DNA of 64,000 nucleotides from Gymnodinialimonas phycosphaerae (GTDB lineage Bacteria; Pseudomonadota; Alphaproteobacteria; Rhodobacterales; Rhodobacteraceae), in NCBI RefSeq assembly GCF_019195455.1, contig NZ_JAIMBW010000001.1:930001-994000 (forward strand), in the 5' to 3' direction. The translations under genes were made by a program, and so were the position numbers. The stretch's first letter is position 1. Every line of letters starts with the position of its first letter. Shown in pieces: positions 1 through 64,000 of this stretch. The notes under the pieces are model-generated. The model worked only from the letters and a program-made list of their open reading frames with translations. It did not search any database and was not told where the DNA came from.

Positions 1-330
1 GGCACCGGGACGGCGGCCAACGACAAGGTGGAATGTGCCGCCGTGGCCCATGCGTTTGGCCACCACGCGGATGATCTGATGATCTCGTCCACCAAATCGA
101 TGCATGGCCACCTGATTGGCGGCACCGGCGCGGTTGAGCTTTTGGCCTGCGTCATGGCCCTGAAGGATGGCGTGATCGCGCCCACCATCGGCTATGAGGA
201 ACCGGACCCGGAATGCGCCCTTGACGTGGTCCCCAACGAGGCGCGCGAGGCGAGGGTCGAGGCCTGCCTCTCGAACGCGTTTGCCTTTGGCGGCTTCAAT
301 GCAGTGCTGGCGCTGCGCGCTGCGCCCTAG
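1..330 (+). CDS. Beta-ketoacyl-ACP synthase (FabF type), C-terminal part
   Basis: The open frame runs in from the left edge and stops with TAG at 328-330, so the N-terminal three quarters of the gene lies outside. The visible part starts with GTGTAAND, the end of the conserved His-Gly-Thr-Gly-Thr loop of condensing enzymes. It continues with KSMHGHLIGGTGAVE, which carries the second catalytic His and the Lys, and ends with the glycine loop NAFAFGGFNAVL. These are the elongation ketosynthase motifs of the FabF/FabB/NodE superfamily, which condense malonyl-ACP with acyl-ACP in fatty acid or related synthesis in the cytoplasm. Whether it is the housekeeping FabF or a specialised paralogue cannot be decided from this fragment. 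It is convergent with the next gene. Confidence 0.9.
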   Translation, partial: GTGTAANDKVECAAVAHAFGHHADDLMISSTKSMHGHLIGGTGAVELLACVMALKDGVIAPTIGYEEPDPECALDVVPNEAREARVEACLSNAFAFGGFNAVLALRAAP

Positions 331-364
331 CGTTTCGGCGCGACCTTGCGGTCCCCAACGAAAA

Positions 365-395
365 AGGGCCCGCGCGGCACATGCCGACGGGCCCT
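365..395. terminator. Bidirectional hairpin between convergent genes
   Basis: An 8-bp perfect stem, AGGGCCCG (365-372) with CGGGCCCT (388-395), sits between the end of the ketosynthase gene and the end of the IalB-like gene. An A5 run precedes it and a T-rich stretch follows, so it can serve both strands. Confidence 0.6.
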
Positions 396-415
396 GCGTT
401 TGAACGGCTTAGCGC

Positions 416-1096
416 TTATTCGGTTGCTTCTTCCTCTGGCGCTTCTTCTTCTGGCGCTTCTTCCGCGCCGGCACCCTCTTGCTGCGCGGCGATGAAGGCG
501 CGAATTTCGACCATGCGTTCTTCCAACGAGTCGAAGGCCGCCGTGAAGCCCCGCAAAGAGGCCGTCGTGGGCACCGCAGAGCCGCCCATCTGGCCCAATT
601 CGTCGCGCACCAGTGCGAATAGCACGACCTGCGTGTCGGCTCCGTTCTCGAACTGCGCGAGGTTTTCGGCGGTCAGCGAGAGCTGCACGAAGCAGCCGAT
701 GGGGCGACAGAAGGCGTAGGGAACAACGGCGGGCTCTGCATCATCGATGCGGATCTGAAGGCCCGGGCTCAGCAATGTGTCCAGCGGGGTCAGGATCGTC
801 GCGTTGGCAACGGTTTCGCCATCGTCGATCACCGGGGCCGCGATGCGGAACTCTGCGACCGGGTTGCCGTTTTCCTCTTCCAGCAGTTGGAACATTTCGC
901 AACGGTCGGGGATCTCGTCTTGCTCGGATCGGATGCAGCGCACCTGCCAGTCGCGGAAGATTTCCGAGACATAGGGCTCTCCGGGTTCCACTTCCGAGCG
1001 GTTCGGAAGGACCAGTGGCTCTGCCTGTGCGGCGGCGAGGCTCGGCAAGGCAAGACTTGCGACAAGACCAATTACGAGCGGCTTAAAGAACGTCAT
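416..1096 (-). CDS. IalB-family (invasion associated locus B) secreted protein
   Basis: 226 residues. An N-terminal signal peptide ends in LPSLAAA before QAEPL. The body has the IalB look: a WQVRC motif near residue 50, a second Cys about 16 residues on (DRCEMFQ), a long beta-rich stretch, and a late Cys pair (YAFCRPIGCFVQL) typical of the family. IalB was named for Bartonella but the family is widespread in free-living alphaproteobacteria, where it is periplasmic or envelope-associated and of unknown role. The C-terminus is an acidic repeat tail (EEAPEEEAPEEEATE). The ATG is preceded by AAGGAAG. The gene is single and convergent with the ketosynthase gene. Confidence 0.85.
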   Translation of the reverse strand: MTFFKPLVIGLVASLALPSLAAAQAEPLVLPNRSEVEPGEPYVSEIFRDWQVRCIRSEQDEIPDRCEMFQLLEEENGNPVAEFRIAAPVIDDGETVANATILTPLDTLLSPGLQIRIDDAEPAVVPYAFCRPIGCFVQLSLTAENLAQFENGADTQVVLFALVRDELGQMGGSAVPTTASLRGFTAAFDSLEERMVEIRAFIAAQQEGAGAEEAPEEEAPEEEATE

Positions 1097-1473
1097 ACGA
1101 TGCGCTTCCTTTTCAAACGTCAGACTGCTCGGCCCGTTAACATCCGGGCCATTGGCACGCTGGCTATCACGAGCGGGGCGGGTCTGTCAGGCGCAAAATG
1201 TGACGGCGGGCCTGGCATCGGCAACAGCTTGCGGATGCGGTCGCGCGGCATGTTATGAAGGAGCGGCGGGCGTGCGGCGGGCGTGCGGTAGCGAAGCAGA
1301 GGGGGGCCAAAAAGGCGAAAGGGCCCGTAGTACGGACCCTTTTCTATTGTCTCTCCCTGTCGGACTGGCCGACTTATGGAGCAGACGTTAAGCGACGGTT
1401 GCCGAGCCGTCAACAGTCCATTTCATGCCAGATGCAAAAGTGAATGCCCCCTGTATTCCTTGACCATTTGGCC

Positions 1474-1500
1474 AAAAAAAACCGCGCCAGTGCGGCGCGG
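1474..1500 (-). terminator. Rho-independent terminator of the small RNA
   Basis: A 7-bp stem (1482-1488 with 1494-1500) with a 5-nt loop is followed on the minus strand by eight T (1474-1481). No protein gene lies just upstream on that strand, which supports an independent small transcript. Confidence 0.8.
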
Positions 1501-1566
1501 CCAGTTGACAGGGAGGAAGTCAACACCGGCCATGTGGCGCGGTGATGAACTCACTCTGGCGCGTAA
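1474..1566 (-). ncRNA. Candidate CcsR-like (cuckoo family) small RNA
   Basis: Read on the minus strand there is a perfect 6-bp stem GTTGAC/GTCAAC (1519-1524 with 1504-1509) around a 9-nt loop, TTCCTCCCT. It is followed after 3 nt by a second perfect hairpin CCGCGCC/GGCGCGG (1482-1500) and a run of eight T. A CCUCCC-containing loop followed directly by a Rho-independent terminator is the architecture of the CcsR sRNAs of Rhodobacter. Those RNAs are stress-induced and act with an anti-Shine-Dalgarno-like loop. The 5' end is my estimate. A second copy of the same architecture lies at 24968-25053. Confidence 0.6.
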
Positions 1567-1621
1567 AGGTTAAAAATGTATTGTTCCGCGAAGAAAAACT
1601 ACAACCGGGGACACGAGAGTT

Positions 1622-3187
1622 ATGGCGGAACAAGGTGAAAGCGGGATTTTCGTGGGCGGCGGCGGGCCGGACTACGGGTTGGCTCAGGTCCTACGCCCCG
1701 ACTACGCGAACCGCCACGGGCTGATCGCGGGCGCTACGGGCACAGGCAAGACGGTGACGCTGCAGATCCTGGCCGAAAGCTTCTCGGCCATGGGCGTGCC
1801 GGTGGTGCTCTCGGACGTCAAGGGCGACCTCTCGGGCCTGGCCCAGGCCGGGACCGAGTCGTTCAAGCTCCATGGGGCGTTCACCGAACGGGCCACCAGG
1901 ATCAACTTCACCGACTACGTGTATCGCGCGTTCCCAGTCACCTTCTGGGATCTTTTCGGCCAACAAGGCCACCCCGTACGCACCACGGTAGCCGAGATGG
2001 GGCCGCTTCTGCTGTCGCGCCTGCTGGAATTGTCGGACGCCCAGGAAGGCGTGTTGAATATCGCCTTCCGCGTCGCCGATGAAGAGGAATGGCCGATCCT
2101 CGATCTCAAGGACTTGCAAGCGCTGCTGGTCTGGGTGGGGGAGAACCGCAAGACCCTGTCCCTGCAATACGGCAACGTCTCCAGCGCGTCCGTCGGTGCG
2201 ATCCAGCGCCGCCTTCTGGTGTTGGAGAACGAGGGTGGGGCCGGTTTCTTCGGCGAACCGGCGCTCGACCTGGAAGACCTCTTCCTGACGGACGAACAGG
2301 GGGCAGGGCGCATCAATATCATCGCCGCCGACAAACTGATGCAATCCCCGCGCCTCTACGCCACCTTCCTTCTGTGGATGCTGTCGGAGCTATTCGAGTC
2401 CCTGCCCGAGGTCGGCGACCCCGATAAACCCAAGCTGGTCTTTTTCTTCGACGAGGCGCATCTGCTGTTCGAAGATGCCCCAAAGGCCCTGGTCGACAAG
2501 GTCGAGCAGGTGGCGCGCCTGATCCGCTCCAAGGGGGTCGGCGTTTATTTCATCACCCAGAACCCTGCCGATGTGCCCGAGGATATCCTGGGCCAGCTTG
2601 GCAACCGCGTGCAGCATGCGCTCCGCGCCTTCACCGCAAAGGACCGCCGCGCGCTGCAACAGGCGGCGCAAAACTACCGCGACAACCCTGATTTTGACAT
2701 CGAAGACGCGATCCGCGAGGTCGGCGTTGGCGAGGCGGTGACCTCGCTGCTAGAGCGCAAGGGGATCCCCGGCGTGGCGCAACGCACGCTAATCCGGCCG
2801 CCGTCGTCGCAACTTGGCCCCATCACGGATGCCACGCGCGCGGCCCTGATGGGCATGTCGCCCGTGGCGGGCAAGTACGACACCGTCGAGGACCGCAACA
2901 GCGCTTACGAGATGTTGCAGGCACGCGCCGCCGAGGCCGCACGGGAGGCGGAAAGGGCCGAAGCGCTGGAAGAACAGGCCGAAGCGCCTGAGCGTGAGTT
3001 CCGCGCCGGGCGCCGCTATACCGGCGGGGGCGTCAGCCGCTCCACCTCCAAGCCCGCGCGGCGCCGCAGCTCGCGCTCCGACAGCGTCGGCACGGCCTTC
3101 GCCAAAAGCTTCGCGCGCCAGATGGGCACGCAATCGGGCAGGGCGGTCGTGCGCGGCATTCTGGGGGGGCTGTTCCGGGGGCGTTAG
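1622..3187 (+). CDS. HerA-like ATPase/helicase (DUF853 family, YjgR-like)
   Basis: 521 residues. The N-terminus holds a Walker A motif (GATGTGKT, about residues 37-44) followed by DVKGDLSGL, and a Walker B motif ([14 protein letters not shown]) near residue 275. A further HerA/FtsK-type motif ([11 protein letters not shown]) follows. This is the DUF853 group of bacterial HerA-like P-loop ATPases, of which E. coli YjgR is an example; the biochemical role is not established. The C-terminal 100 residues are a charged helix ([14 protein letters not shown]) and a basic Arg/Ser-rich tail ending in a Gly-rich segment, as usual in the family. The gene stands alone, 136 bp before ccmF. Confidence 0.9.
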
Positions 3188-3323
3188 GCGCGCATTTCCA
3201 ATTTGAGCCCCGCGATTTCTGCCGCGTTCGCTCCGGTCACATCATCGTCAGGATCCGCCATGACGTCGCATCCTATCGCTTGCTCTCTGGAAACCCTCGC
3301 GTTGGCAGCCTACACTCTCTCCC

Positions 3324-5312
3324 ATGATAGTAGAACTCGGACATTTCGCCCTGATCCTCGCCTTCACGGTGGCGGTCTTTCAGATGATCGTGCCCATGGT
3401 CGGTGCCGCGCGCGGCAATGCCGCGTGGATGGCCACCGCCGAGCCTGCGGCCAGCGCCCAATTCATTCTGGCCGCCGCGTCCTTCGGCGCTCTGACCTAT
3501 GCTTTCGTGACCTCGGATTTCTCGCTCAGCCTTGTGGTGGCGAACTCCCATACCGACAAGCCGCTGCTCTACAAGATTTCGGGCGTTTGGGGCAATCATG
3601 AGGGGTCCCTGCTGCTTTGGGTGGTGATCCTGACGCTGTTTGGCGCCTGTGCCGCCTGGTTCGGCAAGGGCTTGCCGCCAACGCTGCGCGCCCGCGTGCT
3701 TGCGGTGCAATCCTCGGTCGCCGTGGCGTTCTTCGCCTTCATCCTCTTCACGTCGAACCCGTTCCTGCGCCTGGCTTCGCCGCCGTTCAACGGGCAGGAC
3801 TTGAACCCGCTGTTGCAGGACCCCGGCCTCGCGTTCCATCCGCCGTTCCTGTACCTGGGCTACGTGGGCCTCTCCATGGCCTTCTCCTTCGCCGTCGCCG
3901 CCCTGATCGAAGGGCGCGTGGATGCCGCCTGGGGCCGTTGGGTGCGGCCCTGGACGCTGGCGGCCTGGATTTTCCTGACCATCGGCATCGGCCTTGGGTC
4001 CTGGTGGGCCTATTATGAGCTTGGCTGGGGCGGCTTCTGGTTCTGGGACCCGGTGGAGAACGCAAGCTTCATGCCCTGGCTCATCTCGGCGGCGTTGCTG
4101 CATTCGGCCATCGTGGTGGAAAAGCGCGAAAGCTTGAAAAGCTGGACCATCCTTCTGGCCATCCTTGCCTTCGGCTTCTCGCTGATCGGGACTTTCATCG
4201 TGCGCTCGGGCGTGCTGACCTCGGTCCATGCCTTCGCCAATGATCCCGAGAGGGGCGTTTTCATCCTGATGATCCTTGCGGTCTTCATGGGCGGTGCGCT
4301 CGTGCTGTTCGCCTTCCGCGCCGGCACGATGGAGGCCAAGGGCGTCTTCTCCACCGTCAGCCGCGAAAGCGGTCTGGTGGTCAACAACCTGCTTCTGGCG
4401 GTGTCGTGCTTTGTGGTCTTCATCGGCACGATCTGGCCCCTGATCGCCGAGATGTTCTTTGACCGCACGCTCTCGGTGGGCCCGCCGTTCTTCGATGCGG
4501 CCTTCACGCCCTTCGTGTTCGCCCTGTCGGTGGTCTTGCCCGTGGCGGCGATGCTGCCCTGGAAAAGGGCAAAGCTGGATCGGCCGCTTCGGGCGCTGAT
4601 GCCTGCGGCCGTTCTGGCCCTCGCCGTGGGGCTTCTGGCCTGGGCGATGTATACGGGCCGCACGGCCATTGCGCCTTTGGGCGTGGGCCTTTCGGTCTGG
4701 CTGGTGGCGGGCGCGGCGACGGACCTGTGGACGCGTACCGGGCGTGGCGCCATCGGCGGACGCCTTGCTCGCCTGACCCGGCTGCCTCGCGCTGATTGGG
4801 GCAAATCCATCGCCCACGCGGGCGTCGGCGTGACGATGTTCGGTGTGGTGACCCTGACCGGCTACCAGATCGAGGATATTCGCGTGGCACAGGTGGGCGA
4901 GCCCTATCAGGTCGGCGCCTATGAGGTAGAGTTGTTGGGCGTGGAAGAGAACGTCCGGGGGCCGAACTACCTCAGCACGATCGCGTCGGTCATGGTGCGT
5001 GATCCCGATACCGGGGCCGAGATCGCAACGCTTTCGCCCGAGCGTCGGATCTACCCCGTCGCGGGCATGCCCACGACCGAGGCAGGCATTGACGGCGGAA
5101 TGACGCGGGACGTCTACATCACGCTGGGGGATCCGCAGCAGAACGGCGGATGGGCGCTTCGGACGTGGATCAAGCCCTTTGCCAACTGGGTCTGGGGCGG
5201 CACGATCATCATGGCCCTTGGTGGGTTCCTGAGCCTTAGCGACCGCCGCTACCGCATGGCGGCTGGGGCGGCCAAGCAACGGCCTGTTGCTGGCGGAGTG
5301 CCCGCGGAATGA
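3324..5312 (+). CDS. ccmF: Cytochrome c maturation haem lyase subunit CcmF
   Basis: 662 residues, the usual length. A polytopic inner-membrane protein that, with CcmH and CcmI, ligates haem to apocytochrome c in the periplasm. Visible signatures are WGNHEGSLLLW near residue 90 and the tryptophan-rich haem-handling WWD domain (GLGSWWAYYELGWGGFWFWDPVEN, near residues 218-245). The C-terminal periplasmic beta domain and a final membrane segment before SLSDRRYR are also present. The stop overlaps the ccmH start (ATGA), so the two are translationally coupled. ccmE would normally lie upstream but is not here, and ccmI is 27 kb away. Confidence 0.96.
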   Translation: MIVELGHFALILAFTVAVFQMIVPMVGAARGNAAWMATAEPAASAQFILAAASFGALTYAFVTSDFSLSLVVANSHTDKPLLYKISGVWGNHEGSLLLWVVILTLFGACAAWFGKGLPPTLRARVLAVQSSVAVAFFAFILFTSNPFLRLASPPFNGQDLNPLLQDPGLAFHPPFLYLGYVGLSMAFSFAVAALIEGRVDAAWGRWVRPWTLAAWIFLTIGIGLGSWWAYYELGWGGFWFWDPVENASFMPWLISAALLHSAIVVEKRESLKSWTILLAILAFGFSLIGTFIVRSGVLTSVHAFANDPERGVFILMILAVFMGGALVLFAFRAGTMEAKGVFSTVSRESGLVVNNLLLAVSCFVVFIGTIWPLIAEMFFDRTLSVGPPFFDAAFTPFVFALSVVLPVAAMLPWKRAKLDRPLRALMPAAVLALAVGLLAWAMYTGRTAIAPLGVGLSVWLVAGAATDLWTRTGRGAIGGRLARLTRLPRADWGKSIAHAGVGVTMFGVVTLTGYQIEDIRVAQVGEPYQVGAYEVELLGVEENVRGPNYLSTIASVMVRDPDTGAEIATLSPERRIYPVAGMPTTEAGIDGGMTRDVYITLGDPQQNGGWALRTWIKPFANWVWGGTIIMALGGFLSLSDRRYRMAAGAAKQRPVAGGVPAE

Positions 5313-5797
5313 GGCGGCTCCTCCTCGCTACGCTCCTCGCAGCGGTCACTCTGGCGACGCCATCGCTGGCGGTTCAGCCCGATGAGGTATTGGACGACCC
5401 GGTCCTGGAGGAGCGCGCGCGCGACATATCCTCGGGCCTGCGCTGCCTTGTGTGCCGCAACGAGAGCATCGATGAAAGCAACGCCGACCTGGCCCGTGAC
5501 CTGCGCCTTTTGGTGCGCGAGCGTCTGGTGGCGGGCGATACGGATGCGGAAACCATCGCCTACATCGTGGCCCGCTACGGCGAATACGTCCTGCTGCGCC
5601 CAACGTTCAACGGCTCCACCATCGCCCTCTGGCTGGCTGGTCCCTTGCTGCTGCTGGCGGGTGTTGGACTATCGCTCAGCTATGTGCGCCAACGCGCCCG
5701 CGCGCAGGCCAGCGGGGAAGACGGGCTTAGCCCGGAAGAGCAGGCGCGGCTAGACAGTATTCTGTCCGCCGAGCCAGCGGATGACCCGAAGGCCTGA
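5309..5797 (+). CDS. ccmH: Cytochrome c maturation protein CcmH (thiol-disulfide subunit)
   Basis: 162 residues. A signal peptide ends at ATPSLA. The redox motif LRCLVCRNESIDES (Cys near residues 45 and 48) is the CcmH signature that keeps the apocytochrome haem-binding cysteines reduced. It is followed by the three-helix domain (LARDLRLLVRERLVAGDTD and YGEYVLLRP) and one membrane anchor (about residues 105-125). This is the short CcmH form, without the TPR part; that part is the separate CcmI at 32515-33756. The start overlaps the ccmF stop by 4 bases. Confidence 0.95.
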   Translation: MRRLLLATLLAAVTLATPSLAVQPDEVLDDPVLEERARDISSGLRCLVCRNESIDESNADLARDLRLLVRERLVAGDTDAETIAYIVARYGEYVLLRPTFNGSTIALWLAGPLLLLAGVGLSLSYVRQRARAQASGEDGLSPEEQARLDSILSAEPADDPKA

Positions 5798-5869
5798 CTG
5801 ACGCCGCGTTTGGGCTTTTGTGTGCCGCCCGGTTTGCTATGGTCCCCGCAACCCTAGGGAGGCTAGCCC

Positions 5870-6646
5870 ATGAACTATGACACGATCACCGCCGAGACCC
5901 ATGATGGCATGGCCATCATCACCCTTAATCGCCCGGAGGTGATGAATGCACTCAACACCCAGATGCGCGCCGAGATCACCCACGCGGTGAGTGCGGCGGC
6001 GTCCAGCGCGCGGGTCGTTGTGCTGACCGGGACGGGGCGGGCGTTTTGCTCGGGTCAGGATCTGGGCGACCGGGCCAATGCGGGCAACCTGAACCTGGAG
6101 CGGACGTTGCGAGACGAATATGTTCCCATGCTCAATGCGATCGTCGATTGCCCGGTCCCGGTCATCGCCGCCGTCAACGGCACGGCGGCGGGGGCGGGGG
6201 CAAACCTGGCGCTGGTCTGTGATATCGTGATCGCGGCGGAAAGTGCCTCGTTCATCCAGGCGTTCTCGCGTATCGGGTTGATCCCGGATGCGGGCGGGAC
6301 CTGGGCCTTGCCGCGCACGATTGGCCTGCAACGGGCGATGGGGGCAGCGCTGTTTGCCGAGAAGATCACGGCGGCGCAGGCTGCGGACTGGGGCATGATC
6401 TGGGAGATGGCTCCTGATGAGGACTTCGAGGCCCTGTGGCGGGTCCGCGCCACTCACCTCGCGACGGGGCCAAGCGAGGCGTTCAAGCGGATCAAACAGG
6501 TGATGCGGGCGAGCACTGGCAATTCGCTTCAAGAGCAGCTTTTGCTGGAGGGGCAGCTACAGGGGCAGTGCGGCAAATCCCGCGATTTCAAGGAGGGCGT
6601 GGTGGCGTTTCTGGAGAAGCGGCCCGCGGTGTTCGAGGGACGATGA
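5870..6646 (+). CDS. paaG: Enoyl-CoA hydratase/isomerase family, PaaG-like
   Basis: 258 residues, a complete crotonase fold. The oxyanion-hole segments are visible: GRAFCSGQDL (residues about 60-70) and NGTAAGAGANLAL (about 103-115). The motif GLIPDAGGTWALPR near residue 138 carries the Asp that PaaG (1,2-epoxyphenylacetyl-CoA isomerase) uses and most hydratases replace with Glu. The assignment to the phenylacetate pathway therefore rests on that motif and overall similarity. There are no other paa genes nearby, so a different acyl-CoA substrate is possible. TAGGGAGG lies 5 bases before the ATG. A strong terminator follows at 6688. Confidence 0.82.
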   Translation: MNYDTITAETHDGMAIITLNRPEVMNALNTQMRAEITHAVSAAASSARVVVLTGTGRAFCSGQDLGDRANAGNLNLERTLRDEYVPMLNAIVDCPVPVIAAVNGTAAGAGANLALVCDIVIAAESASFIQAFSRIGLIPDAGGTWALPRTIGLQRAMGAALFAEKITAAQAADWGMIWEMAPDEDFEALWRVRATHLATGPSEAFKRIKQVMRASTGNSLQEQLLLEGQLQGQCGKSRDFKEGVVAFLEKRPAVFEGR

Positions 6647-6687
6647 GTGCGTCTGCTCAAGCTTGAGCACACACCCTAAACATTTGA

Positions 6688-6720
6688 AAACGCGCCATTT
6701 CCCTTGGCGCGTTTACTTTT
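6688..6720 (+). terminator. Terminator after the paaG-like gene
   Basis: A perfect 9-bp stem AAACGCGCC/GGCGCGTTT (6688-6696 with 6706-6714), a 9-nt loop and a T-rich tail form a standard Rho-independent terminator about 40 bp after the stop. Confidence 0.85.
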
Positions 6721-6780
6721 TGTTAAGCCCTGTTCCAAAGAATTAGGCATCACGTCCCTTGCGCGATATCATCGCGGGAC

Positions 6781-7155
6781 ATGGGCAAGACACACACCAT
6801 TGCTGCGGGCACGCGCGCTCAGGTCTTTCGGCTGTTTTCCAGCTCGATCCCCAGCACCATCACCTTCACCGCGACTGCCCCACAAGGCGAGGTCACAGGC
6901 ACCATCGAGGTCGATCGCTGGCACTGGTTCCACTGGACCCACGAGACCCTTCCCCTGTGCGCCCACAACGCGATTGAGAAGGGCTTTGGCGACGTGGATT
7001 TCCTGATCCACGTGACGCCGGATCAGGATTGCACCCTCACGTTCGAGCGTAGGGGGCTGGGGCTGGGTCTGATGCTGGCGATCCTTGCCGCGTTGGTGGT
7101 TGTGGCGCTGGCGGTGGTGATGATTGTGCTGACTGTGGAGCCGACACCCCGATGA
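6781..7155 (+). CDS. Hypothetical protein with C-terminal membrane anchor
   Basis: 124 residues, no family recognised. The first 95 residues are soluble and beta-like with several Trp/His residues (DRWHWFHWTHETLPLC). A Gly/Leu-rich hydrophobic helix follows near residues 96-118 (LGLGLMLAILAALVVVALAV), then a short tail ending TVEPTPR. The arrangement suggests a C-tail-anchored inner-membrane protein with its domain in the cytoplasm. The ribosome binding site is weak and the gene stands alone between a terminator and the next hypothetical. Codon use fits the neighbourhood. Confidence 0.6.
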   Translation: MGKTHTIAAGTRAQVFRLFSSSIPSTITFTATAPQGEVTGTIEVDRWHWFHWTHETLPLCAHNAIEKGFGDVDFLIHVTPDQDCTLTFERRGLGLGLMLAILAALVVVALAVVMIVLTVEPTPR

Positions 7156-7422
7156 GGCGGCGGGCAGGGGGGGGGCGGACGTCTCATCCATTTGTATGGC
7201 GCGCTGCAAGAATGGTGCAGCGCATGGCTGGATTGAGCCCAGAGTACCGGATGCTGCGTGTCATTCGAATGGCCGCTCTCCGGGACTCCGCGTTTTAACA
7301 AATCAGTCAGGCAATCTTGGTAGCTGAGCCACAATGATGCATTGAGCAAGATCAATGCCGATCCGTTGGATGCATGTACTCGGTTTTTCTGGGAACGAAG
7401 GACCCTTTCCAGAGGTGCGAAA

Positions 7423-8076
7423 ATGTCAGTATCGACCAGCGCAACAACTCCTGTTCTTTGGCTGGGTTTCGGAGCCGCCATACTGGTCGTGATCCTAGAG
7501 TGTGCCTACGCCATAATCTTGGCTCTGGGGCTGTCGGCCCTAGAAACCCCCAACGATCCTATCAGCGATCCATTCTTTACGATCATGGAATTGCTTATCA
7601 TTATGATGATGCCCACGTTCGTCATTTTGACAATTGCCGTCCATACCATTTGCCAGTCGCAAAGAAGACATCACGCGCTCGCCGCCATAGTTTTCGTTAC
7701 TATGCTAACCACCATCACAACAGCTGTTCACGCATCAATTCTGCTGCTCAGCCGTGAAGCCGCCTTTGTTGACATGAAACACGTATTTTCATTTGAATGG
7801 CACTCTGTGGCATACGTCCTTGATGTTATGGCGTGGGACTTTTTCTTTGGTTTCTTTGCAATCTTTCTCGGGCTTTCGTTCGAACGAACGGGTCTCGAAT
7901 GGTGGATCAGGGTCCTTTTGATACTGAGCGGAGTTCTCGCGTTGGCGGGGCTTTTGGGGGCATCAACCGGGAACATGGACATCCGCAATATTGGGATAGT
8001 TGGCTATGTCGGCGTATTCACAATTTCGTCTGCGCTAATGGCCTCTTTGATGTGGCGGCGGCTCAGGCTTGCATGA
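7423..8076 (+). CDS. Hypothetical multi-pass membrane protein
   Basis: 217 residues from the ATG at 7423, which follows AGAGGTGCGAAA; an in-frame ATG at 7342 has no ribosome binding site. About six hydrophobic segments can be seen: GFGAAILVVILECAYAIILAL; LLIIMMMPTFVILTIAV; AIVFVTMLTTITTAVHASILL; DFFFGFFAIFLGLSF; WIRVLLILSGVLALAGLLG; GYVGVFTISSALMASL. I recognise no family. Base composition is clearly less GC-rich than the surrounding genes and codons are less biased to G/C at the third position, which hints at recent acquisition. It is convergent with livM. Confidence 0.7.
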   Translation: MSVSTSATTPVLWLGFGAAILVVILECAYAIILALGLSALETPNDPISDPFFTIMELLIIMMMPTFVILTIAVHTICQSQRRHHALAAIVFVTMLTTITTAVHASILLLSREAAFVDMKHVFSFEWHSVAYVLDVMAWDFFFGFFAIFLGLSFERTGLEWWIRVLLILSGVLALAGLLGASTGNMDIRNIGIVGYVGVFTISSALMASLMWRRLRLA

Positions 8077-8226
8077 AGTCGCTACATCGCGTGATCAACG
8101 CCAAGAACTATAACCAGTCCTTGGCGCAGCCGCAGCGAAATGGTGCTTTGTCCGCAGAGCCGACATTTCCTAGATTGGTCACGGGCGCGGTCGCTCGTGA
8201 GGGGCGCATGGTGCGCCGAGTCATAC

Positions 8227-9573
8227 CTACCGCTCGGGGATTAACCCGCGCGGGCTGAACCGCAGGACCAGCAGCAGGATCAGGCCCATGGTCAGAAGCC
8301 GCATGTGGGCCGCTGAATCCAGCAGGTGCTCGCGCAGCCAGTAGCCGTCGGCCATGCTGGCTGTCAGGCCCTGCATCAGCAACAGGCCAAGCGGTTCGAC
8401 CTGCACCCAAAGCCACCAGATCAGGAAACCGCCCAGAACCGCGCCCCAGTTGTTGCCGGAGCCGCCGACGATCACCATGACCCAGATCAGGAAGGTGAAG
8501 CGCAGGGGCTGGTAGGTGCCCGGGACAAGCTGGCTGTCGAGCGTGGTCATCATTGCGCCGGCCACCCCGCAGACGGCGGAGCCGAGGATGAAGATTTGCA
8601 GGTGCCGCTTCTTGACGTCCTTGCCCATGGCGGAGGCCGAAACCTCGTTATCGCGGATCGCACGCATCATGCGCCCCCAGGGGGAGTTCCAGGCCTTTTC
8701 CGACAGCCAGATCAGCAGGCCGAGGACGACGATGAAGAGCGCCGCGTAAAGCAGTTTGACGGTGATGGTAGAGGCGGTGACGGGATCGGCGTTGAAGCGC
8801 TCCACCAGGCCCAGGAAGCCCTCGTTCACTTGCAGGTCGACCTCGTAGGGGACGGGGCGGTCGATGCCGGTGACGTTCTTCACGCCGCGCGCCAGCCAGT
8901 CCTCGTTCTTGAGGATGGCGATGATGATTTCCGCGATGCCAAGGGTTGCGATGGCCAGGTAGTCCGAGCGCAGGCCGAGGGCGGTCTTTCCGATGATCCA
9001 GGCCACGCCAGCGGCCAGCAGGCCCCCCACGGGCCAGGCCAGAAGGATCGGCAGGCCAAGGCCGCCGAGAAAGCCGGTGGAGGCGGGATTGACGGATTCC
9101 ACCGCATCGACGCCCACGTCGAAGACGCGGCGAAAGACGGTGAAGCCGATCAGCAGCACGATTAGCATCGCGATCCCGCGCAGGCGTCCCTTGGGCATCG
9201 CCCCCCACAGCAGGATGGCGCCCACGATGGTGAGCGCGCCGAGGATAAGGCCCAGGATGGTGCGCAGGCCCCCCGCGCTCCAGGCCTCTGGCACCGGCTC
9301 AACCGAGATGAGGACAGTGGCGAGCCCGCCAAGGGCCACGAAGCCCATGACGCCGACGTTGAACAGGCCCGCGTAGCCCCATTGCATGTTGACGCCAAGC
9401 GCCATGATGCAGGAGATCAGGCCCATGTTGAAGATGGTCAGCGCCGTGTTCCACGACTGGATGAACCCGGTGCCGAGGAAAAGGACAGCGACAAGGGCGA
9501 ACAGCAGGATATTCTTGGTGTTCATTTGCGAGGGTGCGGGTGCGGTGGCCGCGGCGGTTTGTGTCTGGGTCAT
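8227..9573 (-). CDS. livM: Branched-chain amino acid/amide ABC transporter permease LivM
   Basis: 448 residues from the ATG at 9573, which overlaps the livH stop as ATGA. A longer frame to 9693 would run through livH and is rejected. It is a polytopic inner-membrane permease of the HAAT family with the characteristic segment GLFNVGVMGFVALGG, the conserved SDYLAIATLGIAEIIIAI stretch, and the ATPase-coupling loop near WGRMMRAIRDNEVSASAMGKD. With LivH it forms the channel that takes up hydrophobic amino acids or amides delivered by the binding protein at 14939-16135. It is the last gene of the operon. The substrate cannot be told from sequence. Confidence 0.93.
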   Translation of the reverse strand: MTQTQTAAATAPAPSQMNTKNILLFALVAVLFLGTGFIQSWNTALTIFNMGLISCIMALGVNMQWGYAGLFNVGVMGFVALGGLATVLISVEPVPEAWSAGGLRTILGLILGALTIVGAILLWGAMPKGRLRGIAMLIVLLIGFTVFRRVFDVGVDAVESVNPASTGFLGGLGLPILLAWPVGGLLAAGVAWIIGKTALGLRSDYLAIATLGIAEIIIAILKNEDWLARGVKNVTGIDRPVPYEVDLQVNEGFLGLVERFNADPVTASTITVKLLYAALFIVVLGLLIWLSEKAWNSPWGRMMRAIRDNEVSASAMGKDVKKRHLQIFILGSAVCGVAGAMMTTLDSQLVPGTYQPLRFTFLIWVMVIVGGSGNNWGAVLGGFLIWWLWVQVEPLGLLLMQGLTASMADGYWLREHLLDSAAHMRLLTMGLILLLVLRFSPRGLIPER

Positions 9574-10580
9574 ACCGATTTCCCCTTCATGATGCCGGTG
9601 GGTTTGAACAGCAGCACGATCAGCAGGATCCCGAAGGAGACCGCGAATTTGTAGTCTGTGGACAGCAGTTGCAGCAGGCCCTCGGGTTGCCAATCCTCTG
9701 GCCCCAGGTAGCCCACGACCTTGCGGAAGGCATAGGTGACGCCGACCTCGGAAAACGCGATGAGGAAGCCGCCGAGGATCGCGCCGAGCGGATTGCCAAG
9801 GCCGCCGACGATGGCGGAGGCGAAGATGGGCAGCAGAAGCTGGAAGTAGGTGAAGGGTTTGAACGACTTGTCGAGGCCGTAGAGGACGCCTGCGGTGGTG
9901 GCCAGCGCCGCCACAATGATCCAGGTCACCAGCACCACGCGGTCGGGGTTGATGCCCGACAGCAGCGCCAGATCCTCGTTATCCGAGAAGGCGCGCATGG
10001 ATTTGCCGGTCCGCGTGCGGTTGAGGAACCAGAACAGCAGGACCACGGCGATGATGGCGACGACAATCGTGATCCCTTGCGTCGTGCGGAAGGCCAGGCC
10101 TTCGTCGAGGCCCGTCATCTCGCGGAAGTCACGGGCGCGGATGATGAACCGCTCGCCATCGGCGAAGCGCTGATCATCGACGCCGATGAAGAAGCGGACA
10201 ATGCCATTCATGATGAACATGACACCAAGGGACGCGATCACGAAGATCACCGGTTTCGCCCTTTGTTGGCGGTAGAAGCGGTAGACGACGCGGTCCGTGC
10301 CAATCATCAGAAGGGCGGTGACGGCGATCCCAAGGGGCAGGGCCAGAAGGGCGGTGGGCAGGGGGCCGAAGCTGACGCCCGCCGCTTGCAGGCCCCACGT
10401 GCCGAAGATCGTGACCATGGTCCCGAAGGCCATGGTGTCGCCATGGGCGAAGTTCGAGAACCGCAAGATGCCATAGATCAAGGTCACGCCGAGCGCGCCA
10501 AGCGCCAGTTGCGCGCCATAGGCTGTGGCGGGCACGATGACGAAGTTCGTCAGTGCCACGAGAGCGTTGAGAAAATCCAC
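9570..10580 (-). CDS. livH: Branched-chain amino acid/amide ABC transporter permease LivH
   Basis: 336 residues starting with GTG at 10580, 10 bases after AGGGGAG. The family features are GVTLIYGILRFSNFAHGDTM near residue 33, RTGKSMRAFSDNEDLALLSGI (coupling helix) and GLGNPLGAILGGFLI. It pairs with LivM (4-base overlap downstream). In most liv operons livH and livM sit directly beside livG/livF. Here 2.7 kb holding six small secreted-protein genes separates livH from livF. The 125-bp gap before livH contains a small hairpin (AGCGCC/GGCGCT) just ahead of the ribosome binding site. Confidence 0.93.
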   Translation of the reverse strand: MDFLNALVALTNFVIVPATAYGAQLALGALGVTLIYGILRFSNFAHGDTMAFGTMVTIFGTWGLQAAGVSFGPLPTALLALPLGIAVTALLMIGTDRVVYRFYRQQRAKPVIFVIASLGVMFIMNGIVRFFIGVDDQRFADGERFIIRARDFREMTGLDEGLAFRTTQGITIVVAIIAVVLLFWFLNRTRTGKSMRAFSDNEDLALLSGINPDRVVLVTWIIVAALATTAGVLYGLDKSFKPFTYFQLLLPIFASAIVGGLGNPLGAILGGFLIAFSEVGVTYAFRKVVGYLGPEDWQPEGLLQLLSTDYKFAVSFGILLIVLLFKPTGIMKGKSV

Positions 10581-10705
10581 GCCAAGTCTCCCCTTAGATG
10601 CAGCGCCTTATGGTGGCGCTTGCGTTTGTGTTTGGTAGCGCGCGAATGCGCGATTGACCAGAAAAAGCCGCGTGCACAGGGCACAATGGGGGCCGAAAAT
10701 CGTGC

Positions 10706-11098
10706 TCAAAGTGTCACGCAGGTGCCGAAAACCGTAATCGTGCGCGCCGGGCCGTCGGATCCGTGGATCGACATGAGGGCCTGGCCGTCCTGGGCGATGG
10801 TCAACAGCTCTCCGATGGCATGGGGACCGGCGCTGGCATAGGCGGCCGTGGCGGCGTTGCCGGTGTCGAGCCGCGTCACCGGACGGTCGCCCGCCGGTGA
10901 GGTCAGGAACAGATCGCCTGCGTGATCAGCGGCGATGATCTGATAGGTGTCGTCGATGGCGAAGCAATCGATATTCTCGCATTGCACGGTCATCTGGCAG
11001 GTCCAGGGCTCGGCGTTGGCGGCCATCGGGGCAGCTGCGAGGAGCCCCATGAAGGGGGCGAGGAGGGGGTGGACGTGGCGGTTGACGTGGCGCTTCAA
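10706..11098 (-). CDS. Cys-motif small secreted protein, array member 6
   Basis: 130 residues from a TTG start at 11098 that overlaps the previous stop as TTGA; no ATG gives a full signal peptide. With this start the N-terminus is basic (MKRHVNRH), then hydrophobic, ending AAAPMAANA before EPWTC. The mature part has the array pattern: CQMTVQCENIDC (C-x5-C-x4-C), two short beta-like stretches with DG or GD turns, and FGTCVTL at the very C-terminus. The four Cys could form two disulfides in the periplasm. No family is recognised. It is the last array gene, 125 bp before livH. Function unknown. Confidence 0.75.
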   Translation of the reverse strand: MKRHVNRHVHPLLAPFMGLLAAAPMAANAEPWTCQMTVQCENIDCFAIDDTYQIIAADHAGDLFLTSPAGDRPVTRLDTGNAATAAYASAGPHAIGELLTIAQDGQALMSIHGSDGPARTITVFGTCVTL

Positions 11099-11493
11099 GA
11101 GCTGGCCCCATCGCTTGTCTCGCACCAATGGCGCGCGAAACGTGTGCTTACCCCGTCTTCTTGCAGAAGATGTTCGTGCAGGATGAACCGGCCATCCGAT
11201 GTCGTGCCTGCGGTGATCGCCGTAACCCGCGCGCCTTCCGGCGCGGTTGCAAGGGCGCTTTCCACCGTCTCGGCCACGATCAGCCAGACGTCGTTGCCGC
11301 GCGGGGCGTAGACCATCGTCCATTCCCCCTCGGTTTGTCGCAACACGAACGGCGGGGCGTGGCGATGGGGACGGCAGGCATCGGCGCTTAGGCATACCTC
11401 TGTCGTTATACAAAACAGCGGCGACGGCAGATCGGCCCGCGCTTGCGGTGTCGCCAGTGCGCTTACCAACACCATGCCCGCGGCACGTATCAC
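11095..11493 (-). CDS. Cys-motif small secreted protein, array member 5
   Basis: 132 residues from GTG at 11493, overlapping the member 4 stop as GTGA. The signal peptide is short (to PQARA). The mature protein starts DLPSPLF followed by CITTEVCLSADAC (C-x5-C-x5-C), and a single Cys lies in RHWCETSDGASS at the C-terminus. Between them is a beta-rich segment (EGEWTMVYAPRGNDVWLIVAE). It stops inside the TTGA shared with member 6, so its translation is likely coupled on both sides. It shares Cys spacing and length with the five others but has little other identity. Function unknown. Confidence 0.78.
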   Translation of the reverse strand: MIRAAGMVLVSALATPQARADLPSPLFCITTEVCLSADACRPHRHAPPFVLRQTEGEWTMVYAPRGNDVWLIVAETVESALATAPEGARVTAITAGTTSDGRFILHEHLLQEDGVSTRFARHWCETSDGASS

Positions 11494-11909
11494 TCCGCCA
11501 CCTCGCACGTGCCAAGACCCGTCACCACCCGCGTGCCCGCTTGCGGCTGGTGGCCTGTCACCACCACATGGCCCGTACTGTCGAAGGTCACCATCTGCGA
11601 GGATTGCGCGCGCTCATTCAGGAACATCAACGTGCGCACACGCACCTGCTCGACCGCGTCTTCGGGGGGCAAATAGTCCCCGATCAGCAGGTATTCCGAG
11701 GGCAGATCGTCGTTCCAGGTCACGCGCCAGCCGTCATCGCCTTCGACAATCGTGATTGTCTGGTCCCAGTCGCGGCAGCCGCCCACATCGGGGCAGAGGA
11801 TATCAAGCACACAGGTCCAGTTGACCGGTGCCTCTTGTGCCAGACCGCTGCGGGGCAAGGCGCTGAGGGGCAGGGCGAGCAAAAGGGCCAGGGGGGCAGC
11901 AAGGCGCAT
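11490..11909 (-). CDS. Cys-motif small secreted protein, array member 4
   Basis: 139 residues from the ATG at 11909 with GGAG upstream. A clear signal peptide ends at RSGLAQ or shortly before. The mature part has WTCVLDILCPDVGGCRDWD (C-x5-C-x5-C) followed by a strand-turn-strand (TITIVEGDDGWRVTW). It ends GLGTCEVAE with the fourth Cys. It opens the second half of the array after a 151-bp gap that contains two palindromes. An in-frame TTG just upstream of the ATG is a possible alternative start. Likely periplasmic; function unknown. Confidence 0.8.
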   Translation of the reverse strand: MRLAAPLALLLALPLSALPRSGLAQEAPVNWTCVLDILCPDVGGCRDWDQTITIVEGDDGWRVTWNDDLPSEYLLIGDYLPPEDAVEQVRVRTLMFLNERAQSSQMVTFDSTGHVVVTGHQPQAGTRVVTGLGTCEVAE

Positions 11910-12010
11910 CAAGGGGTCTCCGTTCCCAATGGCTGACGCAGGCCCGACGTTTCGTGCGATCGGGACAGTGTCCAGGGTGTCGTGGCGGGGTGAGGTTCAC
12001 ACAACGCCAC

Positions 12011-12026
12011 CACCGCGATCGCGGTG
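12011..12026. promoter_or_regulatory. 16-bp perfect palindrome in the array gap
   Basis: CACCGCGATCGCGGTG is its own reverse complement. It lies in the only sizeable gap in the array (11910-12060), together with a shorter dyad GGACAGTGTCC at 11963-11973. The pair could be an operator with an internal promoter for members 4-6 or a hairpin in the transcript; nothing identifies a binding protein. Confidence 0.4.
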
Positions 12027-12060
12027 CAGCGCAGGGCACGAAGGGGGGCGGCCCGCGCCC

Positions 12061-12429
12061 TCACGCGTCAGGCTCGCAGGTGCCGAAGTACGAGACCGAC
12101 TGCACGCCGCCCGCCGATGATAGATCCTGTTGCGTCATCACGGCCTCTCCTCCGCCCGAGACGGTCAGCAGGATCGTACTGTCGGCGCCGCTCTCGAACA
12201 ACACCGCAATGGCCGGGGCTGCGATGTGCGACAGCGGCGTGCCGAAGATCAGCCCGCCATCCGACACGAAGCTGTAGGCGCCCGACAGGACGTCGAAGCG
12301 GAAGGGCACGCCGGGGTGGGTCTGGCAATCGGTGAGGGGACTGCAAATCATGGTGAAGGTGCAGGCCAGGCCCACGGCCCCGGCCTGGCCCGGCAGCAGC
12401 GTGACAAGGATCAGCGCCAGCGCCCTCAC
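12061..12429 (-). CDS. Cys-motif small secreted protein, array member 3
   Basis: 122 residues from GTG at 12429, which overlaps the member 2 stop as GTGA; a GTG at 12441 is in frame but less well placed. The signal peptide MRALALILVTLLPGQAGA is followed by VGLACTFTMICSPLTDC (C-x5-C-x5-C). Beta-like stretches (FRFDVLSGAYSFVSDGG; DSTILLTVSGGG) lead to the C-terminal SYFGTCEPDA. The ending FGTCE resembles members 4 and 6, which supports common descent. Probably periplasmic; function unknown. Confidence 0.78.
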   Translation of the reverse strand: MRALALILVTLLPGQAGAVGLACTFTMICSPLTDCQTHPGVPFRFDVLSGAYSFVSDGGLIFGTPLSHIAAPAIAVLFESGADSTILLTVSGGGEAVMTQQDLSSAGGVQSVSYFGTCEPDA

Positions 12430-12854
12430 AGGGCCTCGCACGAGAGCACGAAATACTGCGGCCGCAACACCGGCGCGCCGGTGTCGGGGTGTCGGGTCTG
12501 GACGTGGACGGCAAAGCGGCGGGCAGGGGCGTCAACGGGCAGGTCGACCAGGAAGGTGCGGCGGAAGTCCGGGACTTCCGGCGGTAGGAGGCCTTCTGCG
12601 AGGGTTGCGAAATGCTCGATCACGGCCAGATCCGCGTCATCGCGGCCCATTCGGGTGCCGTCCGGTGTGATTTCCAGAAGCAACGCGCCCAAGGAAGGCG
12701 TCGTGCCGCACGCCCCGGTGTCGGTGCAGGTTTCGGTCATCTGGCAGAGGCCGCGATAGATCAGCGGCGCGGTCTCCTCCAGCGTGGCATGGGCTGCGGT
12801 GGTCGCCAGCAGGGTTGCGGTGGCGCAGGAAATGAAGGTCTGATTCCCTGACAT
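12426..12854 (-). CDS. Cys-motif small secreted protein, array member 2
   Basis: 142 residues from the ATG at 12854, sharing one base with the member 1 stop (TGATG). A signal peptide ends TTAAHA before TLEE. The mature protein holds GLCQMTETCTDTGACG (C-x5-C-x5-C) and ends YFVLSCEAL. The middle has a strand-turn element (LLLEITPDGTRMG) and a proline-rich loop (LLPPEVPDFRRTFLVDLPVDAPA). It is the longest member. An upstream extension of the frame to 13115 has no credible start and overlaps member 1. Function unknown. Confidence 0.78.
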   Translation of the reverse strand: MSGNQTFISCATATLLATTAAHATLEETAPLIYRGLCQMTETCTDTGACGTTPSLGALLLEITPDGTRMGRDDADLAVIEHFATLAEGLLPPEVPDFRRTFLVDLPVDAPARRFAVHVQTRHPDTGAPVLRPQYFVLSCEAL

Positions 12855-13243
12855 CACGGGGCGCCGAAACTTTGCGTGCAGACGGCTTGCGACTTCAGCG
12901 CGTCGGCGCCTGTCGGATCGCCGCGCCGGTCGGGATGCAGGCGCAGGGTCGCGTAGGTGATCATGTCGTCGGACGGGTCGTCGCGCAGGGACAAGAGCAC
13001 TGCGCCATCCGTAGCGGAGCGGGCCAAGAGGTGCAGCGGCTCGGACCGCGCGGTCGGAAGGGGCGGCATGATGTCCGCGGTCACAGGCCGGCCTGTGGCG
13101 CCCGGTGTGGTCCACAGGCGAATGGGTTGATCGCCGATGCCAAAATCAAGCGTCACGGGTAACGGGGCCCGGTCGGTGCAGGCGCCGTCCGGCGCGCAGA
13201 AGGTAGCGAAGAGGCACGTCCGAAAGACCGCGACGGCTTCCAT
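12854..13243 (-). CDS. Cys-motif small protein, array member 1 (no signal peptide seen)
   Basis: 129 residues from ATG at 13243, four bases after the livF stop. The protein begins MEAVAVFRTCLFATFCAPDG and reaches the Cys triplet (C-x5-C-x5-C) by residue 22, leaving no room for a signal peptide; the last Cys is in AVCTQSFGAP. Either this member stays in the cytoplasm, or it starts further upstream inside livF, where I see no convincing secretion signal. The middle is a beta-rich region with DG and GD turns like the other members. The short spacing to livF makes co-translation with the transporter ATPase likely. Function unknown. Confidence 0.7.
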   Translation of the reverse strand: MEAVAVFRTCLFATFCAPDGACTDRAPLPVTLDFGIGDQPIRLWTTPGATGRPVTADIMPPLPTARSEPLHLLARSATDGAVLLSLRDDPSDDMITYATLRLHPDRRGDPTGADALKSQAVCTQSFGAP

Positions 13244-13247
13244 GGCG

Positions 13248-14078
13248 TCAGCCCCCCAGGAAGCTTTTGCGGACCTCCGGGTCGGCCAGCAGTTCCTTGC
13301 CGGTGCCGGAGAACGCATTGCGGCCCTGGACCAGCACATAGCCTTTGTCCGCGATTTCAAGGGCTTGGCGGGCGTTTTGTTCCACCATCAGGATCGGGAT
13401 GCCGGTGCGGGACACTTCGATGATCCGGTCAAAGAGCTCGTCCATGACGATGGGCGAGACGCCTGCGGTGGGCTCATCCAGCATCAGGACCTTGGGCTTG
13501 GTCATCAGCGCGCGGCCCACGGCGACCTGCTGGCGTTGCCCGCCGCTCAGTTCTCCGGCGGCCTGGGCGCGCTTGTCGCGTAGGATCGGGAAGAGGTCGA
13601 ACACCTGCTCCATCGTGGCGCGGTAGTCGTCCTTGCGGATGAAGGCCCCCATTTCGAGGTTTTCTTCGACCGTCATCGAGGTGAAGATGTTGGAGGTCTG
13701 CGGCACGAACCCCATGCCCGCCGCCACGCGGGCCTGAGGCGACAGCGCAGAGATATCCTGCCCGTCGAGCATCACATGGCCTTCGCGCAGGTTCAGCATC
13801 CCGAAAACGGCTTTCATCGCGGTCGATTTGCCCGCGCCGTTGGGACCGACGATCACGGCGATCTCACCGGGGTTCACGGCGATGGTGCACTCGTGGAGGA
13901 TGTCGGGGCCTTTGCCATAGCCGCCGGTCATGGCCTCGCCGATCAGGAATGGATGATCACCGTCCACGGCAATCGCCTTTCCGCCGGGGCGGATCGGATC
14001 GCCCATCGGGGCGGGACCGGGTTTCGTGATCGACCGGTCCTTGTTGCCGCGATCGTTTTGGTAAGGATTGTCGGTCAT
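13248..14078 (-). CDS. livF: Branched-chain amino acid/amide ABC transporter ATPase LivF
   Basis: 276 residues. Walker A VGPNGAGKST, Q-loop VPQTSNIF, ABC signature ELSGGQRQQVAVGRAL and Walker B VLMLDEPTAGVSP are all intact. The family ending VLVQGRN and GTGKELLADPEVRKSFLGG marks LivF. There is an unusual hydrophilic N-terminal extension of about 45 residues before the first strand (NPYQNDRGNKDRSITKPGP). The ATG overlaps the livG stop (ATGA). It energises LivHM from the cytoplasmic side. The next gene, four bases downstream, is the first member of the Cys-motif array. Confidence 0.94.
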   Translation of the reverse strand: MTDNPYQNDRGNKDRSITKPGPAPMGDPIRPGGKAIAVDGDHPFLIGEAMTGGYGKGPDILHECTIAVNPGEIAVIVGPNGAGKSTAMKAVFGMLNLREGHVMLDGQDISALSPQARVAAGMGFVPQTSNIFTSMTVEENLEMGAFIRKDDYRATMEQVFDLFPILRDKRAQAAGELSGGQRQQVAVGRALMTKPKVLMLDEPTAGVSPIVMDELFDRIIEVSRTGIPILMVEQNARQALEIADKGYVLVQGRNAFSGTGKELLADPEVRKSFLGG

Positions 14079-14866
14079 GCCCCCGCCTCTTCCAACTGGT
14101 CCTTGTTCTTCAGGCCGGTGCCCAGGTACGCCTCGATCACTTGATCGTTGGCCTTGATCTCGTCCAGCGTGCCTTCGGCCAGCACGTGGCCCTCGGCCAT
14201 GCAGATCACGGGGTCGCAGAGGCGGCCGATGAAATCCATGTCGTGCTCGATCACGCAGAAGGTGTAGCCGCGTTCCTTGTTGAGGCGGATGATCGCGTCA
14301 CCGATGGTGTTCAGGAGCGTGCGGTTCACGCCTGCGCCGACCTCATCCAGGAACACGATCTTGGCGTCGACCATCATCGTGCGGCCCAGTTCCAGCAGCT
14401 TCTTCTGCCCGCCCGAGACCATGCCCGCCGGTTGCTCGGCCAGATGCTCGATCGTCAGGAACTCCAGGACCTCATCGGCCTTTGCACGCAGCGCGCGTTC
14501 TTCATCGGCAATGCGTTTGCGGCCAAACCAGGTGTTCCACAGCGACTCGCCGGATTGGCCTTCCGGGACCATCATCAGGTTCTCGCGGCAGGTCATGGAC
14601 GAGAATTCGTGGGCGATCTGGAAGGTGCGGAGCAGGCCCTTGCCGAACAACTCGTGCGGCGGCAGGCCGGTGATGTCTTCGCCATCCATCACGACGCGGC
14701 CCGAGGTGGGGGGCAGAACGCCCGCGATGACGTTGAACAGCGTCGTCTTGCCCGCGCCATTGGGGCCGATCAGGCCGGTGATCGACCCGGTCTCGATCCG
14801 CAGGCTGGCGCCATCCACGGCATGAAAGCCGCCAAAATGTTTGTGCAGGTCGTGTACTTCGATCAT
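14075..14866 (-). CDS. livG: Branched-chain amino acid/amide ABC transporter ATPase LivG
   Basis: 263 residues. Walker [11 protein letters not shown], then the LivG-type insertion between Walker A and signature ([20 protein letters not shown]), signature [14 protein letters not shown], Walker [13 protein letters not shown] and switch His in [10 protein letters not shown]. The signature motif shows SGGQKK, as in other LivG proteins. Start at 14866 fits the first beta strand, [13 protein letters not shown]. It is separated from the binding-protein gene by a hairpin terminator/attenuator, so it is probably expressed at a lower level than the binding protein. It forms a heterodimer with LivF. Confidence 0.94.
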
Positions 14867-14881
14867 GGGCGCGGCCTTTGC

Positions 14882-14915
14882 AAAAAAGATACAGCCCGGC
14901 GTGATAACCGGGCTG
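14882..14915 (-). terminator. Attenuator-type hairpin between livK and livG
   Basis: A perfect 8-bp stem CAGCCCGG/CCGGGCTG (14908-14915 with 14892-14899), an 8-nt loop and a T6 run on the minus strand lie just after the binding-protein gene. Such partial terminators commonly keep the soluble binding protein in excess over the membrane parts. Confidence 0.75.
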
Positions 14916-14938
14916 CACCTATATCAATGGGTGATCGA

Positions 14939-16135
14939 TCAGCGGTAGCCCGCGACCGTCAGTTCCCCACCCGAGATTTCGATCTCACGGTAGTTACCGG
15001 CAGATTCGCCGCCACCGATGAGTTCCACGGCAGAGGCGCCGACGTAGTCGACCTCTTCACCGTTGGCGATCATCTCAAGCGCCATACCAAGCTGGCCCGG
15101 CAGGATCTCGGTGCCCGGTGCGTTGGCGACGTTCATGATTTCACCCATGTAGTCGGCGGCGTTGCGGGATTCCGCAGCGGCCATGGCGAGCATGATGAGG
15201 GCTGCGGCGTCGTAGGATTCCGCAGAGAACGGCGAGGTGCCGTCAAAGCCCGCTTCCTCGGCCATCGCCTGGTAGAGGCCTGCGCCTTCGCTGTCGGTGC
15301 CGGGGTTCTGGCCGAACGACCCGTCGATGTCGGAGCCGAAGTTGTCGACCAACGCCTGGGAGACCATGCCATCAGGGAAGACGAAGGTGTCGAACGCGCC
15401 CGTGTCGAGCGCGGCCTGGATCACGCCAGAGCCGCCCTGGTCCACGTAGCCCGCCACAACCAGTGCGTCGCCCCCGGCGGAGGCCAGTGCGCCAACCTCG
15501 GCCGAGTAATCCGCGCGGCCGTCTTCATGGGCCGCCGACAGCGTCACGGTGCCGCCTGCTGCTTCAAACGCGGCAGAGAAGGCATCGGCCAGGCCCTGGC
15601 CATAGTCGTTGTTGGTGTAGGTCAGGGCAACGGTGTCGATCCCGCGCTCCATGATGATCTCGGCCATCACGACGCCTTGGCGCGCGTCAGACGGCGCGGT
15701 GCGGAAGAACAGGCCGTTGTCCTCGGCGGTCGACAGACCCGGCGAGGTGGCGGACGGCGAGATCATGACCATGCCGTTCGGGACGGCGACGTTGGCAAGG
15801 ATCGAGCCGGTCACGCCAGAGCAATCGGCACCCACGATGCCGTGCACACCGTCAGATGTGATCAGACGCTCGGCGGCGGCTTGGGCGGCGGAGCTGTCAA
15901 CGCAGGTGCTGTCTGCGCGGATCGAGGTGACGGACGCGCCGCCAAACAGCAGGCCGCTTTCGGTCACTTCGGCCATCGCAAGCTCTGCCCCGTCGCCCAT
16001 GGCAGGCGTGATGGATTCAATCGGGCCGGTGAAGCCCAGGATCACGCCAAGCGTGACGTCGCCCTGGTGGCCGTCGGCTGCCGCGAAACCGGTCAGTGCC
16101 ATGGATGCGGCGGATGCCAGCAAAAACTTCTTCAT
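14939..16135 (-). CDS. Periplasmic substrate-binding protein (LivK/HAAT type)
   Basis: 398 residues from the ATG at 16135 (GGGAG eight bases upstream); an ATG eight codons earlier has no ribosome binding site. A signal peptide MKKFLLASAASMALTGFAAA is followed by GDVTLGVILGFTGPIESITP, the classic start of type I periplasmic binding proteins of the branched-chain amino acid/amide family. GIVGADCSGVTGSI, NDYGQGLADAF and DALVVAGYVDQGG are conserved core segments. Two Cys in the first lobe (DSTCVDSS and GADCSG) probably form the usual disulfide. First gene of the operon. Ligand unknown: an amino acid, amide or aromatic acid are all possible. Confidence 0.92.
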   Translation of the reverse strand: MKKFLLASAASMALTGFAAADGHQGDVTLGVILGFTGPIESITPAMGDGAELAMAEVTESGLLFGGASVTSIRADSTCVDSSAAQAAAERLITSDGVHGIVGADCSGVTGSILANVAVPNGMVMISPSATSPGLSTAEDNGLFFRTAPSDARQGVVMAEIIMERGIDTVALTYTNNDYGQGLADAFSAAFEAAGGTVTLSAAHEDGRADYSAEVGALASAGGDALVVAGYVDQGGSGVIQAALDTGAFDTFVFPDGMVSQALVDNFGSDIDGSFGQNPGTDSEGAGLYQAMAEEAGFDGTSPFSAESYDAAALIMLAMAAAESRNAADYMGEIMNVANAPGTEILPGQLGMALEMIANGEEVDYVGASAVELIGGGESAGNYREIEISGGELTVAGYR

Positions 16136-16358
16136 AAGATATCTCCCTGATGTGGACATTGACTGCCCTTGATGGCGAAGAGATTAGCCGTGCGTTTGCC
16201 AAAGGGGAAGAGCCCTTTCACAGGACTGATACGGAAGCCGAAACCGGGGCTGAATGGCCGTTGCGATCCCGGCTTTGCGCGTCAGGTGGCCTTGCGCCGG
16301 GGCGGCCGATTTGGTCGAGTGCACGCACAGACTTGTTGCGCGCGAAGGAGAGCCGCCC

Positions 16359-17120
16359 ATGCCCGCCCCGATCAACACCCTCAAGGCCGCGCTTGCACGC
16401 GGCGAGATGCAGCGTGGGCTGTGGTTGAACCTGCCCGGTACGGTAACGGCGGAAATGGCAGGGCGTGCGGGGTTTGATTGGTGCCTTGTGGATGGGGAGC
16501 ACGGGCCATGGGACCCCACGGCGATCCGCGCCCAACTGGTGGCACTTGCGGCAACGCCGACGCCCGCCGTGGTGCGCGTGCCCGTGGCCGAGGAATGGGT
16601 GATCAAGCAGGTGTTGGATCTGGGCGTGCAGACGGTTCTGATTCCCATGGTGAATTCAGCGGCGCAGGCGAGGGCCATGGTGCGCGCCTGCCGTTACCCG
16701 CCCGAAGGCACCCGGGGCATGGGCGCAATGGTTGCGCGTGCGGGCGCGTTCGGGGCGACGTCGGACTATCCCGCCACGGCAAATGACCAGATCTGTGTGC
16801 TGGTGCAGGCCGAAAGCCGCGCAGCGATCGACGATCTGGAGGCGATTGTGGCCACGGAGGGGGTCGATGGCGTGTTCATCGGCCCCGCCGATCTGGGGGC
16901 CGACATGGGATATCGCGATGATCTGATGAACCCGGAATTGTGGCAGGTGATCGATGACGGAATCGCAAAGATCCGGGCGGGCGGCAAATCGGCGGGCATC
17001 ATCGTGAGCGGGCCGGAGATGGAGGCCCGCGTCACGGCGGCGGGCGTGAATTTCCTGGGCTGCGGCGGTGACGCGGGCGTGTTGCAGGCGGGGCTAGCGG
17101 CCTTGGCGGGGGCGCGATGA
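16359..17120 (+). CDS. HpcH/HpaI-family aldolase (2-oxo acid aldolase)
   Basis: 253 residues from ATG at 16359, with AAGGAG nine bases upstream. Divalent-metal class II aldolase fold. Catalytic and metal motifs are visible: DGEHGPWD (His base and Glu region), VRVPV with the conserved Arg, LIPMVNSAAQA, VQAESRAAIDDLEAI (metal Glu) and VFIGPADLGADMG (metal Asp). Family members cleave 4-hydroxy-2-oxo acids such as 4-hydroxy-2-oxoheptanedioate to pyruvate and an aldehyde in the cytoplasm. It overlaps the following mutarotase-like gene by ATGA, so a sugar-acid or aromatic breakdown step is possible. The substrate is not predictable. Confidence 0.9.
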   Translation: MPAPINTLKAALARGEMQRGLWLNLPGTVTAEMAGRAGFDWCLVDGEHGPWDPTAIRAQLVALAATPTPAVVRVPVAEEWVIKQVLDLGVQTVLIPMVNSAAQARAMVRACRYPPEGTRGMGAMVARAGAFGATSDYPATANDQICVLVQAESRAAIDDLEAIVATEGVDGVFIGPADLGADMGYRDDLMNPELWQVIDDGIAKIRAGGKSAGIIVSGPEMEARVTAAGVNFLGCGGDAGVLQAGLAALAGAR

Positions 17121-18184
17121 CCGGAGGCTCGCCCACCATTGATCAGGGGGTCCGCATCGCCCACGGGGATGCGGAAGCGTTGATTGACCCCTCGGTCGGC
17201 AATATCCCCCATTGGCAGGTCGCGGGACGGGTGCCGCTGCATGTGGCGCCGTGGCGGTACGAGGCAGAGGTCCAGGATGACCCTGACGTGGCGCTGGTCG
17301 ACAAGCGCCTGGCGGGTGATTTCCTTTGTATGCCGTTCGGGCGCGATGACGTCCACGACGGCCCGATCCATGGGCCCACCGCTAATGATCCGTGGCATTT
17401 GGTGGCCCAGGATGCTGCCACCGCGCGGTTCGCGCTTGGCACCGGCGTGCTTGGTGCCCATGTCACCAAAGAGGTCCGCCTTGTCGGGCCCTGCCTCTTG
17501 CAAACCCATGTGATCGAGGGCGGCGCAGGCGAGGTCACTTTCGCCCACCACCCGATGACACGCATGGCCGAGGGCGGGCGCTTGTCGTTCAGCCCCAAAC
17601 GTGCCGCCCTGACCGATCCCGTGGCGCAGCACGCGGGCGCAAATCTGTGGGCGCTCAACCAGTTACGGGGCGACCTTGATCTGGATTGCGAAGATGGCAG
17701 CACGTGGAACCTGGGCACCTATCCTGCCGGAAACGTGGTCGAGGATTTCTGCACCCTGGCCGAGGCGCGGGGCCGCGCGCTGGGGTGGACCTGCGTGATG
17801 CGTAATGCCGAAGACGACATGCTGATCGTCTTGAAGGACCCGCAGATGCTGCCTGTCACGATGCTTTGGGTTTCCAACGGCGCGCGGGATTTTCCGCCGT
17901 GGAACAGCCGCCATGTGGGGGTGTTGGGGATCGAGGATGGCTGTGCCATGGGCGGCGAGGGGCTGCGCGCGGCCTGCGCTGACAATCGCCTGACGGCCAT
18001 GGGCGTGCCCACGGTGATCGTCCTTGGCGGGCGTCACGTCATTCGCCACGCCATGGTGTCCCTGCCGCGCCCGCCTGGCTGGTCCGAGATGGCCGATATC
18101 ACGCTACAGACCGGCACATTGCGGCTGCGCGAGGCAGGCGGTGCAACGTTGGAAATTCCATTCCCGGAGGGCCACTTTGACTAG
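17117..18184 (+). CDS. Mutarotase-like (aldose 1-epimerase superfamily) hypothetical protein
   Basis: 355 residues, start overlapping the aldolase stop (ATGA). No signal peptide or membrane segment. The protein reads as a beta-sandwich with repeated short strands. GPIHGPTANDPWHLV, TKEVRLVGPCLLQTHVI and TMLWVSNGARDFPPWNSRHVGVLGIEDG resemble the DUF4432/galactose-mutarotase-like fold, with His residues (HGPT, HH) in the places where that superfamily has catalytic His. Coupling to an HpaI-type aldolase fits a sugar or sugar-acid pathway. I assign only the superfamily, and that with moderate certainty. Confidence 0.65.
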   Translation: MTGGSPTIDQGVRIAHGDAEALIDPSVGNIPHWQVAGRVPLHVAPWRYEAEVQDDPDVALVDKRLAGDFLCMPFGRDDVHDGPIHGPTANDPWHLVAQDAATARFALGTGVLGAHVTKEVRLVGPCLLQTHVIEGGAGEVTFAHHPMTRMAEGGRLSFSPKRAALTDPVAQHAGANLWALNQLRGDLDLDCEDGSTWNLGTYPAGNVVEDFCTLAEARGRALGWTCVMRNAEDDMLIVLKDPQMLPVTMLWVSNGARDFPPWNSRHVGVLGIEDGCAMGGEGLRAACADNRLTAMGVPTVIVLGGRHVIRHAMVSLPRPPGWSEMADITLQTGTLRLREAGGATLEIPFPEGHFD

Positions 18185-18659
18185 GGTTGCCCCAGAGGGG
18201 CCCGCCAGAACCGAGCGACTGATCCTGATCGACGGCGATGCCTGCCCGGTGAAAGAAGAGGTCTACAAGGCCGCCTACCGCCATAAGATCCCGGTGCGGC
18301 TGGTGGCGGCCAGCTACCTGCGCCATCCCGATCATCCGTTGATCACCATGGTCATGGCGGGCGATGCCTTCGATGCTGCCGATGACGTGATTTTCGAGGC
18401 CGCGGGGCCGGGCGCGCTGGTGATCACCGCCGATATCCTGCTGGCCGAGCGGTGCCTTGCAAAAGGGGCCGTGTGCCTCAATCACAAGGGAGACGCGTTC
18501 ACGGCGAACTCGATCGGCACGCAGGTCGCGACCCGCGCGATCATGGCCGATCTGCGGGCGGGCCTTGACGGGCAGGGGATCGGCGGGCAGCGACCGTTCT
18601 CGGCCCGGGACCGCTCGGCCTTCTCGAACGCGCTGGAGAACGCGCTGCGCAAACTATAG
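18177..18659 (+). CDS. UPF0178 (DUF188, YaiI/YqxD) family protein
   Basis: 160 residues. The family signature RLILIDGDACPVKEEVYKAA sits at the N-terminus, followed by RHKIPVRLVAASY, an Asp-rich segment (GDAFDAADDVIFE), ITADILLAERCLAKGA and the conserved LNHKGDAFTANSIG. These proteins have a PIN-like/NYN-type fold with a conserved Asp cluster and are of unknown function. I choose TTG at 18177: it follows CCCGGAGGG at a good distance, overlaps the preceding stop region, and begins 12 residues before the conserved core. No ATG lies between. It is followed 80 bp later by der. Confidence 0.85.
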   Translation: MTRVAPEGPARTERLILIDGDACPVKEEVYKAAYRHKIPVRLVAASYLRHPDHPLITMVMAGDAFDAADDVIFEAAGPGALVITADILLAERCLAKGAVCLNHKGDAFTANSIGTQVATRAIMADLRAGLDGQGIGGQRPFSARDRSAFSNALENALRKL

Positions 18660-18739
18660 ACGCCGCCCTTGGCGCGACGCCGCTTGAATTGGCGCGCAAA
18701 GGGGCGTAGAGCCGCGCCTTGATCCAAAGGTGCGCCCCC

Positions 18740-20179
18740 ATGTCTTTCACGCTTGCCATCGTCGGCCGTCCGAATGTCGGAAAATCCACGCTGTTCAACC
18801 GGCTCGTGGGCCGCAGGCTGGCGCTGGTCGATGACCAGCCTGGCGTGACCCGTGACCTGCGCGAAGGCGCGGCGAAGCTGGCGGACCTGCGTTTCACGGT
18901 GGTCGATACCGCCGGTCTTGAGGATGCCTATGACGACAGCCTGCAAGGCCGCATGCGCCGCCTGACAGAACGCGCCGTGGCCATGGCGGATGCGACGCTT
19001 TTCGTGATCGATGCCCGCGCCGGTGTCACCGCCAACGACGAAGTCTTCGCCGACATCCTGCGCAAGTCGGGCCGCCCGGTTCTGCTGGCGGCCAACAAGG
19101 CAGAGGGTAACGCCGGGCAATCCGGCCTGCTGGACGCGTTCTCTCTGGGGCTAGGGGAACCTCTGGCATTGTCAGCCGAGCATGGCGAAGGCATGGCTGA
19201 TCTGGCCCAAGTCCTGCGCCCCCTGATCGAGGCCGCAGAGCCCGATGAAGTGGCCGAGACCGATGTTGATGTAGAAGATGAAGATCGCGTCATAACACCC
19301 TCGAAACCCTTGCAAATTGCCGTTGTCGGTCGCCCCAACGCGGGCAAGTCCACCCTGATCAACCAGATCATCGGCGATGATCGCCTGCTAACCGGCCCCG
19401 AAGCCGGCATCACCCGCGATGCCATCGGCTTGCCGTTCACGTGGGACAATGTGCCGATGCGGATTTTCGACACCGCAGGCATGCGCAAACGCGCCAAGGT
19501 GCAGGAGAAACTGGAGAAGCTGAGCGTCTCGGACGGCCTGCGCGCGGTGAAATTCGCCGAGGTTGTCGTGGTCCTGCTGGACGCGGCCATCCCGTTCGAA
19601 TCCCAGGATCTGCGCATCGCCGACCTTGCGGAACGCGAGGGGCGTGCCGTGGTCGTCGCCGTCAACAAATGGGATCTGGAGCCTGAAAAGCAACAGAAAC
19701 TCAAGGATCTGCGCGTGGGGTTCGAGAAGCTTCTGCCACAGCTGCGCGGGGCGCCGCTTGTGACCGTCTCGGCGAAGACCGGCAAGGGCCTCGATAAACT
19801 CCACGCCGCGATCATGAAGATCCACGCCACGTGGAATATCCGTATTTCCACCGCGCGCCTGAACCAATGGCTGGCCGCGATGATCGAGGCGCATCCGCCC
19901 CCCGCACCGGGCGGCCGGCGCATCAAACTACGCTACATGACCCAGGTGAAAACCCGGCCGCCGGGGTTTGTCGTGATGTGTTCGCATCCGCAAAACCTGC
20001 CCGAGGCCTACTCGCGCTATCTCGTCAATGGATTGCGCGAAGACTTCAACATGCCTGGCACGCCGATCCGTCTGTGGATGCGCAGCCAGGCCGAGGATAA
20101 CCCCTACAAGAACCGCAAGAAATCAACGCCCTCACGGCTCAATAAGCACGTTAAAAAAGGCGAGACCAAGAAAGGGTAG
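18740..20179 (+). CDS. der: Ribosome-assembly GTPase Der (EngA)
   Basis: 479 residues from the ATG at 18740 ([17 protein letters not shown]). Two tandem GTPase domains are complete: G1 GRPNVGKS and GRPNAGKS, G2/G3 DTAGLEDAY and [11 protein letters not shown]4 NKAEG and NKWD, and the KH-like C-terminal domain ([17 protein letters not shown] ... [11 protein letters not shown]). Der is needed for 50S subunit maturation. An acidic linker ([16 protein letters not shown]) joins the domains. First-domain G4 reads NKAEG rather than NKxD, as usual for Der. Confidence 0.97.
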
Positions 20180-20227
20180 CGCGCTGACCGCGCCTTCCTT
20201 TCATCTTGCCCAGAAAACTCTGGGGGT

Positions 20228-20246
20228 CCGGGGGCCTAGCCCCCGG
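20228..20246. terminator. GC-rich hairpin between der and grxD
   Basis: A perfect 8-bp stem CCGGGGGC/GCCCCCGG with a CTA loop lies between the convergent der and grxD genes. There is no T run, so termination is inferred from position only. Confidence 0.45.
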
Positions 20247-20281
20247 TTGGTCGCCCAAGCCGAAGGCGAGGGCGACACGCC

Positions 20282-20311
20282 TCAGGCGTTTGCTTCTCAG
20301 GCGTTTGCTTC
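20282..20311. repeat. 15-bp tandem duplication covering the grxD stop
   Basis: TCAGGCGTTTGCTTC occurs twice in direct succession (20282-20296 and 20297-20311). On the minus strand each copy reads EANA followed by TGA, so the last four codons and stop of grxD are repeated just after the real stop. Confidence 0.9.
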
Positions 20312-20656
20312 GCGGATCTTGTCTGCCGCGTCCTTGTCGTAGGTGACGCCGTTTTCCGAGAACAACGTGTCCAGCTCACCCGACAGCGTCATCTCGGTGA
20401 TGATATCGCAACCGCCGACAAATTCGCCCTTCACGTAAAGCTGCGGGATTGTCGGCCAGTCAGAGAAATCCTTGACCCCTTGGCGCAGGTTCTCGTCCGC
20501 CAACACGTTCACGTCGGCGAATTCCACGCCCATGTAGTTCAAAACCCCCGCAACGCGCGATGAGAACCCGCATTGCGGCATGGATTTCGTGCCCTTCATG
20601 AACAGGACCACGTCATTGGTGGTGATGGTTTGCTTGATCTGATCTTCAGCGCTCAT
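20297..20656 (-). CDS. grxD: Monothiol glutaredoxin, Grx4/GrxD family
   Basis: 119 residues. The monothiol active site CGFS (KSMPQCGFSSRVAGVL) and the glutathione-binding segments WPTIPQLYVKGEFVGGCDI are intact. These proteins bind a [2Fe-2S] cluster with glutathione and hand it to apoproteins, usually together with a BolA protein. The bolA-type gene is the next one upstream on the same strand, 123 bp away, which fits a functional pair. The C-terminus (DKDAADKIREANA) is duplicated in the DNA after the stop. Confidence 0.96.
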   Translation of the reverse strand: MSAEDQIKQTITTNDVVLFMKGTKSMPQCGFSSRVAGVLNYMGVEFADVNVLADENLRQGVKDFSDWPTIPQLYVKGEFVGGCDIITEMTLSGELDTLFSENGVTYDKDAADKIREANA

Positions 20657-20779
20657 GGCGAGTGTTCCTTTGGTCGGTCCGGCAGATACGCACGGGGATG
20701 AGATGGGGTCGCATGGGGCGGAGGAAAAGGGCGAAAGGACCCAGCAGGGCTAGCCAAAGCGCGGCGCCTACCCGCCGCA

Positions 20780-21016
20780 TCAGTCCGGGGCCTTCGTGGT
20801 CAGGGCCAGCGCGTGCAATTCGCCGGCAGCGCCGTCCATCTTGCCTTTCAGGGCCGCGTAGACGGCGCGCTGTTGCTGCACCCGGTTCTTGCCGCGAAAG
20901 CTTTCGTCCACGACCATGGCGGCCATATGCACACCGTCATCGCCGCTGACGTCGATCTTGGCGTTGGGAAAGCTGGCGCGCAAAAGCTGTTCGATCTCGG
21001 AGGCTTGCATGGGCAT
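20780..21016 (-). CDS. BolA-family protein (IbaG-like)
   Basis: 78 residues from ATG at 21016, with AAGGA upstream; a second ATG two codons later is possible. The fold signature is seen in SEIEQLLRASFPNAKIDVSGDDGVHMAAMVVDESF and the helix-turn NRVQQQRAVYAALKGKM, ending with LHALALTTKAP, where the His is the usual cluster ligand. BolA/IbaG proteins form Fe-S bridged heterodimers with CGFS glutaredoxins, and grxD follows downstream. The longer frame to 21139 has no ribosome binding site or conserved residues and is not used. Confidence 0.92.
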   Translation of the reverse strand: MPMQASEIEQLLRASFPNAKIDVSGDDGVHMAAMVVDESFRGKNRVQQQRAVYAALKGKMDGAAGELHALALTTKAPD

Positions 21017-21135
21017 GGTCGGTTCCTTCGCTGTCCGGGGCAAATGTAGGGCGGGGATACCCCCGCCGCAAGCAGGCAAAGCGAATCCGGGAAGTCGGGG
21101 CCCGGTTGTTGGACCCATTCGCGCGTATCTGCACG

Positions 21136-21171
21136 TCACCGCGCCGCCGCCTTCCCAGAGCGGCGCGGTGA
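21136..21171 (-). terminator. Strong hairpin at the end of purL
   Basis: A perfect 12-bp stem TCACCGCGCCGC/GCGGCGCGGTGA (21136-21147 with 21160-21171) with a 12-nt loop begins 5 bp after the purL stop. It lacks a T run but is very stable. Confidence 0.65.
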
Positions 21172-21175
21172 TGGG

Positions 21176-23350
21176 TTACGCGAAGGTTGCGGAAAAGGTG
21201 CCCATGTAGGCCTGCGACAGCTCCGCCAGCGGCGCGTCAGAGGTGCCGATGCGCACCGCATCTCCACCGACCTTGCCGACCGTGCTCAAGGCCACACCCG
21301 CCTGGCCCGCCGCCACCATCAAGGCCTCGGCCTTGTCGAACGACGTCGATATCAGGTAGCGCGCCTGATCCTCTCCGAACAGCGTAGGCGTGTCGGCCAG
21401 ATCCAGCGTAATACCGCATCCGGCGGCATGGGCGATCTCGAACGCGGCCAGGGCCAGCCCGCCGTCAGAGAGGTCCGTGCAGGCCCCGATCCATTCGCGG
21501 TTGTCGCGGATGAAATCGCCGTGGCGTTTTTCAGCCTCCAGATCCACATGGGGGGCGTCGCCGTCTTCGCGATTGAACACCTCGGCCAGCAGGGCGGATT
21601 GGCCCAGATGGCCTGCGGTTTCCCCCACCAACAAAAGGACATGCCCGTCGCGCGCGACCCCTGCGAGGAGATCATCAATATGATCGAGGAGGCCCACCGC
21701 GCCGATCGTTGGCGTAGGCAGAATGCCGGTCCCATCCGTTTCATTGTAAAGCGAGACATTGCCCGACACGATCGGCATATCAAGGGCGATGCAGGCCGCC
21801 CCGATGCCCTGGATCGCACCCACGAACTGGCCCATGATCTCGGGCTTCTCGGGGTTGCCGAAGTTCATGTTGTCTGTTGTCGCCAAGGGTTTCGCCCCCA
21901 CGGCGGTAAGGTTGCGGTAGGCTTCCGCCACGGCCTGCTTGCCGCCCTCAACGGGGTTCGCCTTCACGTAGCGCGGCGTGACGTCCGACGTGAACGCCAG
22001 CGCCTTGTCGGTCCCATGGACCCGCACCACCCCTGCGCCGAGGCCCGGGGACACCACCGTGTCGCCCATCACCTGATGGTCGTACTGCTGGTACACCCAT
22101 TGGCGGGAGCAATAGTTGGGCGAGGCGACCAGCGCGCGCAGGGCGTCGATGGGATCGACCTCGGGGACCGGGTCCATTTCCGCCGCCGGTTCCGTGGGAA
22201 CCCAGGGGCGGTCGTACTCGGGCGCGGTGGACGCCAGCTTGGACAGCGGGAGATCCGCCTTTGTTTCCCCATTGTGGACAATCAGGAAGCGGTCCTCGGC
22301 GATTGTCTCGCCGACGATGGCGAAATCGAGGTCCCATTTCACGAAAATCGCCCGCGCCACGTCCTCCAGCTCGGGCTTGAGGACCATCAGCATTCGTTCC
22401 TGAGACTCGGACAGCATCATCTCATAGGCCGTCATCGCCTCTTCCCGGATCGGCACATCGTCGAGGTTCAGCTTGATGCCAAGCCCGCCCTTGTCGCCCA
22501 TCTCGACCGCCGAACAGGTGAGGCCCGCGGCCCCCATATCCTGGATCGAGATCACGGCACCCGAGGCCATCAGCTCCAGCGTCGCCTCCAGCAGGCGCTT
22601 TTCGGTGAAGGGATCGCCGACCTGAACGGTGGGGCGTTTCTCTTCGATCGTGTCGTCGAACTCGGCCGAGGCCATCGTCGCGCCGCCCACGCCATCACGG
22701 CCCGTTTTCGCGCCCAGGTAGACGACGGGCATGCCGACGCCCGAGGCCGCACTGTAAAAGATCTTGTCGGTTTCGGCCAAGCCAGCCGCAAAGGCGTTGA
22801 CCAGGCAGTTGCCGTTGTAGGCCGGATGGAAGCGCACTTCGCCGCCAATCGTGGGCACGCCAAAGCAATTGCCGTAGCCGCCGACGCCTTCCACGACACC
22901 GTGGACCAGTTGCCGCGTCTTGGGGTGGGCCACTTCGCCAAAGCTGAGCGAGTTCATCGCCGCAATCGGCCGCGCGCCCATGGTGAAGACGTCACGAAGA
23001 ATGCCGCCAACGCCCGTGGCCGCGCCCTGGTAGGGCTCGATATATGACGGGTGGTTGTGGCTTTCCATTTTGAAGACGACACACAGCTTTTCGCCGTTGG
23101 GCCCATCCCCGATATCGACGATGCCCGCGTTCTCGCCGGGGCCACAGATGACCTGGGGGCCTTCAGTCGGGAGGGTGCGCAGCCACTTCTTGGACGACTT
23201 GTAGGAGCAATGCTCGTTCCACATGGCCGAGAAGATGCCCATCTCGGTGTAGTTCGGCGCGCGGCCAAGGATGTTTTGCACCTCGGCCCATTCATCGTCG
23301 GTAAAGCCGTGGGCGGCGATCATTTCAGGCGTAATGGCAGGTTCGGTCAT
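21176..23350 (-). CDS. purL: Phosphoribosylformylglycinamidine synthase subunit PurL
   Basis: 724 residues from ATG at 23350 (AAGGGG upstream). This is the small PurL that works with separate PurS and PurQ in step four of purine synthesis, making FGAM from FGAR, ATP and glutamine-derived ammonia. Signatures are [18 protein letters not shown] near residue 38, [25 protein letters not shown], the [14 protein letters not shown] motif, and the second ATP-binding half ([34 protein letters not shown]). The frame extends upstream to 23527 but the added part is unlike the family. purS and purQ are not in the window. Confidence 0.97.
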
Positions 23351-23542
23351 GCAAGCGGGTCCCCTTGTTACCGGGGGTATTATTCCAAGGCCCCCGGACA
23401 TGGAAGACGCAAGTCGCCCCCCAATGCATGCGTGAAGGGCCGCGCGCGTGATAGGCTCCTTGCGTGATGGGCTGCTTGCTTGATGGTCTGGGACACGCAA
23501 GATACGGTCGCGCGCAGATCGCTGCATTCAGGCGCATGGCCC

Positions 23543-24448
23543 ATGGCGCTTGAACTCCGCTATTCCGACATCTACCACGACTTGCAGGAAGCGGATTACT
23601 ACACCGTTCCCAAGGATCAGTTTCCCCATATCCCCTATGCCAAGCTTTCGGCCCCGGCGTTGCACAACATCTACCTTATGCGCCGCTTTGAGGTGCCGAA
23701 GTCACCGAGGCCTTCAACGCGGATATGACAGAGAACCAGCGCTACTATGCGCAACACGGCTATCTGATCCTGCGCGACTTCATCCCCCATGACCTGATCG
23801 ACGCCTACCTGGCCCTGCGCGACCGGTTGGATCTGGGGAAGCGGCGGTTCAAGGATGCCACGCCCTACATCGAGCATCGCGAGTTGCGTGATATCCTTGT
23901 CTATCGCCCCTTGATGGAGGTGATCCGAGAGCTTCATGCCGCCGAAATGGGGCTGATCTTCGCGCTTACCGGGTTCAGGTCAACGAAACGGGGCTGGCAT
24001 CAGGATGCCTATCTGGATCCAGATGAGGCCGTGCCGCGTCTGGCCAGCTGGATTGCTTGCGGCGATGTCCAATCAGAAGATCAATGAATTCCTGCGCCCC
24101 GATGTGCATTGGCCCGATGGCCATGTCACCCGCAAGAACGGTGAGATGGGCTGAGGCCGGATTTCCGAGGCGTTCATCGACCCGGCGGTCTATGCCAAGT
24201 TCGAAAGCGATGGAGCCTAGGTGCGGGAGTTCACGGCAAAGAAGGGCGATGTGTTGCTGTGGTATGGACGCCTGATGCACCGGGGCTCGCCGCCGCGCGC
24301 GGAAGGCAGCAGGCGACCGGGCCTGATTGGCCACTATGCCCCGATCTTCGAGCGGCGCCGGGGGTATTTCGCCCAGACCCCGACGCAAGAGCATTTCATC
24401 TGTCCCCCGCACAAGATCGGCACGCTGAAGGCGGAGCGATCCGAATAG
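23543..24448 (+). pseudogene. Decayed phytanoyl-CoA dioxygenase (PhyH) family gene
   Basis: Pieces of one protein lie in two frames. Frame from ATG 23543 gives MALELRYSDIYHDLQEADYY to MRRFE near 23690. The neighbouring frame then continues GAEVTEAFNADMTENQRYYA to the HxD iron motif (WHQDAYLDPDEA) and ASWIACGDV, ending at 24087. From about 24065 the first frame resumes (INEFLRPDVHWPDGH) but has in-frame TGA at 24152 and TAG at 24218, then EFTAKKGDVLLWYGRLMHRGSPP with the distal His and HYAP to the end. So there are two frameshifts and two nonsense codons. Intact relatives are about 300-residue Fe(II)/2-oxoglutarate oxygenases. Multiple lesions make sequencing error unlikely as the whole explanation. 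Confidence 0.85.
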
Positions 24449-24462
24449 GCGCGGGCGTTCCG

Positions 24463-24939
24463 CTATAGCGCGCGGCGGAAGATCAGGGCGGTGGGGCGGT
24501 CAAATCCCGGATGGGTGAAGGTCTGGGCTTGCGTGAAGCCCATGCGGAGGTAAGCCTGTTGGTTGCCTGTCAATTCGACGCGTGCATAAAGCTGGAGGGT
24601 GCCGTGACCCTGCGCCCGGGCGTGGGTTGCCGCCGCCTCGATCAAGGCGCGGGCGTGGCCTTGGCCGCGATATGCCTGATCCACGGCAAGCTTCCCGACT
24701 TCATAGGCCTCGCCCATGGCCTGTCCGAACAGGCAGCCCACAAGGATGCCGTCCTGGCGGGCGATGAACATGTCTTCCTGCGTGGCCTTATTGATCAGAT
24801 CATCCAGGGTCATCGTGGCCATCGACGACGGTGGATCAATCACGCCGGACATGGGTGCGTAGGCCGCCACCAACATTGCATGGAGCGCGTCCCAGGCGGC
24901 AAATCCCGCTGGATTTGTTTCTATTTCGGAAACAGTCAT
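24463..24939 (-). CDS. GNAT-family N-acetyltransferase
   Basis: 158 residues from ATG at 24939 (an ATG at 24951 is also possible, but its purine-rich site is too close). The acetyl-CoA loop is clear: VGKLAVDQAYRGQGHARALIEAAATHARAQG, with the Q/RxxGxG/A motif. The C-terminal strand YLRMGFTQAQTFTHPGFDRPTALIFRRAL is typical of GNAT. Substrate unknown. The open frame reaches 25077 but that part is the terminator and hairpins of the small RNA just upstream. The gene starts 28 bp after that terminator, so it may use read-through or its own promoter. Confidence 0.85.
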   Translation of the reverse strand: MTVSEIETNPAGFAAWDALHAMLVAAYAPMSGVIDPPSSMATMTLDDLINKATQEDMFIARQDGILVGCLFGQAMGEAYEVGKLAVDQAYRGQGHARALIEAAATHARAQGHGTLQLYARVELTGNQQAYLRMGFTQAQTFTHPGFDRPTALIFRRAL

Positions 24940-24967
24940 GGCTGGAATCATCCCCTCACGCAGTGCC

Positions 24968-24995
24968 AAAAAAAAGGCCGAGACGAATCTCGGCC
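24968..24995 (-). terminator. Rho-independent terminator of the second small RNA
   Basis: Perfect 8-bp stem (24976-24983 with 24988-24995), TTCG tetraloop on the minus strand, then eight T (24968-24975). One of the clearest terminators in the window. Confidence 0.9.
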
Positions 24996-25053
24996 GAAGT
25001 CCAACAGGGAGGTATTGAAGCTGACTAGTTGTCTTCTTCAATAACGAACAACT
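24968..25053 (-). ncRNA. Candidate CcsR-like (cuckoo family) small RNA, second copy
   Basis: Minus strand, between LysR and GNAT genes. A 5' stem AGTTGT/ACAACT (25048-25053 with 25027-25032) is followed by a weak hairpin whose loop holds CCTCCC (complement of 25007-25012). Then comes a perfect 8-bp terminator stem GGCCGAGA/TCTCGGCC with a TTCG loop and eight T. The architecture matches the copy at 1474-1566: CCUCCC loop, then terminator within a few bases. A possible promoter, TTGCCT, 18 bp, TTAATA, ends about 8 bp before the first stem. No protein frame here is convincing. Confidence 0.65.
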
Positions 25054-25157
25054 ATTAATCAAATGGCTTAGGATCAAGGCAAACTAGGGCTTGCGCACGC
25101 AAACCCGGTATGTCTGTGGCGCATAGCACACAGACATAGCAGGGCTTTGCACAAGGT

Positions 25158-26072
25158 TTAAGCAGTCGGCGTGGATTCGGCATCCCGTTGCCGCCGCCGG
25201 AAGGCGATGACTTCTTCGCTGACGAAATCGCGGAAAACCTCGATCCGCCGCGACTGGCGCAATTCCTCGGGGTAGGCGAGGAACACCGGAACTTCAGCGG
25301 ATTCGATTTCGGGGAGCACACGCACGAGGTCGGGGAAATCCTGGGTCAGGTAATCGGGCAGCACGCCGATGCCAAGGTCGTGGATCACCGCTTGCAGCAC
25401 GCCGAAATAATTGTTCACTGACAGTGTTGATCCGACATCATAGCTCAACAATTCGCGCACCAGCAGCGCGCCCGCGCTGACCTGCGCGGCGGCCGCATTC
25501 TGTGAAATCAAGCGGTGGTTGCCCAAGTCCTCCACACTTTCGGGGAGGCCATGTTTTTCGATGTAGGACGGGGTCGCATAGAGGCGCATGTTGATCGTCA
25601 TCAGGCGACGGCGGATCAGGTCGGCTTGCGATGGCTCTTTCATCCGGATCGCCACGTCGGCCTCACGCATGGGCAGGTCCATGATGCGTTCTTCCAGCAT
25701 CAGGTCGATCTTCAGATCCGGGTATTTTTCATAAAGCGCGGGCAGGCGCGGGGCCAGCCAAAGCGATCCGAAGCCAATGGTCGTGGTGACCCGAAGCTCT
25801 CCGAAGACTTCTTCTTCGCTATCGCGGATGCGTGCGGATGCCGTGTCGAGTCGCTTGGTCATGTGGCGCGTGGCATCAAACAGCAACTCACCCTGTTCTG
25901 TCAGGATCAAACCGCGTGCATGGCGATGGAACAGCGTCGTATCGAGGTTTTCTTCCAGCGCGCGTATCTGGCGGGAGACGGCAGACTGCGACAGGTGCAG
26001 CGTGTCGCCGGCATGGGTCAGCGAGCCAGCCGATGCCACCGCATGAAATATGCGTAGTTTGTCCCAGTCCAT
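25158..26072 (-). CDS. LysR-family transcriptional regulator
   Basis: 304 residues. The N-terminal winged helix-turn-helix is standard: WDKLRIFHAVASAGSLTHAGDTLHLSQSAVSRQIRALEENL, then LFHRHARGLILTEQGELL. The rest is the two-lobed LysR effector domain (LRVTTTIGFGSLWLAPRLPAL; LPMREADVAIRM). It is divergent from the indolepyruvate oxidoreductase gene, and a dyad lies between the two, so regulation of that gene and of itself is a fair inference. The effector ligand is unknown. Confidence 0.95.
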   Translation of the reverse strand: MDWDKLRIFHAVASAGSLTHAGDTLHLSQSAVSRQIRALEENLDTTLFHRHARGLILTEQGELLFDATRHMTKRLDTASARIRDSEEEVFGELRVTTTIGFGSLWLAPRLPALYEKYPDLKIDLMLEERIMDLPMREADVAIRMKEPSQADLIRRRLMTINMRLYATPSYIEKHGLPESVEDLGNHRLISQNAAAAQVSAGALLVRELLSYDVGSTLSVNNYFGVLQAVIHDLGIGVLPDYLTQDFPDLVRVLPEIESAEVPVFLAYPEELRQSRRIEVFRDFVSEEVIAFRRRQRDAESTPTA

Positions 26073-26137
26073 GTTCGCGCTTTCAAAAATGTTTACGCGC
26101 GCAACCTAGGGAGACACCCAACGGGTGCAAAGCCTTT

Positions 26138-26165
26138 TCTCACGAAACATTGTTTCAGAGTGAGA
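26138..26165. promoter_or_regulatory. Dyad between lysR and the indolepyruvate oxidoreductase gene
   Basis: TCTCAC-GAAAC-ATT-GTTTC-AGA-GTGAGA is a nested dyad with 11 matching pairs, in the 163-bp divergent gap. Its size and place suit a LysR-type operator; no experimental consensus is available for this regulator. Confidence 0.5.
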
Positions 26166-26235
26166 AGACAAACATAGACAGGTCAGCATTTGTGACCTAT
26201 GATGAGGTAAGGCATTTGACGCACGGGAGGTCCCA

Positions 26236-29200
26236 ATGGGAGTGCAGCAGGTCTCGCTTGACGATAAATTCGATCTCACGAAATCCCCGGTTCTGTTGAA
26301 CGGCACCCAAGCGCTTGTGCGCCTGATGCTGATGCAGAAGGAACGCGACCGCGCGGCGGGCCTGAACACCGGCGGTTTCGTCTCGGGCTATCGCGGATCG
26401 CCCCTTGGCGCGGTCGATTTGCAAATGGCGCGGGCGGGCAAGGTGCTGGCGGCGTCTGACATCACCTTCCAGCCGGGCCTGAACGAAGACCTTGCCGCAA
26501 CCGCCCATTGGGGCACGCAAACGGCCGAGTTGCGGGGCGAGGGCAAGTTCGATGGCGTTTTCGGCCTATGGTACGGCAAGGGCCCGGGCGTCGACCGCAC
26601 CGGCGATGTGATGCGCCACGTCAACATGGCGGGCACCTCGAAGCATGGCGGCGTGATCATGGCCATGGGCGATGACCATACCGGCGAATCCTCGACCGTG
26701 TGCCACCAGTCCGATTGGGCCATGGTCGACGCCCATATGCCGGTGTTGTCGCCTGCGGGGGTGCAGGAAATCCTTGATTTCGGTGTCTATGGATACGCGT
26801 TGAGCCGCTATGCTGGCGTTTGGGTTGGCCTGAAATGTGTCAAGGACAACGTGGAGGCCACGGCGGTTGTTGATGCGCGGCCTGACCGGATGACCTTCGT
26901 GGAGCCGGATTTCGATTTTCCCGAAGGCGGCCTCAACATCCGGCTTGGCGATCACTGGATCGCGCAAGAGGAACGCCTGCTGGAACACAAGCGCTACGCG
27001 GCCGAGGCCTTTGCCCACGCCAACGGCATCGACAAGCGCGTTCATGGGCGCGCAGGCGCGAAGATCGGCTTTGTTGCGGCGGGCAAGAACTGGCTGGATC
27101 TTCTGTCCGCCCTGTCCGCTTTGGGCATCGATGACGCGGCGGCCGAGGCGATGGGGATCACCACCTACAAGGTTGGCCAAACCTGGCCGCTGGACATGCG
27201 CGGATTCCATGATTGGGCCGAAGGCCTCGACCTGATCGTGGTGGTGGAAGAGAAGCGCAAGCTGATCGAGGTGCAGGTGAAAGAGGCAATTTTCGACGAT
27301 CGCCAAGGCCGCCGCGTCTATGGCTACAAGGACGGGCAGGGAAACACGCTGTTCCCCACGCATTTTGCCTTGGACCCCGCCGATATCGCCGTAAAGCTCG
27401 GCGCGATTCTGGAGGAGGAGGGCTGCGCCACGGACCGCGTGCGCGCGGGGGTTGCGACCGTGGAGGACGCGATGCGCGCCTCCAACGCGCCGGATCTGGC
27501 GAAGCGCACGCCGTGGTTCTGCTCGGGGTGTCCGCATAATTCGTCGACCAAGGTGCCCGAGGGGTCCCGCGCGGGCGCAGGCATCGGCTGTCACTTCATG
27601 GCGAAATGGATGGACCGCGAGACCGAGGCCTATACCCACATGGGTGGCGAGGGCGCGAACTGGATGGGCGAGAGCCTGTTTTCCACCCGCGACCACATGT
27701 TTCAGAACCTGGGCGAGGGGACGTATAACCATTCGGGCATTCTGGCGATCCGCGCCAATTTGGCGGCGGGCACCAACATCACCTACAAGATCCTGTTCAA
27801 CGATGCCGTCGCCATGACCGGCGGCCAGCACAACGAGGGGGATCTGCAACCGCAACAGATCGCCCACGAGTTGAAGGCCATGGGCGTGGAGCATATCGCG
27901 CTGGTCTATGACCCGAAGGAAGAGGTTGATTTCAGCGCCTTCCCCAAGGGCTGCGAGCGGTTCGAGCGGGGTGAGTTGATGCGCGTGCAAGAGACCTACC
28001 GCCAGCACAAAGGCGTGTCGGCGATCATCTACGTGCAGACCTGCGCGGCTGAAAAGCGCCGCCGCCGCAAGCGCGGCACCTTCCCCGATATCGACAAGCG
28101 CGTGTTCATCAACACTGATGTGTGTGAGGGCTGCGGCGATTGCGGGGTGCAGTCGAACTGCGTCTCCATCGTGCCGGTGGAAACGGAACTGGGCCGCAAG
28201 CGGGCGATTGACCAGTCGACCTGCAACAAGGATTTCAGCTGCGTGAAAGGCTTCTGTCCGTCGTTCGTGACGCTGGAGGGCGCCGTGATCAAGAAAGAGG
28301 CCTCGGCCTCTGTGTCATTGGACGGCCTGCCGGATCCGGTGCTGCCGGTGATCGACGGGACGCACAATGTGCTGGTAACGGGTGTCGGTGGCACGGGCGT
28401 CGTGACCATCGGCGCGGTGATGGCGCAGGCGGCGCAACTGGACGGCAAGGGTGCGGGCATGATCGAAATGGCGGGGCTGGCCCAGAAGGGCGGCGCGGTC
28501 GCAATCCACCTGCGGCTGGCCAATTCGCCTGATGACATCGCCGCCATCCGCGTGGGTGCCGGAGAGGCCGACGCCGTGATCGGCGGGGATCTGGTCGTGA
28601 CCGGCGGTGCCAAGACCCTGAGCCAGATGAAGGCCGGGCGCACGGGTGCGGCGGTGAATAGCCACGAGATCACGACGGGGGATTTCACGCTCGATACGGA
28701 ATTCACCATTCCGGGCAAGGATCTGGAGGTCGCGTTGCAGGCGCGGGTCCGCGACAAGTTGGTGCTGTTTGATGCGACCGAGCTGGCGCGGGTGCTGTTG
28801 GGGGATTCGATCTACTCCAACATGATGACCTTCGGCGCGGCCTGGCAGATGGGATTGATCCCGTTGACCCATGACGCCATCGTGGAAGCCATCGCGATGA
28901 ACGGCGCGGCCATCGAGGCCAACAAACAAGCGTTTGAGATGGGCCGTTGGGCGGTGGTGAACCCCGATCAGGCGGCGCGCCTGACAACCGCCAACGTGGT
29001 GGAAAAGCCCAAGACACTGGACCAGAAGATCGCCTTCCGCGAGGCCCATCTGGTGGCCTATCAAGGCAAGGGCCTTGCAAAGCGCTATCGCAAGCTTGTG
29101 GATGGCGTCACAGACCCACGCCTGAAAGAGGCGGTCGCCAAGGGCTACCACAAGCTGTTGGCCTACAAGGATGAATACGAGGTTGCGCGCCTGCATCTGG

Positions 29201-29640
29201 AAACGGAAGCCAAGGCCCGTGAGACCTTTGCCGGTGATTTCAAGATGACCTACCATCTGGCCCCGCCGATGCTGCCGGGCCGCGACGCCTTGGGGCGCCC
29301 CAAGAAGCGCGAATTCGGCCCCTGGGTCGGCGGTGTCTACAAGGTGTTGGCGCGGATGAAACGCCTGCGCGGCACGCCGCTGGATGTCTTCGGCTATTCC
29401 GCCGAGCGGCGCATGGAACGTGCCCTGATCAAGCAATACCGTGCCGACATGACGACCTGGCTGCCACAGGCAGACGCGGACCGCATGGACGCGCTGGTGG
29501 CGCTTGCCGAGTTGCCTTTGAGCATCCGGGGTTTTGGCCCGGTGAAGGAAAAGAACGCCGCCACCGCCGCCAAGCGCCGGGAGGAGTTGCTGGCAGCCCT
29601 TGCGGCGGGCGGAACCGCCACCCGCGCGGCCGCCGAATAG
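26236..29640 (+). CDS. Fused indolepyruvate ferredoxin oxidoreductase
   Basis: 1134 residues, a single-chain enzyme joining the alpha (IorA) and beta (IorB) parts. It decarboxylates aryl pyruvates to aryl-acetyl-CoA with thiamine diphosphate and passes electrons to ferredoxin. In order: pyrimidine-binding domain (GFVSGYRGSPLGAVD), thiamine diphosphate-binding domain (CSGCPHNSSTKVPEGS ... GIGCHFMAKWM, then GGEGANWMGES, residues about 430-530), a cluster region (CEGCGDCGVQSNC near residue 630 and CNKDFSCVKGFCPSF near 665), and the beta domain with VTGVGGTGVVTIGAVMAQAA near 715. GGTCCC-rich AGGAGG-like site GGGAGG lies before the ATG. Cytoplasmic, aromatic amino acid catabolism. LysR gene divergent upstream. 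Confidence 0.93.
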   Translation: MGVQQVSLDDKFDLTKSPVLLNGTQALVRLMLMQKERDRAAGLNTGGFVSGYRGSPLGAVDLQMARAGKVLAASDITFQPGLNEDLAATAHWGTQTAELRGEGKFDGVFGLWYGKGPGVDRTGDVMRHVNMAGTSKHGGVIMAMGDDHTGESSTVCHQSDWAMVDAHMPVLSPAGVQEILDFGVYGYALSRYAGVWVGLKCVKDNVEATAVVDARPDRMTFVEPDFDFPEGGLNIRLGDHWIAQEERLLEHKRYAAEAFAHANGIDKRVHGRAGAKIGFVAAGKNWLDLLSALSALGIDDAAAEAMGITTYKVGQTWPLDMRGFHDWAEGLDLIVVVEEKRKLIEVQVKEAIFDDRQGRRVYGYKDGQGNTLFPTHFALDPADIAVKLGAILEEEGCATDRVRAGVATVEDAMRASNAPDLAKRTPWFCSGCPHNSSTKVPEGSRAGAGIGCHFMAKWMDRETEAYTHMGGEGANWMGESLFSTRDHMFQNLGEGTYNHSGILAIRANLAAGTNITYKILFNDAVAMTGGQHNEGDLQPQQIAHELKAMGVEHIALVYDPKEEVDFSAFPKGCERFERGELMRVQETYRQHKGVSAIIYVQTCAAEKRRRRKRGTFPDIDKRVFINTDVCEGCGDCGVQSNCVSIVPVETELGRKRAIDQSTCNKDFSCVKGFCPSFVTLEGAVIKKEASASVSLDGLPDPVLPVIDGTHNVLVTGVGGTGVVTIGAVMAQAAQLDGKGAGMIEMAGLAQKGGAVAIHLRLANSPDDIAAIRVGAGEADAVIGGDLVVTGGAKTLSQMKAGRTGAAVNSHEITTGDFTLDTEFTIPGKDLEVALQARVRDKLVLFDATELARVLLGDSIYSNMMTFGAAWQMGLIPLTHDAIVEAIAMNGAAIEANKQAFEMGRWAVVNPDQAARLTTANVVEKPKTLDQKIAFREAHLVAYQGKGLAKRYRKLVDGVTDPRLKEAVAKGYHKLLAYKDEYEVARLHLETEAKARETFAGDFKMTYHLAPPMLPGRDALGRPKKREFGPWVGGVYKVLARMKRLRGTPLDVFGYSAERRMERALIKQYRADMTTWLPQADADRMDALVALAELPLSIRGFGPVKEKNAATAAKRREELLAALAAGGTATRAAAE

Positions 29641-29701
29641 CTTTCCATCTTTCCCCCCTTACGCGGGCAGGCTAGGTCTTGCGCAAACAAGGGGGGACAA
29701 G

Positions 29702-30526
29702 ATGCCGGAACTAGCAGAATTCTTGCCGATGCTGGCACTGATCCTTGCGATTGGCGCGCTTGCGGGGGTTGTCGCGGGCCTTTTGGGCGTCGGCGGCGGC
29801 ATCGTGCTGGTGCCGGCGTTTTTCTTTGCGTTCGAGGGGCTGGGATACAGTACCGACGGGCTCATGCAGATCTGCCTTGCAACGTCTTTGGCGACGATCG
29901 TGGTGACGTCCGTGCGCTCGGTCCTGGGGCACAACAAGAAGGGCGCGGTGGATTGGGACATCCTGCGCAGCTGGGGCCCCGGCATCGCGATCGGTGCGGG
30001 CTGTGGCGTCTTGGCGGCCAGTGGCCTGCGCAACGAGGTCTTGATGGGCATTTTCGGTGTCCTGGGTGTCAGCGTTGGGCTTTACATGGCGTTCGGGCGG
30101 TCTGAATGGCGCCTGGGCAGCCAGATGCCGGCGCGCGTGGGGACTGTCGTCTCGTCTCCGATCCTGGGGTTCCTGTCGGTTCTGATGGGCATTGGCGGCG
30201 GGTCCTTCGGGGTGCCGATGATGACGCTTTACGCCGTGCCGATCCACCGCGCCGTGGCCACGGCGGCGGGCTTTGGCGTGATCATCGCCGTGCCTGCGGT
30301 CATCGGCTTCCTGCTGACGCCGGGCGAGGGGGCCGGGCGGCCTCCCTTCACCATGGGGCAGGTGAACCTTGTGGCTTTCGTGGCGGTCATCGCGATGACG
30401 CTGCTGACGACACCCCTGGGCGTGAAGCTGGCCCATGCGATGGACCCCAAACCGCTCAAGCGTGTGTTCGCGGTGTTCATCATGGTTATGGCGCTCAACA
30501 TGTTGCGAAAGGCTTTTGGCTATTGA
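29702..30526 (+). CDS. TauE/SafE-family sulfite or organic anion exporter
   Basis: 274 residues from ATG at 29702 after GGGGGGACAAG; an upstream extension to 29600 overlaps the previous gene. Around eight hydrophobic segments. The internal duplication typical of the family is visible: GVVAGLLGVGGGIVLVPAFFF in the first half and VLMGIGGGSFGVPMMTLYAVP in the second. Family members move sulfite, sulfonates or other small anions across the inner membrane. The stop TGA overlaps a TTG start of the next gene. Confidence 0.9.
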   Translation: MPELAEFLPMLALILAIGALAGVVAGLLGVGGGIVLVPAFFFAFEGLGYSTDGLMQICLATSLATIVVTSVRSVLGHNKKGAVDWDILRSWGPGIAIGAGCGVLAASGLRNEVLMGIFGVLGVSVGLYMAFGRSEWRLGSQMPARVGTVVSSPILGFLSVLMGIGGGSFGVPMMTLYAVPIHRAVATAAGFGVIIAVPAVIGFLLTPGEGAGRPPFTMGQVNLVAFVAVIAMTLLTTPLGVKLAHAMDPKPLKRVFAVFIMVMALNMLRKAFGY

Positions 30527-31286
30527 GCTGGCTGCGGCGCGGCTGGGAGGTCTTCGCGCCTGAACCTCCGGTCGCGGCGTGGGTGGCCGCGGCCAAGGGG
30601 CCCGCGTTGGAAGCGGCGGCGGATCAGCCGCGCCGCCATGGCGGAACCTGGTGTGTGGGTGTCGATGCGCTTGGCAATGATGCACATGGCAGTGTCGGGG
30701 ATGGGCCGGTTCTGGGGGGGAAGGCGCTGGATCAGGCGGTGGCCGCCACCGGGGTGCGGGGGGTGCACCGGGCGCAGATCTCGGTCACGTATCCGGGGTA
30801 TCCGGGGCGGGACGCGCATGAAAGCGACGCCATCCACCGCTTTCGCCGGGATCGCGACGCGGCGCATCTGGACGGATTGTTGCCCGTAGGCCCCGAGAAG
30901 CGCCGTCATTTACACGAACCCCATGCCTGGATCCTGGGCATCGCGTTGACCCGGGCCGACGCTAACGCGGCACCGCTGGTCGTTTGGGAGGGAGCCATGG
31001 GGTGATCCGCCGGGCGTTCACAGCGGCTTTTGCAGGCATTGCGCCAGAGGCTTGGGCGGGGCGCGACGTGACCGAGGTCTACAAGGCCGCGCGAAGCGAC
31101 GTGTTCAAGGTTTGCCCGCGCATCGAGGTCCCTTTGCGGCCTGGTGAAAGCGTCTTGCTGCACCGAATGGCGATCCACGGCGTGGCCCCTTGGGCCGAGG
31201 GCGCGAAGGCCGCGCCGGAGGGCAGGGCGATTGCGTACTTCCGCCCTTGCTTCGACGATCCGGCCCTCTGGCTCAGCGCGCCTTAG
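30523..31286 (+). pseudogene. Frameshifted PhyH-type Fe(II)/2-oxoglutarate dioxygenase gene
   Basis: Starting from TTG at 30523 (TTGA overlap with the permease stop), the first frame encodes WLRRGWEVFAPEPPVAAW and runs to AHLDGLLP (HxD iron motif near 30863) and PLVVWEG. It stops at 31003-31005. The next frame continues SHGVIRRAF, then LLHRMAIHGVAPWAEG (distal His) and IAYFRP, to 31286. One missing base in the G-rich run around 30988-30994 explains the break, and restoring it gives about 254 residues with both halves of the facial triad. It may be a true inactivation or a single base-calling error. Ends tail to tail with the next gene, overlapping 4 bases. Confidence 0.75.
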
Positions 31287-31768
31287 CGACCCGCGCGGGG
31301 CAGGAGGCGGATGCGGTAGGTCAGGAAGATCACCGCCAGCACCCCGATATTGGCCAGCATCTGTGGCGAGGTCGCGACGCGGCCCAGATCCGCAACCCCC
31401 ACCACAAGCACTTGCGCCAGGACCAGCGCCAGGACGGCGACGCCGAAATTCATCAGTGTCGCAGGGGCCACGCCGGGGTCGCGCTCGTCTTGCCGCCCCA
31501 ACCACCATGCCATGACGGCCCAGATCGGCACCGGACCCAGGGTCAGGTGGATAAGGCCCGGCGCGATGATCAGGAACAGGCCACCTTCGGCCGCGCTGGC
31601 CCATCCGGTGGCCAGATCGCCGTCACCAAGGGCCAGGACCAGCACGACGGGATAGAACAACAGCAGCCCCGTCCAGGCCCCCGTGAACCCCGCGATCAGC
31701 CATGAGACACGACGATGTTCTGCCGGGCTTTTGCGGGTGTCCTTGTTGCTTTCATCGGCGCGCGCCAT
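31283..31768 (-). CDS. Hypothetical membrane protein
   Basis: 161 residues with four clear membrane segments: VSWLIAGFTGAWTGLLLFYPVVLVLAL; LFLIIAPGLIHLTLGPVPIWAVMAWWL; TLMNFGVAVLALVLAQVLVVGV; MLANIGVLAVIFLTYRIRL. The N-terminal 20 residues are charged. No family recognised. It starts 4 bp after the DUF1289 gene stop, as the last gene of the ccmI-ruvX-DUF1289 operon. Confidence 0.75.
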   Translation of the reverse strand: MARADESNKDTRKSPAEHRRVSWLIAGFTGAWTGLLLFYPVVLVLALGDGDLATGWASAAEGGLFLIIAPGLIHLTLGPVPIWAVMAWWLGRQDERDPGVAPATLMNFGVAVLALVLAQVLVVGVADLGRVATSPQMLANIGVLAVIFLTYRIRLLPRAGR

Positions 31769-31772
31769 CGCG

Positions 31773-32036
31773 TCAGGTCCCGCGCGTCAGGCGCGCGGCG
31801 CGCCCGCCCCGACGCTTTTGCAGTTGCGGCGCGCGGGCCGGAAGCGCTTCCATGACGTCCGCGCGGGCCTCGTGGGTCAGGCGCGACCATTGCGTGATCT
31901 CGTCGATGGTACGCAGGCAACCGGTGCACAGGCGTGCTTCGGGGTGAATGATGCAGATCTTGACGCAGGGGCTTTGGATCTCGTCGCGTTTCCAGATGTC
32001 GTCACTGGAAGTGCGCTTGGGGTTGGTGTCGCTCAT
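31773..32036 (-). CDS. DUF1289 family protein
   Basis: 87 residues. The Cys signature SPCVKICIIHPEARLCTGCLRTIDEITQW is that of DUF1289, a small proteobacterial family with four Cys in a short domain, presumably metal binding; function not known. It is extended by a basic tail (LQKRRGGRAARLTRGT). The ATG overlaps the ruvX stop (ATGA). Confidence 0.92.
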   Translation of the reverse strand: MSDTNPKRTSSDDIWKRDEIQSPCVKICIIHPEARLCTGCLRTIDEITQWSRLTHEARADVMEALPARAPQLQKRRGGRAARLTRGT

Positions 32037-32518
32037 ATCGCAGCCCTCAGATGGCGCAATCGGTCCAGCGCCCCTTGCAAGATATAGCTCGCGGCGACGG
32101 CATCAATGACTTCAGAGCGACGTTTTCGCGTCGTATCCGCCTCGATCAGCGCGCGTTCGGCGGCGACGGTGCTCAGGCGCTCATCCCAGAAGGCGATGGG
32201 GACCTCCGCAAAATCAGGACGGCGCGAGAGGTTGAGGGCGAAGGCGCGTGTGGCCTGCGCGCGCGGCCCCTCAGACCCGTCCATATTGCGGGGCAGCCCG
32301 AGGATGATCCCGCAGACCTCATGCTTGGCGATCAACGCGGCCAGGGCATCGGCATCCAGCCCGAATTTCTTGCGCTTCACCGTTTCCAGTGCGCTGGCCG
32401 AGGTAAGCAGGCGGTCCGACAAGGCCACGCCGATAGTCTTGGTGCCCAGATCAAGACCGAAGAGTCCCCGCATCGGCGGCAGGTCCCCGGCGAAATCGTC
32501 GAGGTCCCCGAAAATCAC
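32033..32518 (-). CDS. ruvX: Holliday junction resolvase-like protein RuvX (YqgF)
   Basis: 161 residues. RNase H-like fold: GLFGLDLGTKTIGVALSD (first Asp), GIILGLPRNMDGSEGPRAQ, FWDERLSTVAAERAL (Glu) and IDAVAASYILQGAL (final Asp). YqgF/RuvX acts on pre-16S rRNA maturation in E. coli, with a resolvase role proposed. There is a 15-residue N-terminal extension. Overlaps ccmI upstream and the DUF1289 gene downstream by 4 bases each. Confidence 0.95.
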   Translation of the reverse strand: MIFGDLDDFAGDLPPMRGLFGLDLGTKTIGVALSDRLLTSASALETVKRKKFGLDADALAALIAKHEVCGIILGLPRNMDGSEGPRAQATRAFALNLSRRPDFAEVPIAFWDERLSTVAAERALIEADTTRKRRSEVIDAVAASYILQGALDRLRHLRAAI

Positions 32519-33756
32519 TGCGCGTCTTCCGCAGCACCGGATCGCGCCATGGCGGCCCGAAACGCGCTTTCCACGGTTTCCAGCGCCTCGGGAGAGCCTG
32601 CAAAGACGCTCAGCGCCTCATCATGGACGATCTGCGCCGCGTTCGTGCGGCCCAACACGCCGTAGGCGGTGATCAGTTGCGCCCAATCCTGGGGCGTGCC
32701 GCCTTCGGTCGACAGGCGGTCTGCCAGTGTCTCGACCATGTTCTCGATCATCGCGCGCTGGTCTTCAGGGTCCATACCCTGGGCCGCTTCGATATCCGCC
32801 GCCGAGGGACCACGGGGGGCGGCCAGAAGGGCGGGGTCCAGATCCACCCCGGCGGCAAAGGCGATGTCGGCCAATTGCGCGCGGATCGGCGGCACCCAAG
32901 GGGCCTCGGGGCGAGAATCTGCCAGCAGGTTGGACCAGATCGGCAGAGCCAGATCGGGGCGGCCCTGTTGCGCGTACATTTCCCCGGCGTAGTAGCGCCC
33001 GGTGCCGTCGCGGGGTTCCAGTTGCAGGCCCCTGCGCAGCGCTTGCTCGGCCTCGGGCGAGACATAGCCGCCGGCGGCGAAGATCATCATCTCGGCCAGA
33101 TCGATGTAGTGGCGGCCCGTGGCGTCGTCGCCCAGAACGGTGATCAGGCGCTGCTGTGCGCGGTGGGCAGCGCGGAAGTTGCCCAACATCGCTTCGTTGG
33201 CGGCCAGAAGGGTCAGGCCTTCGGTATCCTCGGGGCGTTGTTCCATCACCGTGCGCAACTGCGCGACCATGTCGGCGCGCTGGGGGTCGGCGTTGGGGGA
33301 CGGGAGGTCGGGGACCTGTTCCTCGGCCAGTTCCTGGCTAGGGCGGTTTTCGCGGGCGTCTTCGATCATCGCGATTCGCCCGCCGAGGGGCAAATCCGGA
33401 TAGCCCGGCGCGCCGATCTGCGTGTAGACCCAGAACGCGCCCGCCACCGTCGCCACGAGGCCCAGGCCGACGATCACCGTGCCCGTGCGCGAGACTCCTT
33501 CCACGCGCTGCACCTGTTGCAAGGCACGATCGGCCTCCAGAATGCGGCGGCTGACCTCGGTGCGGGCGCGTGTGGCTTCTTCCTCGGTCAGGGTGCCGCG
33601 GGTGACGTCGCGGTCCAGTTCCGAAAGCTGATCGCGGTAGACTTGAAGGTCGTAGGCGGCGGCCGGTGACACGGCGTCGGACGGGCGGCGGGCGGCCAGA
33701 AAAACGATGCCCACGACGACGGCGCAAATCAAGCCAGCTGCAATCCAGAATGCCAT
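32515..33756 (-). CDS. ccmI: Cytochrome c maturation protein CcmI (TPR)
   Basis: 413 residues. Two membrane helices at the N-terminus (FWIAAGLICAVVVGIVFLAA and TGTVIVGLGLVATVAGAFWVY near 95-115) flank the conserved cytoplasmic coiled region QVYRDQLSELDRDVTRGTLTEEEATRARTEVSRRIL. A periplasmic TPR domain follows (AEMMIFAAGGYVSPEAEQALRRGL; GRYYAGEMYAQQGRPDLAL). CcmI presents apocytochromes to CcmF/CcmH, which lie at 3324-5797. First gene of an operon with ruvX (ATGA overlap). Confidence 0.94.
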   Translation of the reverse strand: MAFWIAAGLICAVVVGIVFLAARRPSDAVSPAAAYDLQVYRDQLSELDRDVTRGTLTEEEATRARTEVSRRILEADRALQQVQRVEGVSRTGTVIVGLGLVATVAGAFWVYTQIGAPGYPDLPLGGRIAMIEDARENRPSQELAEEQVPDLPSPNADPQRADMVAQLRTVMEQRPEDTEGLTLLAANEAMLGNFRAAHRAQQRLITVLGDDATGRHYIDLAEMMIFAAGGYVSPEAEQALRRGLQLEPRDGTGRYYAGEMYAQQGRPDLALPIWSNLLADSRPEAPWVPPIRAQLADIAFAAGVDLDPALLAAPRGPSAADIEAAQGMDPEDQRAMIENMVETLADRLSTEGGTPQDWAQLITAYGVLGRTNAAQIVHDEALSVFAGSPEALETVESAFRAAMARSGAAEDAQ

Positions 33757-33961
33757 GTGTCCCGGTCCTCTTCCCTCAACCCCATTTCACATAGGACGCG
33801 CGCGCCAAAAGCGAAAGGCGCGCGCCCGTCACAAAGCTGATTTCCTGCCAAGGCGCGACAACATGGCAGGGGGTCGCAAATGGCACATCTTATGTCGCGG
33901 GCAGTATCCTCTTTTCTACGCGTCCCCCCAAAAGCAAAGTGACAGTTCCGGAGCCCTGCCC

Positions 33962-35206
33962 ATGCGTAAGTATTCTGCCTTTGCCATCGCCCGTGAAGCC
34001 TTTCGCCACCATGACGGGTGGGAACGCGCGTGGCGCTCGCCCGCGCCCAAGGCCAGCTATGATGCGGTGATCGTGGGGGCAGGGGGCCACGGTCTGGCCA
34101 CGGCCTATTACCTGGGCAAGAATCATGGGCTAACCAATGTCGCGGTGATCGAGAAGGGCTGGCTTGGCGGCGGCAACACCGGGCGCAACACGACGATCAT
34201 TCGGTCCAACTACCTGCAAGATCCTTCTGCCGCGATCTACGAGAAAGCGCGGAGCCTGTATGAGACGCTGTCCCAAGACCTGAACTACAACGTCATGTTC
34301 AGCCCCCGTGGCGTAATCATGCTGGCCCAGACCCACCACGAGGTGCGCGGCTACCTGCGCACGGCCCAGGCCAATGCGCTGCAAGGGGTCGATACGCGGT
34401 TCATCGACAAGCACGAGGTCAAGAAACTTGTGCCGATTATGAACATCGAAGGGCCTCGGTATCCCGTGTTGGGCGGGCTGTACCAGCCACGCGGCGGCAC
34501 AGCGCGCCACGATGCGGTGGCCTGGGGCTACGCGCGGGCGTGCTCGGACATGGGGATGGACATCATCCAGCAGTGCGAAGTGACCGGCGTGCGGGTCGAG
34601 GGCGGCGCGGTCGCAGGGGTCGAGACCTCCAAGGGGTTCATCGGGTGCAAGAAATTGGGCGGCGTGGTCGCGGGGCATTCATCGGTGCTGGCCGAGATGG
34701 CGGGCTTCCGCCTGCCGATGGAATCGGTCGCGCTTCAGGCACTGGTGAGTGAGCCGATCAAGCCCGCCATGGACGTGGTCGTCATGGCCAACACGGTGCA
34801 CGGCTACCTGTCGCAGTCCGACAAGGGCGAGATGGTCATCGGCGGCGGCACCGACAGCTACAACAACTACACCCAGCGTGGGTCCTTCCACCACATCGAG
34901 GAAACCGTGCGCGCCCTGATCGAGACATTCCCGATGCTGTCGCGCCTGAAGATGCTGCGCCAATGGGGTGGGATCGTGGATGTGACGGGCGACCGCTCGC
35001 CCATCCTGTCGAAAACGCCGGTGGAGGGCATGTTCATGAACTGCGGCTGGGGCACCGGCGGGTTCAAGGCGATCCCCGGATCGGGCTGGGGCTTTGCGGA
35101 GTTGATGGCCAAGGGGCACTCGCCCCTGACGTCCGAGTTTGGCATGGAACGTTTCCGCGAAGGCCGGTTCATTGACGAAAGCGTTGCGGCGGGGGTCGCC
35201 CATTGA
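33962..35206 (+). CDS. soxB: Sarcosine oxidase subunit beta (SoxB)
   Basis: 414 residues from ATG at 33962 (the frame is open upstream to 33707 but unlike the family). FAD-binding Rossmann motif YDAVIVGAGGHGLATAYYLG near residue 38, then GWLGGGNTGRNTTIIRSNY, the typical heterotetrameric SoxB region. C-terminal MNCGWGTGGFKAIPGSGWGFAELM is also family-specific. The enzyme oxidatively demethylates sarcosine to glycine, feeding one-carbon units to tetrahydrofolate. The other three subunits lie 1.8 kb downstream rather than directly behind. Confidence 0.96.
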   Translation: MRKYSAFAIAREAFRHHDGWERAWRSPAPKASYDAVIVGAGGHGLATAYYLGKNHGLTNVAVIEKGWLGGGNTGRNTTIIRSNYLQDPSAAIYEKARSLYETLSQDLNYNVMFSPRGVIMLAQTHHEVRGYLRTAQANALQGVDTRFIDKHEVKKLVPIMNIEGPRYPVLGGLYQPRGGTARHDAVAWGYARACSDMGMDIIQQCEVTGVRVEGGAVAGVETSKGFIGCKKLGGVVAGHSSVLAEMAGFRLPMESVALQALVSEPIKPAMDVVVMANTVHGYLSQSDKGEMVIGGGTDSYNNYTQRGSFHHIEETVRALIETFPMLSRLKMLRQWGGIVDVTGDRSPILSKTPVEGMFMNCGWGTGGFKAIPGSGWGFAELMAKGHSPLTSEFGMERFREGRFIDESVAAGVAH

Positions 35207-35241
35207 TGGCTGGCACGGGATTTGAAGGTGACGCAAGGGAA

Positions 35242-35275
35242 GCGGGTCTTCGGACCCCGCGTTTACCTCTTTTTA
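35242..35275 (+). terminator. Terminator after soxB
   Basis: GCGGGTC (35242-35248), TTCG loop, GACCCCGC (35253-35260, one bulged C), followed by a T-rich tract ending in T5. It suggests that soxB transcription can end before the rest of the sox genes. Confidence 0.65.
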
Positions 35276-35345
35276 ACGAAAATTTTAGACTTTTTGAGTC
35301 ATGTGGAGCGCACCAAGGGCATATCGAGCAAAACGGACCATTCCC

Positions 35346-35591
35346 ATGCGCACTTCCCAGCACCCTGACTATGCAAGCCGCGCCTGGTTTGAATTCTCAG
35401 CCAAGGCTGAGAAAAGGATCAAGGGATGTGGTGCGGCGGTGGGCTTGTCGATCCTCATGTTTACGCTTGGCGGGGCAATGGAGGGGCGAGGTGTGGATGC
35501 CCCATACCTGGGCATTGTGTCCGACGCGCAGTCGTCCGAGATGCAGTCGCCAAGGATCGCGGCCCGACCAACCGTGGGACAAATCAAGTAG
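35346..35591 (+). CDS. Small hypothetical protein
   Basis: 81 residues from ATG at 35346 (MRTSQHPDYASRAW), with weak ribosome binding site; an in-frame ATG at 35301 is the alternative. One moderately hydrophobic stretch (CGAAVGLSILMFTLGGAM) lies mid-protein, then a polar C-terminus. No family recognised. It sits between the soxB terminator and the next small gene. The codon pattern is acceptable but not decisive. Confidence 0.45.
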   Translation: MRTSQHPDYASRAWFEFSAKAEKRIKGCGAAVGLSILMFTLGGAMEGRGVDAPYLGIVSDAQSSEMQSPRIAARPTVGQIK

Positions 35592-35780
35592 GCCTGGTCG
35601 CCCAAGCAACTGCCGGTCTTTTGTGCCGTTGCATGTAGAAATGCGGGACGCGGCATCTTTTGGCCCATCACAAACGCCCGATCCGGCCCTTTTTGGCGCA
35701 AAACGTCGGGTTTTGCCCGCGTCCTATGCACTCCCTTGCGGCTGTCCCACATTGGGATATGCAGCAATGGAGGATGCCTC

Positions 35781-36014
35781 ATGTCTGACTTCGACCAACG
35801 CAACCGCAATTTCGACTACGCGCCGCCCACGCGCGGCGGCTCCGGCTCTGGCGCACTTATCTTTATTGCCGGGCTGGTCGTGTTGTTCATTCTCGCGATG
35901 CTCTTCATGGGCGGGGGCAGCAGCACGTTGCCAGAGGAAGGCGCCGCGCCTGCGGTCGTGCCCTCTGACGAGGCGCCCGTCGTTGACCCGACGGCCCCGG
36001 TTCTCGTGGACTGA
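35781..36014 (+). CDS. Small single-pass membrane protein
   Basis: 77 residues from ATG at 35781, preceded by ATGGAGG. A polar Asn/Arg-rich N-terminus (SDFDQRNRNFDYAPPTRGG) is followed by one membrane helix (ALIFIAGLVVLFILAMLFMG) and an acidic Pro/Ala/Val tail (VVPSDEAPVVDPTAPVLVD). No family recognised. Its acidic tail resembles those on several other envelope proteins in the window. Confidence 0.7.
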   Translation: MSDFDQRNRNFDYAPPTRGGSGSGALIFIAGLVVLFILAMLFMGGGSSTLPEEGAAPAVVPSDEAPVVDPTAPVLVD

Positions 36015-36204
36015 CGACGTTCATGCTCGGGCGGGGGCGACCCCGTCCTGGCAACAAGTGCCCGCCGCCCGAGGCGTCGTTTTTCGAGTTGTCGGCAGGC
36101 CGCTTCAGGCCCCGGGCGACGCCCACCATCGCAAAGATCGCAAGGGCCCCCAAAACGAAGAACGGCCAATACTCAAGCAGGCTGCGGGTGCGTTCCGGTT
36201 CCAT
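35905..36204 (-). CDS. Possible small membrane protein (doubtful)
   Basis: 99 residues. The first 45 residues look protein-like: a charged start (MEPERTRSLLEYW), one hydrophobic helix (FFVLGALAIFAMVGVARGL) and a basic stretch. The rest is Arg/Pro-rich and overlaps the opposite-strand gene at 35781-36014 by 110 bp, which argues against it. Possible real gene with sequence error, or chance. Confidence 0.25.
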   Translation of the reverse strand: MEPERTRSLLEYWPFFVLGALAIFAMVGVARGLKRPADNSKNDASGGGHLLPGRGRPRPSMNVVSPREPGPSGQRRAPRQRARPQARRLPLATCCCPRP

Positions 36205-36260
36205 TTCGCCATCATACGCCCCTTGGCGGCAAAAGTCATGCCTGCCCCGCAGGCCCGCCG

Positions 36261-36995
36261 ATGAGCGCGGTCGCCATCCCCAAACGCCTCGGCCATATCT
36301 GGATCGGGGACAAGCCCGCGCCGACGCGCTGGCTGCAATCGTGGCGCGATCTGCACCCCGATTGGTCTTATACCCTGTATGACAACGTCTATTTGACCAC
36401 GCGGCGCTGGCGCAACCAGCGCCTGATCGCGCATTTCTTCCGCCAGCGCCGGTTCGAGGGCGTGGCTGACCTGATGCGCTATGAACTGCTGTTCGAGAAG
36501 GGCGGTTTCATCCCCGGCGCGGATTTTGAGGCGCTCCGCAATTGCGATGAGCTGTTTGCCGAGCCCTGCACTTATACCTGCTATGACACCTATCCCAAGG
36601 GCCGGTGCAAGCTGACGCCGTTCCTGGCATCCGCGCCTGGCACCCACACGCTGGCGCTGACGCTGGACGAGATTCACACCACCTATGCCCATGCGCCCGA
36701 GACTGCGCGCCAGCCCTGGATCAGCGTCGGCAATCTGTTCCTGCGCGGCCTGGTCGAGAAATACCGTGCCGAAATCCGCGATCTGCGCATCTGGCCCGCC
36801 TATTTCTTCGTGCCGAAAAACAAGGACAAGCCGCGCTATGATGGGCCCGGGCGCATCTATGCGGAACATCATTGGGGCACCACCCTCGGCAAATACGAGG
36901 GCACGCCCAACCCGCAGCTTTTCGAGGACGTGGCCTTCGTGCTTGACGCCACGCCCGCCTTGCCCCTGACCGCCGAAACCCCTGAGGAGCCCTAG
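36261..36995 (+). CDS. Glycosyltransferase with DXD-type sugar-binding region
   Basis: 244 residues. The start (IPKRLGHIWIGDKPAPTRWLQSWRDLHPDWSYTLYD) and the segment GVADLMRYELLFEKGGFIPGADFEAL are characteristic of the Gly_transf_sug (OCH1/capsular mannosyltransferase-like) family. The usual Asp-x-Asp metal motif reads GADFE, so only one Asp of the pair is kept in the standard place. Cytoplasmic; presumably modifies a surface polysaccharide. It lies between soxB and soxD with 3 bp to soxD, so it is probably co-transcribed with soxDAG, an odd partner. Confidence 0.78.
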   Translation: MSAVAIPKRLGHIWIGDKPAPTRWLQSWRDLHPDWSYTLYDNVYLTTRRWRNQRLIAHFFRQRRFEGVADLMRYELLFEKGGFIPGADFEALRNCDELFAEPCTYTCYDTYPKGRCKLTPFLASAPGTHTLALTLDEIHTTYAHAPETARQPWISVGNLFLRGLVEKYRAEIRDLRIWPAYFFVPKNKDKPRYDGPGRIYAEHHWGTTLGKYEGTPNPQLFEDVAFVLDATPALPLTAETPEEP

Positions 36996-36998
36996 AAC

Positions 36999-37322
36999 AT
37001 GCTTACCCTCACGTGCCCCAACTGCGGGATCTCTGCCTGCGAGACCGAGCTTGCCGCCGGCGGCGAGGCGCATCTGACGCGCCATGGTCCCGGCTCTTCC
37101 GACGACCATTTCGAGGCCTATCTGTTCATGCGCCCCAACACCCGCGGCGTCCATTTTGAGCGGTGGCGCCATGCGGCGGGCTGCGGCAAGTGGTTCCTGG
37201 CCGCCCGCGACACCGCCACGCTGGAGGTCTTCGGGACCTATTCGGCGCAAACAACTGAACCGCCTGCCGATCTGATCGACAAAATCAAAGCCAAACGCCC
37301 CGATTGGAGCTTCTCGTCATGA
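36999..37322 (+). CDS. soxD: Sarcosine oxidase subunit delta (SoxD)
   Basis: 107 residues. Zinc-type Cys motif LTCPNCGISACETE at the N-terminus, then the conserved DDHFEAYLFMRPNTRGVHFERWRHAAGCGKWFLAARDT. These are SoxD features, with three Cys and one His binding zinc. Small structural subunit of heterotetrameric sarcosine oxidase. The stop overlaps the soxA start (ATGA). The C-terminus (KIKAKRPDWSFSS) is slightly longer than in some relatives. Confidence 0.95.
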   Translation: MLTLTCPNCGISACETELAAGGEAHLTRHGPGSSDDHFEAYLFMRPNTRGVHFERWRHAAGCGKWFLAARDTATLEVFGTYSAQTTEPPADLIDKIKAKRPDWSFSS

Positions 37323-40300
37323 GCACCCGTCTGCCTTCTTACGGTCGCCTGATCGACCGCGACACGACCGTGAAATTCACCTTCAACGGCAAATGGATGC
37401 GCGGTCATAGGGGCGATACGCTGGCCTCTGCGCTTTTGGCCAATGGTCAGACGCTGGTGGGGCGTTCGTTCAAATACCACCGCCCACGCGGGATCATGTC
37501 AAGCGGCGCAGAAGAGCCCAACGCGTTGGTCAACCTTGGCAGCGGCCTGCGGCATGAGCCGAACCAGCGCGCCACCACGACGGAGTTGTTCGAAAAGCTG
37601 GAGGCCACGTCCCAGAACCACTGGCCGTCGCTGGAGTTCGATGTGGGCGAGGTCAACGGCCTGGTGGCGCGGTTCCTGCCTGCCGGGTTCTACTACAAGA
37701 CGTTCCTGTTCCCGCGCGCCTTCTGGAAACATGTGTTCGAGCCGTTCATCCGCCAGTCGGCGGGCCTTGGCAAAGCGCCACACCCCGAGACGCGTGACCC
37801 TGACCGGTACGAGCATTTCTATGCCCATGTCGATCTGGTGGTGGCAGGCGGCGGCATCGCAGGCCTGCAGGCGGCGCTTCTGGCGGGCCGGGCAGGGGCA
37901 CGTGTCGTGCTGATGGAACAAAGCGCCCATTGGGGCGGGCGTGCGCCCGTTGATGGCGTGGAGGTGGACGGCGAACCCGCAGAAGTTTGGGTAAAGAACG
38001 CCGTGCAAGAGCTTGAAAGTATGGCGAATGTGGATCTTCGCCTACGCGCGATGGTGGCGGGGGTCTATGACCACGGCTATGTGCTGGGGTATGAGCGTTT
38101 GACGGATCACATGCCGCAGGCCGACGGTCCGCGCCATCGCCTTTGGCGCATCCGTGCGACCCGGATCATCTCGGCCACCGGCGCGTTGGAACGTCCGCTC
38201 AGCTTTTCGGGGAACGACAAGCCGGGTGTCATGCTGGCCTCGGCGGTGCGCGACTACCTCGTGAACTACGGCGTCGCCGTGGGCGACAATATCGTTGTCG
38301 TCACCAACAATGACGACGGCTACCGCACCGCGATTGCGCAGGTGGAGGCCGGTCTGGGCGTCGCTTGTGTGGTGGATGCAAGGCCACGCGCCGACGGGGA
38401 ATTACCCAACAAGGCCCGTGCTTTGGGGGTCAATGTTAAAGTGAATTGCGCCATTGCCAAGGTGAAGGGCTTGCGTAATGTCGTCTCTGTCGCGCTCTGC
38501 GCCCAGGACGGCGATGGGCTGATCACCGAGGAAGTGGCCTGTGATGCGGTTGCGATGTCGGGCGGCTGGTCGCCGGTCGTGCACCTCTGGTCGCACTGCG
38601 GCGGCAAACTGACGTGGGACGCGGAGGCCGCGTTCTTCCGGCCCGACCCCACGCGCCCGCCGCTGGACCACAACGGCGAAGGCTTCGTGACCTGCGTTGG
38701 GGCCGCTGATGGTGCCTTGCTGGCCGCCGAGACGTTGAAGAATGCATCAACGAACACCGGCAATATGTTCAAAGCGCTGGGAAAAACACCCTCTGAAGGG
38801 GCAACTGCGAGGAGCGCAAGCGAGGAGGGGTTGGCCCCGGTCTGGATCATGCCCCATGGCGCGAGCTACAAGAAACGCTCCAAGATGTGGCTGGATTTCC
38901 AGAACGACGTGAAAGTCTCGGACGTGCAGCTTGCCGCCCGCGAGGGCTATGAGAGCGTTGAGCACACTAAACGCTACACGACCTTGGGGATGGCGACGGA
39001 TCAGGGGAAACTCAGCAATATCAATGGACTCGCGGTCCTTGCTGATGCTTTGGATGAAGCCATTCCCCGTGTTGGCACAACTACGTTCCGCCCGCCCTAT
39101 ACGCCCATTTCCATGGGGGCCATTGCGGGCGAGGCGCGGGGCGAGATCTTTCAACCCCTACGCCGCACTCCGATGCATGAATGGCACGAAGAACAGGGCG
39201 CCTACATGGAGCCCGTCGGCGGCTGGCGCAGGCCCTATTGCTTCCCCCGACAGGGCGAAACCCACGAACAAGCCGTCGCCCGCGAGATCAACGCCACACG
39301 CGGGTCGCTTGGGCTGCTCGATGCCTCCACGCTTGGCAAGATCATCGTGAAGGGCCCCGATGCGGGCAAGTTCATGGATATGCTCTACACCAACATGATG
39401 AGCAGCCTGAAACCGGGCAAATGTCGTTATGGTTTGATGTGTTCCGAGAATGGCTTCCTGATGGACGACGGCGTTGTCGTCCGTCTCGATGAAGAGACGT
39501 TCCTTTGCCACACTACCTCGGGCGGGGCCGATCACGTCCATGCCCATATGGAGGATTGGCTGCAATGCGAGTGGTGGGACTGGAAGGTCTTCACCGCCAA
39601 TGTGACCGAGCAATGGGCGCAGGTCGCCGTGGTCGGCCCGAATGCGCGCAAGCTGCTGGAGAAGATGGGCGCGGATTTCGACCTGTCGGCCGAGGCACTG
39701 CCGTTCATGGGCATGGCCGAGGGGCGCATCGGCGGGTTTGACGCCCGGGTCTTCCGCATCAGCTTTTCGGGTGAACTCAGCTTTGAGATCGCCGTGCCGG
39801 CCTCGCAAGGTCGCGCGTTCTGGGAGGCCCTGCACGACGCGGGGGCGGAGTTCCAGGCCACCTCTTACGGCACCGAAGCCCTGCACGTGATGCGGGCCGA
39901 GAAGGGCTTCATCATGATCGGGGACGAGACCGACGGCACCGTGATCCCCCAGGACCTCGGCCTCGACTGGGCGATTTCCAAGAAGAAAGAGGATTTCCTT
40001 GGCAAGCGGGGCCAGCAGCGGACCTACATGCAGGACCCCAACCGCTGGAAGCTGGTTGGGCTGGAGACGCTGGACAAATCCGTCCTGCCCGATGGCGCCT
40101 ATTGCGTGGCGGAGGGCCGGAATGCCAATGATCAGGTGAATGTGCAAGGCCGCGTGACCTCGACCTATCATTCGCCGACGCTCGGGCGCGGCATCTCCAT
40201 GGGGCTGGTTTTGAACGGGCCGGACCGGATGGGGGAAACGGTGCAGTTCAACAAGGTGGACGGGAGCACGGTGGCCGCGAAAATCGTCAATCCGGTGTTC

Positions 40301-40333
40301 TATGACCCGGAGGGGGAGAAGCAAAATGTCTAA
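37319..40333 (+). CDS. soxA: Sarcosine oxidase subunit alpha (SoxA)
   Basis: 1004 residues, full length. N-terminal ferredoxin-like segment (FNGKWMRGHRGDTLASALLANG, RSFKYHRPRGIMSSG), then a dinucleotide-binding domain with VAGGGIAGLQAALLAGRAGA near residue 178. A second nucleotide-binding part includes ISATGALERPLSFSGNDKPGV and AMSGGWSPVVHLWSHCGGK. The C-terminal half is a GcvT-like folate-binding domain (ARVFRISFSGELSFEIAVP; IGDETDGTVIPQDLGLDW). It holds NAD and the tetrahydrofolate site that accepts the methyl-derived formaldehyde. ATG at 37319 overlaps soxD. Confidence 0.97.
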   Translation: MSTRLPSYGRLIDRDTTVKFTFNGKWMRGHRGDTLASALLANGQTLVGRSFKYHRPRGIMSSGAEEPNALVNLGSGLRHEPNQRATTTELFEKLEATSQNHWPSLEFDVGEVNGLVARFLPAGFYYKTFLFPRAFWKHVFEPFIRQSAGLGKAPHPETRDPDRYEHFYAHVDLVVAGGGIAGLQAALLAGRAGARVVLMEQSAHWGGRAPVDGVEVDGEPAEVWVKNAVQELESMANVDLRLRAMVAGVYDHGYVLGYERLTDHMPQADGPRHRLWRIRATRIISATGALERPLSFSGNDKPGVMLASAVRDYLVNYGVAVGDNIVVVTNNDDGYRTAIAQVEAGLGVACVVDARPRADGELPNKARALGVNVKVNCAIAKVKGLRNVVSVALCAQDGDGLITEEVACDAVAMSGGWSPVVHLWSHCGGKLTWDAEAAFFRPDPTRPPLDHNGEGFVTCVGAADGALLAAETLKNASTNTGNMFKALGKTPSEGATARSASEEGLAPVWIMPHGASYKKRSKMWLDFQNDVKVSDVQLAAREGYESVEHTKRYTTLGMATDQGKLSNINGLAVLADALDEAIPRVGTTTFRPPYTPISMGAIAGEARGEIFQPLRRTPMHEWHEEQGAYMEPVGGWRRPYCFPRQGETHEQAVAREINATRGSLGLLDASTLGKIIVKGPDAGKFMDMLYTNMMSSLKPGKCRYGLMCSENGFLMDDGVVVRLDEETFLCHTTSGGADHVHAHMEDWLQCEWWDWKVFTANVTEQWAQVAVVGPNARKLLEKMGADFDLSAEALPFMGMAEGRIGGFDARVFRISFSGELSFEIAVPASQGRAFWEALHDAGAEFQATSYGTEALHVMRAEKGFIMIGDETDGTVIPQDLGLDWAISKKKEDFLGKRGQQRTYMQDPNRWKLVGLETLDKSVLPDGAYCVAEGRNANDQVNVQGRVTSTYHSPTLGRGISMGLVLNGPDRMGETVQFNKVDGSTVAAKIVNPVFYDPEGEKQNV

Positions 40334-40901
40334 CTCTGTCAGTGCGTTGCAAGGTGCCTCACATACCGGGTTCGCCCATGTCCGGGAGATGGGCCTGTTG
40401 GGTATGGTCACGCTGAAGGCCGATCTGTCCGCGCCCAAGACTGCGGCTGCGGTGAAGGCGGCTGTTGGTCTGGCCCTGCCTGCGCAACGGGCCATAACCA
40501 CGGGCCGCGATCCGGAAAGCGTGGCGTGGATGGCCCCTGATGAGCTGTTGATCATGTGCAAGCACGACGACGCGGACAAGGTCGTGGCCCGTTTGACGAA
40601 AGACATGGGCGACGCCCATCATCTTGCCGTTAACGTGTCGGACGCGCGGGCGGTCTTCACCATTGAAGCGACCGACGTGCGCGAGGTATTGGGAAAGCTG
40701 ACACCCGCAGACCTCGGCACGTTGGAATACGGCGAAATGCGCAGGTCGCGGCTGGCGCAGGTTCCGGCGGCGTTCTGGATGAACGACCGGACCCATGCTG
40801 CCGTCATCTGCTTCCGCTCGGTCGCGCAATATGCGTTCGATTTGCTGACCACCGCCGCGGCGGACGGCGGCGAGGTGGGGTACTACGGCCAAGACACTTG
40901 A
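40326..40901 (+). CDS. soxG: Sarcosine oxidase subunit gamma (SoxG)
   Basis: 191 residues from ATG at 40326, overlapping the soxA stop by 8 bases, with GGAGGGGGAGAAG upstream. Conserved parts are VAWMAPDELLIMCKHDDA, HHLAVNVSDARAVFTIEA and the C-terminal FWMNDRTHAAVICFRSVAQYAFDLL. Smallest folate-domain-like subunit of sarcosine oxidase. Ends the soxDAG block. No folD or purU genes follow, although they often do in relatives. Confidence 0.94.
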   Translation: MSNSVSALQGASHTGFAHVREMGLLGMVTLKADLSAPKTAAAVKAAVGLALPAQRAITTGRDPESVAWMAPDELLIMCKHDDADKVVARLTKDMGDAHHLAVNVSDARAVFTIEATDVREVLGKLTPADLGTLEYGEMRRSRLAQVPAAFWMNDRTHAAVICFRSVAQYAFDLLTTAAADGGEVGYYGQDT

Positions 40902-41045
40902 TGGCGATTGCCTGAAGAAGATTGATCGCGCTGCACCTTGCGGGTAGCCTGATGGCCCGCCCCAGGCGGGGCCGTGCGGCGTTCCATCAACAGGTGGTCC
41001 GGGGGATCGCGGCAGGCACGCCGGACCAGGCTCGGAGGTGGCGTC

Positions 41046-41945
41046 GTGTCCGAACGGTCGATTGCGAAATGGATCCTGACCCTCGGAGTAATGACGGCTC
41101 TGGGGTTGTCGTCTGTGGGGGCTGACACCCATATCGAGACGGAGACGGAGGAGGCAGCGGCGGAGGCCGAGACGCCCTACGATACCTATGGCGAGCTCTA
41201 TCGCGCCGGTGACTACAGGCTGGCGCGTCCAGGCGGCCGCCCGGTCAGCAACTTCTACAACCGGCACGGGTTTTCCTCGGTCGATCAACGCTGCTTTTCG
41301 GGCGCGGTGTCGCTGGAATTGAGTGTTGCACATCCCGCCTTTCCGGCGTCGCGGATGTATTTTTATGAACAGATCCGGATCAGGCCGACCCTGTCCGGCG
41401 GACGCTATGCACATAGGTTTTCGTGGGAAATCACCTCGGATCCCTTCGAGTTGATGGGCATTGTCACCACAGCAGACGGCGCAGGCGTGGGCCGGGCGCG
41501 CGCCTGGCTGACACTGAATTACCGGGATGGAATTTACCGCTTTGTCACGGATGTGACCCCGCGCGACGGCTTGTACGAGATTTCCAGTTCGGGCGGCGGC
41601 GTTTCGCAAATGGCGTTCGAGGATTTCTTCTTCGGCCTCGCCGATCACCATTATTCCTACGTGGACCTCAGCGGATTGGCGGGCGCGGGCGCTGCTGGCG
41701 TGGCAGCCACACAGGACATCAATGCCCTTCTTTCCAACCGCCCGCCGAACGTCTTCATGGGTTTCATCGACTGGACGGAAATCAGTGATAGCGATGGAGA
41801 GACGGAAACCTACATCGAGTTGTCGCGCGAAGAGCCCATGGCGCTGTCGTATCATGGGGTCGAATTCTCGGGCACGCGCGTCACCGAAATTCGCATTTTG
41901 TGCGATGCAGTGATCCGCCGTATTCAAAGCCAGTGGCCGAGATGA
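41046..41945 (+). CDS. Hypothetical secreted protein
   Basis: 299 residues from GTG at 41046 with GGAGG nine bases upstream. With this start there is a good signal peptide (SERSIAKWILTLGVMTALGLSSVGA). The mature protein opens with an acidic stretch (THIETETEEAAAEAE), followed by a mostly beta domain rich in Tyr/Phe/Arg (RMYFYEQIRIRPTLSGGRYAHRFSWEI). Two Cys (QRCFSG and RILCDAV) could pair. No family recognised. It follows soxG by 145 bp. Confidence 0.7.
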   Translation: MSERSIAKWILTLGVMTALGLSSVGADTHIETETEEAAAEAETPYDTYGELYRAGDYRLARPGGRPVSNFYNRHGFSSVDQRCFSGAVSLELSVAHPAFPASRMYFYEQIRIRPTLSGGRYAHRFSWEITSDPFELMGIVTTADGAGVGRARAWLTLNYRDGIYRFVTDVTPRDGLYEISSSGGGVSQMAFEDFFFGLADHHYSYVDLSGLAGAGAAGVAATQDINALLSNRPPNVFMGFIDWTEISDSDGETETYIELSREEPMALSYHGVEFSGTRVTEIRILCDAVIRRIQSQWPR

Positions 41946-42088
41946 GGTCCGTGGCATGGGTCGTACAAGCCCGCCGCGGCGGACGGGGGGCGAGGTGGGA
42001 AATCATTGAAAGCCACCCGCCACGCCATATTTCCGCCAACACGCTGCGCTAGGCGTCCGCAGGACCATCCCGAGCGCGGAGAGCCACC

Positions 42089-42838
42089 ATGTCCGATCAA
42101 CCCCATATGGCCCCAGCACAGGCCGTCGCCCTGAACGTGGGCGCGCGCCCGATGTCCGGGCGGCGCATCGGGTTTTTCCCGCGCGGCCCTGGCCCGGGCC
42201 CGATCGTCATCGCGATCGTGATCGGGGTGCTGCCATCGGTCTTTGCCCTCGTTGTTTTCTTGCGCGCAGGTGTCGATGGCGGCTTCTACCAGCCGGAAGA
42301 CTTCATTCGCGGGCAGCATCGCTGGTTCATCACCATCGCGACGGTTTTGACCCTTGGGGCAATTTCCGGTCTTGGTTTCATCGTTCAGGCCCTGCGACGG
42401 GCGGCTGCCGACAAGAAGGCCCCCCTGTGGGTCATGGTGGCGGTACTTCTAGGCACGATTGCGGTGGACTGGAGCTTTTTCAACTTTCTGCGTGCCAACC
42501 TGATGCCGATCCCAAGCTATTTCGACATCCAGGCCTTTGCCGAGCAGGATATCGGGGCCAAGGACGACGGCCTTCAGAGCTACGCCTACGACGGACAGAT
42601 CCTGCGCGTGAACTATGCCCTTGCCGTCCCGCCGCTGCACGGCGCCCTTTTGCCCGAGCGGATCGGGCCCGGGCTCTGCGTGGAACAAGGGCGGTTCTTC
42701 GCAGGCCCGGTCGAGGAGGTTTTGGCAATTTTCACCGGCCCGGACGGCGAGGTTTCGCGGGTCCGTGTGCCACAGGAGACATGCCGCGCCTGGTACCTTC
42801 GGAACCGCACAATCGGGAACCGGCCGCGTGTGCGGTGA
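42089..42838 (+). CDS. Hypothetical membrane protein with periplasmic C-terminal domain
   Basis: 249 residues. Three hydrophobic segments: PIVIAIVIGVLPSVFALVVFL; WFITIATVLTLGAISGLGFIV; LWVMVAVLLGTIAVDWSFF. A soluble domain follows (residues about 145-249) with an amphipathic region and two Cys (GLCVEQG, QETCRAW). The N-terminal 35 residues are Pro/Gly-rich. GGAGAGCC precedes the ATG. No family recognised. It lies between another hypothetical and sodB. Confidence 0.7.
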   Translation: MSDQPHMAPAQAVALNVGARPMSGRRIGFFPRGPGPGPIVIAIVIGVLPSVFALVVFLRAGVDGGFYQPEDFIRGQHRWFITIATVLTLGAISGLGFIVQALRRAAADKKAPLWVMVAVLLGTIAVDWSFFNFLRANLMPIPSYFDIQAFAEQDIGAKDDGLQSYAYDGQILRVNYALAVPPLHGALLPERIGPGLCVEQGRFFAGPVEEVLAIFTGPDGEVSRVRVPQETCRAWYLRNRTIGNRPRVR

Positions 42839-42939
42839 CGCCCGCGTTGCGCACCAGAGTCCCTCCGCCCCCTTGACGTTTGCCCCCAACGCCCTCCATC
42901 TGTGGCGCAGCGACACACACTAGCCAGGGGGACCACACA

Positions 42940-43539
42940 ATGGCCTTTGAACTTCCCGACCTTCCCTATGCCCACGATGCGCTTGCCGCCCATGGCATGT
43001 CCGCGGAGACGCTGGAATATCACCACGACCTGCACCACAACGCCTATGTCACCAACGGCAACAAGGCGATCGAAGGCACGCAGTGGGATGGCAAATCCCT
43101 CGAAGAGATCATCACCGGCACCTATGATGCCAACGCCGTGGCGCAGTCCGGTATCTTCAACAACATCAGTCAGTTGTGGAACCACAACCAGTTCTGGGAA
43201 ATGATGGGGCCGGGCGCTTCGTCCATGCCGTCCGAGTTGGAAGCAGCCTTGAACGAGTCCTTCGGCTCTGTCGATGAATTCAAGTCCCAGTTCTCCGCCG
43301 CGGGTGCGGGTCAGTTCGGCTCCGGCTGGTGCTGGCTGGTCAAGAACGCCGACGGCTCGCTGGCTGTCACCAAGACCGAGAACGGCGTGAACCCGCTGTG
43401 CTTCAACCAGACAGCGCTTCTGGGCTGCGACGTGTGGGAGCATTCCTACTACATCGATTTCCGCAACAAGCGCCCGGATTACCTGAAGAACTTCCTCGAC
43501 AATCTGGTCAACTGGGAAAACGTCGCCTCGCGCATGTGA
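42940..43539 (+). CDS. sodB: Iron (or Fe/Mn) superoxide dismutase
   Basis: 199 residues from ATG at 42940, preceded by AGGGGGACC. The start MAFELPDLPYAHDALA matches the Fe-SOD form. Metal ligands can be placed: His28 in EYHHDLHH, His in WNHNQFWEMM, Asp and His in GCDVWEHSYYIDFRNKRPDYL. GAGQFGSGWCWLVK places the active-site Gln in the Fe-SOD position. Cytoplasmic, removes superoxide. Single gene with a strong terminator 24 bp downstream. Confidence 0.96.
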   Translation: MAFELPDLPYAHDALAAHGMSAETLEYHHDLHHNAYVTNGNKAIEGTQWDGKSLEEIITGTYDANAVAQSGIFNNISQLWNHNQFWEMMGPGASSMPSELEAALNESFGSVDEFKSQFSAAGAGQFGSGWCWLVKNADGSLAVTKTENGVNPLCFNQTALLGCDVWEHSYYIDFRNKRPDYLKNFLDNLVNWENVASRM

Positions 43540-43562
43540 TCGCCGTCGACATTTCATGATTG

Positions 43563-43590
43563 AAGGCCCGCCGGCGACACGGCGGGCCTT
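43563..43590 (+). terminator. Terminator after sodB
   Basis: A perfect 10-bp stem AAGGCCCGCC/GGCGGGCCTT (43563-43572 with 43581-43590), 8-nt loop and a short T-rich tail. Confidence 0.85.
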
Positions 43591-43657
43591 TCTCGTTCCT
43601 GGAACCTGCGCCGGGTGTTGCGCGTTGATCCCGTAGGCGACCTAAAGGAGATCAGAC

Positions 43658-43888
43658 ATGGCAGAGCGTCATCGTTCGAAAGACGGGCGAAGCGAGACCA
43701 GGGAACTGCTTGGAGAAGAGCTTGATGCACCTTCCGCAGCAGGCCGCAGTGGCGGCGCTCTCGCGCGCAAGACGGGCACCAAGGATGAGTTGCGTCACAT
43801 GACGAATGCCTCTGCTGGGGCCACGCGCGTGACCAAATCCGATGAGGATCGTCCCGGAACCGACAATCTTGGCGAAAGGAACAAGTGA
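43658..43888 (+). CDS. Small hydrophilic hypothetical protein
   Basis: 76 residues, almost wholly charged or polar (MAERHRSKDGRSETRELLGE), with no hydrophobic core and so probably disordered. A textbook AAAGGAG site sits 8 bases before the ATG. It ends 1 bp before the start of the host-attachment-type gene, so they form an operon. No family recognised; it resembles small stress-type hydrophilic proteins only in composition. Confidence 0.72.
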   Translation: MAERHRSKDGRSETRELLGEELDAPSAAGRSGGALARKTGTKDELRHMTNASAGATRVTKSDEDRPGTDNLGERNK

Positions 43889-43889
43889 T

Positions 43890-44399
43890 ATGGCAAAGCC
43901 GTCCCTCAAACAAAGCGACGTCGACCAGGTTGTTCGCAACCGCTCTCCGTTGACCCACGGCACCTGGGTGCTTGTGGCAGATGGGGAGAAGGCGTTGTTT
44001 CTGCACAATCTGACCGATGCCGAAGACCCCCATCTGGAAGTATTCCGCGAGGCAGAGCAGGAAAATCCCCCGCCCCGAGAGCAGGGAACCGACAAGCCCG
44101 GCCGCTTCAACGATGGCCCATCGGTCCAGCGCTCGGCCGTGGCCGACACGGATTGGCACTGGCTGGAGAAGGAACGCTTCGCCAGCGATCTGGCGGATAT
44201 CCTTTACAAGCAAGCGCACAAAGGGCGGTTCGACCGTTTGATCATTTGCGCGGCTCCCAAGATTTTGGGCGAGTTGCGCAAGGAACTTCATCAGACCGTC
44301 ACCGATAAGGTGGTTGCAGAGGCCGATTTGACGCTGACCAACCATCCTGTGGACGAAATCGCCCTGCACGTGACGGAAGCGACGACGCCTGCCGTTTAG
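43890..44399 (+). CDS. Host attachment protein family (BaeRF, eRF1-like fold)
   Basis: 169 residues from ATG at 43890. The motif THGTWVLVADGEKALFLHN, a middle region with WHWLEKERFASDLADILYKQAHKGRFDRLIICAAPKILGELRKEL, and ending LTNHPVDEIALHV are those of PF10116. That family is annotated as required for host attachment, after AtsE, and related to archaeo-eukaryotic release-factor-like domains (BaeRF). The actual function in bacteria is unclear; a ribosome-linked stress role has been proposed for the fold. Paired with the small hydrophilic gene upstream. Confidence 0.85.
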   Translation: MAKPSLKQSDVDQVVRNRSPLTHGTWVLVADGEKALFLHNLTDAEDPHLEVFREAEQENPPPREQGTDKPGRFNDGPSVQRSAVADTDWHWLEKERFASDLADILYKQAHKGRFDRLIICAAPKILGELRKELHQTVTDKVVAEADLTLTNHPVDEIALHVTEATTPAV

Positions 44400-44450
44400 A
44401 AGGCCGGGCACCCCGGCAGGAGTGCATCCTTCAGCCGGGGGGAATGTCCA

Positions 44451-45344
44451 TCACTCCAGCACGACATCCATGAACACAGGGTAGTGGTCCGATGGCCAGC
44501 GGCCCTCGAACCGTTGTCGCACGACCGTGGGCGCCCGTACCACGCGCACGCCCGGTGAATAGGCCATGTGGTCGATGGCCCCGTAGAGGTGCAGACCCCG
44601 GTTGAAGTGGTACGTCGGCCCCCGCACCGGCGCGAGGGTCAGGCCCCGCTCTGCGATGGCGCGGACAGGGCGGGTGAACGCAAGAGAGTTCATGTCGCCG
44701 ATGAATACGACCCGTTCGCCGGCCTCCAGTCGCGGGGCAATCCAGCGCATCGCGACGACCGAGGACACGCGGCGGTTGAACCAACTGGTGACGTCCAGAT
44801 GCGCGTTGACCACATGGAGGATCTCGCCCCGGTGCCGGAACGTAGCCCAACTGGCGAAGGTAGGGTAAGAGCCGTCCGCAAAGCCGGGGGAGCCCAAGAC
44901 ATTTGGGGTTTCCGAGAAGAAGAACCAGCCCTGATCCAGCAAGCTCACGCGGTCACGGCGGTATAGGATGGGCTGGATTTGCGGGAAGCGATCGCCCGGA
45001 CCATGGGCCGCCACGCCGTAGCCGGGGTTCTGATCCAGCAACCAGTCGAGCGCCGGGTTGGGGCCGTTTTGCGAACAGCAAGGGAAAAGGCCCACCTCTT
45101 GCAGGGCGAAGATATCGGCATCTATGGCACGGAACGCGGCGGTCACGGGGCCTCGGCGCAAGGGCCATTCTTGCAACGAAGCGATGCCGCGTCGGTCCGA
45201 GGGGCGCAGATAATGCAGGTTCAGGGTGGCCAGTCGAAGCGCCTCGGGCGCGCGGGACAGGGGGGGAGACGGCTCTGGCGCGGCACAGCCGGCCAGCGCA
45301 AGGACCGCCAGCATCCCTCCCAGTCGTGCGCGCCAGCCGATCAA
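44451..45344 (-). CDS. Endonuclease/exonuclease/phosphatase-fold lipoprotein
   Basis: 297 residues from TTG at 45344, overlapping the LOG gene stop as TTGA. With that start the protein has a lipoprotein signal, RLGGMLAVLALAGCAAPEP, with lipobox LAGC. EEP-fold catalytic residues are present: LNLHYLR (Asn), FALQEVG (Glu), VNAHLDV (His/Asp), FIGDMNSL (Asp/Asn) and SDHYPVFMDV (Asp-His). Substrate could be nucleic acid, phosphoinositide or sphingomyelin-like lipid; not predictable. Predicted to be lipid-anchored in the envelope. An ATG at 45311 inside the signal sequence would lose the basic n-region. Confidence 0.85.
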   Translation of the reverse strand: MIGWRARLGGMLAVLALAGCAAPEPSPPLSRAPEALRLATLNLHYLRPSDRRGIASLQEWPLRRGPVTAAFRAIDADIFALQEVGLFPCCSQNGPNPALDWLLDQNPGYGVAAHGPGDRFPQIQPILYRRDRVSLLDQGWFFFSETPNVLGSPGFADGSYPTFASWATFRHRGEILHVVNAHLDVTSWFNRRVSSVVAMRWIAPRLEAGERVVFIGDMNSLAFTRPVRAIAERGLTLAPVRGPTYHFNRGLHLYGAIDHMAYSPGVRVVRAPTVVRQRFEGRWPSDHYPVFMDVVLE

Positions 45345-45889
45345 GCATGGTCCTTCAGCGCGGCCATCAAGGCGGACACATCGTCCACCGTCGTCACGAA
45401 GTCCAACAGGCTGGCGTCGGCAAATCCCTGGGCCACGACATGATCCAGCAATCCCCCCAGCGCGTCCCAATAGCCATTTGTGTTCAGCAGGTAGATCGGT
45501 TTGGCGTGCAGCCCCAGCTGCCGCCAGGTCAGGACCTCGAAAAACTCGTCCAGTGATCCGGCGCCGCCGGGCAGCACGACGACGGCGTCGGCGTTCATGA
45601 ACATCACTTTCTTGCGCTCGTGCATCGTCTCGGTGACCACGAAGGTGGTGAGGTCGGTCTTGCCGACCTCTCGGTCCATCAGATGGGTGGGGATCACGCC
45701 GAAGGTTTCTGCTCCACCGGCCTGCGCCGCCCGCGCGACGGCGCCCATCAACCCAACGTCGCCCGCGCCGTAAACCAGCCGGATATTTGCCGCGGCCATG
45801 GCGGTCCCAAGTTGGGTTGCCGCCGCCTCATAGGCCGGGTCCACCCCCATACGAGAGCCACAATAGACACACAGTGACAGCCGTCTCAT
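45341..45889 (-). CDS. LOG-family protein (Rossmann fold, cytokinin-activating-like)
   Basis: 182 residues. The family features are SLCVYCGSRMGVDPAYE at the N-terminus, the central LVYGAGDVGLMGAVARAA, and MHERKKVMFMNADAVVVLPGGAGSLDEFFEVLTW. The last holds the PGGxGTxxE phosphoribohydrolase motif with Ser replacing Thr. LOG proteins cleave nucleoside 5'-monophosphates such as AMP or isopentenyl-AMP to base and ribose 5-phosphate. Overlaps the EEP lipoprotein gene by TTGA, so they are expressed together. Confidence 0.93.
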   Translation of the reverse strand: MRRLSLCVYCGSRMGVDPAYEAAATQLGTAMAAANIRLVYGAGDVGLMGAVARAAQAGGAETFGVIPTHLMDREVGKTDLTTFVVTETMHERKKVMFMNADAVVVLPGGAGSLDEFFEVLTWRQLGLHAKPIYLLNTNGYWDALGGLLDHVVAQGFADASLLDFVTTVDDVSALMAALKDHA

Positions 45890-46028
45890 ATCAACACCTT
45901 GCGCTTGGGCACCCTTTCAGCCCTAATACTGTGCATTGGCGGGGGCCTCAAGCGCGGGCGCGTGCGGCGCGCCCCTGGCCCGGTTCGCGAGGTTTTTTTG
46001 AGGGGGAAACCGTGCCAGAGGTCACAGC

Positions 46029-47708
46029 ATGAAACTCTCCGCGATGTTCGGGTCCAGCTCTGGGACGATCGGGGCGACGGCTGTCGGTGCCGTGGTGCTT
46101 GTGGCGGCGGCCATCGGGATCACCGTGTTCAACGCAGACGACACGCCGCCCGCAGAGCAACCCACCGTTGCCACCGTCGAAGAGGCCCCCGACACGCCAG
46201 ATGCGCCCTACACGTCCAGTGCAGTCGTCACGCCCAGTGCAGTCGTCACGCCCAGTGCAGGCGTCACCCCAGATGCTCCCGCCACAGCCGTCGCGGTGTC
46301 AGAGCCGCCCCCCGAAGGACCCCTGGAAACCGCCCCGACGTGGCTTGTGCCGCATCTGGACCTGGTGCGCGTGGACCCTGAGGGCCGCGCGGTGATTGCC
46401 GGGCGCACCTCGCCCGATCTGAATGTGGCGCTTATGCTGGATAGCGTCGAGATCGCCGAGACGCGCGCCGACGGGGCAGGGGCTTTCGTTGCATTGCTGA
46501 GCCTCCCCCCGTCAGAAAGCCCGCGTGTTCTGAGCGTCGAGGCGCGTCTGGCCGACGGGACCATGCTGGCGGGGGCCGAGACGGTGCTGATCGCCCCCTT
46601 CACCTCGCTCGCCCCCTCTGAAGCGGTTGCTGCCATTGTCGCCGAAGAACCCACCGCAACAGCAGGGCCGCCCGCCATAGCAGAGCCGCCCGTCGAAGAG
46701 GTCGCAGCCGCGACGCCCACGGACCTCGCCGATCCGGAAGGACCGGCACCTGCCGCAGCGCAGCCGCCCGAGATAACGCCAGCGCCTGCCGCCCCCGGCG
46801 AGGTTGCCGCCGCCGACGAGGTTGCCGCCGCCGACGAGGTTGCCGCCGCCGACGAGGTTGCCGCCGCCGACGAGGTTGCCGCCGCCGACGAGGTTGTCGT
46901 CCCCGACGAGGTTGCCGCCGCCGACGAGGTTGCCGTCCCCGACGAGGTTGCCGCCGCCGATGTGCCCGACGCCCCGGAGACACTTGCTATCGCCGAGGCA
47001 CCCGCCGCTCCCGCCGACCCCGAAGTGCCTGCTGCCCCCGACGCGTTGGCCGCAGGACCGAGCGCGCCCGCCGCGCCGTCGGTTGCCGCCTCGACCGCGC
47101 CCGTGACCGACGTCACGCCACCATCTGCCGTGCAGCCCGCCCGTACCACAGGACCTTCGATCGTGATCGCCAGCGCCGAGGGCCTGCGCGTGGTGCAAGG
47201 TCCGGCGGCAGAACCTGCCGTACAGACCTCTGTGCGTCTCGACGCGATCTCTTATGATGCCGAAGGTGCGGTGATGTTGGCCGGGCGCGGACCTGCGGCG
47301 GCGAATATCCAGATCACGCTGAACAACCAGCCGATCCAATTGGGCGAAGTGGGCCCGGAGGGGGATTGGTCACTGCAACTGCCCGATGTCGACCCCGGCA
47401 CTTACACGCTTGCGGTGACGGAACTGGCCGAGGACGGCTCGGCGGCCAGCCGCGTCGAGACGCCGTTTCTGCGAGAAGACCCCGAACGGGTCGCCGAGGC
47501 GCCTGCCCAGGCGGCCTCTGGCATCGACGTGATTACCGTGCAGCCCGGATTTACTTTGTGGGGTATGGCGGAAAACACCTTTGGCAATGGCATCCTTTAC
47601 GTGCAGATCTTCGAAGAGAACCGCGACCAGATTCGCGATCCGAACTGGATTTTCCCCGGTCAGATTTTCCGCATGCCCGATCTGGACCCGGCAATCGGCG
47701 AGAACTAG
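46029..47708 (+). CDS. LysM-domain protein with Pro/Ala/Glu repeats
   Basis: 559 residues. One N-terminal membrane segment (TIGATAVGAVVLVAAAIGITVF, about residues 12-35) anchors it with the rest in the periplasm. A long Ala/Pro/Glu/Asp-rich region contains six-residue tandem repeats EVAAAD/EVVVPD at DNA 46800-46961. Two similar small beta domains follow the same pattern (VRVDPEGRAVIAGRTSPDLNVALMLDS and VRLDAISYDAEGAVMLAGRGPAAANIQITLNN). The C-terminus is LysM-like (VITVQPGFTLWGMAENTFGNGILYVQIFEENR), which binds peptidoglycan. AGAGGT lies before the ATG and a 7-bp GC hairpin (45956-45974) is in the leader. Probably a cell-wall-linked structural protein. Confidence 0.85.
   Translation: MKLSAMFGSSSGTIGATAVGAVVLVAAAIGITVFNADDTPPAEQPTVATVEEAPDTPDAPYTSSAVVTPSAVVTPSAGVTPDAPATAVAVSEPPPEGPLETAPTWLVPHLDLVRVDPEGRAVIAGRTSPDLNVALMLDSVEIAETRADGAGAFVALLSLPPSESPRVLSVEARLADGTMLAGAETVLIAPFTSLAPSEAVAAIVAEEPTATAGPPAIAEPPVEEVAAATPTDLADPEGPAPAAAQPPEITPAPAAPGEVAAADEVAAADEVAAADEVAAADEVAAADEVVVPDEVAAADEVAVPDEVAAADVPDAPETLAIAEAPAAPADPEVPAAPDALAAGPSAPAAPSVAASTAPVTDVTPPSAVQPARTTGPSIVIASAEGLRVVQGPAAEPAVQTSVRLDAISYDAEGAVMLAGRGPAAANIQITLNNQPIQLGEVGPEGDWSLQLPDVDPGTYTLAVTELAEDGSAASRVETPFLREDPERVAEAPAQAASGIDVITVQPGFTLWGMAENTFGNGILYVQIFEENRDQIRDPNWIFPGQIFRMPDLDPAIGEN
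46800..46961 (+). repeat. Nine 18-bp tandem repeats inside the LysM gene
   Basis: Nine in-frame units of GAGGTTGCCGCCGCCGAC or close variants, coding EVAAAD five times, then EVVVPD, EVAAAD, EVAVPD, EVAAAD. The near-identity of DNA as well as protein suggests recent slippage expansion. Confidence 0.92.
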
Positions 47709-47775
47709 GCCGCGCGCTCTGGTCACTGCCCCCCCGGCGACTTAGGTAAGGTGTCAGCCAAAGGACGCCCGCTTC

Positions 47776-49659
47776 ATGCCAGCTGATACAACGACCCAGA
47801 CCGAGACTGAAACCCCGCTTGGCGCTGCCGAAGAGGCCGAAGCCAAGGCGCTTGCGCAGCTGGAAGAGGAAGAGCGCCGCTCGGGCCTGCGCACGATCCG
47901 CAAGGTCGCGCCGTATCTCTGGCCCGATGACAAGCCCTGGGTGAAGCAACGCGTCGTGATCTCGTTGATCATGCTGGCGCTGGCCAAGGTCATCGCGGTG
48001 GGCACGCCGTTCCTTTACAAGGCCGCCGTGGACATGCTGGCGGGCGATGGGGCACCGGACCCGGCCTGGGTCCTTGGGGTCGGTGCCGTGGGGATCACCG
48101 TGGCCTACGGAATGGCGCGGGCGCTGACGGTGGGGTTCAACCAGTTGCGCGATGCGATTTTCGCCAAGGTGGCGCAACGCGCCCTGCGGCAGTTGGCACT
48201 AGAGACGTTCCAGCACATCCACGCGCTGTCCATGCGCTACCACATCCAGCGCAAGACCGGCGGTTTGAGCCGCATTATCGAACGCGGGGTCAAAGGCGTC
48301 GAATTCCTGCTGCGGTTCCTCTTGTTCTCCATCGGGCCGCTGGTGCTGGAACTGACGATGACGGGGATCATCCTCGCCGTGGTGTTCGACATCAATTACC
48401 TGATCGTCCTCGCCGTCACGATCGCACTTTATATCTGGTTCACCTTCAAGGTCACTGAATGGCGCGTGCGCATCCGCAAGGAGATGAATGACCAGGACAC
48501 CGACGCCAATCAGAAGGCCATCGACAGCCTGCTGAATTTCGAGACGGTGAAATATTTCGGTGCCGAAACCCGAGAGGCGACCCGCTACGACGCCGCGATG
48601 GAGGGCTATGAAGCGGCGGCGTTGAAGACGTCGTATTCGCTGGCGTTTTTGAATTTCGGGCAGTCGATCATTATCACCACGGGTCTTGTCATCGTGATGG
48701 TCATGGCCGCGCTTGGCGTGCAGGATGGCACGCTGACGGTGGGCGATTTCGTCATGGTCAACGCCTACATGATCCAGATCACCATGCCGCTGAACTTCCT
48801 CGGCACCGTCTACCGTGAGATCCGGCAAGCGCTGGTGGACATGGGCGAGATGTTCAACCTGCTGGAGCAGCCCCAGGAGGTGAAGGATGCCAAGGGCGCC
48901 CCGGCCTTGCAGGTCACGGGGGGCAACGTGCGTCTTGAAGGGGTGCATTTCGGCTATGACGCAGCGCGACCGATCCTGAAGGGCGTCGATATCGACATCC
49001 CGGCGGGGCAGACCGTGGCTGTCGTCGGCTCGTCGGGGTCGGGCAAATCCACCATCGGGCGGCTGATGTTCCGCTTCTATGACGTGGGAAAGGGCAGGAT
49101 CACGATTGATGGCCAGGACCTGCGCGAGGTCACGCAGATCTCGCTCCATGCCAATATCGGGGTCGTGCCGCAGGACACGGTGCTGTTCAACGACTCGATC
49201 TACTACAACATCGCCTATGGCCGCGATGGCGCGACGCGCGCAGAGGTCGAGCAGGCGGCAAAGGCCGCGTCGATCCACGATTTCATCCTGTCGCTGCCCG
49301 AAGGATACGACACGCCGGTGGGCGAGCGGGGCCTGAAGCTTTCGGGCGGTGAGAAACAGCGCGTGGGCATTGCCCGGACGCTGTTGAAGGACCCGCCGAT
49401 CCTGGTGCTTGATGAGGCGACGAGTGCGCTGGACACGGACACCGAAATGGAGATCCAGGCCGAATTGAAGGCGATGGGCGAAGGCCGCACGGTTCTGACC
49501 ATCGCGCATCGTCTGTCGACGATCGTGGACGCGGACCGGATCGTGGTGCTGGAAAGAGGCGAAGTGGTCGAGGAAGGCACCCACGATGTGTTGCTGGCAA
49601 AAGGCGGGCGCTACGCGCAGCTTTGGCTGCGGCAGGTGTCCGATGAGGATGCCGCCTGA
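47776..49659 (+). CDS. Atm1-type ABC exporter
   Basis: 627 residues, fused membrane and ATPase domains of a half-transporter dimer. An acidic N-terminus is followed by six membrane helices and the Atm1-characteristic stretch HALSMRYHIQRKTGGLSRIIERG, with NYLIVLAVTIALYIWFTFKVTEWR and DSLLNFETVKYFGAE. The ATPase has Walker A GSSGSGKST, signature KLSGGEKQRVGIARTLL, Walker B ILVLDEATSALD and H-loop IAHRLST. Bacterial Atm1 proteins export glutathione-bound metals or persulfides. 627 residues is usual. Starts 67 bp after the LysM gene. Confidence 0.93.
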   Translation: MPADTTTQTETETPLGAAEEAEAKALAQLEEEERRSGLRTIRKVAPYLWPDDKPWVKQRVVISLIMLALAKVIAVGTPFLYKAAVDMLAGDGAPDPAWVLGVGAVGITVAYGMARALTVGFNQLRDAIFAKVAQRALRQLALETFQHIHALSMRYHIQRKTGGLSRIIERGVKGVEFLLRFLLFSIGPLVLELTMTGIILAVVFDINYLIVLAVTIALYIWFTFKVTEWRVRIRKEMNDQDTDANQKAIDSLLNFETVKYFGAETREATRYDAAMEGYEAAALKTSYSLAFLNFGQSIIITTGLVIVMVMAALGVQDGTLTVGDFVMVNAYMIQITMPLNFLGTVYREIRQALVDMGEMFNLLEQPQEVKDAKGAPALQVTGGNVRLEGVHFGYDAARPILKGVDIDIPAGQTVAVVGSSGSGKSTIGRLMFRFYDVGKGRITIDGQDLREVTQISLHANIGVVPQDTVLFNDSIYYNIAYGRDGATRAEVEQAAKAASIHDFILSLPEGYDTPVGERGLKLSGGEKQRVGIARTLLKDPPILVLDEATSALDTDTEMEIQAELKAMGEGRTVLTIAHRLSTIVDADRIVVLERGEVVEEGTHDVLLAKGGRYAQLWLRQVSDEDAA

Positions 49660-49737
49660 CGACGCTCAGGTCGGCCGTCTCCTCTCGGAGGTAGCCCGCA
49701 CCTCGCAGCGGGACATGATGAGGTGTTAGATACAGAT

Positions 49738-49767
49738 AGGGCCGGGCCTGATGCAGGCGCCGGCCCT
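49738..49767. terminator. Bidirectional hairpin between Atm1-type and RND genes
   Basis: AGGGCCGG + GCCTG, ATG loop, CAGGC + (G) + CCGGCCCT: 13 pairs with one bulge, between two convergent genes. Confidence 0.75.
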
Positions 49768-49787
49768 TGTTTCACTCGGCCGCTGTT

Positions 49788-52700
49788 TCACTCAGCCGCG
49801 CGCAGGGGAAGTTGCGGGCCGACGTCGTTGTCCAACTCGGTATCCTCGTACGGATCGGGCGTTTCGGGCAGATCCTTGGGGGCGGGTGGCGTTGGGTCTT
49901 CTGCCTCGGTCTCCGCTTCCGGTAGGAGTTCTGCTTCGACAGCATCTGGGGCCTGCTCCTCAGCCTCAGCCTCAGCCTCCGGATCGGGCATCGCGACGGG
50001 GTCGATTTGCTCCACGAAGGGCTCTTCGTCCCAGTAGATCACCGGCTCGCGGGTGCGGCGGGCCTGGCGTTGAAGGGCCCAATCCTGGGCACGGGTGCTC
50101 ATCCGGCGCGCGCCAACCAGGGCGAGGCCCCGGAAAAGGCCGCCGAGAATGGTCCAGAACCAGACACGCAGGGCCAGAAGCGACGGCGTGAAGATCAGCG
50201 TCAGCACGGTCGCAATGCCAAGGCCGAAGACCACTGCTGTGGCCAGCTGTTTCCACCACAGCGCCGTGGGGCTGTCGATGGTGTAGCCGCCCGACCCGAA
50301 GTCCAGCGAGATGCCGTACATCATCGGGGCCAGGCCTGCCATCGTGGTGATCGTGGTCAGAAGCACCGGGCGGATACGCGCCTCGGCCGTGCGCACGATG
50401 GCTTCCAGCTTCGGCATGAAGCGAGAGTATTCCTGGTAGGTATCGATCAGAACGATGTTGTTGTTCACCACGATCCCCGCCAGCGCCACGATCCCGGTGC
50501 CGGTCATGATGATCGAGAAGGTCTGATCCATCACCAGCATCCCGATCAGCACGCCGGTTGTGGACAACACCACCGCCAGCAGCACCAACACGGAGTTGTA
50601 GACCGAGTTGAACTGCGCCAGCAGGATGATGAACATCAGGCCCAACGCGGCGGCGAAGGCCTGCGACAGGAACTCCTGGCTTTCCTGCTGTTCCTCCTGG
50701 TCGCCGCCCCATTCCCACGAGACCGAGGCGGGCAGGGGCGTTTCCGCCTCCAGCCATTCGGTGATGCGTTCAATGCGTTCGGTGGGGGTCATCGGCGTGA
50801 TGCGCAGCTCATATTCGCCATCGACGATGGCTTGGGCCAGTTGCTCCAATGGCAGATCGCCCGCGTAGTCGGGGACGTTGTGATACGCGACGGTTTCGGG
50901 TCCGAACAAGGCGGCAATGCCTGTGTTTGGGGTGCGGATCACCAAGTTGGCCTCAGCGCCCTGCGCGACGTCCTCTTCGGGCACGGCATCACCGAAGCCA
51001 AGCGGGATGACACCTTCCCGGATCGGATTGCCGTCTTCATCCTCGAACGGCTCGCCATTCTCGTCCAGCGGAACGGCTTCGTAGATGATGACGTCCGAGA
51101 CGACATCGGCCTTCACCTCGAAGAACCGTTCCTGATCGCGGCGCGAGATTTCGGCCAGTTGCGGGGTCGGCTCGTAGGTCACGAAGTTCGACAGCGGGAT
51201 CAGCCCGTCGGGAGTGCGCACGCGCAGGGTGTCGAGGGTGGACAGGACGCGCGCTTCTTCGGGGAAGCGGACACGGATGTCGATTTCCTCGTCCGAGGTG
51301 GGCACGCGCATCGTGTCCAGAAGGATGCCGCGCGTCACAAGCTGCACCATGGCGCCCACGGTCTGCACATCCGCGCCGAAACGGCCTGCGGCCTCTACAT
51401 CGACGTTGATCTGCCAGTCGATGCCGGGAAGCGGCAGGGTGTCTTCCACCAACAGCAACCCGTCGAGGTTTTCGTAATACTCGCGGACGATGTTCGTGGC
51501 CTCTTGCAGTTCTTCCCAGTTGTCGCCCGATATGCGCAACGACACGGGCTTGCCGCCCGCCGGACCGTTGGAGACCGAAAAGATCTCGGTCTCGAACCCG
51601 GCCAAGCCGTCAAGGCGGGTCTGCAACTGGTCCAGGATAGCGTCGCCATTGGCGCGCGTGCCCCAAGGCATCAGGTCGATCTGGACCTGGCCAATGGTAT
51701 CGGCGGGGGCTGCCGCGCCACCGGTGTTGTTATCAAGACCGCCCGAGCCCGAGAAGGCAAAGACGTCGCGCACGCCCTCCTGGGTCATCACGATCTCTTC
51801 CACTTGCCGCACCATGGCGTCCTGCTCCTCGACGGAGAGGTTGCCGCGCGCGCGGACGTAGACGATGGCGGTTTCGGGTTCCGTGGTCACGAAGAACTCC
51901 ACCCCACGGCTGTGCTCGCCGAAGTAGGTGAAGACGGAGACGACAAAGATGCTGACGCCCACGATGGAGACAACGGGCATCACCGGATTGCCGGTCATCA
52001 GGTGGATGAACCAGCCGAAAGGCGAGCGGCGATAGCCCGATTGCACACGCTTTTCGCGGCGTGTGATCTGGATCGACGACACACAGACCGACATCAGCAC
52101 GCAAATGGCGACGAACAGCGCGCCACCGATGCCCATTTGCGCAAGGGGGGGCATATCCTCGGGCAGGGGGAACAGGACGCCGGGACGCACGACCTGAAGC
52201 GCCGAAAGGAACATGAGGTAGCTCAGGCCTACCGTGATCGCGAGGCGCACGATGTACCACGGGACGAGGCCCTTGAAGGTGTCCGATACGGTATCGATCA
52301 GCCGCGAGGTCCGCGCGGCAACGCCGCCCAGAACCGGCAGGTAGATCAGCGCCACGATCAACGAGGCGGACAGCACGAAAATCAGCGTCACGGGCAGCAT
52401 GCCCATGAATTCACCGGGCACGCCGGGCCAGAACAGCATCGGCAGGAAGGCGCAAAGCGTCGTCGCGGTGGAAGATACCACGGGCCAGAACATCCGCTTG
52501 GCGGCCTCGGTATAGGCTTGCATCGGGCGCGCGCCTTCGGCCAGACGCCGGTCGGCGTATTCCACGACGACGATGGCACCGTCCACCAGCATCCCCACCG
52601 CAAGGATCAGGCCGAACATGACGATGTTTGAAATCGTGATGCCCATGACGCCCAGAAGGATGAAGCACAGAAGGAACGACGTGGGGATGGCGAAGCCCAC

Positions 52701-53786
52701 CAACAGCGCCGAGCGCGTGCCGAGCGCCGCCAGGACCACGATCATCACCAGCGCGATGGCGGTAAGCACGGAGCCTTCCAATTGCCGCACCATGCCGTCC
52801 ACCTGCACGGATTGGTCCAGCGTCGTTTCCACATGGACGGAGGCGCGGAGTTCCTCGGGCCAGGTGGCCTCGACGGCCTCGACCGTCTCGCGGATCAGGG
52901 CAACGGTGTCGATGATGTTGAAGCCCTGCCGCTTGACCACTTGCAGGGCGATGGTCGTCTCGCCGTTGAAGCGCGCGGTGCCGTCGCGATCCTGGTAGGT
53001 TAGCCGGATATCGGCCAACTCGCCCAGGGTTACGACACGGTCGCCGTCTACCGTGATTGCAAGGTTATAGACGTCTTGGGCATCGTCGAAGCTGGACGGG
53101 ATGGTGACGGAGTTTGCCCCGCCCTCGGTCGTGACCTCGCCCGCCGCAATCAGTTGGTTGTTGCCTTGCACGGCGCTGATCAGGTCGGCGGCGGTGACGT
53201 CGTAGGCCTCCAGTGCCAGGGGATCGAGGATCACCTCCAGCATCTCATCGCGGGCGCCTGCGATGCCTGCCGACAGGATCGGCGACAGGGCTTCCAACTC
53301 GGTCTGCATTTCATTGGCCAGCCGGATCAGGGTGCGTTCGGGCGCAGAACCTGAAAGCGCCACGACCATGATCGGGAATTCCGAGAAGTTGATCTCGTTG
53401 ATGGAATAGCTTTCCGCGCCATCGGGGAATTGCACTTCCGCGCGGCCCATGGCGTCGCGCACGTCCGCAATGGTCGCCCCCTTGTCCCAGCCGAACTCGA
53501 ATTCAAGGAAGACGGCCGCATAGCCTTCGGCGGCGGTGGCATTGATGGTGAGCAGCCCGTCGAGATCCTGGAATTCCGCCTCCATCGGGCGCACCAGAAG
53601 GCGTTCGCTATCCACGGCAGAGATGCCGGGAAAGGGGACGGACACAAAGAGGCCGGGGATGTCGATGTCCGGCTCGCCTTCCTTGGGCAAGCCGATATAG
53701 GCCGCCGTGCCGACTGTCAGCGACAGCAGCACAAAGGCGATGACCATGCGGGCACGATCAGCGGCCCAATCGATGAGACCGATCAT
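49788..53786 (-). CDS. RND efflux transporter permease (AcrB/HAE1-like)
   Basis: 1332 residues, about 300 longer than AcrB. The overall layout is RND: TM1 (MVIAFVLLSLTVGTAAYIGLP), porter loop, TM2-6 with GMLVDGAIVVVEYADRR, second porter loop, and TM8-12 with GIVALAGIVVNNNIVLIDTYQEY. In AcrB the TM4 motif has two Asp and TM10 a Lys; here they read DG and NNN. The second periplasmic loop carries an acidic insertion (LDENGEPFEDEDGNPIREG). The C-terminus adds about 80 residues of acidic Glu/Ala/Pro tail. Partner adaptor gene overlaps upstream; no TolC-like gene here. Substrate unknown. Confidence 0.92.
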   Translation of the reverse strand: MIGLIDWAADRARMVIAFVLLSLTVGTAAYIGLPKEGEPDIDIPGLFVSVPFPGISAVDSERLLVRPMEAEFQDLDGLLTINATAAEGYAAVFLEFEFGWDKGATIADVRDAMGRAEVQFPDGAESYSINEINFSEFPIMVVALSGSAPERTLIRLANEMQTELEALSPILSAGIAGARDEMLEVILDPLALEAYDVTAADLISAVQGNNQLIAAGEVTTEGGANSVTIPSSFDDAQDVYNLAITVDGDRVVTLGELADIRLTYQDRDGTARFNGETTIALQVVKRQGFNIIDTVALIRETVEAVEATWPEELRASVHVETTLDQSVQVDGMVRQLEGSVLTAIALVMIVVLAALGTRSALLVGFAIPTSFLLCFILLGVMGITISNIVMFGLILAVGMLVDGAIVVVEYADRRLAEGARPMQAYTEAAKRMFWPVVSSTATTLCAFLPMLFWPGVPGEFMGMLPVTLIFVLSASLIVALIYLPVLGGVAARTSRLIDTVSDTFKGLVPWYIVRLAITVGLSYLMFLSALQVVRPGVLFPLPEDMPPLAQMGIGGALFVAICVLMSVCVSSIQITRREKRVQSGYRRSPFGWFIHLMTGNPVMPVVSIVGVSIFVVSVFTYFGEHSRGVEFFVTTEPETAIVYVRARGNLSVEEQDAMVRQVEEIVMTQEGVRDVFAFSGSGGLDNNTGGAAAPADTIGQVQIDLMPWGTRANGDAILDQLQTRLDGLAGFETEIFSVSNGPAGGKPVSLRISGDNWEELQEATNIVREYYENLDGLLLVEDTLPLPGIDWQINVDVEAAGRFGADVQTVGAMVQLVTRGILLDTMRVPTSDEEIDIRVRFPEEARVLSTLDTLRVRTPDGLIPLSNFVTYEPTPQLAEISRRDQERFFEVKADVVSDVIIYEAVPLDENGEPFEDEDGNPIREGVIPLGFGDAVPEEDVAQGAEANLVIRTPNTGIAALFGPETVAYHNVPDYAGDLPLEQLAQAIVDGEYELRITPMTPTERIERITEWLEAETPLPASVSWEWGGDQEEQQESQEFLSQAFAAALGLMFIILLAQFNSVYNSVLVLLAVVLSTTGVLIGMLVMDQTFSIIMTGTGIVALAGIVVNNNIVLIDTYQEYSRFMPKLEAIVRTAEARIRPVLLTTITTMAGLAPMMYGISLDFGSGGYTIDSPTALWWKQLATAVVFGLGIATVLTLIFTPSLLALRVWFWTILGGLFRGLALVGARRMSTRAQDWALQRQARRTREPVIYWDEEPFVEQIDPVAMPDPEAEAEAEEQAPDAVEAELLPEAETEAEDPTPPAPKDLPETPDPYEDTELDNDVGPQLPLRAAE

Positions 53787-55108
53787 TGGGTCAGCTCCTC
53801 AAGCGTGATGGCGACCTCGACACCTGCGGTCACGAACTCCTGGCCCACCACGATCACGTCGGCAGTTTCGGGCAGACCCGCCAGAAGCACGCCGCGCGGG
53901 GTGTCGCGGATCATTTGAACCTCCCGGAACTGGACGATGCCGTTCACGACGATCCGTACGCCAAGCAGGCCCTCGTCGTTCAAGGTCAGCGAGGAGGCGG
54001 GCAGCAGATGTGCTGCCGTGCCTTCAGTCTGGACCAGAATATCCGCAGTCTGGCCGTCGCGAATGGCCAGGTCCGAGTTGGGAACGGTGATTTCCACCCG
54101 GAAGGTGCGCGTGCGGTCATCGGCGGAGCGGGACAGGAACGTCACCTCGCCCCGCACCTGTTGACCCGAGGCCAGTTGCGCCCCCGCCGTGGCGCCCACG
54201 CGAATGCGGTCGACCTGCGCTTCGGGCACGAAGCCCACCAGCTTGATTGGATCAAGCTGGATGATGGTGGCGCAAATCGTGCCGGGTTGCATCAGCGATC
54301 CAAGCTCGGCGGTGTCCGTTTCCAAAAGGCCAGAGAAGGGGGCATGGATCGTCAGTTGTGTAATAGCCTCTTGCGCGCGGGTCACGGCGGCTTCAGCCGC
54401 GCGCACGCCTGCCAAAGCAGACTGCACGCCGGCTTCGGCCGCTTGCACGCCGGCCTGCGCGCCCTGCACCGACGCCATGGCGCTTTCCACGCCGGCTTGC
54501 GCGCCTGCAACGCCAGCGGCGGCAGAGGCTGCGCTGGTTTCCGAGCCGAAGCCGGATTCGGCTAATCGCGAGGCGGCGTTGCCGTCGATCTGCGCTGACG
54601 TCAATTGTGCCTCGGCCTGGGCGAGCATCGCGCGCGCTTCGGGCAGGCGGGCCTGGGCTTCCGGGATGCGCGCCTCGGCCTCGGGGACACGGGCCTGCGC
54701 CTCGGCAAGGCGGGCTTCGGCCTCTTCAAGGGCGGTCTGGGACGTGCCGGGATCGATTTCGCACATCAACTGGCCTTCTTCCACGAATGCGCCCGCCCGG
54801 ATCGGGATGGAGATGATGCGGCCTGAAGTCTCGGAGGCGACATCGACCAGGCGCAGGGCCTCGGTTCGGCCCCGCAAAAGAACTGCGTTTTCGGTCATCT
54901 GCGCTTCGGAGCGGCGCACGACGACGTTGATCAGGCCGTCATCGGTCACGGGCGCGACCTCTTCTTCGCTATCGGCAAGGTTGGTCGGGGTGTTGTTTGG
55001 TTCGGGCACATAGCGCGCCGCGAAGTCCACCAGCGTGTCCCGGTCCAGAATGGCAAAGTAGAGGGCGACGCAGACAAGCGCGGCCGTCAACAGTGGAAAC
55101 AGCTTCAT
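53783..55108 (-). CDS. RND efflux periplasmic adaptor (HlyD/MFP family)
   Basis: 441 residues from ATG at 55108 with AAAGGG six bases upstream; the ATG at 55123 lacks a site. N-terminal membrane helix (LFPLLTAALVCVALYFAIL). Lipoyl half-motifs SGRIISIPIRAGAFVEEGQLMCEID and IHAPFSGLLETDTAELGSLMQPG flank a long Ala/Glu/Gln helical hairpin with heptad repeats. One arm shows repeated R-x-PEAxA units, the other AGVQAAEAGVQSAL units. The beta-barrel and membrane-proximal domains follow. It overlaps the permease gene by ATGA. A TetR-type dyad lies 136 bp upstream. Confidence 0.93.
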   Translation of the reverse strand: MKLFPLLTAALVCVALYFAILDRDTLVDFAARYVPEPNNTPTNLADSEEEVAPVTDDGLINVVVRRSEAQMTENAVLLRGRTEALRLVDVASETSGRIISIPIRAGAFVEEGQLMCEIDPGTSQTALEEAEARLAEAQARVPEAEARIPEAQARLPEARAMLAQAEAQLTSAQIDGNAASRLAESGFGSETSAASAAAGVAGAQAGVESAMASVQGAQAGVQAAEAGVQSALAGVRAAEAAVTRAQEAITQLTIHAPFSGLLETDTAELGSLMQPGTICATIIQLDPIKLVGFVPEAQVDRIRVGATAGAQLASGQQVRGEVTFLSRSADDRTRTFRVEITVPNSDLAIRDGQTADILVQTEGTAAHLLPASSLTLNDEGLLGVRIVVNGIVQFREVQMIRDTPRGVLLAGLPETADVIVVGQEFVTAGVEVAITLEELTQ

Positions 55109-55415
55109 CTCAAACCCTTTCATGGTTCGATTCGTGTCGCCAGTGCGACGCCGTATCCAACCGTCTTCCCGAATATGTTGCTTTTTGTACGCTAAACCGA
55201 CCGGCTCGGATTACTTTTTTTGGGCGCGCAGCACAAGAGTGAACTGAACGGTTCAGAATAGGCAGTTTGGGCAGTGTTCTGCTTGCGCAACGCCCGTGCC
55301 GGGGGAAGGCAGACGGCAGATGCAAACCTGCACCGTCAACCGGGCCTTGCCCCCATGGGCCAAGGCGAGGTAAGCCCCTACGCAACATATAGTGATCCGG
55401 GGTGGAGCGGCGTCC
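55109..55415. other. Divergent intergenic region
   Basis: This 307-bp gap separates the RND operon (minus) from the YfgM-like gene (plus). It holds a 13-bp dyad (55244-55256), an A/T-rich tract with T7 at 55214-55221 and no convincing protein gene. A possible minus promoter, TTGTGC, 17 bp, TAATCC, sits just downstream of the dyad. Confidence 0.6.
55244..55256. promoter_or_regulatory. TetR-type operator candidate upstream of the RND genes
   Basis: CTGAAC-G-GTTCAG is a perfect dyad of the TGAAC-x-GTTCA kind often bound by TetR/AcrR repressors of RND pumps. It abuts the possible -35 of the pump operon. No tetR gene is in the window. Confidence 0.5.
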
Positions 55416-56234
55416 ATGGCCAATACCGACAGTTTTATTGATGAAGTCAGCGAAGAGGTCCGCCGCGACCGGTTATATGCGCTGATGCGGCGGTGGGGGT
55501 GGATTCCCATCCTTGTCGTGATCGCGATCGTGGGCGGCGCGGCCTACATCGAATGGCAAAGCGCGCAGCAGCGGGCCCAGGCGGAAGCCTTTGGCGATGC
55601 GCTTCTACAAGCGCTTGACGGTGACGACACCGAGGCGCGTATCGCCGCTTTGGAAGCCGTGGAGGTCCCCTCGGCCGAAGCGGGCATAATCCTGGCGCTT
55701 CTGACCGCCGGTGAGGCCGCGAATGGCGAGGATCGCGCCGATGCTGCCACCCGCTTGCGGGCTGCCGCGGACGCCCCGGGCGTGGCCCGCCGCTACGTGG
55801 ATCTGGCGCTTTTGAAGGCTGAAATGCTGGACCCGGCCCCCGAGGCCGAGGCCCGCGCCACGCTGGAGGCCCTTGCAGCCCCTGGCGCACCGTATTCGGC
55901 GTTGGCCGAAGAGCAATTGGCCCTGATGGAGGTGCGCGCGGGCGATCTGGACGCCGGACTTGATCGGTTGCGCGCGATCGAGCGGAGCGCCGCGGCAACG
56001 GCAGGCTTGCAACAACGCGCCGGGCAGTTGATTGTGGCGCTGGAAAGTGGTGCAATCCTGGTGGATGCCCCGGCAGAAGAGGCGCCTGTTGAGGAAGCGC
56101 CAGCTGACGAGGCACTTACCGAAGAGGCGCCCGCTGTTGAGGCTTCTGCTGAGGAAAACGCCGAAGGCGCGACCGTGCCAGTCGAAGATGGCGCCGCGGA
56201 TGCAAGCACCGAAGGTGCGGCCGAGGAAAACTAG
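55416..56234 (+). CDS. YfgM-like TPR membrane protein
   Basis: 272 residues from ATG at 55416. Short cytoplasmic start (TDSFIDEVSEEVRRDRLYALMRRWG), one membrane helix (WIPILVVIAIVGGAAYIEW), then an Ala-rich helical periplasmic domain reading as degenerate TPRs (AGIILALLTAGEAA ... YVDLALLKAEML ... ALAEEQLALMEVRAG). This is the YfgM/TPR_21 pattern, a SecYEG-linked periplasmic chaperone in E. coli. The next gene is bamB, the usual neighbour of YfgM. A 60-residue acidic repeat tail (PAEEAPVEEAPADEALTEEA) is extra. Confidence 0.85.
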   Translation: MANTDSFIDEVSEEVRRDRLYALMRRWGWIPILVVIAIVGGAAYIEWQSAQQRAQAEAFGDALLQALDGDDTEARIAALEAVEVPSAEAGIILALLTAGEAANGEDRADAATRLRAAADAPGVARRYVDLALLKAEMLDPAPEAEARATLEALAAPGAPYSALAEEQLALMEVRAGDLDAGLDRLRAIERSAAATAGLQQRAGQLIVALESGAILVDAPAEEAPVEEAPADEALTEEAPAVEASAEENAEGATVPVEDGAADASTEGAAEEN

Positions 56235-56338
56235 GGCCCGCGCGCGTAAGCGCCCAGGCCCGCAGGACGAGCAACGCGAGGACCCGACCGGGCAACAGCC
56301 CTGTGTCCCATGGTCCCGAAACGAGTGGTGGACGCGGC

Positions 56339-57682
56339 ATGAGCCTTGTAGACACGATTTTCCCATCCCGCAGGAGCCTTACGGCAGGTGTGGCAATCGC
56401 CGCGACCTTGGTGCTTGTGGGGTGCGAACGGGAAACGATCCTGCCTGGTGAACGTTTTTCGGTTGAGTCCATCCTGAACGACGGTGCAGAGGCGACCGTC
56501 ACCCGCGATGCGCCCCAAGCCATCAGCCTGCCCAACCCGGTGCGCCTCTCGGCGTGGGAACAGCGTGGCTATAACGCGCTTAACCGGACGCCTCACGCGG
56601 CGCTCGGGAACGCGCTTACAGAGGTCTGGACCGCACAAATCGGCCAGGGCAACACGCGGCGTCACCGCATTTCGGCCGATCCCGTGGCCGCCGATGGCCG
56701 TGTCTTCACGCTCGACAGTCGAGCGGGTGTCGTGGCCACGTCGCTGACCTCGGGCGCGGCGCTTTGGGCGGCAGACTTGCAACCGGGGTTTGACCGGGGC
56801 GGCAATGTGTCGGGCGGCGGTCTCGCCGTGTCGGGGGGGCGCCTTTATGTGACCACCGGTTTTGGCGAATTGATCGCGCTGGACGCGGCCACCGGTGGCG
56901 TTCTCTGGCGGCAACGGCTTGATGCGGGCATCGGCGCGCCCACGGTCGCGGGCGGCACCGTTTATGTTGTCAGCCGTAACAATCAGGGGTGGGCGATTGA
57001 CGCTGACACCGGGCGGTTGGAATGGAACGTGCCCGGCACCGATTCCCCCGCGCTGCTGACCGGGGGCGCTGCCCCCGCGATCACGGATCGTCTTGTTGTC
57101 ATGCCGTTCGGCTCGGGCGAGATCGGTGGCGTCCTGCGCCGCTCCAGCGCGCTCCTGTGGAACACCTCGGTCGCGGCGGGGCGCGATGGCGTAGCTTATG
57201 CCAACATCAATGACGTCACCAGCGATCCTGTCATCGTCGGCAATCGCTTCTACGCGGGCAACCAATCGGGCCGGGTCGTCGCGTTTGACACCGCCCGTGG
57301 TGAGCGGATCTGGCAAGCGGACGAGGGCGCTTATTCGCCGGTCCTGCATACCGGCGGCGACTTGTTCTTCGTGTCGGATCGGAACGAGTTGATCCGTCTC
57401 GACGCGGGCTCGGGCGCGCGTATCTGGGGCACCGAACTGCCGCTTTACACCAATGACCGCGAGCGTCGCCGCCGTGCCGTGTTCACTCATTATGGCCCCA
57501 TCCTTGCGGGCGGGCGGCTGGTCATGGCCTCGGGCGATGGCAACATCCGTTTCTTCAGCCCGGAATCCGGCGCGCTGGTTGGTGCGGTCGAAATGCGTCA
57601 AGGCGCCGCCGCCCATCCGATCGTTGTCAGCGACACGCTTCTTGTTGTGACCGAGGACGGTCGCCTGACGGCGTATCGCTAG
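56339..57682 (+). CDS. bamB: BamB-like outer membrane assembly lipoprotein
   Basis: 447 residues from ATG at 56339. Lipoprotein signal SLTAGVAIAATLVLVGCERET with lipobox LVGC. The body is a PQQ-type beta propeller: repeats ending in variants of GxLxW (LITSGAALWAADL-like TSGAALWAADL; DAATGGVLWRQRL; DADTGRLEWNVPG; DTARGERIWQADE; DAGSGARIWGTEL). BamB scaffolds the BAM complex that inserts outer-membrane proteins. Gene order yfgM-bamB supports this. In many genomes der follows; here der is elsewhere (18740). Ends in a CTAG shared with the convergent YdcF-like gene. Confidence 0.9.
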   Translation: MSLVDTIFPSRRSLTAGVAIAATLVLVGCERETILPGERFSVESILNDGAEATVTRDAPQAISLPNPVRLSAWEQRGYNALNRTPHAALGNALTEVWTAQIGQGNTRRHRISADPVAADGRVFTLDSRAGVVATSLTSGAALWAADLQPGFDRGGNVSGGGLAVSGGRLYVTTGFGELIALDAATGGVLWRQRLDAGIGAPTVAGGTVYVVSRNNQGWAIDADTGRLEWNVPGTDSPALLTGGAAPAITDRLVVMPFGSGEIGGVLRRSSALLWNTSVAAGRDGVAYANINDVTSDPVIVGNRFYAGNQSGRVVAFDTARGERIWQADEGAYSPVLHTGGDLFFVSDRNELIRLDAGSGARIWGTELPLYTNDRERRRRAVFTHYGPILAGGRLVMASGDGNIRFFSPESGALVGAVEMRQGAAAHPIVVSDTLLVVTEDGRLTAYR

Positions 57683-58284
57683 ATCAGCAGGGCGGCCCGG
57701 GCGTCTTCGGGCAACCACGGCGTTGCCGCCCAAACCACGATGCGGCCCGCGTTGAACCAGATCGCAACAGCTTCGCGGAGCAGCGGCATCAGGCGCAGGC
57801 GCGGCATGGCTGATGCGTCAAGGGCGATGTCTTCAAACCCCATCACACGAAACGCCACCCAGGAGCGTGGCAAATGGAACGCGTCGGTGACGACGATGAT
57901 CCGGGCCGTTTCCGGCACAATCCGCGCGGTGAACAAAGCGTTCTGCAACGTCGAGCGGCTTTCGGCTTCCACCAGGATCGCCTCTGGCGGGACCCCTCGG
58001 GCGACCGCGATTTCGGCCATCAGCGGGGCGGCAACGATGCCGGTGAAGGCGATCTGCGGGGCGACGCCCGCCTCGAACAAGTCCGCGCAGGTGACGGCGC
58101 GCTCATAGCTGTTGCGGGTCAACGTGTTGGGGGTGGAGCCTGCGCCAAGGCAGATGATCGCATCGGCACGCGCGGGGGCCGAATGTTCGGGCCAGGCGTA
58201 TGCCGTCACCACGACCGCGGCGAAGGTCCCCAGGTAGATCAGCAAGACAAATCTCAGCGCGCGGCCAAGACGCCTCACTCCCAT
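57679..58284 (-). CDS. YdcF-family (DUF218) protein
   Basis: 201 residues. One N-terminal membrane helix ([20 protein letters not shown]), then the DUF218 domain: [55 protein letters not shown] and [20 protein letters not shown]. Relatives (ElyC, SanA, YdcF) act in envelope maintenance; mechanism unknown. ATG overlaps the guaA stop by 10 bases and the stop overlaps the bamB stop in CTAG. Confidence 0.88.
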
Positions 58285-59867
58285 TCGATTGTTCCTGGGG
58301 GTTTCGACGTGATGTCATATGTCACGCGGTTGATGCCCGGTACCTCGTTGATGATCCGCGTCGCGGTTTCGCCCAGAAAGTCGTGGGTGAAGGGGTAGTA
58401 GTCGGCGGTCATGCCGTCGACCGATGTGACCGCGCGCAGGGCACAAGCGTAATCGTAGGTCCGCCCATCGCCCATGACGCCCACGGTGCGGACCGGCAGG
58501 ATCGCCACGAAGGCTTGCCAGATCTCATCATAAAGGCCGTGCTTGCGGATCTGATCGATGTAGACGGCGTCGGCCTCGCGCAGGATGTCCAGCTTGGCGC
58601 GGGTGATCTCTCCGGGGCAACGGATGGCGAGGCCGGGGCCGGGGAAGGGGTGGCGGGCGATGAAATGGGCGGGCAGGCCAAGCTCTCGACCCAATGCGCG
58701 GACCTCGTCCTTGAACAACTCCCGCAGGGGTTCCACCAAGTTGAGCCCCATCTTTTCAGGCAGACCGCCGACATTGTGGTGCGACTTGATAGTCACCGAG
58801 GGGCCGCCGGAAAAGGACACGGATTCAATGACATCAGGATAAAGCGTCCCTTGGGCAAGGTAGGACGCGCCCTCGATCTCATTGGCATACTTCTGGAAGA
58901 CGTCGATGAACAAACGCCCAATGATCTTCCGCTTTGTTTCCGGGTCGGAAACGCCCTCCAACTCACTCAGGAACAGATCCTGTTCTTCGGCGTGGATGAC
59001 GTGCAGGTTCATGTGATCGCGGAACATCTCGACCACTTCCACACCCTCATCCAGGCGCAATAACCCGTGGTCCACGAAGACGCAGGTCAGCTGGTCGCCG
59101 ATCGCCTCATGGAGCAGCGCCGCCGTGACCGAGCTATCGACCCCGCCCGACAGTGCGCAGATCACCTTCGCGTCGCCCACCTGGGCGCGGATCGCGTCGA
59201 TGGCTTGTTCGCGGTAGGCGTCCATGGTCCAGTCGCCGGTGAAGCCCGCGAGTTTCACAAAGTTCTCATAGAGCATTGCACCGCGCGGCGTATGGTGCAC
59301 CTCTGGATGAAACTGAACGGCGAAGAAATTGCGCGCGACATCCGCCGTGATGGCATAGGGCGCGTTGGGGGAGGTGCCAAAGACCTCGAACCCCGGTGCC
59401 AGTTTGGCAACGTGGTCGCCGTGGCTCATCCAGACTTGTTCGCGCCCGTCCGAGAACCAGCCCTGCAACAGGGCCAAGGCGCCCGTTGGCTCCACGAAGG
59501 CGCGCCCGAATTCGGCGGTGCCGCCGCCGCCGGAGATCTTGCCCCCGTGCACCTCGCCGCCCAGGTCCTGCATCATCACCTGCTGGCCATAGCAAATACC
59601 CAGGATCGGAACGCCCGCGGTGTAGGCGGCTTGTGGCGGCCGGGGCGAGCCTTCGCGCGTGACCGAATCCGGCCCACCCGAAAAGATGATCGCCTTGGGG
59701 GCAAATGCCTCGATGAAGGCGTCATCGACGTTCTGATAGGGGTGGATTTCGCAGTATACGCTCAACTCGCGCAGACGGCGGGCGATGAGTTGCGTGACCT
59801 GACTGCCGAAATCGATGATCAGCAGGCGTTCATGGAGGGCGGGGTCTGGGACAGCGGCTGTGTTCAT
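58275..59867 (-). CDS. guaA: GMP synthase (glutamine-hydrolysing)
   Basis: 530 residues. Class I amidotransferase domain with nucleophile Cys in GICYGQQVM and His/Glu in [11 protein letters not shown] pyrophosphatase domain with [15 protein letters not shown]-terminal dimerisation domain includes [16 protein letters not shown] and ends in the conserved KPPGTIEWE. Converts XMP to GMP in the cytoplasm. Single gene followed by the YdcF-like gene with a short overlap. Confidence 0.98.
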
Positions 59868-60031
59868 GGCACGGCACTAAGCCGCGTCACTTCGCTGTGC
59901 AAGAGCGCGTGTGTCACTTCAATGCAACTGGTTTGCAGTATCCATGTGGCATCAGTCCCATTCATCTTGAGCCAAGTGCCAGCCTCGCCATATGAAAGCA
60001 CACATTTTTGGAACCTTGAGTGATGGAAGCC

Positions 60032-60673
60032 GTGAAACAGAAGTTTTTTGTCGTAGCCGCCATGTTGGGCTTTGCATCACCCGCATTGGCCACAGGCTAG
60101 GTTGCGCCGCCACCGCCACCGGTCGTCGTTGAAACACCATATGATTGGGCGGGTGCTTATGTTGGCGCTGGTATTTCGCTGAATTCGTTCGACGCGAACG
60201 ATATCACCTTCGGCCCCGGACCCTTTGATGTCGATGGTGAGACGTTCAGCGTTTTCGCAGGCTATAACTTTGCCGTTAGCCAGTTCATCTTGGGTGTCGA
60301 GTTGAGCTATAACTTCGGCGGAATGGCCGGCGATGATGGCTCTTTCATGAACCCCTTCGAAGTCGACTCGACTTTTCAAGCAGAGGTCCGGGCCGGCTAT
60401 GCTCTCGACAATGTCTTGCCGTATCTTACGGTCGGCGTCGTCAGCTCTGATTTCTTCTCGAACCATGGGGGTTTCGGCGCCGCGAACCAGAATTTCACCG
60501 GATATTCCGTAGGGGTCGGCGTTGATTACGGCGCCACGGATCAGATCGTGATCCGGGCCGAGATCGAGCAGGTGATGTACGATACTGATAACTTTGATTT
60601 CGGCGGCGGCGACCTGCACGAATTTGAAATTGATGGCACTCGCTTCACGTTGGGCGCGGCCTTTCGCTTCTGA
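60032..60673 (+). pseudogene. Outer membrane beta-barrel (opacity-porin-like) gene with in-frame amber
   Basis: From GTG at 60032 the frame encodes a signal peptide (MKQKFFVVAAMLGFASPALA) and then TG followed by TAG at 60098-60100. After this it continues uninterrupted as VAPPPPPVVVETPYDWAGAY, beta strands typical of OmpA-like/opacity porins, and the terminal Phe of AAFRF at 60673. One C-to-T change (CAG to TAG) restores a 213-residue protein. The stop lies two residues after the likely cleavage site. Either a young pseudogene or a base error. An ATG at 60290 gives a 127-residue remnant without signal and is unlikely to be used. A good terminator follows. Confidence 0.85.
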
Positions 60674-60694
60674 TAACTGCTAAATTGAGGATGT

Positions 60695-60726
60695 TGCCCG
60701 GCCAAGGCTTCTTGGTCGGGCATTTT
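60695..60726 (+). terminator. Terminator after the porin gene
   Basis: TGCCCGGCCAAG (60695-60706), GCTT loop, CTTGGTCGGGCA (60711-60722), a 12-pair stem with one G-U, then TTTTA. Confidence 0.85.
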
Positions 60727-60852
60727 ATTGTGCGATTATGGCTGCCTGCGTGGTCCATGTCGCATCCGCGTCCCACATGTCGCAGTTCACCGATGGGCGG
60801 GGGCCGCCGCAGGATAATCAGGGGGCAACGGATCAGGCCTTTGGAGGGTGTC

Positions 60853-62406
60853 ATGGGCGAAGTGGAACAGGCAGGCGGTCGGCGTAGGGCTCGGGGCGGT
60901 GGCGGAGCTGCGCGGCGCGCGTCGCGCGGCGCAGTCAGCTTCGAGACGGCGCGCTTCATCGAGCGCAAGATCCCCAACCTGGAGATGCTGAACGAAGAGG
61001 CGCTCGAGATCATCGAGGCCAACGCCGAGACGGTGCTGGAAGAGATCGGCGTCATGTTCGTCGAAAACCCCGCCGCGCTGCAACGCTGGCGCGATGCGGG
61101 CGCGGATGTGCGCGGCGAGCGGGTGCATATCCCCCGGGGCCTCGCGCGCGAATTGGTGAAGACCGCGCCCTCGAAATTCACGCAGATCGCGCGCAATCGC
61201 GCCCGCGATGTGGAAATCGGCGGCAACACCTTGGTCCTTGCGCCCGTCTACGGGCCGCCGTTCGTGCACGATCTTGCGGGCGGGCGGCGCTATGGCACGA
61301 TGGCGGATTTCGAAAAGTTTGTGAAGCTTGGCTACATGTCCAAGTGGTTGCACCATTCCGGCGGCACCGTGTGCGAGCCGACCGATGTGCCGGTCAACAA
61401 ACGCCACCTCGACATGCTTTATGCCCACATGTCGCTGTCGGACAAACCCTACATGGGATCGGTGACAGACCCGTCGCGGGCCGTTGATTCCATCGAGATG
61501 TCGAAAATCCTATTCGGGGCGGATGTGGTTGAAAACAACACCGTCATGACCTCGCTGATCAACATCAACTCGCCCCTGACCTTCGATGGCGTGATGATGG
61601 GCGCGTTGGAACAATATGCGGCGGCAGGCCAGGCCTCGATCATTTCGCCCTTCATCGTGGGCGGCGCCATGGCACCGGTATCCGTGGCGGGCACCCTGAC
61701 GCAATGCCTGGCCGAGGGGCTGGCAGGCGTGGCCTATTCGCAGTTGGTGCGGGCGGGATCACCGGCGATCATGGGGGCGATGGTGACGTCGATCGACATG
61801 AACTCTGGCGCGCCGACCTTTGGCACGCCCGAGGCCTCGCAGATTACCTATGGCATGGGACAGCTCACCCGCCGCCTGGGGCTGCCATTTCGCTCTTCTG
61901 GGTCGTTCACCGGCTCCAAGCTGCCCGATGCGCAAGCGGGATATGAGACGGCGAATTCGCTCAACATGGGACTTCTGTCGGGGGTGAATTTCATGCTTCA
62001 CGCCTGCGGGTGGCTGGAGGGCGGCCTTGCGGCCTCACCCGAGAAGTTCGTGCTGGATGCCGACCAGTTGGGCATTCTGCACCGGATGGCCGAAGGCGTT
62101 GCGGTGGACGAGGGGGCGCAGGCGATGGACGCCCTGCGCGAGGTTGGCCCCGGTGGGCACTTCCTTGGTTGCGCGCATACGCAGGACAACTATCAAACGG
62201 CGTTCTGGCGCACGGGCGTGCTGGATTACAAACCGTATGAGACCTGGACCGACGAGGGCAGCCGATCCAGCTACGAGTTGGCGGCGGCAAAGGTGCAACG
62301 GATGTTGGACGACTACCAGCAGCCCCATCTAGATCCGGCCACAGACGAGGCGCTGCGTGCGTATATGGCCGAAAAGAAGGCGTCCATGCCAGACGCATTC
62401 ATCTAG
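60853..62406 (+). CDS. MttB-family methyltransferase, non-pyrrolysine
   Basis: 517 residues from ATG at 60853 (GGAGGG upstream). The family is the trimethylamine methyltransferase superfamily (PF06253): NAETVLEEIGVMFVENPAALQRW near residue 55, LAPVYGPPFVHDLAGGRRYGT, FGTPEASQITYGMGQLTRRLGLP and FLGCAHTQDNYQTAFWR. There is no in-frame TAG, so it lacks pyrrolysine and belongs with MtgB-like proteins that demethylate quaternary amines such as glycine betaine to a corrinoid protein. No corrinoid-protein gene is in the window. N-terminus has an Arg/Gly-rich extension. Confidence 0.88.
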   Translation: MGEVEQAGGRRRARGGGGAARRASRGAVSFETARFIERKIPNLEMLNEEALEIIEANAETVLEEIGVMFVENPAALQRWRDAGADVRGERVHIPRGLARELVKTAPSKFTQIARNRARDVEIGGNTLVLAPVYGPPFVHDLAGGRRYGTMADFEKFVKLGYMSKWLHHSGGTVCEPTDVPVNKRHLDMLYAHMSLSDKPYMGSVTDPSRAVDSIEMSKILFGADVVENNTVMTSLININSPLTFDGVMMGALEQYAAAGQASIISPFIVGGAMAPVSVAGTLTQCLAEGLAGVAYSQLVRAGSPAIMGAMVTSIDMNSGAPTFGTPEASQITYGMGQLTRRLGLPFRSSGSFTGSKLPDAQAGYETANSLNMGLLSGVNFMLHACGWLEGGLAASPEKFVLDADQLGILHRMAEGVAVDEGAQAMDALREVGPGGHFLGCAHTQDNYQTAFWRTGVLDYKPYETWTDEGSRSSYELAAAKVQRMLDDYQQPHLDPATDEALRAYMAEKKASMPDAFI

Positions 62407-62415
62407 AAGAACGAC

Positions 62416-62438
62416 CGCCCTTCGGGCGACGGTTTTTT
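62416..62438 (+). terminator. Terminator after the MttB-family gene
   Basis: CGCCC (62416-62420), TTC loop, GGGCG (62424-62428), then T6 at 62433-62438. Confidence 0.75.
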
Positions 62439-62477
62439 GGGGTGAGTCGGCCCATTGGGAATTGCCAATGGGCTGGC

Positions 62478-62486
62478 TTATCCACA
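62478..62486 (+). promoter_or_regulatory. Perfect DnaA box 1
   Basis: TTATCCACA, exact consensus, in the gap between the MttB-family gene terminator and the DUF6477 gene end. Confidence 0.5.
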
Positions 62487-62529
62487 ATTTCGCCACATTC
62501 ATGAACGCCGCCAATTCTATTCGAATTGT

Positions 62530-62772
62530 CTAGTTCACACCCCGGGCGGCTGCGATCAGCGCACTCATGACCTGGACGTGCCGGGTGGGGGAATATCCCA
62601 TCCCACCGCCCATGCGCGCGGCGTTCAGCATTTCTTCTTCGGCCAGCAGTTTGCCGACGGGCCGACGCTTGGCTCGGCGGTGCGCATCCCCTGTAACACA
62701 AGCCAAAGTGGCGGCTTTTACCAACAGGCCGGGGCGGTGCATTGCAGAGAGGTGGGTGGTCAGATCAGTCAT
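62530..62772 (-). CDS. DUF6477 family protein
   Basis: 80 residues. TDLTTHLSAMHRPGLLVKAATLA at the start and LLAEEEMLNAARMGGGMGYSPTRHVQVMSALIAA later resemble the small DUF6477 proteins of Rhodobacteraceae, basic and probably cytoplasmic, function unknown. AGGAG precedes the ATG. Divergent from the DUF6456 gene, which is the common arrangement as far as I recall. Confidence 0.7.
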   Translation of the reverse strand: MTDLTTHLSAMHRPGLLVKAATLACVTGDAHRRAKRRPVGKLLAEEEMLNAARMGGGMGYSPTRHVQVMSALIAAARGVN

Positions 62773-62811
62773 ATCGAACGCTCCTGTGGGATCAATTTCT
62801 GTCCCGACAGT

Positions 62812-62926
62812 GACTCGATTCTTGCCCCTGTTGCGCGGTGCGACGCCTGTGCGCGCGCACCCTTCGGGATTGTTTACAGAAAAGAAACAATTTTCGACTT
62901 ATCCACAGTTTTTAACGATTCAGTAA
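62812..62926. promoter_or_regulatory. Cluster of GANTC, DnaA box and CtrA-like half-sites
   Basis: In the divergent gap between DUF6477 and DUF6456 genes lie three GANTC sites (62812, 62817, 62917), a perfect DnaA box (62899) and TTAA-N7-GTAA (62912-62926), one mismatch from the CtrA pattern. These are the elements of alphaproteobacterial cell-cycle promoters. Confidence 0.4.
62899..62907 (+). promoter_or_regulatory. Perfect DnaA box 2
   Basis: TTATCCACA, exact consensus, in an A/T-rich patch 76 bp before the DUF6456 gene. Confidence 0.5.
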
Positions 62927-62982
62927 TCAATACGGCGGAAATCTGCACGGGTTGTCACGCAAACTCAAAGGGCCCAAAGGCC

Positions 62983-64000
62983 ATGACCTACCAAGACCCA
63001 AACATCAGCCCAAGACTGCCGGGATGGGTGCCAGAGGCGGCACTTCAATACCTGGCGCATGTGGCTGAAGGTCAATCGCTGCGTGACATCGCAAAAGAGA
63101 CCGGGCAGGCGCCGTCGACTATTTCTCGACGGATTCGCCATATCGAATCCCGGCGCGACGATCCTTTGATCGATGAGGCACTCAGCTGCTTGGCCGAGGC
63201 AACCAGGCCAGCTCAAAACCGGACAATCAATAAGGAGATGAGGCGCATGACTGCCCCCATACGTACGCCACTTCACGACGAGGCAATGGTAACCCGTGAA
63301 GCCCGGCGCATTCTTCGCCGTCTATGTGAAACCGGCGCCGTTCTGGCCGTGGCCCAAGACATGGACAAAGCCGTGGTGTTGCGACAGGGCCTGGATGGTG
63401 ACCAGACCCGCACCGCTGTCGTTGATCGCCGCGTGGCGCAAGCCTTCGCGGTGAAGGACTGGATTTCCTGCGTGCAACAGGGCGGCAAGCTGGCCCGCTA
63501 CGCGATCACCACGGTCGGCAAGACCGCCCTGAAACGCCTGCTGGACGAAGACCGCAAGCGCCGGATGGGCACGGCGGGCTTTGCCGAAGGGCCCACCAGC
63601 TTTCAGGGCCAGCATGCAGACTGGGGCACGCGCTCGGTCGCTGGGGAAGGGGGCAAGCGTGAAAGATTGCGCGTGAACCTGTCCGAGTCGCCCCTGGCGG
63701 GCCTGGCGCGGCGGAAGGGCTCGGACGGGAAACCGTTTCTGGGGGCCGCCCTAGTGCAAGTTGGAGAGCGCCTGCGCGAGGACTTCGAGCGCGCCCAGAT
63801 GGGTCCGCGTGTCGGGCAGAACTGGGACCGGTTCCTCTCGGGCTCGGACCGGGGAGGCTTCATGGCAGACGGTGGCATCGGTGAGGGTCCCCGTGCGGCA
63901 CGCGCCCGCGTGTCCGAGGCGCTGGACGCGCTTGGGCCGGGGCTTGGCGATGTGGTGATGCGGGTGTGTTGCTTCCTCGAAGGGCTGGAGTCCGCTGAAA
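62983..64000 (+). CDS. DUF6456 helix-turn-helix protein (partial, runs off the edge)
   Basis: At least 339 codons, open to the right edge with no stop. The ATG at 62983 is the first of the frame after the regulatory cluster. N-terminal helix-turn-helix: ALQYLAHVAEGQSLRDIAKETGQAPSTISRRIRHIES. A second wing-like region follows (REARRILRRLCETGAVLAVAQDMDKAVVLRQG; GGKLARYAITTVGKTALKRLL). The DUF6456 part carries NLSESPLAGLARRKGSDGKPFL and GERLREDFERAQMGPRVGQNWDRFL. Probably a DNA-binding regulator restricted to Rhodobacterales. The sites upstream suggest cell-cycle or replication-linked expression. Confidence 0.85.
   Translation, partial: MTYQDPNISPRLPGWVPEAALQYLAHVAEGQSLRDIAKETGQAPSTISRRIRHIESRRDDPLIDEALSCLAEATRPAQNRTINKEMRRMTAPIRTPLHDEAMVTREARRILRRLCETGAVLAVAQDMDKAVVLRQGLDGDQTRTAVVDRRVAQAFAVKDWISCVQQGGKLARYAITTVGKTALKRLLDEDRKRRMGTAGFAEGPTSFQGQHADWGTRSVAGEGGKRERLRVNLSESPLAGLARRKGSDGKPFLGAALVQVGERLREDFERAQMGPRVGQNWDRFLSGSDRGGFMADGGIGEGPRAARARVSEALDALGPGLGDVVMRVCCFLEGLESAE

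Follow-up and report, generated by a model that had tools for sequence, protein, structure and literature searches.

A family of small, apparently exported, cysteine-patterned proteins encoded inside the liv operon of Gymnodinialimonas phycosphaerae and other Rhodobacteraceae

Results

The window, a 64,000-nucleotide stretch of the Gymnodinialimonas phycosphaerae genome, contains a liv operon on the minus strand. livK (14939–16159) codes for a periplasmic binding protein akin to Leu/Ile/Val-binding proteins, livG (14075–14866) and livF (13248–14078) for ATP-binding subunits, and livH (9570–10580, GTG start) for a permease (BPD_transp_2). A second permease gene, livM (8227–9573), is named from its position and from matches in relatives; its ATG was read by eye and overlaps the livH stop. 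A promoter scan of 8000–17200, which fits the sigma-70 consensus only, found none (mean of 1.1 in shuffled sequences). The expression of livK, livF and livH is treated in the accessible part of one earlier paper (PMC11921356).

Between livF and livH lie six packed minus-strand genes coding for proteins of 122–142 residues, an arrangement noted in the first-pass annotation and confirmed by the ORF coordinates. They are g1 (12854–13243; 129 residues; Cys 10, 16, 22 and 122), g2 (12426–12854; 142 residues; Cys 37, 43, 49 and 139), g3 (12061–12429; 122 residues; GTG start; Cys 23, 29, 35 and 118), g4 (11490–11909; 139 residues; Cys 33, 39, 45 and 135), g5 (11095–11493; 132 residues; GTG start; Cys 28, 34, 40 and 124) and, on the livH side, g6 (10706–11098; 130 residues; TTG start; Cys 34, 40, 45 and 127). 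The coordinates also reproduce the overlaps previously described, which amount to 1 base for g1/g2 and 4 bases each for g2/g3, g4/g5 and g5/g6. livF and g1 are 4 bases apart, g3 and g4 151 bases, and g6 and livH 125 bases. A 51-codon minus-strand ORF (11909–12064), whose ends overlap the stop of g3 and the start of g4, is a weak candidate for the relic of a seventh member and may be due to chance; other genomes of the genus have an extra member between g3 and g4 (L127_5, L128_4).

The translations of all six genes contain the cysteine pattern first reported for them: C-x5-C-x5-C in g1–g5 and C-x5-C-x4-C in g6, with a final Cys 3–8 residues before the C-terminus. Among the 347 window ORFs of 90 or more codons (stop-to-stop), seven carry this pattern, an excess over chance; six of them are g1–g6, and the seventh (46622–47257) is a low-complexity ORF that overlaps longer ORFs on both strands.

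Nearly all family members look exported. A hydrophobic N-terminus with an A-x-A site is present in 74 of 84 ORFs from livF–livH inserts versus 123 of 458 control ORFs, the control set being used because the gene caller is biased towards hydrophobic N-termini. The earlier description of six secreted proteins is supported for g2–g6, which have signal peptides, but not for g1, which is without a typical export signal: it opens with a hydrophobic stretch, lacks the A-x-A site, and has its first conserved Cys at residue 10, leaving no room for a cleaved signal peptide. Comparison of the cysteines kept and lost across members, read partly by eye, suggests disulfides C1–C4 and C2–C3 and favours the two-disulfide layout originally envisaged. 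The cysteines and the final G-x-C are invariant in a 40-row alignment because its rows, taken from livF–livH gaps, were picked by Cys pattern; no other polar residue is invariant, the most conserved being a His found in 31 of the 40 rows.

The structural comparison recommended for all six proteins was run on g2 and g6. Both models are all-beta, and they support a common fold well for g6 only: the g6 prediction is a confident eight-stranded barrel that resembles many barrels, and the g2 prediction has weak barrel matches only. A Foldseek search with the g6 model returned no match at E 0.001 or better. The models thus predict a small beta-barrel of eight strands, with more strength for g6 than for g2, and the members probably share one disulfide-stapled barrel shape.

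One BLAST cluster takes in 68 of 95 proteins. g1, g2 and g5 fall outside it and are linked to the rest of the family by profile–profile comparison (hhalign) alone, with values that are single pairs and that, g1 excepted, rest partly on signal-peptide columns; the single control run, livH, gave a probability of 0.2. These links bear out the reading of the six as one diversified family, and as to its being 'ancient', it is old at least within Rhodobacteraceae. The initial impression that no known family is represented also stands, with Pfam, NCBIfam, PADLOC, PHROGs and PDB sequences yielding no named relative. Pfam-A and NCBIfam gave scattered weak matches only, the best being 'His-rich protein BRANT' (5.1e-4, 1 of 40 members), and PADLOC defence families matched 0 of the 40. 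No literature on these genes was found in open-licence papers, judged by titles and abstract openings. By these comparisons the family matches no named family among those tried, and it appears undescribed in the open-licence literature.

The array in this window is not a local oddity. In 79 liv loci sampled by livH (at least 587 livH matches exist, and the best 80 supplied these loci, with near relatives of the window over-represented), a livF–livH gap of at least 150 bp and up to 2.4 kb occurs in 54, small tiled ORFs are present in 53 of these, and 25 have no insert. Of 130 ORFs that end in the gap, 59 have the Cys pattern, compared with 16 of the 4326 ORFs in the remainder of these loci, which were picked by livH and not by Cys pattern. 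Junctions between insert ORFs overlap by 1 or 4 bases in 64 of 137 cases and lie within 12 bp in 108; given these start/stop overlaps, the packed members are probably co-translated. Gene calls are wrong or doubtful at L036_4, L083 and L104 and for the g4 and g6 starts in L140.

A profile search of Rhodobacteraceae, as had been proposed, matched 112 of 394 genomes (family in the wide sense; a strong livH is present in 354 of those sampled), and the homologues keep the liv neighbourhood. Where matches were compared with livH position, 80 of 83 lie upstream of it; livF and/or livH is present in 29 of the 30 best loci, and a few members occupy the livG–livF and livH–livM junctions. A first profile, built from the window proteins only and free of the Cys-pattern and gap selection of the 40-row alignment, matched 16 other genomes of 100, with a match within the liv operon in 13. 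The remaining three are G084, which keeps two members without adjacent liv genes, and two genomes with weak matches, G047 (E 0.028) and G060 (E 0.09). A further weak match lies outside the operon in G011. Members are also present in G135, which has no strong livH. A class-wide search matched 2 of 385 genomes, both Rhodobacteraceae. It is thus well supported that the members are almost confined to the chromosomal livKGF-HM operon, usually at the livF–livH junction, and that they form an unnamed protein family seen, within these searches, only in Rhodobacteraceae in the wide sense. Unrelated folds (for the two members modelled), a profile link to a well-known family and homologues that never keep the liv neighbourhood, which the first-pass annotation would have counted against its reading, were none of them encountered. 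A separate exported family of ~200 residues lies at livG–livF in 6 of the 79 loci.

Sequence comparison indicates that the members diverge far faster than the liv genes and do so under purifying selection. Median identity within the genus is 0.38–0.66 for g2, g3, g4 and g6, of which four g4 is the most conserved, versus 0.84–0.95 for liv; all dN/dS values of members lie between 0.06 and 0.55 and do not show positive selection. The order of these four subfamilies is preserved in 13 genus genomes, and an orthologue of g1 is present at 3 of the 12 other loci from the genus. Mapped on the liv tree, insert versus none requires 21 changes, like shuffled labels. It is well supported that the set turns over, with members arising, decaying and being replaced as cassettes next to an importer that remains conserved. 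In the Ruegeria locus L105, a recombination remnant of ~50 bp from the livH 5' end lies between cassettes and is visible only by between-genome comparison; searching the gaps for copies of their own liv ends gave two matches, both of chance length.

Foreign composition is not seen as a rule: over 84 ORFs the difference in GC between insert and liv has a mean of +0.008 (8 below -0.05, 17 above +0.05), though third-position GC of the inserts is on average 0.077 lower than that of liv. Within the genus, LivK and LivH show almost no variation; LivM varies at its N-terminus and at residues ~105–165 and ~255–265, and the 105–165 spacing is equal with and without inserts (median 124; 51 and 24 loci). 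No co-evolving importer surface was found across LivK, LivH and LivM.

Discussion

The position of these genes inside the liv operon fits accessory subunits of the Liv importer. Such subunits are not needed by it, since the 25 of 79 loci without a livF–livH insert mean that the importer dispenses with these proteins in many species. We tentatively propose, as a possible rather than a probable reading, that the exported barrels are periplasmic binders that protect or tune the importer. They would act stoichiometrically and not as enzymes, and would be produced in step with the importer because LivK/LivHM is where they work. Protection or tuning would be the most likely role, with the barrels binding the importer's periplasmic face or near it, or alternatively binding outside agents that use the importer as a receptor, such as permease-translocated toxins or phage factors. 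Such a role would lead lineages to hold different sets and many importers to go without. The tie to the operon supports an importer-linked binder, and the low identity of members, the lack of an invariant polar residue and the 21 insert changes support a variable one. Start/stop coupling, the export signals and the predicted barrel also speak for this reading. A more specific version, which we consider quite unlikely, makes the liv operon a modular shield locus in which lineage-specific barrels, exported and disulfide-stapled and translated along with the conserved permease, block toxins or phage factors entering via it; a housekeeping transporter operon would then hold a polymorphic immunity repertoire whose members duplicate, decay and are replaced as cassettes.

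Several observations weigh against guarding. Positive selection is not apparent, g1 lacks a typical export signal, and nothing links the family to a toxin or defence gene, PADLOC having given no match; in the window no cognate toxin gene adjoins the array, whose direct neighbours are livF and livH. The constant subfamily order in 13 genus genomes is as compatible with stable tasks as with a race, the near-invariance of LivK and LivH offers no co-evolving partner surface, and G084 and G135 have members without adjacent liv or a strong livH, respectively.

Other explanations account for parts of the same evidence. The barrels could be lipocalin- or avidin-like ligand-capture accessories. In the periplasm they would retain signals, peptides or hydrophobic amino acids and pass them on to LivK, and the importer's range would thereby widen according to niche. 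This is rather unlikely: middling scores common to many unrelated barrels mean that the fold tells no ligand, insert presence does not track the liv tree, and LivK hardly varies in the genus. Alternatively, inhibitors (e.g. of protease or lysozyme-like enzymes) or other envelope proteins with no link to transport may ride on an operon that is expressed strongly and widely. Start/stop coupling of the members, the different exported family at livG–livF and the survival of members apart from liv in G084 and G135 are all consistent with such piggybacking, yet random landing predicts other operons too, and nearly all compared matches are at liv; inhibitor families were also unmatched in Pfam among 40 members, and this explanation seems doubtful.

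Far less credible is a neutral insertion hot spot gathering junk or unrelated ORFs between livF and livH. Some insert ORFs are indeed unrelated or without the pattern (e.g. L049_1, L104_1), and the remnant in L105 records recombination there, but the relatedness of the proteins by BLAST and profiles, the concentration of the pattern in the gap, dN/dS below 1 and the conserved subfamily order disfavour it.

In many genera the liv operon has, at fixed junctions, apparently undescribed proteins that evolve fast and are mostly exported, and many 'hypothetical proteins' can be tested together as a single family with a probable common fold. If the members guard the importer, they represent a new way of placing immunity; if they capture ligands, Leu/Ile/Val-type transporters have a new type of accessory. 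On either reading, a conserved operon is a place where exported genes that evolve fast turn over.

Among known systems, lipocalins and avidin-like barrels are small meander beta-barrels comparable to the shape predicted for the members, but their Cys pattern differs and the members have no Pfam or NCBIfam match to them. Lipocalins are eight-stranded up-and-down barrels marked by a G-x-W motif in the first strand; the motif is absent from the 40-row alignment, where the consensus is C-x-F-T. The MliC/PliC C-type lysozyme inhibitors and the Inh-type bacterial protease inhibitors are small exported beta-barrels, as predicted for most members, but neither the six window proteins nor the 40 members searched have a Pfam match to them; for MliC/PliC the search of the 40 extended to E 1. 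Chain E of the BT2261–2264 SusCD complex (PDB 5fq6/5fq7) is a structural match with 8–10% identity and a middling Z that does not signify kinship, and the complex is a Bacteroides outer-membrane system, unlike barrels of a liv operon; oligopeptide ligands are mentioned for it in the accessible part of PMC7782687. In contact-dependent toxin systems, LivH is not among the permease receptors named in the available passages (PMC9086364). The liv-insert family has neither a toxin nor an immunity gene linked to it. The ABC permeases MetI, RbsC, GltJ/GltK and DppB/DppC do serve in such systems as inner-membrane toxin receptors (PMC9086364; PMC9291907), which would make sense of a shield encoded next to a permease and offers a precedent for the proposed guarding role.

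A variable array of mostly exported proteins within the liv operon

The liv importer operon of the window is interrupted by six small minus-strand ORFs, g1 to g6 (129, 142, 122, 139, 132 and 130 residues, respectively; 10706–13243), bordered upstream by livF (13248–14078, minus) and downstream by livH (9570–10580, minus). The genes livK, a relative of Leu/Ile/Val-binding proteins, livG and livF precede the array, and livH and livM follow it. All six ORFs have the Cys layout that the first-pass annotation had described, with C-x5-C-x5-C (g1–g5) or C-x5-C-x4-C (g6) near the N-terminal side and a last Cys 3–8 residues before the C-terminus, and the overlaps it had noted between neighbors are present, by 1 or 4 bases, at four of the five junctions. 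The nearest named proteins to g4 are from Jannaschia and Gymnodinialimonas. Between livK and livG, a hairpin of 14 base pairs with a T run behind it (14887–14920, minus) resembles a terminator or attenuator and would leave livK output in excess over the rest of the operon; five such hairpin and T-run sites were found vs 4.7 in shuffles, and this one has the longest stem.

The Cys pattern occurs in seven of 347 window ORFs of 90 or more codons, six of which are g1–g6. The seventh (46622–47257, plus), which is rich in Cys and Arg, of low complexity and overlapped by longer ORFs on either strand, fits by chance. Across 79 liv loci picked by livH alone, from the best 80 of at least 587 livH matches and with near relatives of the window over-represented, the pattern is present in 59 of 130 gap ORFs vs 16 of 4326 other ORFs. 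When g1–g6 and 89 called gap ORFs are compared by pairwise BLAST, 68 of the 95 proteins fall into one cluster that includes g3, g4 and g6 and leaves out g1, g2 and g5. Profile–profile comparisons with A3, a 40-row family profile whose rows were chosen by Cys pattern and livF–livH gap position, gave probabilities of 94.4 for the g2 group (15 rows), 92.0 for the g1 group (4 rows; 72 columns, no signal peptide included) and 94.4 for the g5 group (5 rows; in part across the signal peptide), vs 0.2 for a livH control. Because these are single-pair values, the g5 link in particular is moderate; together with the livH control, the comparisons suggest that all six belong to one family.

Association with liv genes

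The first-pass annotation had proposed searching with a profile of the six for liv-clustered homologs, and these were found: of 100 genomes searched, 16 others were matched at E up to 0.1, and in 13 of these the match lies within a liv operon. A3 yields 137 matches at E 1e-5 or better in 112 of 394 Rhodobacteraceae (wide sense) genomes. This proportion is a lower bound, since in the window's own genome A3 recovers g3, g4 and g6 at E 1e-5 and, in the class-wide search, part of g1 at 8.6e-5, so that divergent members escape. The class-wide sample contains two matched genomes among 385, the window's and another of its bacterial family. Position relative to livH was compared for 83 matches in 60 genomes, the other 54 matches (52 genomes) lying outside the comparison; 80 of the 83 (59 genomes) precede livH on its own strand at a median distance of 78 bp, two are in genome G084, and one lies directly behind livH in genome G312. 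The best 30 loci contain livF and livH in 28 cases, livH only in one, and neither in one (G084).

Family members also occupy the livG–livF junction at loci L097 and L176, and a position behind livH at L171 (livH–livM junction) and L094 (where the contig ends); these last two loci are probably close relatives, because the member behind livH is identical as far as L094 extends. No livH–livM gap reaches 250 bp in the 78 loci with livM. Eight of 79 livG–livF gaps do; at one (L097) the insert belongs to this family, and at six it is a different exported family of ~180–230 residues (L049, L061, L074, L091, L094, L095), with no Pfam match in the two proteins tested. The latter is a second kind of insert in the same operon.

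Two genomes show that members can outlive the liv neighborhood. In G084 (L027, 9647–13787), g4-like and g6-like genes adjoin an enoyl-CoA hydratase gene and ccmHF, a place that holds liv in the window and in nine of the best 80 livH-match loci. The G084 liv operon is located elsewhere, with a 5-bp gap; it left the ccmHF place and the two genes remained. G135 (L175, 4512–8379) has three tandem Cys-patterned exported ORFs, two recognized by profile and the third by eye, flanked on one side by a regulator-like gene and on the other by a large acylase-like one (both named by eye); no livH was found in this genome at E 1e-130, and no liv genes near the ORFs.

Turnover and selection

The livF–livH gap is <150 bp in 25 of the 79 loci with livF and larger in 54, up to 2414 bp. 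Of the larger gaps, 53 hold 84 ORFs of 80–200 aa, some of them doubtful calls, and one (L068) has no called ORF; one Gymnodinialimonas genome (L127) has nine ORFs in 3.6 kb. Of the 137 junctions that livF, livH and the inserts form, 108 span no more than 12 bp, and 64 have an overlap of 1 or 4 bases. On a quickly built tree of LivG, LivF and LivH proteins, with 24 of its 76 inner branches starred, the presence or absence of an insert requires 21 changes vs a shuffled-label mean of 21.5 (238 of 500 shuffles as low), and well supported branches alone force 11 changes. The livH-side gene is closest to the single-gene type in 14 of 19 multi-gene loci (8.2 expected), so array growth may have proceeded on the upstream side of an old livH-side gene. 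Two Gymnodinialimonas genomes carry decayed copies (L136_3, L137_3), where the third array ORF is a shortened or frame-disturbed copy of the extra member at g3–g4 in L127 and L128; a 51-codon ORF in the window's g3–g4 gap, coupled to both neighbors, may be another. In Ruegeria loci L100, L105 and L106, the flanks align and the first-cassette DNA does not, and ~50 bp of a livH 5' end lies directly behind the first cassette gene (L105, 5125–5177), a mark of replacement by recombination.

Within Gymnodinialimonas, median identities are 0.95 for livK (11 species), 0.92 and 0.91 for livG and livF (12 each), and 0.94 and 0.84 for livH and livM (13 each); those of g2, g3, g4 and g6, the members compared (g1 and g5 being outside), are 0.38, 0.55, 0.66 and 0.57 (13 species each). 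For the same members, dN/dS (NG86; dS close to 1 or higher in several cases) is 0.06–0.55 in the seven pairs listed, which does not demonstrate positive selection, and 0.02–0.16 for liv genes. By these sequence measures, the members are real genes under weak purifying selection. LivM residues ~105–165 (gene 8227–9573, minus) are the most variable part in the genus besides the N-terminus; loci that carry inserts and loci that lack them show no difference in the length of this part.

Possible function and novelty

The members are predicted to be small, exported, stapled, all-beta proteins, the common fold being less firmly predicted for g2. Besides Cys, A3 has no invariant polar residue; the best conserved one, a His, is shared by 31 of its 40 rows, which makes a binder likelier than an enzyme. 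The operon tie suggests that they work at the importer or need its dosage, and the turnover suggests that the bound target varies and that the importer itself works without them. The best fit, a tentative one, is that they guard or tune the importer. Ligand capture is a somewhat less likely alternative, and a piggyback of envelope inhibitors on the operon is equally so. Permeases serve as entry ports for delivered toxins (PMC9086364; PMC9291907), and LivH is not among the permease receptors named in the passages cited. A connection of such toxin entry with the array genes is our own inference.

Pfam, NCBIfam, PADLOC, PHROGs and PDB sequences yielded no named relative. A search of 5.8 billion database proteins with A3 matched 63 of 5343 candidates. 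No Pfam domain is present in any of the 63, and where a source gives a name it is hypothetical or uncharacterized, except for one antitoxin label, in agreement with the earlier impression of no known family. Among the named families and systems searched here, there is no counterpart to this family or to its arrangement as variable sets of exported proteins within a conserved importer operon; their biochemical role may be of a known kind after all.
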